Source: Lepidurus packardi (Eukaryota > Arthropoda > Branchiopoda > Notostraca > Triopsidae). From it: DNA of 64,000 nucleotides. How positions within the stretch are numbered: the first letter of the stretch is position 1; every line of letters starts with the position of its first letter. The translations under genes were made by a program, and so were the position numbers. The notes beneath the pieces are model-generated. The model saw nothing but the letters and a program-made list of their open reading frames with translations, did not search any database and was not told where the DNA came from. The stretch spans positions 2,728,001-2,792,000 of the forward strand of contig JAKZAN010000005.1 in NCBI GenBank assembly GCA_023053545.1. The letters run 5' to 3'. Below, piece by piece: positions 1-64,000 of the stretch.

Positions 1-111
1 TAAATCAATCATCCTCAAATTGTCCGATTACAAATGTAACAAACTTACACTTTACAGAGCTTAACGGTGGGAGGAAAGGAAGGTATGCAAAGTTGTGCAA
101 GTAAGCGTGAA

Positions 112-2029
112 TTACTCAACAACGGGCGGTTTGGGAGGAGCATGGGATTGCGATTTGCGTAATTCTACATGACCGTGGCAGTTGTCGCATTCATCTTCAC
201 CTTCCGATGATGAGGACGACTCGTCGAACTTGTGTGGCTTTTTGTAAATGCAGCAACCTACAAACGGAAGCAATGTTAGTTTTATAACCGCTTCACTGAA
301 GAACACAATATTGATTATGTGAGCTCACATTTTGACTTCTTTCGTCCCAGGTTCTCGTTGTCGACCGTCTCTGTGCTCCATCCAACCTTCTTTTCGCATT
401 TAGGTTTGGTCAGGTTTAAGCAGACGCTAGCCTAGTTAATAAAAAGAAAAGCCAAGGTTTATTTCAACTGTGTATTCGATAATAACTTTAACATCACTAT
501 AAACCAACAACTTTTAACTTATAACCCCTTTCTTTATTAGATTATCTATATGCGAATTTTGGTACGCTAACATATCTCGCAGGACGGATCTCGTGTGTTG
601 CCCAAGCAAAGGTGGTGGTTCGAGGCAATCCTCCTTTGAAGCAGAATATTTTACAGCGGGGCCAACCATTCGTATGGTTCCACAACTGGGATGAGGGACT
701 TCCCGAACGAGGTTGTTATGACGAACTTGCTCATCTTCAAACACTTGCTTCATTGTGTTTATGGGCCCATATGGAAAAGAAGCGCCTTCAAAGCGGTCTA
801 GCCAATGCTCTGTGTTTTGCTCAAAGATGACTTTTTTCAACTCCGGAATGAGTAGCGCGCGATTGTGTACTCGCAAAGCATTCGTTTTGAAGCGTTCATC
901 TTCGCCCAAATCTGGGCAACCGAGGCGAGTACACAAGTCTTGAAATTGCTTGTCGCTGCCTGCTCCAATGGTAACATAACCAGAGGACGTCGGAAAGGCT
1001 TCATACGGGACTATACTTGCATGGGCCGTACCCCACCGTTGCGCTTCCTGCTGTCCATTGAGCCAATTGGACCCTATGTTAACTAAACAGGCCACCTGGG
1101 TACTTAGCAAATTAACTTCGACAAGCTGTCCGAGCTGTGTCACGTTTCTTTGCAACAGAGCTGCCATTATAGCTCCGTGTGCGTACAATCCCGTGGCCAA
1201 ATCGGTTAAGGCGACTCCAGTTTTACAAGGCTCTCCCAGCGTTGGTCCCGTAACGTGCATCAAGCCCCCAATGGATGCTGCAATGACATCGTAACCAGAG
1301 CGATGCTGGTAAGGACCCGAAGAACCGTAGCCGGTGATAGAACAGTAGATGAGTCGTGGGTTTTGAGTTTTTAGTTTGTCATATCCCAAGTCCATTGCGT
1401 TAAGTTTGCCCGGGAGATAGTTCTCTATAAATACGTCGCATTGACTCGCTAAACTTGTTACAATCTCCCTGCCTTCGGGTGACTTTATATCGACGCAAAT
1501 GCTTTTCTTGTTACGATTTATACTCAGGAAATAACAACTCTCATTGGCCAAGAAAGGGGGACCCCAAGAACGCGTTTCGTCACCTTTGCCGGGTTGTTCA
1601 ATCTTGATAATTGTGGCTCCCAAATCACCGAGAATCATTGTGCAGTAAGGACCAGCTAATACTCGGGTTAGATCCAGAATTTTGACTCCCTCCAAAGGCT
1701 TTCCTGAATTTTCTGACTTTGGACAGTCGGAGGGAACTGTGGAACCGGTATTAAGGCATTGCACTCGTGTTCGCCAAAGGTAGGGCCAAAATGCTCGACG
1801 AGTTTGCTGCTGAATGCACTTTAATATGACGCCTAGTGTATTCATTACGACTTATATTTGTTTCTTTTTAACACAACTAGCCGAGCGATGATTTAATCAT
1901 CCGACGATGAGGATACACTTTACATGTTCAATTCACAGTAAATTAATAAGATCAACATACCTCCTCGCCAGTCTCCGAGGTTTGAGTCTCAGTAACTGCT
2001 GACGTTGAAGTGGCAGTTTTTGTAGACAT
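112..2029 (-). CDS. PPP1R11: PPP1R11 (protein phosphatase 1 inhibitor-3) orthologue, 3 coding exons
   Basis: Exons on the minus strand are 1961-2029, 329-431 and 112-257. All junctions are GT-AG and the phases agree (0, then 1). Exon 1 encodes an MSTKTATSTSAVTETQTSE-type Ser/Thr-rich start. Exon 2 carries the family signature VGWSTETVDNENLGRKKSK, and exon 3 continues CCCIYKKPHKF, an acidic Ser/Glu patch and a Cys/His pair (CDNCHGH), ending in a Pro-rich tail. This is the whole inhibitor-3 family layout in about 106 residues. Members bind and inhibit PP1 catalytic subunits, and the mammalian protein has also been described as a ubiquitin ligase. The 1.5-kb first intron contains the SUGCT gene on the same strand. 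The start is the first ATG of exon 1. The 3' UTR runs off the left edge of the window. Confidence 0.9.
514..1845 (-). CDS. SUGCT: SUGCT-type succinyl-CoA:glutarate CoA-transferase (CaiB/BaiF class III), intronless
   Basis: A single uninterrupted reading frame of 443 residues. After an Arg-rich N-terminus (about residues 1-45, mitochondrial-presequence-like) comes the class III CoA-transferase fold: LEGVKILDLTRVLAGPYCTM (51-70), GDLGATIIKIEQPGKGDETR (73-92), NRNKKSICVDIKSPEGRE, FIENYLPG and SGYDVIAASIGG. Asp186 in the last motif aligns with the catalytic Asp that forms the acyl anhydride in this family. Length and motif order match SUGCT (C7orf10). The animal enzyme transfers CoA from succinyl-CoA to glutarate in mitochondria as part of lysine/tryptophan breakdown. 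Assignment to SUGCT rather than another family III enzyme rests on overall resemblance. It lies wholly inside intron 1 of PPP1R11 on the same strand and has no introns, unlike most genes in the window, so retroposition is possible. Confidence 0.88.
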   Translation of the reverse strand: MNTLGVILKCIQQQTRRAFWPYLWRTRVQCLNTGSTVPSDCPKSENSGKPLEGVKILDLTRVLAGPYCTMILGDLGATIIKIEQPGKGDETRSWGPPFLANESCYFLSINRNKKSICVDIKSPEGREIVTSLASQCDVFIENYLPGKLNAMDLGYDKLKTQNPRLIYCSITGYGSSGPYQHRSGYDVIAASIGGLMHVTGPTLGEPCKTGVALTDLATGLYAHGAIMAALLQRNVTQLGQLVEVNLLSTQVACLVNIGSNWLNGQQEAQRWGTAHASIVPYEAFPTSSGYVTIGAGSDKQFQDLCTRLGCPDLGEDERFKTNALRVHNRALLIPELKKVIFEQNTEHWLDRFEGASFPYGPINTMKQVFEDEQVRHNNLVREVPHPSCGTIRMVGPAVKYSASKEDCLEPPPLLGQHTRSVLRDMLAYQNSHIDNLIKKGVIS

Positions 2030-2387
2030 GCCTTGTGAATTCTGCAAAGAATGTAGCAGTAATAATAGGTGATTCTCTTCGTTCGCTTTTGTATGTTAAT
2101 TTTTCAGATAAATGTTGATAAAAGATAACCCGGTCGTACTAATTCGTGGCCGGCGAACCGCGCGTAAGTGCAAGCTTTCGGCTACCGTTCATGTTTCTGA
2201 ACGGTAGTTCCTGTAAACTTTTGGCTCAAGTGACTGGCAAATCATGTTACCGTATTTTTATTTTTTTAATTCTCTTATCACCAGAAGTTTATTTTAGAGG
2301 ACTAGAACATTTATTAAGATTCTTTATATTTCCAACATCACATTTAACAAATCTAAAGGCGAATTTCTTTACTGAGCAAGATCTTTG

Positions 2388-2431
2388 CTGACTTAAGGAC
2401 TGCAAGTCGGAACTTGTAGTCCTTAAGTCAG
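2388..2431. repeat. near-perfect 20-bp inverted repeat with 4-nt loop
   Basis: Left arm 2388-2407 begins CTGACTTAAGGACTGC. The right arm 2412-2431 is its reverse complement with one mismatch, around the loop CGGA. The motif GTAGTCCTT recurs just downstream (about 2436 and 2558). The adjoining segment 2461-2580 resembles 38930-39050 (shared TTGGCGCTTAACCAA-like and CCTTGAAAG..GGAACCGT..GTCCTT blocks). The hairpin is therefore probably part of a dispersed repeat. Confidence 0.75.
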
Positions 2432-2910
2432 GGTTCGTAGTCCTTGTGACGTGATTTTTAATACTACTAAGGCACCTTTTAATCTTGTTAGCGCTTAACC
2501 AAAGAGCACACACTATTTGAACTCGAAGTGCTATTGCTCCCTTGAAAGACTGAGGAACCGTAGTCCTTGTATCGCGTTGCACTTGAAAATGCTTTGGCTG
2601 ATACTCTCCAAGTCAAAACTTTGCTGTCCCGGTACGCAAAAAAGAAAAAAAAAAGAAAATGCACCAGGCTATAAAAGCAAAAAGAACTGAGTTCCCTCTT
2701 TGTAGTCTTGTGACATTCATGTTTGGCATCGTAAGCTCTCCCGTTTAGTTTTTTTTTTACCATGGCTGTGTTACTGCAGTATCACGCTGTGTTTGCCTTG
2801 TTTCTGAAAACCTCCCTTGCCATATCTTCCATGTATAACATTGTACGTTTTGTCATTAATAAAAACTTAAAATTCTCCCACTATAACCGACTTTGTAGGA
2901 TGAGAAGATA

Positions 2911-3498
2911 ATGGTAGCGCCAACGAAATTGGTGGGAGGGAACTCCAGAATTTACGGTACCGTCAGTTTTGTGCAAACAACCCCGTCCAGTCCAGTCCGG
3001 TAATCGTGCACGGAACCATCTACGGCCTAAACTCTGGCTTACACGGTCTACATATCCATGAACTATCGAGAAAGTACTACCCAGAGGATCGTGATGTTTG
3101 CGAAATTGTGGGAGGCCATTTTAACCCTTTAGAAGTATAGCGACTTAGAGCCCAGCCCACCGAATTCATCACAAAACTTTCCGACGAATAATACAAGTTT
3201 TGTTGTAGATGGAGCACGGTGGACCCGGTGGTCAAGTTCGACACATTGGTGACCTAGGTAATGTCCTTTCCAAGATCGAGGACGGTGTTCTCAAAAAGCG
3301 GAGATCAACCTCCAGGACAACGTTCTATCCCTGAGCGGCGCTCGAGGCATTATAGGATTTGCGCTTGCTGTTCATGCTTCTACGGACGATTTGGGACGGG
3401 GCAACAATCCAGAATCCAAACTGTACGGCAATGCCGGATCCATGGAGGCCTGTGGCGTCATCGAAGCTGAAAACGAAACTATTCTGAATGCTCGTTAG
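2911..3498 (+). pseudogene. Cu/Zn superoxide dismutase copy with two frame breaks
   Basis: Two exons: 2911-3134 and 3209-3498, separated by a 74-nt GT-AG intron. The translation keeps the SOD order: YGTVSFVQ, GTIYGLNSGLHGLHIHE, CEIVGGHFNPL, EHGGPGGQVRHIGDLGNV, GARGIIGFALAVHA, DDLGRGNNPESKLYGNAG and ACGV. All metal-ligand positions are still present (HIHE, HFNP, HGGP, RHIGD, VHA), as are the disulfide Cys pair. Two breaks interrupt it. One is a 5-bp tandem expansion (GTCCA repeats) near 2985-2998. The other is an indel at the A-run near 3288-3295. The active-site Arg (usually GSR.ACG) is Met here (GSMEACG). The choice between a recently dead copy and an assembly or sequencing fault cannot be settled from the sequence; the Arg change favours relaxed function. 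Confidence 0.75.
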
Positions 3499-5210
3499 AC
3501 ATGTTGACTGAATTGCAGAAAAGTGTAAAAGTTGATGTACATATTTTAGAAACTTGATTCATCAGTTCTTTCTGCAAATTTTATACCTGACATGATTTGA
3601 TGCAAAATTTGTTTTGTACCAAACCCATCCAACTTTTGGTTCGCCGTTCAAGGCTCAGACAAGTTGTACCGTAAATGAAAATTAAAAGTACCCTCATCCT
3701 TGCTTGAGATTCTAGTTTTTGTTGTAAAGTCTGTTGTTATACATAGCACAAATGAATCGCTCCAACTCTGATGAAAAATGGCACGTTTATTTTATTCATT
3801 CTACATGACGGTACCTTTTAAAAGTGTATGCAAATCAAAAAGTTCATGGACTTCCAAGGGCATTTTTGTCATGTTTTTGTTTTTCTTTTAAAATTACTGC
3901 TGCATATTTCGTATTTGCCATACAACCCCAACCTACCGACATTCTCTACAGACGTGAAATGAAACGAAAAAGGAAAAGAAACACTTTCAACAACCACAAC
4001 TCAACCATCAGCAGCCGTGTCTTACAGATTTCCAAAGAGTAATTTGTCTTTTTAAAAAAATTAAAGCTATAGTTTGCCTGCACTATGAAAAAAAAAATTA
4101 AAAAGGATGGATATCAGGAATTTTAGCGAGAGAAAGAGACAAAAACCAAAGGGCAGTGAGATCACCAGCGAAAAAAAAATACAATAAAAAAGTAAAATAA
4201 AGATAAAACTCGGGAATATCCGTATCTGTGGCTGAAACATTTTTTGAGATGGTGTTTTTCTTTTCTATAATGCCAGAAACTTGATTCTTGATATGTGTTA
4301 TGCCATTCCTTAGAGAAAGATATGTAGCACGTGGTTTGAAAACTGCCAAGGCACGCTGGTTTTCACACTTTCCGAATTGAACCGCTGTGGTTGTATCATA
4401 AACTGCCCAAGTGCGAAAAAATTCTTCACGTCAGCTGCAACAGCAGTGTTCGTTATTCTTATTATGGGAAGAACCGTTTGAGTTGGCTATACAACGGAGA
4501 ATATAGGAAGGATCTGTCGGGATTTCTTTTTTTTCTGATTTTTTTTGCAGTGTTGCATTTCAGGCTATTTTTAGACTTTCTATCCTATAAAGAGAGAAAC
4601 CTATTTTATACGTCTTTCAAACTTTCATGCTAAACTATGGGCAACCAAGAAAGTAATGTTCAAAAGAAAACAAAAAATAATCATAAAAATACTAGAAAAG
4701 GAGCATAAACAATAATAAAACAAAAAAAATCAGAGAGGAAACCACAAAAAGGAGGATAAACGAGGAGTTACCACCATTTGCTGTACATATGCCCGGCCTT
4801 TGTCTCTCTTGTCTCTCATTTTGCTGCACGTCACATTAGAATTGGCAAAAGTTTATGAAACCGCTGAATGAAAAAAAAACAAAACAAAAAAAAAACGCGC
4901 TTTTCCTCGCCGTCCTCCTGCATAGTTTGTGTCTCCACGGCATACCATCGGTTTCGGTTTCAAAGTCAACACTGTTCCGAATTTAATCACAAAAGTCTCT
5001 TGGAAGAAAGAGCACTCCGCATTCCCAGAATATCAAGCCGGTAAAAAGAATGGACCGTTTTCTTTAGCTTCAATGATTTGGTAGATGCTGAATGAGCGCG
5101 ATTTTTTTTACACTATTGTCTTCATTGCCAATCAGTGTATGGGTGCGTGTCTGTTTTCATTGATTCACAGCTCTTCGGCTCACTCCCCGTATTTATATAT
5201 ATTTGTCTAT
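3499..5210 (-). other. da 3' UTR candidate and intergenic sequence
   Basis: No convincing coding exon on either strand. The stretch is rich in A-runs and T-runs and lies downstream of the da stop codon (5211). Minus-strand AATAAA signals overlap at 3786-3796 (TTTATTTTATT on plus) and are the best visible candidate for the da polyadenylation signal. If used, the 3' UTR would be about 1.4 kb. Confidence 0.4.
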
Positions 5211-5413
5211 TCACTGTTGGCCATGTTGGAGAGGTCCTTGCTGGGATCCCTGTCCCATGGAGCCAAACGGAATCATGGGAGGTGGAGGTCCCAAATGATG
5301 AGGCGTGCCCATTTTCGGGTTCGGCACGCCTCCCATTGCAACGTTGACGCTTTCATCGGCTTTTTCTTCTTCTCGTCGCTTCAGACATGCTGCTTTGGGG
5401 TTCAAATTACGTT
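5211..5413 (-). CDS. da: da terminal coding exon
   Basis: The acceptor TTCGTAG precedes the split codon that completes [19 protein letters not shown] low-complexity Gly/Pro/Gln tail follows ([20 protein letters not shown] ... PLQHGQQ), with the stop at 5211-5213. Both alternative bHLH exons end in phase 1 and join this exon in frame. Confidence 0.92.
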
Positions 5414-8400
5414 CTACGAACAGACAGAAGATTATGTTAGTATACAATTTCCAACTCAACATTGTACGAATGTGGAAAAAAATAAATAAAGTAAATGAAA
5501 AGGAAAAGAGCAAAGGAGTGGGGTGGTTGGGGCGAGGTCACAAACAGGAAATGCACAAAACGTTACATTCTCACGAGCGTTAATTCCTTTTAAAATCGAG
5601 TGATGATTGCTTGAAAGGCCAAGACAAGACTGAAATATGACCTATTTTTATCAAGCTTTTTCTTTTTAACTTTTGTGGTCCCTCTCTCCCAATCCCCGAA
5701 GCACTCAAGGAATAGCCAGACTGGTATGAGATAGGGCAGGCATTGGTTTTGGATAAAGGGAAGGAGGGGTGGGGAGGGGTAGGGTTGAGGCGCGAATGTA
5801 ATAAGTCAAAGGATGCGCCGGAGGAGATGGGTATTTTGACAAAAGGGTTAAAGGTACCTCTGACTTGCTGTTCCAACTGCATGATGACCTCTACGGCCAT
5901 GTTGAGGATGCCCAGTTTGGTTTGCGGCTTATCCGACTTGAGATGCTGCATACACATGCGGCCCAGTTCCTTGAGCGCTTCGTTGATGTCACGAATACGG
6001 ATCCTGTGTATTAGGAACGGCGGAGGGTAGGGAGGGCGTTGCATGGAGGTGGATTTGGGGTGGGGGAGGGAAATGACGGGGGTACCGAGATTTAAAAGGG
6101 TCAAGTCGAGGAAAGTCGGAAGAAAAGGAAGGAAAAAAAAAGACATTATTGGGACAGTCCCAGGTTCTCACCTCGTACACGTTGCTCTAAAGCAGTAATC
6201 ACTTTGACGGCCGCATCTAACACGGACAATTTCGTTTGGGCCTTATCTTCCGTTATATGCATCATGCACATACGTCCCAATTCTTTAAACGCTTCATTGA
6301 TGTCTCGTACTCGAACACTGGCCGATTATTACAAAGCAAGATTTATAAACACTTGTTTCCAAAGGTTAAAATTTAAAAAAAAAAAAAAAATGCAAGGCCA
6401 TGTCCAATTATTTTTGATAAAAATCTAAACTTGTCAACCGTACTGCTATCAAGTTTAGTTCATGGCTGATAACCCGAACATCCGCCACAAAACACAAAAA
6501 AATGTTACCATAATTGAAAAAAAAATAATTGACTTACCGTTCTCGGGCATTATTAGCTTGTCGTCTTTCCTTTTCTCGGACGACTTTAACGACAGGGTCA
6601 CCGCATTCATCCAACTCTTCATCCCCACTAATAAACGCGCATGGGATAGTGAAAAAAATTGCCAAAAAAAAGGAATTAAAACCAAATTCTCGAACAAGAT
6701 GAAAAGTAATATAGGATATTTCGTAAGGAAATAATAATGCAATGAAAACGAAAGACAAGGCCGATAGCTACGCACTACCTTCGAGATCGCTTGGATCCTT
6801 TTTGGCCATGTGACGAGGAGGTTGGCGTTGCTGGCGTGGACGGTGTCAGGGGCCCGGCTGAGGTAAGATCTTTGCTGTCGCTGCTATCTGGAGCCTCTTT
6901 GCGTTTTTCTAGAAGGGGGAAAATCATGGAGCAAGTTAGTGGCTATTACTTTTTTAAAAAAAGATTTTGTACTACTGCTTTTAGTGGTATAAGTGGTAGT
7001 CGTGCTGGGTTCTCCTTTAAGAGGCACTTCAGGCATGGCTGGTTCTTGGGGATTTGGTACACCCAGATAAGGACCATTACCCACACTACTACTGACCGGA
7101 TGAACCCCCTGTGCGTATGACAACACAAACAGGTGCATTTAGTAAGTTCATTAATTTTCTTTTTTTGGCTCAGGTGCTTTTTTTACCATGTGATCCATAG
7201 GAGGATAGGCGATCATGCCATTAGAGTGATGTGGATGAGCAATTTGGGGCTCTGCATGATTCCGCAAGACGTTGATGGCGTCGTCTAAACGTTCTTCCAT
7301 TCGTGTACCCTGTTGTTATATAAAAGAAGACATTGATAAGTCATCAGTAAATGGCTTTTGGCACTAACATGTTACAAGATCTTGACCCTTCTTTTACCCA
7401 AAGTGAATTCGAGCTCATGCTAATAAAAAAAAGCTAAACAACAAAAAAACTAGGTGCCAACCATACCTCTGCTTGGTTTCTCAGGATGCCAATGGCGTCG
7501 TCCAGTCTTTCCTGCTCAGGCATACGGTTCTACATCGTGCAAAACACACAACAAAAATAAATTCACGCACCACAAGTCATGCAAAGCGCACTCAGACTAC
7601 AAACGGACAAACCTTGGGCAGCAAAAGTGCATTTGACAAGCAAACGCGCTAAAAAATAAATACTCAAAATCACCCAACACCGGACCGCTAGAAAACAAGT
7701 GAAACTATTTACCACCATATGCATATTTCGGTCCCCAAATTGCGGTGAGTTGGTACTGGAGACGGCTGGTCCTTGCCATTGTGGCCCTCCGGGCCCCGCG
7801 AGAGATGTCAACGGCGGTGGCGAGGAAACAGGGGTGGCAGGGTTGGAACTATAGCTGCTTCCACTTTGGTCCGTCGAATAAATCTGCCAACACATAATAA
7901 AAATAAATGAGCAAGTTTCTCGCTTTACATAAATCATTTTTCTCTATTTTTATTGTTTTCTACCGATGCTAAAGCTTTGCCCAACGCATCCCCCGTTTGA
8001 CCGGGTCCGCCTGCCATATTTGGGCTATGATTGTATAAAGGCGAAGCAGTAGGCGGGCCCATGTGTCCAGGTGCAGAGCCGGTCGCGAGGGTTGCTGCTG
8101 AAGGTGCCACATTGCGGAAAGTGGACATGGGCGGCAAGGCGGAGGGCTGGAGTAACGAATCGTCCTGATTTGGCGAAAGGGCGTTATGAGAACCGCCCTG
8201 TACGCCGTGCGGATGGACATATCCCATGGGCATGTCGTGGACGAGAGGGAGTGGAGGAAGCTGCATGCCGTTGCCATGAGGACCTGGACCTTGGCCTGGG
8301 TAAGGACCGGGGTTATTCATGAGGGAGGAGCCAGCGGGAATGTTGGAGTTGTACCCGTAAGGCGTCTGCATCTGGCTCGCTGACGACCAGGGATCGCTGC

Positions 8401-11400
8401 CACCATGATTGCCATCGCCTGAAAAGTAAAAAAAAAAAAAAAGTCACAAAATTAATACGACTTTTTCCTTTTTCAAGATAGCATCACTTTTGATGATATC
8501 AACTGTAGCTAGTTGGCAAACAAGCGACAGGAAAATTCGCAATTTCCTCCGTCCAACTGCGTCGTTACTTCGAGACGAGCTTTATGTGCTGCACGATACC
8601 CCAGCAGTTTTATTAACATGTTCCAGTGCTTACCCATAAAATAATTGTCCCCATAAATCCCGCCAGGTTTCGGAGAGGTGTAGCGAGGAGAGGGGTCTTG
8701 GCCAAAGTCATCTGTTCCATACTGCAAATAAAAATAAATGAAAAAAATTAATTCATCAGTCAGAATCACTTTTGGCAAAGAATTCGTCAGACACACAAAA
8801 TCCCAAACCAACAGTAGCAGAAATCTAACAGAAAAATGAGTGTCAGTTCAAAGAAGGAATGCAGTCAAGATTTCACAGCTTGGCTTTCGTAATTCGCTTT
8901 TTCCTTAAATGCCACTGTCGGAGAAAAGAAGCCTGTCAGAGTAGATTAATTTGGGGAGCGTTTCGTGTCACGCACTTGGCTCATTAGCCTTCCCCCAGGT
9001 CTGGGTCAAGTTAGCCCCGTAATCTGAGAGCTCTCGAGTCTTAGTTGGGAACTGGGCCCTTGCTATAGCACATATTACAGTCTTCCTTCATATGTCAAGG
9101 CATTTATGTTTTGTTTTTTTCCCCTTCGTAATTCAAGACGTAGAGGGAGAGGGGCTTTAGTGTTCCCGGGCCCAAAAACAACTTGCTTGCTCCCCGCAAA
9201 AAATGAAATGACAATTCAAGCCGTGTTGCTGTTGAGTAAATGAGCTTGTTTTTCGGTCCGAAACATAACAAGCGACACCAAAAGAACATATACCCTGACA
9301 AAAAAGGACTTGAGCGCGCTTTCCGGACCAAAATAGCCAAGCACTCAATGCCAAATCCCATTGACCTCTTGCCCTTCTTCAAAATTCCCTGTTCTCCTTT
9401 CCCACTCTTGCCTTTCTACATTAAAGACACAACTATCTACTCAAACTATACTCTCCATCGCATGCAAGGATGACCATTAATAATGAGGACAAGGCGGACC
9501 ACGCAAGGGACTGCTAAGCCCGATGACTGGACTTGCGACATGATTAGAAACAGCCCAGTTCCCCCGACCCACGTTTCCCAACTAACTTTGCTCGATATGA
9601 ATTCAACATGCCGGTTTAATTAGACTTAAAAATAATGCTTAGACAGAATTGAGCTCCTCGAAAGAAAATTCTGGTCATGGCCGACGTGACACACACGTGT
9701 TTCTTTCTCTTTCTCCCCAGCAGAAAAAGGATGGGAACAGCTGTTGTTATCAACGGTTGCATTAGCTTACGGATCATTACAATACAGGTTGCACTTACGG
9801 ATCATTACAATGATAACAACCCGTGTCCACTGAGCTTGATCAAAGTGAACTTTTGTATTGACAAGTCCCTTGTTACCCTGTCTACCTATCTTGTCTCTAA
9901 AGTTTCAGCTCGAGTTGTTTCTAGCCCGCTTTTTACTAAGGCCACGGTATACTGGAACCTCTTATGCCGCTGCAACATGACAAATTTTGATTCAAAAATT
10001 CTAATTCTGTGTCTTACAACCAAGTTGTATAGCGCTTGTATTGTTTTCTAAACATAATTTCTGCCTTTGATAAAAATGATCTACTATTTGCAGTATACGG
10101 TGGCCTTAAGACTATTCACGGCTGTTTGACAAGACAATGTTTATTTGGAGTAGCCATCTCTTACCATACTTAAAGACAGGGGACTTCGAACTGGAGTAGG
10201 ACTCGGTGTCAAAATCCCCGGACTATTACTACTACTACTACCCGTCGAACTATGCGGTGAATTGGAAGACACCGTCGACGCGGTAGTAGCTCCATGATTC
10301 AACGTCGCTTGCCAATGCGGATTTCGACGACGGGCCAAGAATGCTACATTCACATTAGGGTTGCCAGTCACGGACGGCGCACTGCCGCCATTCGTATGCA
10401 TGTCAGTTCGAGGATCCAGTCCGACTCGGCCACTGCCACTGACCAGAGGAGGTATCCGATTGGAGTACGCATCGAAGCAATTGCTGCTTGTTGCTGCTGA
10501 GCCCGATGAACAGTCCGGATGAGCATTATCGCGACTGCCGACCACGACTCCCGAATAATACATGTTTGGGGGGCCTAACCACGAGCCTACTGTCACATTC
10601 GGAGGTGCTGGACCTCGTTTAGGCCCAACACTTCGACTCTTGGCGCCTGGCATGTGCAACAATTTCCAATTCCCCCAACTAGCACACAAAACTCGTTTGA
10701 TTACAAGTTCGCCCCCAACCACCACTTGCTCCAACTTTCTTTTCAAGTTCTCGGCACCAGAAACGAAAGCATTGGCACCTGTATACTCGTGTCCAGATGT
10801 GTTCGCTGAACTTGGTATGACAACCTGTGCGATCGCCAGGTGAACGATTCCGCCACTGCGGCACTGCCTCAGCCAGCCAAGATCGGGTCCCCCTTCTTTT
10901 AACTCAAACTTGGGACCTTTGGAGGTTTGGGCTGGTCTCTCTCTCTGCGTCTTTAGGACTAGCCTCTCTCTCCCTCCCTCTTTCTCTCTTTTGGCTTCTC
11001 AGATTCTCTCTTTTCTTTTCTCGTCTCTGCCCTTCCAGCTACACCTTCCCTCTCTCATTTGGCTATTCCACACACTTATTTTAAGGTTTGCCTCGCATCA
11101 CTGTTTTCCCTAGTTCGCTTTTTTCTGCATTTCCTCACTTTTAATTACGTTTTAATGCTCGCTCCGGTGAGACAGATGCTGTAAAGGGATGCTGTAGAAC
11201 TAAGAATCGTCAGCAGAAACTTGTCGAACTCGAGCAAACCTAAACGAACCAACTACTGAAACTACGTCAATCCAGTCTCTCCTTTTTGCTCTACCTTTCT
11301 ACTTCTCTACGTCCTACGCTGCTCGTTTCTCGGACGACGTGCTTTGCATGGCTAAAACAGCGGCCACGCCTGCCTTGGCACCAAGCAGTCTAGGACCCCA

Positions 11401-14400
11401 AGGATCCTGGGAACGTCCTGAAACCTCTTGGGCATCTTCTCAGGAATTTTGGTGGCCTTAAACAAAAGGTGGGGGAAAAAGAAGAAGCCAAAAACCAAAA
11501 AGCCGACAACCCCTAAGCCAGGGGACTTGCAAAGAGGTGAGGTGAGAACCTAAACAGGAAGGACAAAAGCATCTCCAACGAAAAGAAGATGAAGCAACCC
11601 CCAACACCATTGAAACAAAAACGTTGATTCTTCGTTCATTTTTCTTTTAAAATTTTTACCCAAAGTGTCAAGACAAAGGAAGATTCTTTACTTGCAATTA
11701 CAGTCATTTCATACTCGAAATGGTTGAAACCAACTAGGAAGTAATCACTTTATAACAAGATTTTCGACCGAAAGAGTTTCACGAGAGACAAACTAAGTTT
11801 TCTTTAACTTGAAAATAAAGTCATTTCATACTCAAAATGGCTGAAGACAACTGCCTACGTATGAAGTAATCATAAATCCTGTGCAAAACTGTCTTCAAGG
11901 ACGCTTCAGCCCAAAGGCCAAGATTAGATGATGCCACGACAACCCTTTTTCTTGTTGACTTGACTTTTAGCTCTTCGGAAAGGAAACAAGTTGCGCACAA
12001 GACAAATTAAACAAGCTAGCAATAAAATTATACGTATGCATCGCTTGGTGAAACTTTTCTAATTGCTTTTTGGAGGTGCAGCAGCCTAGCAACACGTATT
12101 CGAGCATCACCGAGTCTTTCTCCATCATTGCTTGTAGTTTACCGTTTTGTCTTGACCTTTCGCGTTTGTGTGTCTGTGTGTGTGTGGTATGAGCCTCTCT
12201 CTTCCTCTTATTCATTTGTCTTTATATAACGCTGACATCAACGGTCAAAACCTCCAGCCGTTTTAAACCCTACCATACATCTCATCGTTTTGAATGTGAA
12301 GCTGTAACACATCCGATCCAAGCCCGAAAACGAGGACTGTTAAAAAGAACGGAAGGAAGGGGGAGGTGAAAAAAGAGCAACGGTTGCGTGCTTTTATTCA
12401 ATCCATGGAGTCGAATATCGGAGCCCTTATTCTACCCCCTCCCAACTTACGATCTAGATCCCTCTTCGCTCACTCGACCAGCCCCGAAATCCGATCACGG
12501 CACACATACACACACAAACCAAATGCATATTACAATACCACATACAGCCAAGCAAAAACTCACCTCCTTTTCCCATGCAGCACTCTTTTTCCTCTTATGG
12601 GTGCGACTCTCTGACCTGACCTTTTGTCCTAATCGATGGAAAAAGAGAGGAAAAGCCCGCTTTTTTAACGGCGCAAAATTTGCCGCTGGAAATTGGACCC
12701 GCTCTTTTTCTTTATAAGTTGAAGTGGGAATTCTTTTATAGTCCAAGCCAATTGTTTCTTTTTTTCAATAAATTTTAGCCAGCTTTGCCTTCGTCAAAAA
12801 AAGGCGTAGGTGGTATGTGATCCCCGGAAGTAGGGGTCGGCGGTGCGACCCGCATCAACATTTTATTATATGTCAAGAACCTTTTCAGTTAAGGTATATA
12901 CGAAGTTGGTCGAGGAAACCCAAATCCCACCGCTCGAGACAGCCTGACGCCTTTTTGGAAAGGAGCAATGTCGAGAATCACCCGTGTTGCTGTTTAGTTT
13001 TGTGGAAAGCAAGTCACTAAGAGCTAGTTTTCAACGCTTAAACATACGAAAAACGTCCTTCTCGTCCTCGGATATCACTAAGGTCTGTTTTGGCTAGTGA
13101 AAGCATTGGAAAATCGTCCTTAGCGACATTTATTTTTCCGTAAAGATTGCCTTTTCAGTTTGGGTCTAAATGAAGTTGACCGAGGAAGCCCAAAATCCTA
13201 GCATTCGATACAGCCTGACGCCTTTTTGGAAAGTTTCTCACCCAATCGAGCAATGTAGGGAATCACCCTTTATTGCAGTTCAATTTTGTGGAAAGCAAAT
13301 CACTAAGGGCTAATTTCCAATGATTAAATATAGGAAAAACGTCCTTTTCGTCTTCGGATGTTACTAAGGTCTATTTTGGCTAGTTACAGCATAGGAAAAG
13401 CGTCCTTAGCGACATGTTGTTTTTCTGTAACGATCATTTTAACAAGCCTAAACCTACGAATTTCCAAGCATGGATGTAAGTTTGCTCGATTGCTCGCCGA
13501 ACCTATTAATTTGTATAGTAGTACGTCTAGTTCACCAAAGCCCTGTTACGAGACACACGAGACAACATCGAACGAGGGCAAAAGAAAGGCTTCTTTCAGA
13601 AAAACCTTTTGCGCCATTTTCTGCAGATGGTTAACATTCCCTGAACAAAAACTCACACACTTGGTTGATGAGGCCTAACACGCCTTTGTTGATATAGCGG
13701 TCTAACTACGTATTTACTAGAACCATCCATCCGTCAGCTTTTCGCTCCCAAACGCTAAAATTAGCTGTCGTTATTCTCTCATCAGGTTCTACTAAGCAAC
13801 TTCTCAGTCTCAACCACAAAGCGAAGCTTTGTAGCTTGGCTTTCCAATTTTCGGCTACTCGCTTGTCCCTTTAAGCTTACTTTACACTGATATGCCTGTT
13901 GACAGCAGTTACCGCGCTTGCCAAGTCACATTAGAATTCACGACATCAGAGAAGGCGAATATCGCGACATTGATGTTCAGCTTTGTTCAACTCTGGGGCT
14001 ACTTAAGCTCTTAAGACGCAATATCCAACCAATCATTAATGGGAAAAAACGTGTCAAAACAAACAAGAAATTTCGTGTTGAATTCCTTTTGTTATGGCTT
14101 TTCGCCGAGTGCTACCCAACAGCTTAACGCCTTCATCCACAAATTAATCTTTTCACGCTCGCGATACGAACTGTATAGCCCACCCTCTACCAAGTCCTTT
14201 GAATCCTTTTTTAATGCTTTTTTTTGGTTTCGCTGGAACATCTTTCAGCATTGCCAACAAGTGTGGGGAATTACACGCTGGCCATTTCCTGCTCAGTTGG
14301 AAGTCTTCAACGGCTGGGATTCAGCGGATTGGAATGCTTTCTACTGTTCTTGCAAGGAAACTTGCTTAAAAATGTAGAAAAAATAATAGTAAAGGGCGCA

Positions 14401-17400
14401 GGATCGAATTTGGACTTCTTTCCTTTACCCTCAAATGAACTACGGCATAAAGAAGTGATAATAGAATGGCAGTCCAAGGGAAAAGGAAAAAGAAAAAAAA
14501 GAGAAACGATTAAAAGCTTTTGAGACTGTGTTTGAAACACTCCCACGCTGAAATTGGGCCCAAATTTACGCTTTAGAACATTTCCAGGTTGAAAAAGGGT
14601 CCCCCCCCCCCCCTCTTCTGTCTTTCGAGGTTTGGGGAAGTCTTTTAAAAGAACGTCTTGCTTTTTTCCTTGAAAAATCTCGGATTCTATAGGCGAAGGA
14701 AAATCCCAAGACAGGGCTTTCTGAACTCCCACTCTCTTGACCAACACAATAACTACAGTTATCCAGCCTTCAACGGAGAACAGAAAAAGCTAATTTTTGA
14801 ACGTCCAGCAAACGAGCTCTTTTTATCGAACGTTTTTAAGCATTCAAGTGGCTTGACTTCTACAAGTTGTCGGGACGACCGAAACAAAAGCTGGTAGGAA
14901 TGCACATTGCTTTATGCCACAGACACCTTGGCAACATGAAGCCTTAAGAAAGGCATTTTTTCCTCAACAAAAGTCTCCTTTCTAACCTGTTCCTTCTCGA
15001 TCTTTCCAGACTGCGTGGCGCCGCACCTTTGCAGAATCTTTCCATTCCCAAAATGGCGAGTCTTAAGGCATTTTAACTGCTACACGGTTTTCATTGCGTA
15101 AATAAATAGTTATGTTCTCCAAGTTGGGAGAGTCTGCCTCGAGTTTATGAGCTACTAAGAGCCTCGTAGCTCAAATAATACGCAAGCAGACCAATATGGC
15201 GAGAGCTTGTCAAAACTATTCCAGAGAAACTGGGCAATAGCTTCCAAATTGCTAGCATAAAATCCGTCCAGGATCCCCTTTTTTAAAAAAAGAAAAAAAA
15301 CTACTTCTCACAAGATGTACCATAAAACGATTCTTTTAAGGACCGGAACGCTTTTTTATGATCATTTCCCAAACTATGTAGTATTGCTTCAGCCCTAACA
15401 AAACCTGGCTTGTCACTTCCACTCGACATTGGCTTTAACAAAGAAAGACAAGCCATGTTCTTGGGGTCCCCCTTTTTACAAGAAGGGGGGAGGGAGGTAG
15501 AACGCTGATTGCAGGTGACCTCTTGAACCAGCTTCAAAAGACACCGCTTCGGAAATGCCAGCTTTTTGGGAACTGTTGCAAACGTAAGGACAGAAAATTA
15601 CTGGCTAGGAGCATAAAACAGGACCAATTATTTCCAATTTATAGTCTGTTTTTTTCGCGATAAAGACATATTCTACTCTTGCTCCACTTCCCATACGGTA
15701 AATACTATACGGGCTTAAAAAAAAGAGACATGGATCATACTCCGGCCATTGTCGCAGTTGCTCAACAATGAAAATAAGGTAGCATTAGCTCGGTATAGGC
15801 GGTTAGCATGGGGAATTCGCATGTTTCGGAACAACTTTCCGACAAAATCAGTACATTTAATAAAAAAAAATTACTTCGTGCAAAAACAAATACCTCAACA
15901 AGAACATAAATACTATATGTTTCTTTTTTACTTTCTTACGCAAGGCTTTTGTAAAACAATAACAAACATCAGTGCCATCTATGTTTCGCGTCAATAAGCT
16001 AAGGTATACGGGAGCCTCAACGGACTTGGTGGCATTCCTCTGAAAACTTAGCTGAAATTACGCCTCTTCTGCTAATGCTGTTACAATTTCAACATCACGT
16101 CCCGGTTGTGTCGAGAACGTAGCAAGAACCAATTAATAGTAACAGGCGACGTCTCGTGAAGCGACTTTGAGGATATGCAGGCCTTTTTCCAACCTTATAG
16201 TGCACGATCACGCCATCTGTTGACCAGCTAAGCGGCTTCACAGAGGTCTACAACCTCCTCCTACAGTTACTTAGCGGGTATTTTCCGCTTTCAGGTTACA
16301 TTCGCATTCTCTTCCTCCGTGTACATTTTTTGTATACCGTAAACCGAGACGAAAAGCTTCCAAGAAGTATAAAATGCTCGGTAAAACGGTTTGCCTACAA
16401 AGTATGCACCCAAAAAGGCCCTCCCGCGAAGTTTCCAGTCGTCAATAGTTTTTCCTTGCGAATGCCCCCATCCCTTCATTAAGGTTTACGGTATTTATTC
16501 GTTTCTTGTAACAACGAAGCAGCTAACACGTTTTTATAGCCACTACCGTTGGACTGATGCGCCCAATGGAAATTAATTAAGAGCATTAACTTTCAAAAAC
16601 GCTCCAAATCATCTCCAACGTAGTCACGAAATAGAACAGACATGCATGGGAATTCCCCCCCAAAAGACGAACAAAACAAAGCGATGTACATAAAAACACC
16701 TAAATAATAAGGAAAAGTCTGAGAGGCTAAGCTAAAACATCGGTCAGCTTCAATAAGAAAATAGCTTGATTGCATGAGTGTGGGTAGAAGCTTCTGGGGG
16801 CGTGAAATATTGATACTGTCAGCCCAGCCTAGCTCCAGTCTCGGTTTTAAGGGCCATTTTTCTTGTCGATTCTTTTTGTTCCCTCTTTCCCCCCCTTGTT
16901 AGCTTATACTTTCTTCCCGGTCCCCATCTTTTATTTTATTTTTCCCCTCTTTATTATTTCCAGGGCATGGATGCTAAGAGGCGTAAGGATGAGAATGAGA
17001 GTAGAAGCGGTCAACCCCCCTGACGGCAGCCAAGGAAGCTGGGGAGGGAGGGATCCAGGAGATCAACGGGAGAAGACGATCAATGCTTTGATGAGAGGTT
17101 CCATCTTGCTAGCTCTGATCGACAGTGTCGACGTCAAGGATCTACTTAAGCATGCAGCCAAGATGAAAAGCCATTTTTACGCTCATTGGGATCCCCTTTT
17201 CGCTCTCGAACTCGAGCTACTTTCCGGACCCATCGACTCGTTCTTGCTCTTTTTGTCACTTTCTCTCTCTTCTCCGTCTCTTTCTGAGCTCCCTAAATGG
17301 GTCTTAACAACTTTTCTTCCCTCTTTTCAAACTACAGCTACTGGGTTTCGTTCTTAAAACATTTACATAATCTCACATGCTTCCTTCCTAGCCATTCCGG

Positions 17401-20400
17401 CACCTCCCAGCAGCAAGCCTAACAGTTGACGCACATCTTTCCCTCAAAAATCCTACAAACAATTCGACAGCTTTCAAGCCGAATGCTGTGCATTCTTCGG
17501 TCTTCGTCAAATTCCTACAGCCTCGAGAACCTCCTTTTCTTTAGGCCTCGACACAAAAGGCCTTCCACAAACCTAAAACCCCTCCCCTTCGCTTTCCCTC
17601 GAGTCAACTGTTCATCGTTCATCACACATGAGGTCAGTTTCCCCCTTACAACTTCATTTACAGTGCCTTTAACCTCGTTTTCTCAAGGTATGGTAGGATA
17701 CTTTCAATGCTTAACAAAAAAACTAGCAGTTGGTTCCCATCACCGTAAAAAAAATGACAAAAAATCCTAGAATACGTTAGACTTTCGAGTGTCAGTGTCC
17801 GTCAGCGATGGGCAAGCGATGGGAAATATATAACCGAAAACGGAATACGAGAGGTTGGGAGGGGGTCTGAATGGAGGTAAGGGTCAAACTTGGTAACCGT
17901 AATTTGACCTGGACACACACGAGGTCAAGAGATCAGCACACCAGGAGATGAACCCTAGTCAGCGGATGTTCGACGCGCACAGGTTTAGCGTGACAGATCT
18001 ACGACTCTGGAAGCCAACAGTTAAAAGAGACAACTGGACCTTTCACCCTTTCCCTTTTGCACTAGGCTTTTTAACCCTCTTTTCTGGAGCGTCCAACTGT
18101 GCTGGGACTCGAGGATTTATGGCCAACCCCGAAAAGCGAAACATTATGTCCAAGGAAACTAGAACAAAACTAGAAATTTGGGGCCTTTTCCTAATGCAAA
18201 AGCTACTTAACATGTGTTAAGCCCCCCAAACTAGAGAAAACTGGTAACCAAAAGAACTGCCTTCCTTCTCTCCAAAGAGGAAATTTCGCTCCTACAATAA
18301 GCTAGGTTGTTCGAGCTAAGATAAAGGCCACGGTGTACTGGAACTCCTTATGGCTGCTACAGCATGGCAAAAGGGGATCATTCCCTATGCAATATAATCA
18401 AATTATATTGTGACAGTAATGCATAGGATGTATTTGTCTAAAGCGTGTTCGTCGTCTGTTATTTTTTTCTTCCATACATTTTTGACGGAGTTCCAAGTTA
18501 TGAAACTGTTAAATCAATAAAATATACAAAAAGAACCCAGTTCTATAGATTTGCTTATTAAGATACTTGCAAAAAAAATATTTCTGTTTCTTTAAATTTC
18601 TTCTTAAAAGTTTCTGAAATTACACTGAGGAATCAGTGCCCCCTTCTGACAAAACGTGATCAACTAATTGCAGTACACCCTGGCCGTTAATAGTCAGCAT
18701 TGACGTCTACAGTTAGTTTATAAAGTTCCGCGTAGGTAAGTGACAAGTATACACCAGCAACGTGAACGACCATATGGGATTACCTGAACCGACACAGCAA
18801 GGAGCCAGACACCATCAGGTTGCATTTGATGTGGTAATGTTTCCACAATACCTTATTGCCATTTCTCCCAATAATATTATATTTTCTTTTGTTGTGCCAG
18901 TACGCGAATATGCAAGCTAAACAAGGTTATACAATAGCTGCCTCTAATTGGGATCATTGGTTATTAGAATTAACTGCTTTACGGAATCAAATTTTAAAGG
19001 ACCGATTCAAAATTATTAAGTTCTTAACATTTTAAACGATTATTATAATCACACTTTCGGATATTATTATCAATTTTAAAAGAATCGCCCTACGTATTTA
19101 CTAGCGAAACTACAGTAATGATATGCTTTTATGCATAACTGACTTTGCATATAGACCAACAACATAGCTTCTGTCGTTTTGACCAATCCTGTCCTTTCTA
19201 GCCTACTACTACGCGTACATGGAAATACCTTATAAACTCCCCAGTCAATTAAATGAGCAAGTTATTCAATAGAATGACCAGTTCCTTTAATTGACTGGAA
19301 AACCTATAAGGGATATCGCGTTGAAAACCCAACGGAAGCGTAGGAGTTGGCTTCAAAGGCGCAGTGTTAGTTGTGTTTTAGACGCGTGGTTATATAGAAA
19401 TGGCGACGAACAAGAAAAGAGTTGATTCCAATGTAAAAGAGAAGTTGCGGGTCATTGAAACTTACGACAAGTTAACTTTAAAAGATTTGCCGCAAAGGGA
19501 AGCGTTACGTTAGGAATTCCTCAATCAGCTTTATTAAAATTGTTGAAAAATCGTTATGAAATAAACAATAGTGGGTGTAATCTCTGCTTAATAGAATCAA
19601 TATTTACTTGACAAACGCGACCACAATAAAAGGCATCTACTATACTGTACTCGATTTTTTTTTTTGCCATTTTGTATTCCCATAAATTTCCTACTTCAAC
19701 CCCACATCAAATTTGCAATCTCAGAAATGAATTTTACCCTCTGGGATGCTCAGATATGGCGTTCGATATCATGGATAAGAATGTTCACTTTTTTACACCT
19801 TTACGTAGAGATCCCTATGCTCCACAGCTTAATTACAATATGGATGGAAAAAGCGTTAAAAACGGCACTAGCAACTTCCGCTTCTTTATTTTCTTTTTTA
19901 AGTGTTCAAGATTCGTCGCTTATCTCCTGAAGCAGAAAAAAGCGGCAATGTGGAGGCTCACAAAGCGGTTAAATATGCATTTACTTTGCTGCTCCACATT
20001 CCACTTCCCCCACCCCCAAAAAAACTGCCTTTGCGCTGTATTCCCTAACTATAAAGCTTAAAAAAAAGAAAGAAAATAAAAAAAATCGCTGACTATTCAT
20101 TTCTTTCTCAACCTCTCTTTCATCTTCTCCTCTCTTCTTGACGCATTTCCTGCAAGCCATCCTTTAAAAAATAAAATAAAAAAATAGTTAAGTCGGTGCA
20201 TTAGGGAGATGGATGCGAGATGAGATACGATACATCAACTTTTACTTTTGGATCCCAGAAAGACCCCAGCCAAAGTTGCCATTTTCCATCGGTGAATAAA
20301 GAGTCGTCGCCCGGGTTAATTCAATTAGAACACAGACGGTGTCTCTGGAGAACAATTTCTCGGAAGCTAGGTCCTCCTAAGTCCTGTCGCTCTTCTCCCG

Positions 20401-23400
20401 TCTTATCTTTTCCCGGAGCCTTTTCCCTCAACGTGCACAAGCACAAACAACATGGCCGTCAGCCAACGTTGAGACTCGCCATGGCACGAACAAAAGTCAT
20501 TAGTCAACAAAAGAAAAAAGCTGTCCGCTCTTGCAACTCCAATCCAACCGTTTTAATCAGTGCACGGTACTAGTATTCCTTCCAAGGCAATACCCAAAAT
20601 CTAAGCTATGACAGTTTCCAAGTGTAAAATTTTTTTTCTTATGTCGTTCTTTTCTATGATGTACTTTTCAAATAACAATATTTCTAAGAAAAGAAAAATT
20701 ATGTAATTTTCGTCACACAAAGCTAAGGTACACGTGTGCCTTGAAGACGGATACGTCTGTGAAGCAAGAAAAGCCACGTAATCCCATTCTTGAAATTCTT
20801 TCTTTAATAGCTTAATTATTATTTCACGCATCATGGAATAATACATCTCAGCACTATATATATAGGTTTACTACATACTGTACACATTACCAGAACAATA
20901 AAAAATTGATTTCTCGCTCTATTTTCTATTTTAACATTTTCTCTCTATTTTTTCAGATAGTGCTTTTTCATATCGCGGCGAGTTTTAGCCCAAGTCAGAT
21001 AATCCACAAGCTTGCAGTGTACTGTATACTACCCTTACAAACACACGCAGAAAACCCCAGAAGATTTCAATAAAAGGAAAGCCATGGGAAAAACGAGGAG
21101 GGATCGACTTTGGGGGCTTGACCAAAACCATCAAGGAGAAGAACGTGGGAATTGGTTGAAGATTGTTTTCTTTATCTACGTTACACTCACTACATAGTCT
21201 CGGCCGGCTTTTCGTTTGGTAAAGAAGACAATGGCCTGTTAATTAATAAGTCCTGCTCAATACCTTTCCCAAAACCACTTCCTCTTCCCCTTTTCCGAAG
21301 TCAAACTGTCAAAGGAAGACTTAAATGTCAACAAAAAAAAAAGCATTTTTTTTTTAAAATGGGTTAACGCATCACTTTTTTTGTCTCACCCCGACCCTTT
21401 TCCATGAAAAAGCAAAAAAAAGCTGTCCATATCCAGGTGCATACATACAGGAATACGCGGGACGCCAGGTGCAAACGTCCAACCAAGGTTAGACAGGGCT
21501 AGGCAAAAAGGCAAGGTTGGTGGGTTCTTGGTGGCAAGTTCCTACTTACTAGAACGATCTACTACAGGTAGTATATAGTACGCACACTAGGTGAGGGGAT
21601 ATATCCCCCTCCACCACCCTCTTTTATCTCGCATGTTAGGCTAAATGCAACATGTTACTGCCTGATGGGCCAACTTAACGAGCTCAAAAGAAAGACGCTG
21701 CTTTCTTTTTTTCTTTTTTGTTGAAAAAAAAAGAGGGGTCCAAAGAAGCGCTTGTTACGTTATTACAGTGTTGGGAGGGAGGGGGGTTATTGAAATGCAT
21801 TTCCGCAACGTCGGCTTTCATTCCATTTTGTTTTCCCCAGCCTGAAGGATTAGTTACGGGCTGAATGTTGAAAACGATGAGAGCAGGAACAAAAACAAGT
21901 CGTCATTTGTTAAGAAAAGTCATGGTTCTTTTGAGACCTGGACACATCATGCGTATGTTTCCCATTTTAATCATGGGACGATGAAAAGATAAGGTGCTTA
22001 TTTTTGTCGCTTCAATTAAGGGGAGAAAGAGAAGCTTTTTCTTCATCTTACCCTCCCCCCTTCTGCTGGAAGCTGAATAAATTGTCTCGTTTTCTTTTTC
22101 TTCTTTTTTAACTAACAATGGGCTTTTTAAACTAACACTTATAAACCACCTACAACCCCAACAACGTGGCCTAATTTACCATTAGGTGAGGTAATATATC
22201 TTAACATCCTTTCTCCTTGCGTTTACAGATGGTGTTGGTCACTATTAACCAAATTTATACTTTTTTTTTTACCAAACTATTCCTTAATTTTCGGTGTCTT
22301 TGGGTGTTAAGGCCTAGTTTTATATGCTTTAGGATAGGGAAATTACCCGTATCATCTCTATTTCCGTCTTTATATTGACTCTTTTCAATTTCAAAACAAA
22401 TTCAAATTTCAACTCAAACAAAGATTCAAAAGAAATACCAACCGGAGTAATGCTAGATTACCCCCTCCCCCTATAACTTCACATACAACACCGTGCAAGA
22501 TTGGTTAAGCTGACGAGAAACGTTCTATTTCCTTCCTTTCCCTTCTTCATAACTTGTTACGTCCCCATGCAAGATTTTTTATGCTGCAGAAAAACGTTCG
22601 ATTTTTCCTAAGAGGTGGGGAGTTGGACTTGCTTGGGCCAGTTTCAAAAGCCAATTTACCAACCTCCACCCTATTTCCACCTCTTACCAGGACATAGCAA
22701 CACCATACTCTCTTTTGACGTCACTTATCGTCTTTAAGTATTACGGCTTTCCAAGTTTTAACATAGGGGAATGTTCCTTATAATATCTGGCTGTTTGTAA
22801 GGTCTCGTTTCCTTTGCTTTAGCATAAGAAAATGATCCTTGCGATTTTGGAATGTTGTAAGGTTGTATTTCCTACGTTTTAACACTGAGAGATGAGCCTT
22901 ATTGTCTTTGGTTGTTAAGAAGGTCTAGTTTCTTACGCTTAAACATAGGAAAACCACCCTTATCGTCTTCCATACAATAGCAACTGTGCTTTTTTAAGTT
23001 TGTACAGGTACAGTCCAATGTTTACTTGCTGATTTACTACTTCAATTTTACCTTCACTATCACAGAATTGTTGGTTCAAAAAAGTGCAATGCAAATCTGT
23101 AAAATTAAAACTTTCTTCTAAGTTTCGGGGACGAGCTCAGACGTACGCCCTTTTACACCAAGCAAATCATGCATAACCAGGAAATCGCCTTAATTTCCTT
23201 GTTAAACCTTCTTCTGAGGTGGCATAATCCCTTCACGATCTTCTACACCTGCCCCTTAATTTTGTGGCTAGGACAAGTTTTTTACAATTCCAATGAACGA
23301 CGGGGCTCCCCAAACTTCATGCATGCTAAAAAGAAAAAGGGCCAATAAAAACTGATTGTCGTCTTTTCCCACGCAGAATGCAAACTTCTTCCTTGCATTC

Positions 23401-26400
23401 AGCGAGTCATCCCTCCTATTTTTTTGGCGTCTCAATCTAAGCTTGTAGGAGCGAGAGAGACGACTGAGCATGAAAAATATAGCAAGCAATAAGCTTTGGG
23501 ACCTTCTTCTTCTAATAAATATGCAAACCTTCAAAGTGCTTCATGACGTTTTATTATCACAGTCAGCCTGGGCTGCAAAAACCATTGTGGAAACTGTCAG
23601 AAGCGCAACTACATTCAGTCCCCTATCATTACGGTCTATTACGTCAAAAAGTCTGGCGTTGATATATAATTTCTGATTCGCGTTTTCTTTCAATTCCTTT
23701 TCAGGCAGCCGATACAAATAAAAAAAAGATCCTGGGCAGTTCAATCCACCATAAGCGCACACAAGCAAATCTAATCCGCAATCTGCGCCAAACAGCACAG
23801 AAAAGACAGGCCAGTAAAGAGAGTTGATATCTTAACTCACAAGAGTCAATGCTCATTTTGCACCTGTTGCCCTTGTCATTTGCTGGACTCGCAGCAGGGC
23901 CAGCCAATTTTTTTTTAATTTAAAGCCGTCCTCCTCCAAACTCTACTTTCAAATTCAAAAGACCATTTTGGCCTTTTACTTAGCGGGATTAACTCATACC
24001 CCCTTTAAAGAAATAAAGTATTACAATCTGCTCGAGGTAGCTGTTTAGATCACGATTGTATAAGACAAATATACACGAACCGAGGTCAAAAATCTTCGAT
24101 TGGGAACGAAACTTGAAACGAAAGCCTGACCAATTGTCGGCTAGACTCTAATACACACTCCCGCGATCAAAGGCCACGTTTGCCGCCTTCCGAAACTTTC
24201 TCTTATCCTCAAATCAGCAGCTTATTGCTGTGTTTATTCAATACGTTAGCGCCACGACTTCCAAGACCTAAACTCCCTGTTATGTCCGCGGAGCAAGTGG
24301 CACTTTCACGCCAAACTGACGGCTTCTTTGCTGATATGTTAATTAGTGAGTGTGTAAAAGAAAGATCTGAAACAATAGGACCAGGTCTTTTATCTATGGG
24401 AGAATATCCTTAGCGATCTGATCCCGGCACACACACCTGTCCCCAAGATACTTAACATCTCAACTCAACCTTCACCTCGCGTCACATGAAACAGACACAC
24501 TGTGTTAATTTGTTTCCCTCTCGAACGTGGGGAAACGAACAAACACCTGTATGCAAATTCAAGAACGAGTTATTATCAACTAACGCTTCCATTGACCTCT
24601 AGTACTTCTTTATCCCCTAAACTTCTTCAATGAAAAAAAAAACCTTACGTATGTACGTTTCTAACGCAAAACAAAGACCAAATCCGCGTGTATCGGTGTT
24701 TGGCCTGTTACCTATGCATTAGCATGGGAAAATTTCCTCTTTCGGCTTTTGGTGTTGCTAAGGTCGAGTTTTCCATGTTTTAACATAGGGAAATGTTCCT
24801 TATGATCCTTAATAATAAAAAAAACTTACGGTTTCCAACGCAAACGTTGACAAAATCCTCCGCCTGTCTTCTCTCTACTATACAAGGGTCAAGCCAAAAT
24901 ATTATCTATAGTTATCACTCGACTTTTTTTTCCAAGATTATGGTACGCCAGCACGGTCCAAGTTTTAAATCCTCTTTTCCGACCCCTATCGAGTCCTATA
25001 CGGCATGGCATGGGAGAGTTTTGGAGCTCGAACTTGGAGCCACAAGCAAAAGGTGTCTGGACATTCCGAAAGGGCAGGTGCCAGATGGCATGTGCCTTGT
25101 GTGTGCTAGGGCTAAAAGAGAGCTAGAGAGAGAGAGCTAGGCGCACTGACTGGGGGGTTTTGGTGATACAAGTATTTTTCAAGGCGAAATATCCTGACAA
25201 GACAAGGGCAACAAAACTTCCCTTCCCAGCGCCAAATGAAAAGCAATGGAAACAACAAAAAAAAAACTTTCTGCAGATGTCGCCGACTTGATCCGCCTTA
25301 TAGCTCGCATTGGCCTACATCTCCTCAGCTTGAGCTGTACAACAAATTACACTTCGTGACTTTGGAACCATTTCTTAGTCCCACATCTCTCGTACTAAAA
25401 TACTGCGAAACAGCTTCACACTTCTCAATTTGTCAACTCTATCCTTCATACGTCATCCGACTCTGCCCTTTATTTTGCTGTATTCTGCCCTTTATTTTGT
25501 ATTGATATCAATACAAATAAACTCGATCACTTTCGAATAGAACCGTAACTGATTCAAGAGGCGTCCGACACAAGGGGGCAAGGTTCAAGCCATAGAGCAT
25601 CTTAGCCTAGTACGGGGCTAAGTAGTGGCTGGCAGCAGCACCCATGCAGGTTCTTCACAACTTGCAGGGACGCCTCAGGTGAGCCAGGTGCGAGACGCTA
25701 GTCGTCGTCGTCGTCTTAGACTTGGATACAACTCTCACCAGGGTTTTTGCCAAAAGACCTAGACAGTAGACTCCTAGACGGCGGCTAATACCTCCCTAAG
25801 AAACTTTTTTCTGTCCTGCTTCGTCTTTCCCTTTCAAGGCGAAAGCATAGAGCCATAATTTTTTGGTAATTTTATAATAGAAATAGTGTGGTACTTTTTC
25901 ATGCCCACAAAGTAATTGCAAGCTTACAATAGAGCAACAGAATTTGGAGGCACTTATACTACATACATGTTTAAAATCATAAGCAAGTTGGGAAAGACAA
26001 AATCTTTATTTCCCCCCTTTTCGGTGGCTGGAGCTGGTTCAAAGGGACGGAAAAACTCGGAGAAGAGCTGTTGGAGAGTGGAGCCTTTTGGTTAAAATAA
26101 TGTTCCTTGTGTTATTAAGGGCTAGTTTTCTATTCCTTAACATAGGGAAATGAACCTTATCGTCTTTCGGAGTTACTAAAGCCTAGGTTTATATGCTTTA
26201 ACATGGGGAAATGACCCTTACCGTCTTTGGGTGTTCCTTAGATCGAGTTTTTCCATGTTTTAACATACGGAAATGTTCCTTTGGTAATGTTTTGGTATTC
26301 GTAAGGTCTCCCTTCGTGTGCTTCAACATAAGAAAATGACCCTTGTGATTTTTTTATTTTAGTAACGTGCATTTCCTATTTTTAACATCAGAAATGAGCT

Positions 26401-29400
26401 TTATTTTCTGTGATTGTTAATAAGGTCTACCTAATTACGCTTTAACATAGGAAAACTACCCTTACTGTTTTCCATACAATAACACAACTGTGCTTTTTTA
26501 GGTTTGTAGAGGTACTATGTTTACTTGCTGACTTACTACTTCAATTGTAGATTTACTATCATAGAAGTGTTGGTTCAGAAAAGTGTGATGGAAATCCGTA
26601 AACTTCAAACTTTTTTCTACGTGAGAGTTTCGAGGGACGCGCTCAGAGGTACGAGTACGCCCTTTTATACCAAGCAAATCATGAAGATTTGTACAAGTGC
26701 TGTCACAATCAAACGCATCCTCTATAATTTATTTTTAATTGTTCCCCAATTTTTATTCTTGCTACAAAAATTTACTGTCCGTTAGATCCATTTTCAGATT
26801 CTGAAGATTCAGAGAGAAGAAAACCTTTAAAAAAGTGCTTTTTTTCTTTTTACCTGCTGAAGTCCATACTCCTGGTATCCTGACATGGGGGACGTCAGAC
26901 TAGGGTCATAGGAAAGTCTTGTGTTGCTGGCAGACACAGCGGCTGCCGCTGCAAAGGCGTCGAAAAAGTCAGAAGCGGTGTCCGAATGCAAATGAGTGGC
27001 ATTCAGAGCGCTGGGATTAAGGCCACTGCCATGGCTGTGTGAGGAAATTTGGTGGTGGGGATTGTGATGGGGATTGTGATGGGGATGGAGATGACGATGG
27101 TGGTGTTGAGCACCCAGTTGATGATGATTTAAATAACCCTGACTCGGATGATGGCCAGGTTCCACCATGATAGTAGCGTTGGTCATACTTATTTCACCGC
27201 CGATAAAAGTAGAAAACCCATTCAAAAAAACAGAGACGAGGCACGCTTATCGAAACAGGCCTAGAGAAAAAACTAGCCTCTTATCTCGTACCAGGTCTTT
27301 TGTTTAGAACGCGCGGAATTACAGAATTATCTTTCAATCAACAAAGGATGTCCCTGTTATAAATGTTCCCCGAAACTCGGTAATAAAAAGGCACTTGGGA
27401 GACAGCAAACCAAGTCTTAATTCAGACACAGCACCTGCCTCTGTTATCACAGTCGAATCAACAACGGCTCATTCGCTTTTCCAGATAACTTTATTTTTAT
27501 TTTTCACGTTTCACTGCCTGCTTTTAACTAGAATGTTCCGATTCATATCACTAAATACCAAAACTAAAAAGGAGTGGTTCAAGAAAGAACTCGCAACTTT
27601 CTACCAAGCGCCAACTCAATGAGGCTTAGTTACATAATCCAACATTGCTGCAGTTAGCTTCTCACCTAGACACACACACACTTCCGAGTCAACAAGTGTC
27701 ACTTACAGCAGCCGAGTGGCGATTGCCTTCGGATGCTGATTGTCTTCTAGAATACATCAATGTGGTCCTAGCGTTGGAACTTTCCAAGTTCCCTATACTC
27801 CAATTTGGGTGTGTGTACGTCTGCCCTCACAACTTCTTCTCTCACAATGCGGCGACTTACTAACGAGTAGGAAGAAGAGGGGAGTAGAGTGGTGGAGCTA
27901 GACGCCAGACTTGTTTCCCCATCCACATCCATACACGAACCCCAGTCACCGTCAGAAACCAAATCCGCCTCGTTAACTGTTCCTCGGTTCCGCGCGTCCC
28001 TTGCTCTCTCTTATGCATACTCCTAGTCTGTTCTCTGTACTAATCTCGGGTTCGTGCGGTTCGCTACACACGAGAGAATAACAACGGAGAATACAAGGGG
28101 AAACATAAGGCTATGCAGGATACCACTGTTATGATACTCCAGTAAAAAAGTGCCCCAACAAATGACCAAGATTATCAGAAGGGACTGTTGGGAACCGCGG
28201 ACTTGGGACTCTGGGAAGAAACGACTCACTTGGCTATGCATCCGCAGCTTCCTTTTCTCCCCTGAAGCTGCTGGTTTTTCGGGGATCCAAAACCAAAGGC
28301 CTGTAACCATGAGGCGCCGCCGACTCAGGCTCCCCTTTGTTATCTCCCCCGTCCGCTTAACTGCCGCAGGCTAAAGGTGTAAAATGAACCCTGTCGTCTG
28401 ACCTTAACAACGAAACCATTCCACCCCAACCGACGCCAAACTCCCTCGACGCCAAACAGCTCTTCTACGACTTTTTACATCCATTGGACCCTCCCCCTCT
28501 AGCCAAATAGGGGGGAATAATCACTTTCTGTCTTTGAATCCCATCTTAAAACTAAGCTCTTCGACTCGGGGAAAAAAATCACTTAGTTTACAGGCCATTG
28601 TGTTAATCAAGTAGCTAATATGTTTTGCCAAAAGATGGCACTGATGCCGTATATCCCTATACCATGAGAACTATGCAACATGATTTTTGAAATGCTACTA
28701 AGGCGAATTTCCTACGCTTTAACACTGGAAAAATGAGTCTTATTATCCTTGTTTGTTAATAAGGTCTTTTTCTTATGCTTTAACATAGGAAAACTACCCT
28801 TATCATCTTCCATACAATAACGTAACTGTGCTTTTTGAGTTTGCAGAGGTGCTATGTTTACTTGCTGATTTACTATTTCCCTTGTAGATTTACTACCATG
28901 GAAGTGTTGGTTCAAAAGAGTGCAATGTAAATGAGAAATATGCAACAAAAATCTGAAAGAAATTTAACGATAATTGAATTTTCTTTTAGATTTCTTAACA
29001 AAAATATCTTCCTGCGTCAAAAGATATAGATATCTGATTTACTTCAAATTTTCATAACTTGAATAACTGCAAGTTAAAGTTATGCTTCAGGTTGCATAAT
29101 TCTCGTGAGATAGGGTTATGACACTATTGCCATCTTCTGAAAAAAATATCAACTACCTTATAGTACTCCATGGTCTTAACATTTAACTCTTCGACTTGGG
29201 GCAAAAAATCACTTGCTTTAAGTGTGTCTTGCGCAGGCAATAAAACCACAGTTCCAGTTTCGGGAGTTAAGAAAAGCTCTTTCCAGGCGAGTTTTGGTTA
29301 ACTTTGAAACTTTTGAGCAAGCTTTTGAGTCGGGTTATACTTCCGTTGAAATTTCTAAACCTCGTCAAAGTTTGGCTACGTTCGGACTTGGAAGTAAAAT

Positions 29401-32400
29401 AGGAAGACCTAACACTTAAAGCCAACAGATGTTTCACTGCTAGTCTCCCCCTTATCCTCCCCACCCCACCCCTCCCCACGATTCATCGAGCGTTGCGTTA
29501 CTTTCGTATATAATAACAAGGACCCGATAACTTAATCAGCGAATTTTGATTACATTCCCGGAAACCTGTTGACCTGCATCAAAGCTTCTATTTACCTGGA
29601 CAATATCTTGCGCTGCAGGGGGGTAAGCTCACTGGATGGGGTGAACTGACGCTAACGTTATATTCAGAAAGGGACATAAAAAAGATGAGATAAAGGCGGA
29701 GGGACGCCAACGACGACGACACACCGTCTCTCTCTCTTTTTCCCTCTTTTCTCCCCTCTCTTTTGACCCTCTGCATAATTCTGCCGTTTCCACATGCAAC
29801 AGGGGTGGCAAAAACAGAGGAGGGGTTTTACCTTTCGACCCAGGATAAGGCATAGAGGCTGAAAATGAGTTCAAAAAGGGAAGGGAGATGAGGGTGCCGA
29901 ATAAGGCTGAAGGGGGTTCAAATTTCACGGAGAGGGACGCACGCGACTGGACAAACGTAAATGGCGGGGGCTAGAAAAGGGGGAGGAAAAGAGGGAAGGG
30001 GGAATCGGCGACGCCAGTGAGGGTGGATTAGAGTTAAAGAAAAAGGGAGGAAAAAAAACAGCATCTTCCTAATTTCTATGTTCCCCTCTCCTCCCTGAAC
30101 TTAAATAGAAAGTTAAGAGGGGATTATTAAGAAGACTATTGGTTTTTTAATGTGCATTTTTATCAAGCGGCATCGTGGCATGTCAAAGGTTAAGAACGAT
30201 CGGGTAACTTTCTTTTGTACGTCGCCGCGAAGGAAACTTGGAAGGAGTTTCAAAAGCCCCCGAAGTCATGGACATATGTAGTAGAGAACGAGAAAAAGGT
30301 TTTTGACTTAACACTTTTAGTTTGGTGATTGAAAAAAAAAATGCGCCAAGAGCGAATAACTTTTTGATAGGGTGGATGTGCAAGTGGATGTGAATAGTAA
30401 GATGGTAAAGAAAAGCTCATTTGTCAACTCCGAGTTTGTTGCTACCGCCGTCAGCTGGACTACGAGCTTTTTTAAAATCCTTGCCAAGCATAGCAGATAG
30501 GTCGGCTACGATAACCATCTCAACTAAATCCCAAATGCCGGAAATGTGGACTCGGTAGTGCATTCCGCTTTTCGTGGAGCTCGCACGACGACATAAAGTA
30601 ATATTATCCACTATTAATCCACCCCCTCCCCCAATCCAATCACGCACTATCCCCTGCAAAAAAAAAAATTTACCGAGGGGAGTAGGTATAGTATTTCCTA
30701 ATTGTAATGCTGTTTTATAATAGGCCTATTGGTTGTTTTCAATCAAGTTTACACTATTTGCCCCCAAATCCGGTGTAGGAAAATAAAATGAAAATAAAAT
30801 AAAAATAAACTCAAAATGCCCCTTATTGTGATCACTGGTCATTAGGATCCGCCGCTTTATAGAATAAAATTTTGAACCGATTCAAAGTGATAAAATTCAT
30901 AGCATTTTAAATCGATTACTGGAATCGTACATTCAGATATTAGAATCCATTTCAAAAGAATATTCACATGTGCAGTAATGCAACTGTAGTAGTGATTGCT
31001 ACATGGATTTTGTGTGTGATCGATGACATTGCCTTTACGTCGTTTTGTCATTTCTAGCCTGCTACTACGCGTAGAAGGAAATTCCTTTAAACTCCCCATT
31101 CACTTAAATGAGCGGATTGTTCAAATGAATGAGGAGTTCCTTTAATTGACTGGAAAAATCAGAAGGGATATCGTGTTGAAAACCCTACCTATGAGTAGGA
31201 GTAGGCTTCAAAGGCGCTGCATTAATTGTTTTAGACGTGTGAGTACACAGAAATGGCGACGAACAAGAAAGCAGTTGCTTTAAATGTAAAAGAGAAGTTG
31301 AGGCTAACTGAAACTTACGGCAAGTTAAATTTAAAAGATATGCCACAAAGGGAAGCGGCCGTCAAGTTAGGAATTCCCCAATCATCTCTATCAAAATTGT
31401 TACGAAATAAACAATGGTGGGTCTAGTGACTCTAGACAAAGGAAACGTGTGTGAATGTGTCAAAAAGTAGACGATGCTTTTTTTTTCTTTGGTTTAAATA
31501 AGCCAGCTCCTCTCATGCGCCGATTAATCGTACCATTCAACTGCATGTATCCGATGTTCGGTTATTAGAATACACTTAACAGAATCAATATTCACTTCAC
31601 AAACGTGATCACAGCATCTACTGTATGCACTAACTGCAACGCTGTTTTATAATATGTAAATTGGTTACTTTTACACAAGTTTTCATTATTTGCTTCCAAA
31701 TTCGGTGTAGGAATAAAAAAAATAAACCCATAATAAATAAAAACCCTCAAAAATCTTGCCTATGGTAAGATTTAATTCGAACTCTTTTCTTTTTTTAACG
31801 GGAAAATGTGTCACCCCTCACCCAATTAAGAACTGGAATACAACACCCTTGTTGGGGAAAGGGGGCAGCGCCACGTGAATAGTAGTAGGAAGATCCACCT
31901 GACGTAAACAGGATTGTAATGCAGGTGACCATTCCTCCAATTTCTTTGTCTTGTTTCTTCTATTTGACCATCGGCAAAATGCACTGTAAACACTGACAAC
32001 TAGCGATTATATAGCTAGAAAGCTAGCCGACAAGTTAATTGCCCTTTGAGTCTCCTTTTCAGGCCACGCGCGACATGGATTTGCGAGCCCCCGGTTGCAA
32101 TCCGTAGACATCCATCACTATTGTCCCACTCAGCCAAGCGAATAAACCGTCCGGTGTTGTCATATACGACAAAAAAGTAGACAAGTATATTTTACTCCAC
32201 GCTTAATTATCCTACCTTTGCTTGGTTTAAAAGAGGGGCATATCCAACAGCCAATCTCCTTTTAGCCTTCTCGGTCGGTATATGTCTTCTTGTCATGGAT
32301 TTTAACGTCATCTACCGTCTTTTCCTTCCCCCAATCTCTTTTGATCTAGTAATCTACACTACATGTTGATGTTAGTCGGAAGAGACGTGAAACATGTCTC

Positions 32401-35400
32401 TTCAAGCTCTACTTCCAATAAATGTGTCTGGCCTCTTCAGATCCTTCCCTTGACTTCATCCATCATGTCAACTTACAAGGATCTGGACTACCACCTTTCT
32501 TTCTCACCTAGCTATCGTTTTTCCTTCAAACCCTCCCTCTTCCTTTTTGTTTACTTGTCTGATTTTCCATAAAATCAAAGTAAATCGAGGCGGTAAATAA
32601 ATGTAATACAGTCTTTTAAGGAGCACACAAAACCTAGAGACCAAGGCAACCGTTCAAGTCGAAGCCTTCTAACCCATCACGATGCCTAATTTAGTTGCCA
32701 ATATGAAAAGATCCAAGGTTACGCGCTAAGCTATGCCAAACGCTCCAATTACGCGTTCCAAGTGGAAAGGAACACACAACACCACTATGCATAGCTAAGA
32801 CTTGGGACTCTTGGTAATTTAGACAGGGCTTTCTCCATTAAAATAAGGCCAATTGCATTATAATTTACGACAGCCATTTTCACTGCTGTTACAGAATGGA
32901 ATGGCGTGAAAGGCGAAGTTATATGCTCATAAACTTAGGACACCACAGGCACCAAGAATGGCGAACGTAATATAAAGTACAGTTCCCAAATGACTAACGT
33001 TTTAAGACTCCTTGGACCTAACGAATACCTTTTTCCTTCAATCTATTTTTAACCATATGGCTCTCATGCCCCATTTTCAGTAATTTACAAGTATCTATTT
33101 ACAGGTAAAACAATTTGATTTTGAAAAAATTAACATCTGTAAGTTATTAGTTACAGTTTCATACCTTAATACGCCTTCAATCGTTTCAACTTTTAGTGGT
33201 CGAATCAGGGATTACAGGTTCAACATTAAATTACCTCCTACTTACGTTACCTAATTTAGTATGTGAAACTTTATTGGGGCAAGATTACTAAAAGACAAAG
33301 TATTCAGGCCACCGCCAAAACATTATATTAGTAGGCTTAACAATAATAAGAATAAAATAAAAAGTAATGTGATTGTTAAGTTTAGTTTCGAGTTCTTGAA
33401 ATTTCGCACTAATTGCAATATGTTTTACTAAGGTCCATTTTCCTAAACCCAGACATAGGAAAATAGCCCTTGTTGCGGTATAGTGCTAATAAGGTCTAGT
33501 TTGCAGCGTATAACGATAGGAAAATTGCCCTTATCATTTTGAATGTCACGAAGGTCCATTTTCTCGAGTTGTAGCATGGTAATTCGTCTTCAGTTAGCAT
33601 TCAATTTTCAGTACAATGTCTAATTTAGGATTTCTGAGTATAATTTGTGGTCAAACGGTCCGCGAGCAATTTCCAGAAACGAACCAAGTTATATAGATTT
33701 GGGCAAGATTGCCATTAAAAGACAAACTAATTCAGGCCACCGTCAAAACAATCCTGCCATGTTAAACCCAGCCATTAATTCCGTTACATTACAATGACAC
33801 TAAAACTGAAACTTAGGTCATGAACGTCTCCAAATCTGGGGAACAAACTAACCAGCTAGTCAAATTGACATATTGGAAATGGGACAAGTTTTACAAACAT
33901 ATTTTCTTTAGAGCTAAGCTCAAATGGGGGGGGGGGGATTGCTATCAAAATTCCATCCAGTACTGTAAGAAATGTGAGACCTACCGCCGTTCTCATCACA
34001 AGGCTCCCGCTACGGCCTTCCACTAACAAACAAATCCGTTGCCATACAAACAAAACCAGAGCTTGGCAGCATTAAACCTCCCTTTGGTTGGCTTCGTTCT
34101 CCTCTTTCTTGTCTTAACACATTGTCAAAGCCCTCATTTAACTTGGGACCCAAAAGATTAGACAAGTTACAGACTTTTTAGTCCCCGGTTAATTGGCTCA
34201 GCCTAATCTCCAGTGTCCCTCCACCAACGCATCCAAGAAAAAAGATACGAAAAAAGGGTCGCTTCCAATGGAGGAAATGCCTGATTATTCACGGAGTCTG
34301 CGTCTCAAATTGGGCATCTCAACGAAAAGTTTAGAACATTTTCTTGTATACAAGAAAATGCTATCACGAATAAGGGATAAAAACAACAGCGCCCACCCAA
34401 CGTGATTGGCCTTTCTTTCCTTTTTCTTACGCCAGAAAGTTCTTAAACTGAAAAGCTGAAAACTATACTATACGACGTTACGATCCCATTTTCTCGTTTC
34501 TCGACAGTTTAGTGTCCTTTAAGGAAGCATTCCTGCAAAGTAACGTGAAGGCCCTTTTAGCCCTGCTTTCCCAATGCATAGTTCTAGGTTTATACCCAAT
34601 AAACGACATAGCTAAAGAAGTTTTTGGCATGGAAAAAAAAAGATACAAAAAAGTCTGCTCGGGCACCCAAGCGTGACACGCCAAACTGGCAATCAGAGAA
34701 ACGGTATGTGGTACTCACAGAACCACACACCCCTTCCCCCCCCCCCCCCACAAAAACGACTATTTTTAGATAACCAAAGCAACAATTACACAATGAATCG
34801 CTGTCTCGATTGTCTTAACAGAATACAAATGATCTCTGCAATCTGGCTTCGTTTTTACGAATCATTTGTCAAAAAGCTAGAACGCCCTCTGTAATCAAAG
34901 TCGGGAGTAAAGACCTCCTCCCATCCTTTAAAAAAAATAAAAAAATAAAAATGGGGTTTTACCTGTAGGGCAACATGACATCAATCGTGGAAAACCCCCA
35001 AGCTCTAAAAATCACTTCATATAATCTCCCCGGATCGCATAATAGAGTGTAAGTTCGCTTGTAAAGCTTCGATGCGTCGATAACGCTATGGACTCGTCAC
35101 GTTTTCCACTTTGGAAAACTCATCCCCTCATCAAGTTCAGCACACAAGTGCCAAAAAGGAGCCTAAAAAGAATTCCTCACATCTTATCACCGCATTGCCA
35201 AGCGAGTCCAGAAATCTCGACACTATGGGAAAAGACTTCAGTCCAATAGTTTCCCAGAGTCATAAACAGTTCACGCTCGAGACTTTTATATGGGTGACTG
35301 CACGTCCCTACATTGTTTCTCTTGACTGCCCAAGCTTTAAGACACCACCAGTTCCAACACCCAAATTGAATCCAACACCCTTCCTCATATTCTAAATCAT

Positions 35401-38400
35401 CGTGTCCTGCGGTCAGCCAATTCGCAACCCCAACTGAGCTCTGATTCATATTTCACTTCCCTGTTCCAAATTTGTCTATCCTAAAGAAACAACAACAAAA
35501 ACTACTCCTTCCCAAAATAGATCTGCCCTTTCTCAAGTGACATAGCTTCTATCCGGCCTACGCTCGACTGGTTTTGGTAAATTATCTAAAAAATAAATTG
35601 TCCTCAAGACAGCCTCATTACGATCTAGCGAGTTTTCACATGGTATACAAGTACTGTATACAAGCTGACCACCAATGTACGGTGCTTACAACAATAGGCG
35701 TAAATACAAGGTCGGCTACCAAGGCCGGACAGGGTAAAACAAATGGTCAAATAAGGCATTTTTAAAAACGGGAAAAAATAATAAAAAATAAAGACCTCAC
35801 GTTTTCTAAACTAAACTTTTCTGTGTAAAAAAACCTGGTAACAGTAGAAAAACTTTTTCAAATTACTCAGCTAATAAACCACGCTTCATGGAGCCTACCG
35901 CAAAGGCATTCTCATCGTTAATTATATATTCCAGGCTATGCGCATAGATAGCGCAATTAAGCAACACAGAAACCCACATTCCAAACATGACTTATGTGAA
36001 AAAACAACAAGTCAACGTCCGCGAGCGCGCGTGTCTTTTGCTCTTTCTCATTAAGAGAGCACCGTTTTTTTTAAAAAAAAAATAAAATAAAAAGATACTC
36101 CGAAACTTTCAAACCAATTAACAACTTCAGGTATTTTTCCGGAAAAAACAGCACGCGGAAAACCGTTGATACCAGTTTATCCACTATCAACGCTAACGGT
36201 TTTTGGACGCATTCAAATTCAAATGGCTTCCCTCCAAAAAGCACCTTAATTGCTGAACGTGTGCCACTCGATGCCATATTGGGACATCAAGCCATCTCGT
36301 TTTAACCCCCAGCATCTCAATCGTGTGCCTTCCTCAAAGTGCCAGAACAACACAAAGCTTCATGTGGTCGCTATTTGACTTTCCTAACTGTCTGGCCAGT
36401 TCTCCAAGTCGCACGTGCTGATTATTCAAACGAAACCTGTGCCAACCGTTTTGCGTTTGCTCCCAACTGCACGGCACCAAAAAGACCCTTTCACGGAAGC
36501 TGAAATGCAATAAGCCCTCCCCGCCATGCTTTCCATTACAATCGCATAAAGAAACCCTTAATAAAGACGCTTCAAGTTCCACGGGGAAGTGGTCGGACTC
36601 TATTTTCCACATTTCCTTTTCCTTTACAAACCCTTCCTCTAATCAACCTTTCTTAAAAGCCCCCACCCCCTCTTTGGAGGCTAGACGCCTGCGACTAGAC
36701 TGATTTTTGCCATGCTCAGAAGGTTAACTTCCCTTCCGGTTGTACTCCAATTACGGGTAAACTGGTCACTTTTATCCCATACGCGAAAGATTCTCAATTC
36801 AAAGCGGGTAGAGAGTTGGAAACATAGTTTGAACGATGACTCGACAAGCAGAAAAGGTTTGGAACCACTTACCCATTGTTGATGTGCCATGTCACTTCCA
36901 TCGATTCCGTCCATACCCTGTAAACAGATTCAAGAAACCAGAAAAATGGCATTAAGTGTCGGAAAGGTAAAAGCCAAGAAACGTTGTATTACTCGACGGG
37001 GCAAAGAAACCAGTCGGCAACGCAGGGGACCGAGAAAACAACTTAGGTCAGGCCGGACTTGTTGCTTTACTACGGCTTGCCTCGCAGCTACTCAATAATG
37101 AAAACAAATAAACAGAAAGAATCCTGTGTCAACCACGGGTAGCGTTGCGTGGCGAAGCGTTGCTCCAGCACGCATGATAGCCACTTTACAGTCTAGTGGC
37201 TCTACGGGACTACCAATTGATTGATTTCCATGTTCTGGCCCATGCAAACCAAATACGAACAAGTCATTTTGACATTGTCCTCAGACAATCTTAATTCTGC
37301 TAAATTTTCAGAGGAAACCAATCGTTCCTGTCTGCTTATTTTCACTGTTGGGCACCTCAAAAAGACAGGCCAGAGTAACGCGACGAAGCCGGTCTGACAT
37401 TTCTTTTTGCTCTTATATGATATTCGGTCGGTATTTTGCACTCGAGTTTGTGAAGAAAATGAATCATGCTTTTAGTTTACAGGTTTTCAAACAGTCCCAA
37501 CAGTTTACAGGTTTTCTAACAGTTCCCAGTTCTAGGGTAAAACGCCAACAAGAACGTAAAGAACACGTGTCGATGGCACCAATCCAGGTGCCTTAATTTA
37601 TCTGATGGCGACATGCTCTGTGCATACAGAGCATGTCGCCATCAGACAACTCTCACTCTTTATACCAGAAACTCGCAAAGTTAGCAAGGAATGATACGAC
37701 GCTCGATAATCTCGTCAAAAACTGAGAGAAGCCTCAATCCACTTGCAAATAAAAGTACCTAATAAGGTTATCAAAAGGGCAAAGTTTTTTGTTGCCGTGC
37801 AAACAATGCATTAACTTTCGCAAATTAAATCAACATCAATTTTTGGCAAACACTACTCGAACTCTAATTGGTAACCATCCAATTCCTTAGCTGATGCATC
37901 TAGGGATCTCGCAGTGATACTACAAAAAAACGACCAATTATACTTTGGAATTGTCAAATAAGCGCAAGGACTCGTTATAATCTTTTGTCATTCACATGTC
38001 CATTGCTCGATAGATTGGTTTGGGTAATTAATGTCACTGTTTTCCATTAGCCTCTGTCCTAAATATGACCAAAAAACAAACAAACCCAGACTGACTCTAA
38101 TCATCCTGGGCAGCGTCTGCAAAGAGCTACTCATAAAATAGCATGCAAGTGTGTACTGTAAGTGCAAAACAAAACGAAGGCAAACGACACAAGAAATAAC
38201 CATCCAAACACTTGGCAAGAGACTAGTTTTACCCCGCACATTTCAGAGCAATAGTCGGCTTTGTTTACCGTCAAATTAAAGGCCCGTCAATGAAAACGAT
38301 AGGACAAACTTAAACTGAGCAATATAACCTTAAGGGTTAGTTAGTACGTTTAGAAGAGTGCAAACCACTTTGTCGAAAGCTGGAATTACCTAAACAAAAC

Positions 38401-41400
38401 TCGTTTACACTTCTTAGCAGTTTACCAACTTTGAGCTGTCAGCCTGGGGGACCGCCCATCTAAAGGTCTAATTGACAGTACAGTAGAAGCCGCGTATTGT
38501 AATCACATTTGTCAAGCGAGTATTGATTCTATTAAGCAGCTGATTCCGAGAACGGTGATCATATCAAGCGATCATCATTATACGCCCTTTAAAATTCGAT
38601 TCTAGAACGCAACTGATTCTAATAACGGTAATCATAATAAGCTGCACATACAGTATTAGGTGGATGCACAATAGGATTCTACACAGGGTATCTCGCAATG
38701 TAAAGGTTGTGAATCGACTTTCTCAGTCCCAATAGTCGATTCAGTTAAAACGCCAGAATATCAAAGGGTACATTCTCAAACCTCTCAGTACAGTTCAAAA
38801 AGGTAACGACTGTTTACAAAGCACCATGCAGGTTGTATCTTAGGTGAGTCCCAAACTCCCCAGACTACCCGAGTAAAAGGCCGCCACCCCTTCATTTTTT
38901 GTGTGTGAATGTTTTGTTCTCTTTACGAACCCTTTGAATACCTTTGAATCTCGTTGGCGCTTAACCAATGAGGAAAGACTTTTCGGATTTTAAATGTTAT
39001 TGGTTCCTTGAAAGGTTACGGAACCGTCGTCCTTCTGTCGGGGTCCGTCCTTGTGTCTACTTCCCACTCGTACGCATGAAAGTAGTTCAACACCTTAAAA
39101 TTAGTTGCTTAAACTGTAATATATCCTTACTTAATGCTAAAATTATTTTCATCTGGTTTCTCAAAGGTTTGGTATCTTTGACATACTCGGAAGTTACGGA
39201 ATTTCCGTCTGCATTTCAAAAAAAGATTCCCTTATGTCGACATAAAGGTTTGAAATGAAAATAAACTTCCCCCATACACTAGTTTCATTGTAACCATAAA
39301 ATTATTTATGGATACCAATGATACGAATCTTCTTTGCGAATAATTTCCCTTTCCAATTAGGATTTTATTAGACAGTGTCTGTCGAAACTGTAACCACACT
39401 AAACAAATCATCTTGGCGCCAGGTTAAAACGGCAAATAAGAATGAAGGGCTGCCTTCTACTGATAAAAGTCGAATACAATTATGGCTACTTTCGGTTGTG
39501 CAATTAGCGAATGGAACCATCGCAGCATGCCAATTTGTAACCTTTCAACATCCTTTGACGTGCAAGTTAGAAAAGACACCAACGACGAAAAGCTGATCTA
39601 GTCTATCTAACGGTGTTTCCAACAGGCGAACCAAGGTCTGTTGTAAAACTCAATTCCGAGTGAAAGAAACATTGTCGTAAGCTACCAAAACTACCTCCAC
39701 ATTACATGCGTTTATTACGGGTGGTAATTTGGGAGTTAAGCGGCAGTTTAACCGTATCCTCGAAACTTATTTTTCCGGAAAAAAGAATTCCGACAAAATT
39801 TCCGACGAAATTTTCATACGACAACTATAACCAGGTTTCCTTCCAACCACAAGCTAAGTTTAGGGGATGCAACAAGAAGCTCATGTTTGTTTTACGAGCG
39901 TGTGGCTTCTTTTGCAGATGGCCCCCTATTTCCTTACCTCCCTTTCTTGTCGTCAGCAGCGACAAGGAAAGAAGAAAAAAAAACACCCAGCATAGACAGT
40001 TTATTAGTTTAAACTAAACCTGACCCGAGTTAACTCCAAATCCGATGAAATTTGGGGGGTATTGTCCTGTTACTCCCCTTAATTGGCTTCACACTGAAAT
40101 ACAAACCATTTTTTGTTCTCAGTAATTGGCTGGGTGGCACGGTACTCAGAAATGCCTCAACAAAAAAAGAAAAACTTGCCAAAGTCTCTACATGCTTCTG
40201 TTACTAAACTACGCATATAGGCAGCACAAAAAAATAATGGGCATTTCCTCGAAATCTTCTGTCCTTAAACCCCCTATAGTTTCTAGGTAAAAAAACAAAA
40301 ACCCAAAAAACCGGCTTGGCTAGGTGGTCACCGGTACGTTTCCTATGTCTATTTTTAAGAAAAATCGTACCCATTTAGTAGGATTGAATGCTAACACCGG
40401 GTACAAGTTTGGAACGTAGAGCTCAACTCTAATGACAAGAGATCCATCAGGAATACCGGGGTCACAACGCGACGTCATTATTCTACCGAAATCTGCACGT
40501 GCGACGAGACTCGAGCTCCCAAAGTCCACCTGATGCTGACTACCGTAGCGGGACGAAGCTTTACAGCTATAGGTATTACCTTGGAGCCATTAAAAACGCA
40601 AATAAGGGCACAAGCCAAGGCAATTATATCTCCGGCTCTTCTTTGTCCGTTCTGCTTGATATGTCAACGTCTCGTTGTTTACAGGTGCGTAGTATACTTT
40701 CTCAAATGTTGGCAAAGTGTCCCTCCAAAACAATACAACAAACGCTTCCAGGCTTTATTACTTCGGAAGAAACGGCTCGTGCAGGTGGGGTGAAAGGTAG
40801 AATATGGATGAAATGTCCTAACGCGGAATTTTACTAAGAGCTTCCTCAAGCCAGACTTTTTTCCCTCCTTTTTGGTGTCCAAAAACACCAAAACAAAAAA
40901 AGTTCCTAATAACCAGTCTCACCCCACTTGTGTACAATCCCACTCATTCTTGCCCTCCCTAATTATACCATCAACTCGGCAAACGCGAGCGTCTACTGTT
41001 CTACCTGACTTTTTGTAAACTTAATTGCTTTCACCTGAAATACTTATCCAATATTAGTATTAATTTAGTAATTCATATACGTGAAGCTAAACGACAAACG
41101 TTTTATAACACTGCCGGATGTCTTCCCTCGTTATATTAAAAAATAGTAACAAGACTTGGTTCCTTTTTTTAGAATTTCGCTTGCGCTCCAGTTCGGTCAT
41201 GCGCCAGGAATTCTGAGCCCAGCAATATCACAATCGACAGCACGATACGTGGGCCATTTCTGGGAAACAGAAAGAACGGATCCGCCCGGGAGTAGTTTGC
41301 AACGATAAAAAAAGGCAAGGTCGAGAAACCAAGAGCGTGGCAAAGAGCGAAGGCACGAAACACATCAAGCGACCCACGCCATGCCAGTCGCGATACTAAT

Positions 41401-44400
41401 CGAGTGGCTTTTGCCAAAATGGACCAGATATGCGAAAAAAAATATGGATCGGCTTGCTGCCCGAATGCTTTACACGTTATTCAGTCAACCGAGGACTCGA
41501 ACAAGTCAACGCAACATAGAGCTAGATAATACCCCAATAACAGTCTTAACTAGAAGGACAAATAAGAGCTTTACATTAGAGACCCAGACACCTTATGGGA
41601 TGAAAAAAAAACCTTCCAAACTCAATTTTTTTCGACCCAATCGACATGGTTTTCGTTGCAAACAACTTAAAATTACTAAAAATGTAAAAAAACGCAGACT
41701 AATAAAAAAAGGCCAAGATTATTACCTCTTTTCTCCGCTTGCCGCCACCTGGATGAAGAAAAACAAAAGAACAAGAAATTTAATTAGTGTGACACAACTC
41801 AAGATGCATTAGGTATAAAATACTCCACACACTTGCTCTCAAGAGAAAGTTGGACTTATAATACTCCCTAACTATGATGTGAGGTGACAAAATAGATTTT
41901 TTTTTACCTATTTTAGAGTAAAAAATCCACCTTTTTATCCGATAGTTCTTAAAGAGTCTATTTTTTTTTTAATAATGCTTTGACTATCTCAAGATAACCA
42001 CAGTCTTGGAATGAAGGAATAGAACTATGTCTAAGTAATAAAAGGATTTACATGTAGAATGTCAAAAACCACAATAAGTAAAGATATGTAATAATAATGA
42101 AATTTGAATAAAAGTAGCCATCAATGGCATTTAACTTGAGAAAACTAAGAAAACAATTTGATAAAAATTCGCGTAATTGTATTCAAATGCGAAACAGAGA
42201 TGCTCAAATATTAAGTAATATTCTGATCATCTACAGATAATTTTCAAGGCATTTACACACTTGAATTCGTGTATTTGCATTTGTTTCGTGAAAGAAAGAT
42301 TCTTATTTTATTACTAAAAATCCATCTTGGCCATCGAAACTAGATAAGGCATCAATTCATGTCGCGTGACTTGGTTTCCATGTTATTTACATCCCCCAGT
42401 GTTATAGTTTCACTATTTAGTTGTCCTAAACTTTGGGGACGTTATTATTAGTTACTGTGCAACGTTCTTTTGCTTTCGTCCGTCTTGCGCACCTTCTCAG
42501 ATATCCATACGCAAACCTAATATAGCTCCTAATGGTACATATTCTTAAACTTTACAGCTCGTAAGTATTAACCACTTGCGGATGAAAACACTAAACTAGT
42601 AAATAATAGTTTTCTAACATTGGAAAACCTTTATTTCCTTAAACGCTTTTTAAGATTAATTTTCGAAAAAACCGAAGATTGATTTTTGTGAACATACCTT
42701 TGAAACAAACGAATAATTAAGAATAACTGTTCTTTTTTTTTTACTATTATTTTGTATAATCTGCCTTAATAATATAATATATATCTGCTTTAATTTGTTC
42801 AACCCATTTTTGAAAACACTTGTTTATTTACTAAATAGAATATATGTCTATTTAGTGTACAGCATACACACAAAAGTTCGAAATGATAATTTCTATGATT
42901 TTACCTAATGGTGTTCCTTGACGAGGCATGGCTCCAAACGGAAAATACGGAGACTCGGGCGTAGTAAATGTCTCGGTGCCATTTCCCACATAGGAATTCA
43001 CAGGGTTCATTGGATAATTCTAAAGAGAAAATCGACAAGGTTACAAGATATAAATGTCATTGACACCCCCCTATTAGTCATTGGGTTAATTAGTTATGCA
43101 ACCCAAATAGCCACGAACGGTAAGTTAGGTGGGAAATTAAGCCTCTACACACAAACCCCAAAATAACGCAAGCCAACTAATTCATTTAAACCACCACCTC
43201 TTCCCCCTATTCTTTCTACTAGGCATGTATACGACACTGGTGGTAGCCCTCGAGACCCCAAAGTATTGACTTACCATTCGATTATCCATGGTTCCATACG
43301 GCGGAGGATAGCCGGGTTTGTCTATGGGGAAAGACAAGGAAACAATTTTAGTTAAATTAAACAACAATTACACAGCTTCAATGAATTCGAACTCGAAAGA
43401 TCTTCAATTTCAAACACTCAATGCATCTTGAATCTTACCAAAAGCAGACATTACTACCGGAGCTACCTGAAACAGTAACACTAACGTGGATACTATAAAG
43501 CATTATTGGCTGACAAAAAGTTAAGTACACAGATGCCCGAATAATTCAACAAGTTAAGCGACAAGAAAAAAAAACACTTTGCCCTAGAAAACTTGCTGCG
43601 CAGAAAACTGTACGTTCTTCGAAATATACCAAAGTCTTTATCGAAATCGGTGGCGCGGAGAAATGTTTGGGGCTTGATCTGTATCTTACGAACTTGTTTT
43701 CTTATCCTCTACCGAGAAACAGAGCAATGGCCTCGCACAAGAGCATGCCATAGCCTCCGGGTCTTCTGATCCTTACGTAATAAAAAAAAATTAAAAAAAT
43801 AAACTACGGCGTGATAAACCTCTCTTTTGCTCAGTCAATAAATCAGGTCGCACAGATTCGCTGAAGTCATACGGCCATTTTGACTACTATGCCTCGTTCA
43901 AAATTCACCAAGCAAAAAATGCTTGCACATTTGCACCCAACCCTTCTCAAGTCAAAACGAAAAATAACAGAGGAAACTGACTGTTATCAGGCCGGACTTG
44001 TAACTTTACTCAGGCCTTGTCTAATTAAATGTCTCGTATTGAAAAGAAGTAGTCGGCTGGAAGCATGGAAACCTGACTGCAAGACAGGCAGAGAAAGTCC
44101 TAGAAACTTCAACCAAAATAAGTGTGTATGTCAAGAATGTGAGCATTTGTTTGCCCCCCCCCCCCTTGTTTCCTACTCACTGGACGACTTCCGGGCTCTT
44201 TTAATTCAATTGCCAGTCCAGGATTGCCACGTATTTTTTTAAAAGGAATATGTGAGGGATTGAGCCAAGACGCAATTACTCAATCATAAGCGGTCCTTGG
44301 TGCAATACAAGGACCTTTATTCGTTTTTGTGAGAGGCTAAAGTGGCTTTTCTTGACTGTTGTAAAACGAGCTAGTGGGACAGTCATAAAAAGCAGAGTTT

Positions 44401-46039
44401 GGCTGAAACACGCTTGGTCAGCTCTATAAATTTCCGTAAAAATAGCAAGCTTCCATGGGCCCTTCCTTTTAATCTAAATTTAGACTTGAAATAGAAAAAA
44501 TGGATTTCGCTCATACGGAGTCAACTTTCTATATGTGCATGGCTTAAACATATACAATGAATCAAATAATTACAATTAATCAAGGGAAATACTGTCCTAG
44601 GAAAAGTCGGTGCTAAGTTTGCTTTCCTCCGTTAATAAACTCGACTATTTCTATGAAAAGAGCAAGAGGGAATAAGAACCATAAGGAATTAACGACAATG
44701 CCATTCCAAGGGATGGTGCAAAGGTTTAGGCATGCCCACGTTTTACCATCCACACTCAACCCAGGACAAACGGCTTCCGGTCATCATAACTTCTTTGGTA
44801 CGTAAGCTCCTTCGAAAGCTGCAAGAAAGCCAAGACTTCTAGCAACACTCTTTACACAGGAAAAATGTCTTGGAATGGTAACACGGAGTAAAATACTTGT
44901 AATAATTAGTTAAATTCTAGGAAAACTCGTTTGTTTCATTCGGGGTTGTCTTTGTCGTTCATTCTCAAATATCCAAATGTTTTTCTCTTAGGATTTCAAA
45001 AGAAGATCAGGAATTAACAGTGGAGCTGTGGACTGGAACTTATGGTCAGACGTACATACTTCATTATGATGATTTAGTGACCACTGTATGCAAAAATTGG
45101 TTTTAAAATAACGTGTCTTTACAGGAAACTGGGCAGTTCCGAAAGAAACGACGAGCTTCAAATGAGGCAAGGGCTCTTGTATGGCTAGTGTCATACCTTC
45201 CAGAGAAGGTTACACACACCAATAACGAACACCAAAAACATAAAGTTTCCAGAAGGTTTATACGGTTCTTATGACAACGTGGGTGGGAGGATGACGTTCG
45301 ACTCCTAGCTTGAGTAAGCTAAGTAAGTTGTAAACGCCTGAGAGCATTGTTAAACTAGGCTCTACAACAGAAATCGTCTAATCAAGTGATTTTCAAGGGT
45401 TGGGAAGGGTTCGAACATCATGAGTATCATGAGAGCTGCTATTAAATTCCCATCCCATTTCTAACAGTGATGTTGTGCCATCCTCTTGTTGTGGACCATG
45501 GGGTATCCTTAATAAAGAAATTATCTCCGTTCAATTGCCCGCTGAAAATACCGGAAGACTTGTAAGACATGCATGACGATATTGCTTGACCAAGCTATGA
45601 AGAGTCTTGTGAGAACCGGGGGAAAGAAGCTGGTGCTAATACACTTAGTAGACAGGTAGATTATTATTTTAATTGTGCGATCAATTACTTAATAACTTAC
45701 ATTCATATATTACCAATTATTATAACTGATAGGTACTGTTCGTTTTTCGCGCTTAGGTAACTTTCTTATCTCCTCTTTTTCCCTATCATTAACCCAGTCC
45801 ATGCGAAGCTAAACAACTCCTGTCTTTGTTCAGCAACATGTGTGGGGAACCGGATTTCGACTGACAAGAGTCCTGGGACAACGGGTTTGAAATGTAAAAT
45901 GTAAAAACGCGCGACGCCAACCTACGAAATGAAAAAGTTAGAAACGTAGTCTTTTACCTGGTTGTTTATTGGCGATTTTGTTGAAGCAATTTTGAAACAC
46001 TTCGTAAAGATGCAAGGGCTCATCGTCACTAGCCGCCAT
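5211..46039 (-). CDS. da: Daughterless-type E-protein bHLH transcription factor (about 41-kb gene)
   Basis: Minus-strand exons with consistent phases: 45958-46039, 43439-43462, 43275-43321, 42905-43019, 26854-26948 (or from 27186), 8634-8721, 7964-8418, 7713-7883, 7467-7529, 7187-7309, 6976-7108, 6779-6908, 6538-6627, one of 6172-6317 or 5858-6003, and 5211-5413. The N-terminus reads [19 protein letters not shown], as remembered for insect Daughterless. Central signatures are [39 protein letters not shown] and [18 protein letters not shown]. The bHLH is [11 protein letters not shown] + [18 protein letters not shown], followed by [18 protein letters not shown], the E-protein C-terminal segment. 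E-proteins are class I bHLH factors that bind E-boxes as homodimers or with tissue-specific class II partners. The joins into the 26.9-kb and 8.7-kb exons are inferred from phase only; no transcript was seen. Confidence 0.9.
5858..6003 (-). CDS. da: da bHLH exon A (canonical Da-like helix-loop-helix)
   Basis: 146 nt, beginning after CTAATACACAG and ending before GTACCT. It encodes [19 protein letters not shown], loop [11 protein letters not shown] and helix 2 [18 protein letters not shown]. This is nearly identical to the remembered insect Da bHLH. The upstream polypyrimidine tract is good (CCCTCC-rich). Its phases are identical to those of exon B. Confidence 0.92.
6172..6317 (-). CDS. da: da bHLH exon B (second, divergent helix-loop-helix exon)
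   Basis: 146 nt, beginning after ATCGGCCAG and ending before GTGAGAAC. It encodes [19 protein letters not shown], loop [11 protein letters not shown] and helix 2 [18 protein letters not shown]. Helix 1 is almost unchanged from exon A, while the loop and helix 2 differ strongly. The donor matches consensus well, but the acceptor has a poor polypyrimidine tract. The shared basic exon 6538-6627 ends in phase 2 and fits both exons. Using both or neither shifts the frame, because 146 is not divisible by three. Confidence 0.88.
6538..7108 (-). CDS. da: da exons for the linker, NLS-like segment and basic region
   Basis: Three exons. 6976-7108 encodes [20 protein letters not shown] and a Thr/Ser-rich stretch. 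6779-6908 encodes [14 protein letters not shown], a Ser/Thr/Pro linker and KGSKRSR. 6538-6627 encodes the acidic [17 protein letters not shown] and the basic region [14 protein letters not shown]. The 6976 donor is a GTAGTA tandem site that could add one codon (end at 6973). The basic exon is constitutive with respect to the two bHLH exons. Confidence 0.85.
7187..7309 (-). CDS. da: da exon, LDDAI-LRN segment copy 1
   Basis: 123 nt, phase 0 at both ends. It encodes [20 protein letters not shown] followed by a His/Pro/Met-rich tail ([20 protein letters not shown]). The motif matches [16 protein letters not shown] of Drosophila Da and RLDDAIHVLRNHA of vertebrate E-proteins, where it lies in the second activation region. 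Confidence 0.9.
7467..7529 (-). CDS. da: da exon, LDDAI-LRN segment copy 2 (duplicated exon)
   Basis: 63 nt, phase 0 at both ends, with acceptor GCACGATGTAG after a T-rich tract and donor GTATGG. It encodes [20 protein letters not shown] plus Glu, clearly homologous to the next exon's [18 protein letters not shown]. Skipping it, or using either or both copies, keeps the frame. Confidence 0.85.
7713..8721 (-). CDS. da: da central exons (8634-8721, 7964-8418, 7713-7883)
   Basis: 8634-8721 encodes [20 protein letters not shown] and ends YFMG. 7964-8418 opens with [15 protein letters not shown], runs through a Pro/Gly/Met-rich disordered stretch and ends [10 protein letters not shown]. 7713-7883 continues [30 protein letters not shown] and [10 protein letters not shown]. 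The YFM.DG.H and [12 protein letters not shown] joins are the same as in vertebrate TCF4/TCF12 and validate the splices. The donor of the last exon is ambiguous by one codon (7716 or 7713). Confidence 0.9.
9937..10108. mobile_element. MITE with TA target-site duplication (copy 1)
   Basis: Terminal inverted repeats AGGCCACGGTATACTG (9939-9954) and CAGTATACGGTGGCCT (10091-10106) match at 15 of 16 positions. They are flanked by TA on both sides, as for Tc1/mariner-type elements. The internal 136 bp is non-coding. A related element lies at 18322-18689. Confidence 0.7.
10165..10653 (-). CDS. candidate alternative 5' coding exon of da (Ser/Gly/Pro-rich)
   Basis: An open minus-strand frame with starting ATG at 10651-10653. 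The frame stays open upstream to about 10.95 kb, so the true 5' boundary is unknown. It ends at the donor GTAAGAGA in phase 0, which fits the phase-0 acceptor of the 8634-8721 exon. The sequence is low-complexity ([35 protein letters not shown]), like the disordered regions of transcription factors. I do not recognise it in other E-proteins. It may be an alternative first exon of da, part of an unrelated transcript, or chance. Confidence 0.45.
11699..11877. repeat. local direct duplication, about 118-bp spacing
   Basis: The block CAGTCATTTCATACTCGAAA ... CAACTAGGAAGTAATCA (about 11700-11747) recurs as AAGTCATTTCATACTCAAAA ... ATGAAGTAATCA about 118 bp downstream, with small indels. Confidence 0.6.
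12880..13435. repeat. tandem duplication, two units of about 270 bp
   Basis: Unit 1 starts CCTTTTCAGTTAAGG (12880) and unit 2 starts CCTTTTCAGTTTGGG (13150). Both contain GAAGTTG..CGAGGAA.CCC, ACAGCCTGACGCCTTTTTGG, TTTTGTGGAAAGCAA, an ACATA/CATAGGAAAAACGTCC block and end GTCCTTAGCGACAT. The second half of each unit resembles the 60-bp-unit repeat seen further along. Confidence 0.8.
18322..18689. mobile_element. MITE with TA target-site duplication (copy 2)
   Basis: Ends AAGGCCACGGTGTACTG (18324-18340) and CAGTACACCCTGGCCGT (18671-18687) are inverted with 2 mismatches in 17. TA flanks both. The first 45 bp align with copy 1 (GGCCACGGT.TACTGGAAC..CTTATG..GCT). The interior is longer than in copy 1 and AT-rich. 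Confidence 0.6.
18930..19640 (+). mobile_element. Tigger/pogo-like transposon remnant, copy 1
   Basis: A frame from ATG 19400 reads [35 protein letters not shown], then a short deletion shifts the frame before [14 protein letters not shown]. This is the N-terminal helix-turn-helix (psq/CENP-B-N type) of Tigger/pogo transposases. No DDE domain follows. About 80 bp downstream the minus-strand end TACTTGACAAACGCG..CATCTACTATACTGTACT matches the ends of the other copies. The upstream 200 bp (with CCAGTCAATTAAA and TTTAATTGACTGG as perfect inverted arms) also occurs in copy 2. Confidence 0.7.
22290..23185. repeat. dispersed repeat of about 60-bp units with unique tail, copy A
   Basis: Degenerate units of the type CTTTAACATAGGAAAATGA / CCCTTATCGTCTTTGG / GTTACTAAGGTCTAGTTTCC are repeated in tandem at about 22740-22966 (one more at 22290-22350). 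A shared tail follows, CCATACAATA ... AACTGTGCTTTTT ... TTTACTTGCTGATTTACTAC ... CCAAGCAAATCATG, to about 23170. No coding potential. Confidence 0.75.
24715..24812. repeat. fragment of the 60-bp-unit repeat
   Basis: About one and a half units: TTAGCATGGGAAAATTTCCT, GTTGCTAAGGTCGAGTTTTC, TTTTAACATAGGGAAATGTT. No tail is present. Confidence 0.65.
26080..26700. repeat. 60-bp-unit repeat, copy B (about six units plus tail)
   Basis: Six degenerate units lie between 26095 and 26468. The same tail as copy A follows from 26469 (CCATACAATAACACAACTGTG ... TTACTTGCTGACTTACTAC ... TACCAAGCAAATCATGA). Orientation is the same as copy A. It ends about 150 bp from the da exon donor at 26854. Confidence 0.75.
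26854..27186 (-). CDS. da: da exon with His-rich start; probable alternative first exon with an internal acceptor
   Basis: From ATG 27184-27186 the frame encodes [20 protein letters not shown], a His/Pro/Asn repeat tract ([10 protein letters not shown]), then [37 protein letters not shown]. It ends in phase 0 at CAGCAG|GTAAAA, which fits the next exon (YGTDDFGQ). An internal acceptor CGCCTTTGCAG at 26949-26950, after a pyrimidine-rich stretch, gives a 95-nt form (26854-26948) in exactly the phase left by the 42905-43019 exon. The exon may thus serve both as a first exon and as an internal exon. Membership in da is inferred from strand, position, phase and composition. Confidence 0.65.
28685..28940. 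repeat. 60-bp-unit repeat, copy C (two units plus short tail)
   Basis: Two units (GCTACTAAGGCGAATTTCCT, GCTTTAACACTGGAAAAATG, GCTTTAACATAGGAAAACTA) are followed by the tail CCATACAATAACGTAACTGTG ... TTTACTTGCTGATTTACTA ... GAAGTGTTGGTTCAAAAGAG. Orientation is the same as copies A and B. Confidence 0.75.
30690..31735 (+). mobile_element. Tigger/pogo-like transposon remnant, copy 2, with flanking direct repeats
   Basis: The open frame 31253-31426 encodes 57 residues, [54 protein letters not shown], an intact psq-type HTH ending in a stop. After the stop a decayed continuation (RQRKRV, VDDAL) resembles the start of the second CENP-B HTH. Flanking segments 30697-30790 and 31629-31725 are similar direct repeats (CTGTTTTATAAT ... 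ATTTGC..CCAAAT.CGGTGTAGG). The right end, CTTCACAAACGTGATCACAG, matches the ends of copies 1 and 3. No catalytic DDE domain. Confidence 0.7.
33420..33600. repeat. 60-bp-unit repeat fragment (about three units)
   Basis: Units TTACTAAGGTCCATTTTCCT / AGACATAGGAAAATAGCCCT / GCTAATAAGGTCTAGTTTGC / ACGATAGGAAAATTGCCCTT / CACGAAGGTCCATTTTCTCG lie in the same orientation as the other copies. No tail was found. Confidence 0.65.
34337..34360. repeat. 24-bp perfect palindrome
   Basis: CATTTTCTTGTA is followed directly by its reverse complement, with no spacer. Confidence 0.85.
36873..36917 (-). CDS. candidate small alternative da exon
   Basis: 45 nt between acceptor CTGTTTACAG and a strong donor GTAAGTGG, phase 0 at both ends, encoding [15 protein letters not shown]. 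The phases do not fit the upstream 42905-43019 exon (phase 1), but the donor fits the 8634-8721 exon. It could be an alternative first coding exon (starting at its own ATG) or a false positive. Confidence 0.4.
37601..37646. repeat. perfect 21-bp inverted repeat with 4-nt loop
   Basis: Arms 37601-37621 (starting TCTGATGGCGACATGC) and 37626-37646 are exact reverse complements around GCAT. No homology to the other repeats was noticed. A transcript from either strand would fold into a 21-bp stem. Confidence 0.9.
38470..38690. mobile_element. Tigger-like terminal sequence, solo or MITE (copy 3)
   Basis: CAGTAGAAGCCGCGTATTGT, ATCACATTTGTCAAGCGAGT and ATTGATTCTATTAAGC reproduce, in the opposite orientation, the right ends of copies 1 and 2. 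Short internal inverted motifs (CTGATTC..G..ACGGT.ATCAT) recur at 38540 and 38610. No coding sequence. Confidence 0.5.
38930..39050. repeat. dispersed repeat related to 2461-2580
   Basis: Shared blocks in the same order and orientation: CTTTGAATCTCGTTGGCGC / TTAACCAATGAGG, CCTTGAAAGGTTACGGAACC and GTCGTCCTT. The 2.4-kb copy carries the adjoining hairpin; this one does not obviously. Confidence 0.5.
42905..43462 (-). CDS. da: da N-terminal exons 2-4 (43439-43462, 43275-43321, 42905-43019)
   Basis: 43439-43462 (24 nt, acceptor GTTTCAGGTAG) encodes APVVMSAF. 43275-43321 encodes [16 protein letters not shown]. 42905-43019 encodes [20 protein letters not shown] and [17 protein letters not shown]. 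The phases chain perfectly from exon 1 (1, 1, 0, 1). The first AG of the CAGGTAG acceptor would break the frame, so the second is used. The PYG..D..M.YP...NS order recalls the insect Da N-terminus. Confidence 0.82.
43463..45957 (-). other. da intron 1
   Basis: About 2.5 kb between donor 45957 and acceptor 43463. It contains a run of C at 44154-44164 and scattered short open frames without family motifs. Confidence 0.7.
45958..46039 (-). CDS. da: da first coding exon
   Basis: It encodes [18 protein letters not shown] / FNKIANKQP and ends at CCAG|GTAAAA in phase 1. The ATG sits in GCCGCCATCTTGACT on the plus strand, i.e. AAGATGGCGGC, a strong start context. The peptide is nearly identical to the start of Drosophila Daughterless as I remember it, which fixes the identity of the whole locus. 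Confidence 0.93.
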
Positions 46040-47125
46040 CTTGACTACCCTAAAACAGGCAACCCAGAATGCAGCCTGATTCCTCGCTGACAGAAACTTG
46101 TCCCTGATGATAGTTACTAAGTCAATTCACTCAAGTTTTAAGTCCGAGTATGCATAACTAGTAATTGCACACTGCACCTAGTAAAGTCAAAGGCCCGTAA
46201 ACAATAACAAAAGGTGTGAAACAGGAGAGCGTTCTTTCCTGCACCTTTTGTCCTACGCTAGCACTGCGAGCATGAGCAGACGCCCAAAGCGACAGTACTC
46301 AAAACTCTTCTCACAAGGCTAGCAGCTGGAGAGGAAAAAGAAAGATCCGACGTAAAAGAAATGAATACCTCTGTAATTTTTGTAAACGTCCAAATATTCG
46401 TACATGCCTTCTCACAGTTTCTTCTTTTTCCAAAATGGGGCAAAGGAAAAGAAACAAAGTCGCTAAAACTGTTTTTATAACAAAATGTAACTACAAAAAT
46501 TGCAATACAGACAAATGGGATAATTCATATTCTAGCTTGCCTTCTTGCATAAATTCAAATCACCTTCCAAGCAAATCGTTTAGAGAATGTTCTTCTTGAT
46601 GTTGGATATCTTAAGAATGAGTTGTCGCCCTGTCGAGCGCCGAAAGGCTTGCAATAGCAAGCATACCAGCAGCGCGGGGTTTCCATGTAACCTGCACAAA
46701 CGTCGTACGGTGTTTTTAAATAGATGCGCTGCTAATAGCTCGGAATGTTGGGACAGCAATCACGTGATCCATGTCCTTTTGTAAGCAAGAATAAATACAT
46801 GCAGCCTTTTTGCTGATATAACAGTTCCGTTGTCTTGTGTGCAAGTCCTGAGTGGAGAGCAATGCTTCTTCAATCCAAGCCATGATTATTGCCCACTTGT
46901 TCGAGATTACACACGGCAAGTGACACGCACGACATGAACCAATGGTCCCATCCGAGGAAAAGATGCAAAAATTCCGAGCATAATTTAAAAAAATATGAAA
47001 ATACAAATGAACAACCTAAGATTGTAAAAAAATAACATAAAAAATCTAATGCTATAAGAGAATGAGTGAAAGATGGAGAACAGAACAAAACGCCCGAGTC
47101 TTGCCGCTCTTCAACGCGAGTCCGT
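46040..47125. other. da promoter/5' UTR region and HMG20 3' flank
   Basis: No coding exon recognised. The sequence just upstream of the da ATG should hold the 5' UTR and core promoter, but I cannot place a start site by eye. Confidence 0.45.
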
Positions 47126-49362
47126 TTACTGCTGCCATTCTAACTTGCTAACCACATTGCGCACGTTGGGAATCAAGTCTGCTTGTGGATGTTCCAGCAC
47201 ATAACTATGCAGGCGAACCAGAAAGTTGTCCACATTCTGCATACTTAGAGGCTCATAAAAACCTAGAAGAAATAACACAGGATCAATGAATCGTCCCTTC
47301 TTTTTCTAAGGTGTTTTTCTTTTTAAAATTTCAAATACTGACCAGGCAACTGAACCCCCGAGAAGCTGCTAACCAGTAAGTGACGCAGCGAATCCAAATG
47401 CTGCTGTAAAGCCATGTTGTGACAGCGCTGTTGTTCTGTTTCGGCTTCGAGACGTCCCACCGCCGCTTGCATTGTCTCCACATGCTTTTGCAACGTGGCA
47501 TTCTGTTCTTCATATTCGGTTACGGCTTTCCTTAACTGTCGCAATTCCAAGTCGCGGGCTGACGCATCACAAGCACCATAAAAGAGAGAACAAAACGGAA
47601 GGGTTTGGAGGATTGTTGGGCAGGATGGGGAGAAAGGTACAGAGGAAATGGTGACACGACTCAAATTAATTCCCCGGCTTAATGCTACATATATATATCT
47701 CTCTTTCGCTCAATTTCTCTCTAAACCCCTATCCCTACAAAACATAACTCTTTGACGACCAAATAAACCAATAAGGGACAAAATGCTCAAAGTCATTTTT
47801 CCAGCCCCAGCATTTGCACACGGCATCACAGCTTTTGAATGTCAACAAAAAGGGAAAAAGAATAGGTTCAGAAACGAGTTTACAAACCAAAACAGCCACT
47901 TATAGGGCGTTTTTAAGAATTTTTTCTCTTTTTTTTCTCTCAATAGATTTCTATGTACAAGCCTAAAAATATGATATTTCTTTGTTTGTGGTATTGGTAT
48001 CACGTTTGGTTGATGATGAAACACGGGGTTATACGAGGAAGTGGCACATAGGTAACTTTTGCCGTTTGGCTGGAATGTCGTCGTGTCACCAAAAAATATG
48101 TGACAAAAAGGGGATGAGTTGAGACAAAAGGGCCGTGAGGAAATTGAAGTTGAGGCGAGGGGGGACACAGGGGGCAGGGGCAGGGATCAGAGGAGAAAAT
48201 CAAATTCGGAAAATTATCATGTGTAAAAGATGCTGGCGTCCCCCTCCCCTCCCCTTCACCCAAAGCTAAAGATGCTATGTATACACAGCACAACAGACAA
48301 AATACTACCAGTGCCGTAAGCCTCTGTAACCTTCTCGTGTACGTAGCAAAGTGCAAAACAAATACGTAAAGCTAAAAGACAAAACGAAAAAGGGACCCAG
48401 AAAACGCTTACCTTTGTTATGATCCAGAAACTCCTCGGTAAATATTGGTATGTCAAAAACGCCGGATTCGTTTCCGCGTTCGTTAGACTGACGAAAAAAC
48501 TAGATTGAAATCATTTAGAATTAAAGATTAGTTTAGACAAGAGTACCTCATCGCCTCGGTTTTGGGTCTGGCCATGAATCATATCCATCTGGGAGTTATG
48601 ACCTTGCATTTGGCCAGGGAAATGGATCTGAGATGATCCTGGGTTGGTAATTACCACTGTGGCTTGGGGAGGAGCCTGGGTATGGTGACCTAATGCTTGT
48701 CTCTGCTGTTGTTGAAGCTGAAGCTGCTGCTGCACATGTCTTTGCTGTTGTTGCTGACAATAAGCTCTATAGGCGTCTGTTTGCTGATAATCTTGAAGTT
48801 CCTTTTGGTAGCGTTGACGATCAGCTTCGGCAGCTTGCATATATTTCTACGATTCATAGAGTTAAGAGTTGTTCCCTTTATAAAGGCCCTTTTATAAACT
48901 ATATACTTGTTTTTCTTCAGTAGGTAGTTGTGTCCATTCTTGAGCCATTATTTTCATGATCTCTGCAAAACCAGCAGACGGGTTATTCGCTCTAACTTGC
49001 TCTCTCCTTTCGTTAAGGAAACGTACATAGCCTAGGAAAGATAAGACATGAAACGGACTGACTGAGAACTCAACATGTGGGTTAAATGACAATACCATTG
49101 ACAGGTTGACGTGGAGCTCCCGGACCTAGATCTTGATTCCGTTTCCGTTTTTTAGACTTGCCTCCTCCAGCAGTTTTGCGATTTTCGCTCGGAGCATCTA
49201 GATCACAAATTACATAAATAAGATGAGCTAGTAATCTCATTCCCGGAACTTACTGGATGCGGGACTTGCTAAGGGTTGAGCATTAGAAAGTTGTTGTAAA
49301 ACGGGTTGCTCAGCAGACGGCGTTTGCTGGCCTGCAAGACTTTGTTGCTGTTGGGATTCCAT
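47126..49362 (-). CDS. HMG20A: HMG20A/HMG20B-like HMG-box protein, 7 exons, complete
   Basis: Exons 49254-49362, 49096-49197, 48907-49031, 48547-48846, 48412-48487, 47343-47558 and 47126-47262 total 1,065 nt (354 residues) with consistent phases. The Gln-rich N-terminus precedes a basic patch (KSKKRKRNQD) and one HMG box beginning APRQPVNGYVRFLNERREQ and running through EEKQKYMQAAEADRQRYQKE / LQDYQQTDAYRAY. A poly-Gln stretch, the HMG20 signature VFDIPIFTEEFLDHNK, a C-terminal coiled coil (ELRQLRKAVTEYEEQNATLQ) and the end FYEPLSMQNVDNFLVRLHSY follow. Vertebrate HMG20A/B are nuclear; HMG20B is a subunit of the LSD1-CoREST complex. Orthology to A or B separately cannot be decided. Confidence 0.92.
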
Positions 49363-51043
49363 ACTGTCGCATCAAGTATTATACAGTATACCTCCAATAG
49401 TCACATGTGTTTTGATGGCGAAAACACACAGTGCAGCATAAAGCGAATTCCAAGAATTATCGTAGAAAGCTTTCAACAGAAACAGCCACGCCAACCACGC
49501 TAACCGTCAAAATGGAATTGCTACTACGACTACCGGCTATGGGGACATGTTCTCACTAGGCTAACAAAACGTTTGGCGCCGAACTTGAATTGGGTTCTGC
49601 GTAGTAGCCAATTAAGGGTAATCAAAATGTACTTAATTTACGATGCCCCTTTAACGATTTATTCTGTTGGCGGCTATATTCGAGTATGGTTGCCGTAATA
49701 CTAGAGTAGATTAATACTGTATTGTTTAAATCGTTTATTGTATATGTTGTATTGTATATCGTATTGTAGACGATACAATAGATAATACGCTAGAAGACTC
49801 TTCCGGTGCAATACAATATGCAATATGGGGTTCTGTACAAAACAATTTGAATAATACAATAAACATGACAAGCAATATAATTCAGTATTGCCACGCGGGG
49901 TTTTTACAAACGATCCGATTTTAGCAAGCAACTAGACGTGGATACGAGGAATATTGGATTTATTGTAGTGGTTCTGGGGTCAGTTCTGTAATGACACACA
50001 TTGATACTCGCCTTCTACTAATATGGGCTACTGAGTAAGAGCGTACGCCTCGGCGTGCGGGTTGCGACACTAAGAACTATCGCGTATGGTACGGAAAAAG
50101 CCGCATACCCTTTCGCTGGGACCGAAGATCGATTTATCACGCACATTAAACAGCTCACAGTGCCGAAAAAAGAACTATCAAATGGTCATGCAATTAACCT
50201 TTTCGCAGCCCATGTTCTCAACCTTCTGATCATTGCCTAATTTGTAAACTGATTTTTAAATATATGTATTAGGATTTGCTGTGGCCCATATTTGTAGTTA
50301 CCCATGTGTCGCTACTCTGACTAGTAAAAAGTTTAGTTGGTAAAAACTCGGCAAGGTGTGACAGTTTTGTCTGTGTTTATAATATTTTTATCTGTCTCAT
50401 TAAAAATTTTGTAAGCTTTTTTAAATCCTTGGGCAGGTTTTTATCCAAGGTGTACAACTGCTTTTACGCTTATATCCAAATCTTAAACCGGCAGGGAATT
50501 GAACTCCGGTAATCGCTGTCATCAACGTCGTGACGGTAGCTGCTAATTTTTAAGAATTCACAATAAATAAGCAAGTTGCGTTGTGCTGCCTAAATTAGAC
50601 GATACGATAGATAAGGGGCAGATTTTAATTGCGACAGTACAAAATAAATTAGACATGGGTGGGATAGTAATATTTTGGCAACCTAATAGCAAGTCTTATA
50701 TTTGAGAACAGCTCATTATTCCTAATGAAGCCGTCATAAGGAAGTACATAGTCGCTCTCCCTTCATTCATATACAAAGGGTGCGAATAGACCACTCTTCA
50801 TCTATACAAAGGGTCCCCCCCAAACTGGAACGACGGAAGCTGCCATACCCTAATAGGTAGTAAAGTAAATATTGTCTTACTCGTGTGAAACTACGACATA
50901 TATAAAAAAAGGCACGACACATACAATCAACCATTCCGTAAACGTTGCCTGTATGAAGTAGAGCCGCGTGAAAACAAAAAGTGAAGAACATATTCATTTT
51001 GAGGGTAACTCATTCCCAAAGGTTGCCTGCAATTAACCTACGT
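49363..51043. other. intergenic region between HMG20 and the channel pair
   Basis: These two genes are divergent, so both promoters should lie here. Visible content is the TATTGTA cluster and short tRNA-like fragments too incomplete to call. No coding exon recognised. Confidence 0.5.
49710..49905. repeat. AT-rich cluster of TATTGTAT / ATACAATA motifs
   Basis: About eight copies of TATTGTA or its complement TACAATA occur within 200 bp upstream of HMG20, some in inverted pairs (for example GTATTGTAGACGATACAAT). The cluster could be a degenerate simple repeat or a binding-site cluster. Confidence 0.5.
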
Positions 51044-52850
51044 ATGGGTACACGGCATAGGATGCCTGTGAAACTAGCTTTTGCAGTGCCCCGAAGTAAG
51101 TAAAGTTTTGCGAATGATTCACTAGCATAACATAAATTAAAAACAGGAAAAATTGAAGCGGAGATTGGCGTTCCTGGTTTGAAACACGTCCTTGATTCGC
51201 AAACTGCATGGCAAAGGTATACACAACCCGTAATACGAGTAACTTCGAAGAACTACAATTGCAATCCAATAGGAAACTTGCTTGGACACTGGTTATCTTA
51301 GTTTTCATTTGTCTCGCAATAATGCAGGCATCGGAGCGTATAGGCCGATACGTTAGCTATCCCGTAAATGCAAATATGCGCTACGTTCGCAACGAAACTT
51401 TATTATTTCCTGCTATTACATTATGTCCGTATCGAACCGGGTTGTAAGCTCTAAAGATAGTGTTAAGCTCTCAAACACATGTCAATACGTTTGTTACCCA
51501 GGATGAACGACGTGGGCCATGTAGATCCACGAAAACTGGACCAGCTTTTTCTACAACATTTTCCCACTGCAAGTGATACCGCTAATAAGTCAGCCATGTA
51601 CTACAAATTGGCTGACATATACGATGTAAATACTCTTTGGGAATTAACGTCTATAGATTACTCCGCAATAGTTACAGACGTAAGACGACCGTATACCACT
51701 TAGCTGCTCGCTATTTATTTATTTTGTATCGCCACATTAGTGTTGGTACACAAGAGGGAGCATTTGCAAAGACATTGGACAATTCCAACTTATTAATACA
51801 ATTTGTGGTGTTTGCTATCATTTCCGAGGTCCTGCCGCTCAACTCAGCGGTCCTTATCATGGATTATATATGAGAATTTGTAACCTATAAATACCTATAT
51901 AACTTACCAAGAGCGTCCGAAAACAAGAATTTACTCAGGTTATAGTAACATGACGGAACCGAAAGGTTTCTATTTGGCAGCCACCGAATTAAACGAAAGA
52001 CCTGATCTCAAAGTACTCACCAACGGAATGTACATTGAGACGGGATGGAACAAGGATATCAGTTTGGCTCTGAAAGAAGTATATAGATACATATATATAG
52101 CATTCCAGTATCATCCTTGGATACGTATACATACAATTATTTACTGTATTATTACAATCCCTGTCTTGCAATAGTTAAGAGCAAAAGATCGTCCAAGCAA
52201 GGGATGTGATCCCCTTAATAGAGTTACGGATACCACATGTTTAGTGCGCTGTTTTCACGAACATGTTGCAATGCTAGCCGGTTGTGCGTAAGTTCTTAAG
52301 AAGCTGCTTATAGTCACAGTATTTAACTTGGATTTTTTGTAGGATGCCTTATATGGAAAACGTTACCATACACGGAGAAAAAATATGTCCATGTAATACA
52401 TCGGAATCTCTAATACGGGCAGAACGGGCGCAAAAAAGTCTTCTTTGGGAGGGTCATTGGAACGCCCAGGACTGCAAATGTGAGAGACCTGCTTGCCTGC
52501 AATACATCCTAGACACCTACACCGATTCGAGTGAACGGCCTGACAAATGTGGTCGTTACAAAGTATACGTGACAACGCTAAGAGTGTTAGATACACTTAA
52601 CGCTTTTATTTGACAGGTTTACTATGGTGACATGTCATTTCAAGAGACAAGCGAGGAATTTTCCTATACTATAGTCGCACTACTTTGTGACATTGGCGGA
52701 ACCCTGGGCCTTCTCCTGGGAGCTTCAGTTCTGACTCTATTTCAAATAATTGATTACATTATTGCTAGGTTATGGTTCAGTAGTAAGCGGTCAATATTTC
52801 AAAGGAAATTGCAAACAATTTATTCAACAGACGCAGTGGCTTGTAATTAG
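51044..52850 (+). CDS. DEG/ENaC (pickpocket/ASIC-like) channel subunit 1, 9 exons
   Basis: Exons 51044-51095, 51147-51216, 51273-51443, 51502-51679, 51741-51879, 51939-52078, 52175-52287, 52343-52562 and 52617-52850 give 438 residues with all phases agreeing; introns are 51-96 nt. N-terminal GVPGLKHVLDSQTAWQRKL precedes TM1 (WTLVILVFICLAIMQ). The post-TM1 FPAITLCPY motif, a Cys-rich extracellular domain (GVCYHFRGPAAQLSGPYHG, WNKDISLALKE, CPCNTS, CKCERPAC) and TM2 follow. TM2 is LLCDIGGTLGLLLGAS; GAS is the selectivity-filter tripeptide. Members are trimeric, amiloride-sensitive sodium channels gated by peptides, acid or force; the stimulus here is unknown. The first exon is the least certain: it is chosen for its strong GTAAGT donor and matching phase. 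Confidence 0.87.
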
Positions 52851-53016
52851 ATGGACGACAGGCTTTTAACTTGTATACTTATGATAAATGAATAATTTCT
52901 AACTCTGACGTTCAAGCAAAGTTGTGTTGTACGTTGAAAGTCAGCGCGTCTCTGAATACAAATGGCAACGCAAACTAAAAGACCCCACCAGTCTTCTTTC
53001 TATCATTGTTCTTAGG

Positions 53017-54801
53017 ATGAGTTCCCAAGGTAAGCTCTTTAGAACGCAAGAAACTCCAATAGCGCCACAAGCTGCCACATCCACCCCTCCGGAAAAGATT
53101 GCGATTGCCGGATTAGAGACTCTGCTGAACCCAGAAATAGTCTACTGGAGGTATTGTCTACTGTTCAGCATTAATGTATAACTTTGTTAATCCGTGTAAC
53201 CTAGGAGGTTGGTTTGGGCCGTAATCCTCTTGACCTGTTCGATGCTGACATTTTTTCAAACCCTGGAGAGAGTCGAGAGGTACTTAAGTTACCCAATCAA
53301 GTCCCACGTCAGCTACGTTCGCTATAATTCGTTGCCTTTTCCCATCATTACTATCTGTCCAGACAGAGGCGGACTGTAAGACACAAGAAACAATCCCATA
53401 TGGTCTAAAAACGGTGAACTTAGGAACCATGACGTCAACCACGTCGACGCAGAGAAAGTTAGAAAACTGTGGCTAGAGAATTTCCCTGATCGAGAATCAC
53501 CAGCAGGGGAAACCAAGAGCGCAACCCTCGTGATGTACCACGACTTGGCTGAATTCTACGATGTGCACACCTTATGGACCAAAACTGCTTTGAGTTACCA
53601 TGAGCTAATGCAAAACGTACGGTACAACATAGCAAAGTTTGAAGTCTCTAATATCTTTGAATAGTGCTACATTAACCGCGGTGATGACTGTACCGAAGTT
53701 GGAGCGTTTCAACTCCTCCATACGCTATCGGGGGTCTGCTATAGCTACAAAGGACCTAATGTCAGCTTGGCAGGAGTTTATCATGGATTGTACCTCAAGT
53801 TCTGTACGTATTATCTAACTGAAAACTTTATTAGTGCTTAACTAATGAAAGCCAGGTCCTGCACACAATTTTACTTTGCCACAACTTCTCGTTCACGTTC
53901 ACTACTCCAACGAAAACGAGAGTTTAGCCATGAAAGCCCTCGAAGGTCTTCACTTCCAGGATGGATGGAACAAAGACATTGCAATAACTTTACGAGAGGT
54001 TCTAAAAAATATATAAAATCACCTAAAATAACATCCAGACATTGACTAGTTCCGGAGTCAAGAAAGGCCGACAAAATCGTGTATTACAGAATCTCGATTC
54101 ACGCTCCGCAAGTGCAGAATGCTTTGTTTCTATGACAATTTCATTAAACATCTAGGCTGTAGGTAATTATGCCTTTCAAAGTGGACTCCATTTCTTTCAT
54201 TACGTATAAGTTTCAAAGTTTCGATTCGTTTCCCTTAGAATGTCGTATATGCAGAACATGTCGAATCAGCCAGTACCTTACTGCAAGTCATCTTCGCTTC
54301 TGAAACAGGCAGAAGACCTCCAACAAACCTGGATCTGGGAAGGCCAACTCAACTATTCCATGGCAGAATGCCCCTGCGAAAGAACGGCGTGTGACGAAAA
54401 ATTTGTTAGCCTAACAACTGACGTAAGTCAGAGACTATCCGGTAAGGAATGCGCACGCATCAAGGTAAACATCTTTAGTATCCAAGCGACTGTCATGCTC
54501 AAAGTAGTACTCGCGGCTTTGCTCTAGCTTTACTTTTCCGGAATCTCGGTGGAGCAAACCCAAGAAGAATTCGCATATGGAATCATCTCATTGCTTTGCG
54601 ACATAGGAGGAACTCTAGGACTCCTGTTAGGCGCTTCAGGCATTTAAATAATTTTCGCAACCAGATAAACTTAAAATAATTCAAGTTTTTGCTGTATTTC
54701 CAGTATTGACCTTTGTGCAAATATGTGACAAAATTCTGCTAAAGATTAGTAGATTATTTTACCCGGAACTATCAACTTTGCAATCGCATATGGAATATTA
54801 A
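53017..54801 (+). CDS. DEG/ENaC (pickpocket/ASIC-like) channel subunit 2, 9 exons, tandem paralogue
   Basis: Exons 53017-53150, 53205-53375, 53424-53616, 53665-53803, 53856-53998, 54050-54162, 54239-54464, 54528-54639 and 54704-54801 give 442 residues. Domain order is the same as gene 1: IAIAGLETLL, TM1 (WAVILLTCSMLTFFQ), FPIITICPDRGG, HTLSGVCYSYKGP, VYHGLYLKF, DGWNKDIAITLRE, CPCERTAC, and TM2 LLCDIGGTLGLLLGASVLTF. Most introns interrupt the same positions in the same phases as gene 1, so the pair arose by tandem duplication; sequence divergence is high. The last intron (54640-54703), inside TM2, is absent from gene 1 and begins GC rather than GT. The gene starts 166 bp after gene 1 ends, on the same strand. 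The start codon is the first ATG in frame; the frame is open somewhat further upstream. Confidence 0.87.
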
Positions 54802-55630
54802 CGAGAATGCGCCCAAAACTATGGTAAATAGAAGCATTTGCATACTTCGGCGTCTCGAACAGATTCTTTATACCTTGTCCAACTACATACATTACTATTG
54901 CTTTTCCTTTTGACACTAGCGTAATACCGTATGGCACACAATGTTACCACTAGGCACCATCACAATCTTCAACCTCCTTCATCTATTTGTAAAAATCCTG
55001 CAGAAATCCTACCAAATGCAGGCTGAAGGTTTTAGCCCTTAATCTGTCACTCAAAAAAGGGAAGAAAAAAGAAGGAAAGCCGAAAAATGGGGAGTGTTTA
55101 GAGCATATATAAAAAGTTGGAATGTTTGCATACTCGAGAAATGCCAGTGACACTACCAATTAGGCGCTTTGCTAAGTAAACCATGAAAACTAAAGGGGAA
55201 GTTCAAACTATCACAATCACAAGTTCCTATACCACAAGATGGGCCTAAGATGGCAGTTTTTTTCACAACTGAGACGTCACTTTTATGTCTAGAAGCCAAA
55301 GAAATAAGAAAAGAAGGTATAAATAAGATTAATAGAGGTGATATCATAAAAATTTCGCAAATTTCCAGCCTATATAATTATACACAGAACCATAAGATAA
55401 TGAGGTCCAATCAAGCATGTCTTGCTTTCAAACATAAAACTGTTTTTACTAAACGCTATTATAACCGCTCTAGAATGGCCATAGTTTGCACTTGACTAAA
55501 ATATTTGTTTTTTTAAGTGTTGGAACCATGACAAAATTGACGAAATTATATCAATGCTTCACTCCCAAAGAACTCAAGCCTTCCCCTCTACTTTTGCTTT
55601 TCCTTAGGTTGCCAGCACCTTAAAACAAGA
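54802..55630. other. convergent intergenic region between channel 2 and Khc-73
   Basis: Both 3' UTRs should lie here. A possible last kinesin exon (acceptor CAACCTAAG at about 55609, frame GKAKVEGKA then stop) could replace the read-through end at 55631; the evidence is weak. Confidence 0.4.
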
Positions 55631-58600
55631 TTATAAAAATCGTATGTTAACACAGCAGCTCAAAACTATACTGATTCTTGCATCGTTACCTTTGTCAGTT
55701 TTGTCACTCAGGCCATCAGCTTTACTCGTGCTCCTTCTCATGGCACCAGAAGCTGGAGCCAGCGAGGAACGTGACGCATGAAGGCTACGACCCCTCTTAT
55801 CAAGCACCACTTTGTCAGGTTTGACAAATATCCCGTATTTTGGTTTGCAAGAGAAGTATTGCACCCCTTGCACACTTCCATCATGTTTCCCTAAAACACA
55901 AGAAGATTAAACAATAAATACCACAATTAATACAATTAAACACAAGTAATTCGGAGCTTACCCAATGGGGCATCTAAAGCTACTCCAACCCATGTGCCCG
56001 AAGCAAATTCGGTGGCTCCAACAAACGCTACCACGCCTGAATACTGCGAAGGCTTGACTAGCACACTTTCCCCTACGGAAAGCCAATCAGGTAATGGCTG
56101 CGTAGGAGTCGAGTTTTCGGATTTCATTGGGAGATCCATGTCCAATTGGCCGGCCATGGTCGGTGAAGGCGTCTGCAGCGGCGAAGACTGGCTGGGCAAA
56201 TAGGCAGGAAAAGAGGCTCGGTGCTGACGATGCAAGTTTTTCGGGTTTGACGGATTCCGTCGAACGACTCGAAGCTGCCCTTCGTCACCGTTATAAACCT
56301 CTTTGTTTACCACATCTAAAAAATGAAAAAATAATACTATCAAACCTTTCCCTTTATTTAAAAAATAGTTTTCGAACTTTCTGGATCCTTTGATAGATCT
56401 CTGGATTCTTGCGACTGTTGAAACGGTTCCAAATTTTGCTCCGCGATCGCTTCTAAAGAGGCCGAGTTCTTGGTTTCCCATTCAGGCGTTTCTTCAGCAC
56501 TAGCACTTCGCAATGAAGTGCTGTCTTCCGCCACTTGGGAACTATAGCCACTATCAAAGTATAACTGACGTTTTCTACGGCGCTACTTGTGTCTAAAAGT
56601 GGTTCCAGAATAAGTTTAACATTACCTGGATGTCACACTCGAAGAATCCACCAACGTGCTGAGCATAGGCGGATCCATTGCTGCCCCACTGGCATCTTTC
56701 TCCTCGAAATGCATTTCCTCGTCATTTTTGGTTAGCTGGCCACTCGTTTCCAAAACTTCCGTTGGCTGCAAATCCTCCTCGCCCTCCGCTACTTCAGCGC
56801 AATCCAGGTCTTCTTCAGATTCATCAAAATGGAGCGATCGTGATGCAGGTACTGACGGCCGTTCTTCGTGCAAGGTTGTCATCCGCGACAAAACACGGCC
56901 AGACGCCGGACTCGGTAAGGCTGCGAAAGGAAAGCAAAAACGTGACTGAAATAGATAACCCAAGTATAAAGATGCATAATAATCCATGCAGTGGGGGAAA
57001 AACCACACACTAATCAAGCTCGGCAAGGTGGAGTGGGACAGATCCCATATTACTGCATTAACTAACTGGGGTAAGGGAAGCGAACAGTCAAATAGAAAGC
57101 GCAACACTAACGATGTTCAACAAAAATGGTTAACTTAAAAGGAAAGAAAGAGGAAACATCCATGGATTTTGAACATACACTTGACTGCGTTGGCGCCCAC
57201 AGCGGCACGACTGTTCATATTGAGATTGACATGGAGGTTGAGGAAGGTCGGCCGAACTGTTAAAGGTGGAAAGGTGATATGTTTCTTGTTAGCAACAGCC
57301 CAAATACCGTAGATTAAAAGATTTTGGCTACAGATTTTAGTCAACAAACCAAACACATCGTTTTCTCGTGTTCTTCTTGTTTTGTTTGTTATTTTTTGAG
57401 AAAGGAAAGCACAAGAGGACACAATCATATCCGAAGCCAGTCAATCAACCGCAACCACATTCAACAATATGTACGTCCTATGTTCATACGAAATGATCCA
57501 AGTGGCTCAACCACATTCACTTACCCACTTCAAGGGGAGATTTGTGTTTCACTTCGACAGTATTTAGCGTTTTAGGCCGAGCAGGGCTGGGTGTTTCACC
57601 GTGTAACTCTGCAGCCAGGTTGGTAACCGATTCAGATCGTAATGGACTTCCTTCACCACCATCCCACCGCAACATCTGATAATTATGGTTATGGTTATGA
57701 ATAATGACACGGTTGAATAATATATTCGAGAATGACTATGATTTTGACGTAGGCACGATAATTACTTGGGAAATATTGGGCACAGAGGCCGTCTTCCGCA
57801 TCACTGGACGCCCTTGGCTCGTCATAATTTCCTTGACAGCTACATTCTGCCGCAACCGATCCAAGGTTAGGATACTTTCAACGGCCCCCACGCTTTTAAT
57901 ATATTGTTCTAGAAAAATGGTCAATTAGTGACAGCAGCCTAGTTAGCTCTCTTCAAATCCAATTATTATGACAATGAACAAAAATATTACCAATATACGT
58001 GTCTCCGTCTGACAAAAGAGCATCTTCACCAGAAGCAGCTAGTCGAGCCAATGATTCTCGGTCTTCCAAATCCTCACTGGCCTGATTGAATAAACAAAAA
58101 TATGTAAATGCTAATGTCCATTACAAAAAAGTTACTTTCAGTTTATGATTATAAAATAGTTTACCTTCGGAATATTGGAGACGACTTCGTATGTGATGCC
58201 GCATTGTTGCAAGTAGTCAGTGCGCACAATTTTACGCATAATGCGATCAGTGAACGATTGCTTTTTATAAATATTGACCGCTACTCGTTTCCGTAGTACC
58301 AAATCCATGCAAGCCGGGTGAGACAGGCGCACCGTCACTCGCAAAATCATATATACACGTTCGTTTGCTAAGAAAAATCATTAAACATCCCTTATACACA
58401 TATTAATGATATTAAAAATTAAACTACCTTGCGTTACTCGGTTTAGATACATGTTATCATGAATCGAGGAATCCCACGACGCTAATGCGCTCACGTCATC
58501 TTCGCCGTGCTTGAGAATAGGTAAATTGTAAAACTGGCCACCGTGTTCTTTGGGTAAGATCGAATGTAACCCAGCTATTAACACATCGTCACTCTCCTCT

Positions 58601-61600
58601 TCCATAGGAACGGTCAAGTCATCAGCTATAAAAACGCAAAAAAAAACAAAAAAACTGCTCTTAGAGATATAACTTAACGACTAGGCAACAAATTACCATT
58701 CAAATCTAAGAACAGGACAGGTATGTGCTGCTCCATGCCTGGTGCAATGGGTGTGTCTGGGTCTGCAGGAGCCCCAGGAATTCCCGAGCCAGGTGCAGGT
58801 ACTAGCACTGCATTGCGCTCTTCTGTAAGTCCAATCCACTGCTCAACCAGGCTTTGCTCTCTTTCTACATCTTGCTCGCTTTTGTCTGTCTTATGGATAA
58901 TTTTCTGGATTTGCTGATCCAAGTGTTTCCTTCGCCGGGCTAAAGCGTCGCTCCATTTCTCTCTCAGGAGCATTAAATCTTCTTCTTGGTATGAATCCAA
59001 TGGTTTCTGCAGCTTGGACCTATAAACGGAACAGCAGAAAAAGTAAGTAATAAATACAAAAAGCAAAAAGATTGATATAAAGTCAAAGAATGCACTTTGT
59101 ACCTGACACAGACGCTGCCAAGTGCGACGCTGGTAATGGCTTGGCAAACTAGAGGGAGATTTCCGGAGTCGGACACAGGCATCACTTTGACAGCTAACCT
59201 CCTTTGCTGTCCTTGACGTAACTGAAAAACTCCTCCCGTCATACAATCGGGACGGGGTTGCACTTCCACGCACACGTACTCTCCACTGTCGCTTAGCTCT
59301 TGAATGCAAATCCACAACGACAAACATCTTGACACTTCTCCCCACCTACAGAATGAACCCCCGAAATAACCTAATTTGAATGGCTAATTCCGTCACTGAA
59401 TTTACCTATCGGCCAAGGACCTAGCTTTGGCTAATTGATGCTCCACTTCCCAGCCTGTTCTTATGTGGCCAAAACCGGCGCTGCGATGGCCCCAAACTTC
59501 TATCGATAAAGCCCCTTCTACGGAAAAGAGCACACATAAACGTAAATAAACCAAAATATATGTCATAATTCGTTAGTAAAAGGCACTGTAATACCTGCGC
59601 AATGTTCCATAAATTCTTCTGTCAAGGGAACCACAAAATCCCTCGAGTGTTGGAAAGTAAAATGTGCTCCTGCACTGGGCCCTTTCTGTCCTACTTCGTC
59701 TTGAACTACAGGCGGGACCACCACGGTTTCCGCCATCCCCCAAAATCCATATTGGCAAAATACGAAATGAGACAGAGCTGGTGGCAAGCCACTTGCGGCT
59801 AGAATACTGACCTGTCAACAGCAAAGAGAACAAAAATGCATGAAAGAGAGTAGGTTTCAGCATAACCAAACTTACTCGGCATGTAATAGTTTTGGAGCTC
59901 GTGTCTTCTTCATGGCCACTGTCTTCCGAGTCTTGGGAATTGGTTTCTCCAAACCTGTCCGTAGGGAACGTTCCCGCCACACGAAATAACTCAACCTAAA
60001 CATGAGTATTTTTTAGACAAAAGAACGTCACAAAGCTTGCCTTCTTTTTACTTGCAATCTACCAGCCACTTCGCCTTGCTGGGAGATGATGGGAACTTGG
60101 TAATTGAGCTTCGCATCAGAAAACAAGGCTTCCAGGAACACGTTAGCTACTCCAATCAAGTTGTGATTTTCTTGGGATTCATAAAACGGATCCAAGCTGT
60201 CCAAAACCTCTCGTTCCTGACACAAAAAATACCAAGTTATCATAAATCTGTCTGAGGTTTATATTACATTTCCCCCTCGTCGCATTTTGTTTCGTGTTTC
60301 ACATTTTTCCCTTACCATGTTTTCGACGCCGCCTATTTGCTCCTTCACGTCTTCATATAGCTCTCTCATGTCTACGAGCTTGTTGTCCAATTTCTCTATG
60401 GACCAAACCTGATTAGGTCGGCCTTTACGACGCACCAGAACGGCAGGCTCGCTCACGAAAGTCCCTCTCTATTTAATCAAGTCGAAAATTACCACACATT
60501 TACATGAATCCTTCCGAAACAATGCGACGAAATATACATACTTTTCGATTGGGACTCAAGTTGGCAGGTGGAATTTGCAACGTTACACCAAAAGTGCTCT
60601 GTCTGCCTAGTTCTTCGGCTAAAAAATTGGCATCGCGGACAAGCGCATTCGCTTTGACGATGTCTTGGCGTAAGTTGGCTAGCCCGCGCTTGAATAATTC
60701 ATCCCTGAGAGAAAAAGAGAACAATTTTTTGGTCAAAGTTAGCCAAAAAAAGGGTAAAAACGAGTTTTAAGTTACCTCTCTTGTGCCCATTTCTCGACCC
60801 TCGAGTACGTCGTTGGAGTGGACGCCAAGGATAAACGACTGCCTCGGATGGGGTCGTAGGGCAAATAAGGAGAATAGGGCGTCGAGGGTGATAAGATATT
60901 ACGCAACTGCTGAAACTGTTTTTCATACTCTTGTCTCTGCTTCTCGAGAGCGACTAGAGAATAAAGGGAGAGCACAAAAGAGGCACAGTAAAGCACGTTT
61001 GCCCAGTTTTCACTAAGAGCTTGGTGAAGAGACATAAAAAGGTTGTTTTACCTTGTTTGTCCTCTTCGTGCTGCTTTTCTAGCCTTGCAATAGCAACTTG
61101 AATGGGATCGTTGCAGAATTCTTTGGACAAAAGCTCTTCACGAGCGAAGTTGTAGTCCAAAGGTTCCAAAGGCGTTCGTGAGTCTGAAGGGGCTGGCAAA
61201 CATAAAAAAGGATTGTGCAATTTCAACTCTCATTCCGGTCAAATAATCGAAATAAAAAATAAATAAAAGTTTTTTAAGGTTATAATCGTTTACCAGTTTT
61301 TTTAGGACAGTTGACGCGGAAAAAGTGATTGTTGCCCCATAATAATCGATCGCCATGGTGCAATTCGATGCGGTTGATGATTGGCGAACCGTTGACGAAG
61401 CAACGCGTGCCTTCCTTGGGCTCCATCCATAGCTCCGAGTGTTCGATCGTGAGCACACAATGCTCCGCTTGAATGCCCAAACCGGATAATTGAATGTCTT
61501 GCTCAACGGGCGCCTCGGATCTGCCTACTAATGTCCGATCCTGAAACAAAACTGCAATTAGAGTCTCCACTTGATGTTTTTTTTTGTGAAAAGAGAATCT

Positions 61601-63639
61601 CTTACTTTTAAGTAATACACCAGTAATTCGTTCAAGGAAGGGTCCGCATTGAGGTTGACCAAGTAATATTTGTTATGCTCCACTTTGATGCCCGAAGCTT
61701 GCACGCTAATGCCCATCTTCTCCAATGCTTGCTGTCGTTCATGCTGCACTCGTTCTGTTGATCAGAAAAGAGAAAAATTAAAATAAAGAATATTTGTATT
61801 TAAAAAAGAAAATTCCAAATCAAGACTTACCAGTTTTGACTAATTTTTCTTCCCAGGTTTCTGAAAACCCTTTCATCAACTTCTCACTTTGGCACAGTTG
61901 TTCGCTAATATCTTCACGGTGCTACAGAAGAGAATTTTTTTTTAAAAAGTTGTGTTTGACGAGAAATAAACGGAAAAAAATTACTGTAGCGTGCTTAAGC
62001 ACGTCTCTCAGCTGTTCCAATTCTGCTCGCAACTCTCGGATGATTCGAGCGTTGGGGTCTTCATTCACTACAGCATGGTTGACTATCCTTTTGGCTCGAT
62101 CTGCGTATCGAAGTGTCGACAAGGTTTCTTCGTAATTATCAGCTGCGGGCGAAATGGCGGTAATCATAACCGTTCTGCTGTTTCCTCCCAAATTATCCTA
62201 AGGTAACATGGTAATTTCGCTCAGTGTAAAAGAATGTTTCAATTCTTTTACTTTCAGAAGCCACGTAAGGACGGAATCTCGATAGGGCACAAATTTGTCT
62301 TTGCTTTTGCCCATGGACTGGTCAGCTAGCTTCGAAATGACCAAACCCAACGTTGTCAACGACCTACGCAACTTTGCCGTAAAGAAACTTGGAAACTTCG
62401 GATTTGGCAACTTGGTTTACTTGTTAATATTTGATCCTTCTTTGAGTCTTTCACCCTGTGCTCCCGTTTTAGCTGCTCTTTCGCTGCCAGCGAGGTCCAC
62501 TAACGACATCCGTGACACCTTTTCACCTGACACACCCGATGCCAGATCTATCATTGTCTGAGCCAGGACAACCGTAAAGACACCATGTGACCGGGATGAT
62601 TCGCTATTCATATTCGTGGCCGCTATCGTCCGAGATTTATTGCCTTCTGCCATCAGAACGTCGATATCCTGCGTAGAGTAAAAAGGGAGAGAAAATATAA
62701 AGATCCCCAACATAAAAAAAACCTACATCAACGCCAGGAAGCAAAGAAAACCGAAAAACATAAACCGAGAATAAAGGGAACCTTTAATTTCCACGGACAT
62801 TTCCCCTCCGAAAACTACCTCCAAGATAATTCAATAAGCCGGATCGTTATGCCCGATTACAAGAGAACAGGCCTGCGCAAGGCACATTGCTTAAGCAAAA
62901 AGGAAATAAAGGAAGACATTTTTTTATAACCCATTTCTTTGTTCCAACCGGGGCGCTTATCCTTTTCTCTCTTGCACATATTTCCCTTAATGCAAACCCA
63001 ACTCCGACAGTAAGCAAAAAAAAAAATAACTCACTTGAAATGACGTCACTGCCAGTTGTGCCAAGCCATCTACATATGGACCCAAAACATTGTGCTCACG
63101 CACTTTTAGAGTTTGCCGGTGTGGACAGGGGTCCAAAAGGTCATGAACCTATTCCCATAAACAAGATTAGTCTGGTTTGGAAGGAACATTAGGATATGAC
63201 ACGAAAATCGATTGGATTTTTTTTTCATTGTTAGCCTACTTTTTCGTTGTAGATTTCCATATAGCTGACTTCTACTTTACAGGTAAGGGACGGATCTTTG
63301 TTGTGCATGGAATTGATGCGATCAAATAAGGCGTTGCATAAGCGAGGAATAATACCGGGGTTATCCGGACTGCCCATCATCGTGTACGATTTCCCTGAAC
63401 CTGCAAACCACATTCAAAGATCACTTAGTCATTCAAAATATCCCTCCTTCTTCCCCATGTGAATCATTTTACCTGTCTGACCATAGGCCAATATACATGC
63501 ATTATAGCCTTGGAAGGCGTTATCCAGCAACCCGAGTCCAATACTATTGAACACGGCTTCTTGGTCAGCAAATTTGGGGTCATTGTCATCCATCGAATAG
63601 AAACTGTAGTCGAAATTGAACGTCTTGGGCGGTTTCCGG
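55631..63639 (-). CDS. Khc-73: KIF13B/Khc-73 kinesin-3, 29 exons visible, N-terminal exon(s) outside the window or unseen
   Basis: Exons (high to low): 63473-63639, 63240-63400, 63035-63148, 62421-62668, 62252-62363, 61985-62197, 61831-61921, 61606-61754, 61294-61540, 61052-61192, 60776-60953, 60542-60704, 60316-60468, 60052-60216, 59876-59995, 59595-59811, 59406-59517, 59103-59345, 58697-59019, 58428-58625, 58165-58367, 57991-58081, 57766-57908, 57525-57675, 57179-57256, 56626-56920, 56378-56574, 55962-56315 and 55690-55890 (or read through to the stop at 55631). About 1,740 residues. The motor has P-loop [18 protein letters not shown] and LVDLAGSER. Then come an FHA domain ([18 protein letters not shown]), the KIF1/KIF13 middle region ([17 protein letters not shown]) and a C-terminal CAP-Gly domain ([18 protein letters not shown]), which identifies KIF13B/Khc-73. 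Family members carry cargo to microtubule plus ends and act in polarity and endosome traffic. Confidence 0.92.
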
Positions 63640-64000
63640 CTGTAGGAGTAGAAAACATAGACTTCATAGTCAAGTACACGCGACACAAATTCGTCAAAGG
63701 GGAATAGCCACCAAATGAGACAACCTTGTCTTCTCAAATTAACCAAAAAAGACTCTCGTTTTCATTTACATGTTCTTTCATCGTGTGAAATAACCATGAC
63801 GCAATTCAAGCAACAAATTAAAAAAATCCCCTCACTTGGCATTGTGACGTCACCGAAGTGACAGTTCTTATTGGTATGACACTTTATTTGCTGTTTTAAG
63901 AGTGAAAACATAGAGTAAGCATGGTAACAAGCACTCGTTCGCAATACCGCGCAAAGGACCCAAAACTTTTCAAGTCAATAATGCTAAACGGTCTTCCAGG
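63640..64000 (-). other. region where the missing kinesin N-terminal exon would begin
   Basis: The first visible motor exon starts [13 protein letters not shown], so about 50-60 residues including the VRVRP strand lie upstream. No minus-strand frame here shows that motif. The exon is probably to the right of the window. Confidence 0.6.

Follow-up and report, generated by a model that had tools for sequence, protein, structure and literature searches.

The daughterless locus

The minus strand of the Lepidurus packardi window, a stretch of 64,000 nucleotides, carries at 6908-5211 the 3' portion of a daughterless/E-protein gene. The features of this gene are listed in Table 1. Exon S stops inside the basic region of the basic helix-loop-helix (bHLH) domain, after the first two bases of the final Arg codon in NNARER, at the donor CG/gtaagt (last exon base 6538). 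It is followed by two adjacent exons, B and A, either of which can complete the domain, and by a shared last coding exon, L. Exons B (acceptor ...ggccag, donor gtgagaac) and A (acceptor ...acacag, donor gtaccttt) both have GT-AG ends, and their phases are equal.

Table 1. Features of the L. packardi daughterless gene, in the order of transcription, with positions in the window
Feature	Positions	Strand	Length (nt)	Remarks
Exon X	7467..7529	-	63	Homologous to first part of exon Y
Exon Y	7187..7309	-	123	
Upstream exon	6779..6908	-		Contains KRKE...KRSR
Exon S, shared	6538..6627	-	90	N-terminal half of basic region
Intron S-B	6318..6537	-	220	AG exclusion zone 32 nt
Exon B, alternative	6172..6317	-	146	Remaining basic region, helix 1, loop (ITEDKAQ), helix 2
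Intron B-A	6004..6171	-	168	71% pyrimidine
Exon A, alternative	5858..6003	-	146	bHLH half, loop LKSDKPQ
Intron A-L	5414..5857	-	444	
Intronic 21-mer complementary to exon A	5692..5712	-	21	Could pair with 5967-5987, 18/21
Exon L, shared last coding exon	5211..5413	-		Acceptor ...ttcgtag; TGA at 5211

The splices S-A-L and S-B-L are both open and reach the common TGA. Direct joining of S to L gives one Thr past the split Arg codon and then a stop, and inclusion of both alternative exons gives a premature stop within exon A. The original prediction, that the frame forces the choice of one exon, is thus upheld on the sequence: both or neither would end the protein early, and each productive transcript would run from the shared basic exon through either B or A to the shared last exon. 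The exon pair is real, well formed and frame-enforced, its members being adjacent, homologous and equal in length and phases, and the positions and lengths originally given for them are correct.

Both isoforms scored above the Pfam HLH cut-off of 20.7 bits (49.8 for the A isoform and 43.2 for the B isoform). All of the solved-structure matches listed, 8 per isoform, were of E2-alpha, TCF4 or a Max/E2-alpha chimera, and the C-terminal tail after the bHLH aligns with chain 8ubk, which we take to be E12. Judged by these matches, the gene is a daughterless/class I (E-protein) bHLH gene, as had been proposed.

A search of the whole genome with the A isoform returned three matches, corresponding to the last exon, exon A and exon B, and no second E-protein gene was found in this search. 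The HLH family as a whole has at least 50 matches in the same genome, with 48 of 50 on six contigs. We additionally noted that 38 of the 41 COX1 matches in this genome are interrupted by stops of the standard code; most of these are TGA, which encodes Trp in mitochondria, and many matches also have TAA or TAG. These stop-bearing matches are largely partial and lie on large contigs, as expected for nuclear insertions of mitochondrial DNA; the other 3 of the 41 have long open frames without a standard-code stop, and are perhaps derived from bacterial contaminants or symbionts. One COX1 pseudogene, translated with genetic code 5, resembles that of an arthropod.

Further upstream in the daughterless gene, the motif RLDDAI-VLRNHA, which we take to be an E-protein element, appears twice, in exons X and Y. 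These exons constitute a second tandem duplication within the same gene (71% alike over 45 nt); their lengths are multiples of 3 with phase 0 joins, and inclusion of none, either or both of them keeps the frame.

Homology and divergence of exons A and B

With the split codons at both ends included, exons A and B are identical at 34 of 50 residues, and at 92 of 146 nucleotides in an ungapped comparison, in keeping with the homology that had been predicted for these two exons of identical length and phase. When exon A was scored against every 146-nt segment of the window in both orientations, the mean number of matches was 36 (sd 5), and the best apart from exon A itself and exon B was 67. The similarity between the two exons is therefore far above the window background, indicating that they are homologous and that the resemblance is not due to chance. 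The differences between them number 17, 8 and 28 at the first, second and third codon positions (of 48 each), and the NG86 method gave a dN of 0.25 and no finite dS; synonymous change looks saturated, and the copies are accordingly old. Our best explanation, which as a whole we consider probable, is that a tandem exon duplication within one daughterless gene produced the mutually exclusive pair B/A.

The motif RxRDIN is kept in both exons. Helix 1 had been described as conserved; the beginning of the exon and helix 1 are not conserved throughout, as positions 2, 4 and 11 of the 50 residues differ between A and B (I/V, I/V and L/F respectively). The loop and helix 2 differ as was claimed, and do so with opposite charges: the loop carries +1 in A and -1 in B, and helix 2 carries -1 in A and +1 in B. 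Positions that are presumably buried in the HLH are either identical in the two exons or differ by conservative substitutions.

The switch would thus yield two E-proteins with the same N-terminal basic half and the same C-terminus, and with different loop and helix-2 surfaces. As the basic residues are kept and the buried positions are at most conservatively changed, both isoforms should bind E-boxes; as the charges of the loop and helix 2 differ, the isoforms probably differ in the strength of their homodimers, or in which tissue-specific bHLH partners and Id/Emc-type inhibitors they favour. Drosophila da is known only with the exon-A type, and is not known to make an exon-B product. E-proteins have many partners among the tissue-specific bHLH proteins, and two versions of the bHLH from one such gene would constitute a broad switch that the fly cannot show. 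According to PMC3137626, Drosophila has no E-protein other than Da.

Functional status of exon B

We compared the changes in exon B with the variation found among E-proteins. Exon B departs from exon A at 4 of the 34 columns that are invariant in E12, E47, TCF4 and A, and at 12 of the 16 variable columns (Fisher p 1.8e-5 for the contrast), some of the latter being variable only because exon A itself differs from the vertebrate proteins. In 3000 runs in which a neutral exon B was simulated, four or fewer changes in the invariant columns arose in 0.07%. The three vertebrate proteins agree with one another at 40 columns, of which 8 are changed in B and 6 in A. Changes are thus concentrated where E-proteins vary, and exon B appears to be evolving in the manner of an E-protein HLH. 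We conclude that exon B is probably functional, and we predict that it is used in transcripts.

A contrary reading takes exon B for a relic, a copy of some age that is now unused or hardly used, and exon A for the source of the normal Da. In agreement with this, exon A matches the bHLH half of the fly, as assumed here, at 48 of 50 residues, and exon B has the longest end branch (0.53) of the tree described below. Overall identity is also compatible with neutral change: when the synonymous sites of A were treated as saturated, the simulated neutral exon B had a mean of 28.5 matches and reached at least 32 of 48 in 17% of runs (P 0.17), so that identity to A is in itself no proof of function, and the neutral exon stayed free of stops in 36% of runs. 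Exon B nevertheless retains both splice sites, its changes cluster in the columns that vary among E-proteins, and its departures from the vertebrate-invariant columns are similar in number to those of exon A. We therefore regard the relic reading as quite unlikely, and a functional exon B as the better account of the sequence.

A simpler neutral test, in which all divergence was placed on one copy (mean 16.6 of 48, maximum 26, observed 32), was set aside as too favourable.

Selection of one exon

Long AG exclusion zones mark exons with a far-upstream branch point, and the B-A intron contains 161 nt without AG ahead of exon A. Within the window, 3 of 7634 AG gaps are of at least 158 nt, and the AG exclusion zones of six other introns of the gene span 32-59 nt; the joins S-A and B-L, the acceptors of which are already counted, and the interval 7961-7884, which has no GT, are not among the six. 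Shuffling of the bases of the B-A intron gave sequences without AG with a P of 0.053, indicating that base composition explains much of the missing AG. Two further long runs lacking AG, of 135 and 113 nt and both in the A-L intron, do not end at an acceptor.

Two candidate branch points were identified in the B-A intron: an imperfect ATAAT at +26 (about 6146), which is followed by a long pyrimidine tract, and a perfect TTGAC at +71 (about 6101). A third motif, CTAAT, lies 7 nt from the exon A acceptor and was rejected as too close. Branching at +26 would keep B from being spliced to A. The site at +71, the one perfect motif at a usable distance, perhaps lies too far from the donor of exon B to have this effect in a compact genome. 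We suggest that a branch point far upstream within the B-A intron, together with the pyrimidine tract for exon A, may block B-to-A joining, and the AG-free 161 nt fits such an arrangement without proving it.

RNA structure may also set the choice between A and B, with the intronic 21-mer of Table 1 pairing with the part of exon A that codes for helix 1, and thereby hiding the exon. The complementarity of 18/21 compares with at most 16 in 60 shuffles, and the energy of the duplex has a z of -2.7, with a duplex as strong in 1 of 200 shuffles. This pair was, however, one of nine exon-intron pairs tried, among which a z of -2.6 was obtained for exon S against the B-A intron (the other seven were unremarkable), and exon B has no comparable partner, with at most 15/21 in the introns tried. 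Control by this hairpin is unlikely in our estimate, although it is compatible with the best explanation given above, and the pairing between exon A and its downstream intron is a possible lead only.

Age of the exon pair in arthropods

Either-or splicing has been described in the daughterless gene of a butterfly. The da of Bicyclus anynana contains two mutually exclusive exons (WS/DS) and a downstream common exon, supported by RNA-seq and PCR in the passages of PMC9218548 that treat this gene, and either-or splicing of da is thus not unprecedented in arthropods. This arrangement of an exclusive pair followed by a common exon is the same as the one found here, which does not imply that exons A and B correspond to WS and DS. 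In the literature searched, alternative exons for the bHLH were not described in the da gene of any invertebrate, the nearest account being that of PMC9218548. A search of viral contigs with the exon-B peptide, and of viral and prokaryotic contigs with the exon-A peptide, gave no relative, which is the expected outcome for such collections. In the parts of two insect surveys that list bHLH genes (6 species; 13 species), one E12/E47 member is given per species and a second bHLH exon is not discussed, and in the main text of a crustacean bHLH survey the terms 'intron', 'exon' and 'splic' occur 0 times (PMC5882748).

We constructed a tree from six 50-residue rows, in which the letters of fly Da were assumed and no branch was starred. 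In the best tree exon A is paired with fly Da (89/84), and exon B falls outside this pair. At positions 2, 4 and 11, exon A has I, I and L, as does fly Da, and exon B has V, V and F, as does E47; the state at position 2 is that of E47, and those at positions 4 and 11 are found in all three of the vertebrate proteins compared. Exon B has either kept the old states, the duplication having preceded the split from flies, or reverted to them.

The intron of ant da presumably lies at the same site as the intron that follows exon S, if the motif is taken to start at RR. The passages of PMC3527142 on the ant gene place an intron of 805 bp after 29 nt of the motif. An intron of this length has room for a hidden exon B, and such an exon could be both old and widespread. 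The ant intron site and the patterns of residues are, taken together, weak hints of a pair older than the split of this animal from flies.

It is accordingly conceivable, though we lean against it, that the duplication predates the split from flies, that the switch is the same as that of the seasonal Bicyclus da exons, and that flies have lost exon B. The residues that A shares with fly Da (I2, I4 and L11), the position of B outside the A and fly pair, the ant intron site and the exon arrangement in Bicyclus all agree with this. On the other side, a recent A-B duplication was not rejected (p-AU 0.211), the passages on the Bicyclus exons do not state the domain that they encode, and the surveyed parts of the insect literature list one E12/E47 member for each species, although a second exon might go uncounted in such lists. 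An ancient duplication is compatible with our best explanation, to which it adds age and spread. In its fuller form, this would be an arthropod da switch older than the fly split and separate from E12/E47, of which the fly lost one version, and which elsewhere tunes partner choice, perhaps by temperature or season as in Bicyclus; we put this forward tentatively, as a doubtful extension of the tandem duplication that we favour.

Relation to vertebrate E12/E47 and other exclusive exons

The upstream border of the alternative unit in TCF3 differs from the border found here. The sequence of chain 8ubk, again on the assumption that it is E12, is KAEREKERRVANNARERL, and that of chain 2ypa, which is E47, is KDLRDRERRMANNARERV; upstream of the border used in L. 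packardi the two have KAEREKERRV (E12-type) and KDLRDRERRM (E47). E12 and E47 thus diverge ahead of the basic region as well as within it, whereas here both isoforms have the same N-terminal basic half. The vertebrate unit is longer and starts upstream of the present border, which argues for separate origins.

The tree bears on the same point. The best topology does not pair one exon with E12 and the other with E47, and it places A, B and fly Da together on one side, with weak values (73/77). Constrained alternatives, with A and B alone together (p-AU 0.211) or with B and E47 together (p-AU 0.217), were not rejected. The independent origin proposed in the original prediction is supported by the different upstream border, the tree being weak; the comparison of exon A, exon B, E12 and E47 that it had called for groups the two exons with the fly and leaves the alternatives unrejected.

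We also considered a common origin with vertebrate E12/E47, in which a single exon duplication in bilaterians was followed by shifts in the exon borders. Exon B does resemble E47 at V2, M20 and A27, with 37 of 50 residues identical, and the clade of B with E47 survives the test given above. The divergence of E12 and E47 upstream of the present exon border, which makes the TCF3 unit longer, speaks against this, as do the weak grouping of fly Da with A and B in the best tree and the residue M19, which is common to A and B and is Q in the three vertebrate proteins. Common descent of the two switches is in our view very improbable. The comparison of sequences instead supports a switch that would work like E12/E47, and the origin of which looks independent of the vertebrate one.

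If this is true, the L. packardi gene would hold a second, independent E12/E47-like switch with another border, and would let one ask which residues are worth switching, here those of the loop and helix 2 and not those of the basic half.

Tropomyosin-type exclusive exons, which use a distant branch point, have in common with exons A and B an AG-free, pyrimidine-rich run before the downstream exon; in contrast to them, the sites at +26 and +71 are candidate branch points only. A close parallel is with TCF3, likewise an E-protein gene with either-or exons for the bHLH region, and the analogy that had been drawn with E12/E47 holds in this respect. In mammalian E2A the alternative exons 18A and 18B encode the bHLH region and one of them is chosen, in the passages of PMC5852603 concerned with these exons. 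The intron between 18A and 18B is, according to the relevant passages of PMC12585103, a control site at which PTBP1 acts in human cells, and the B-A intron that occupies the corresponding place between the exons described here is also pyrimidine-rich.
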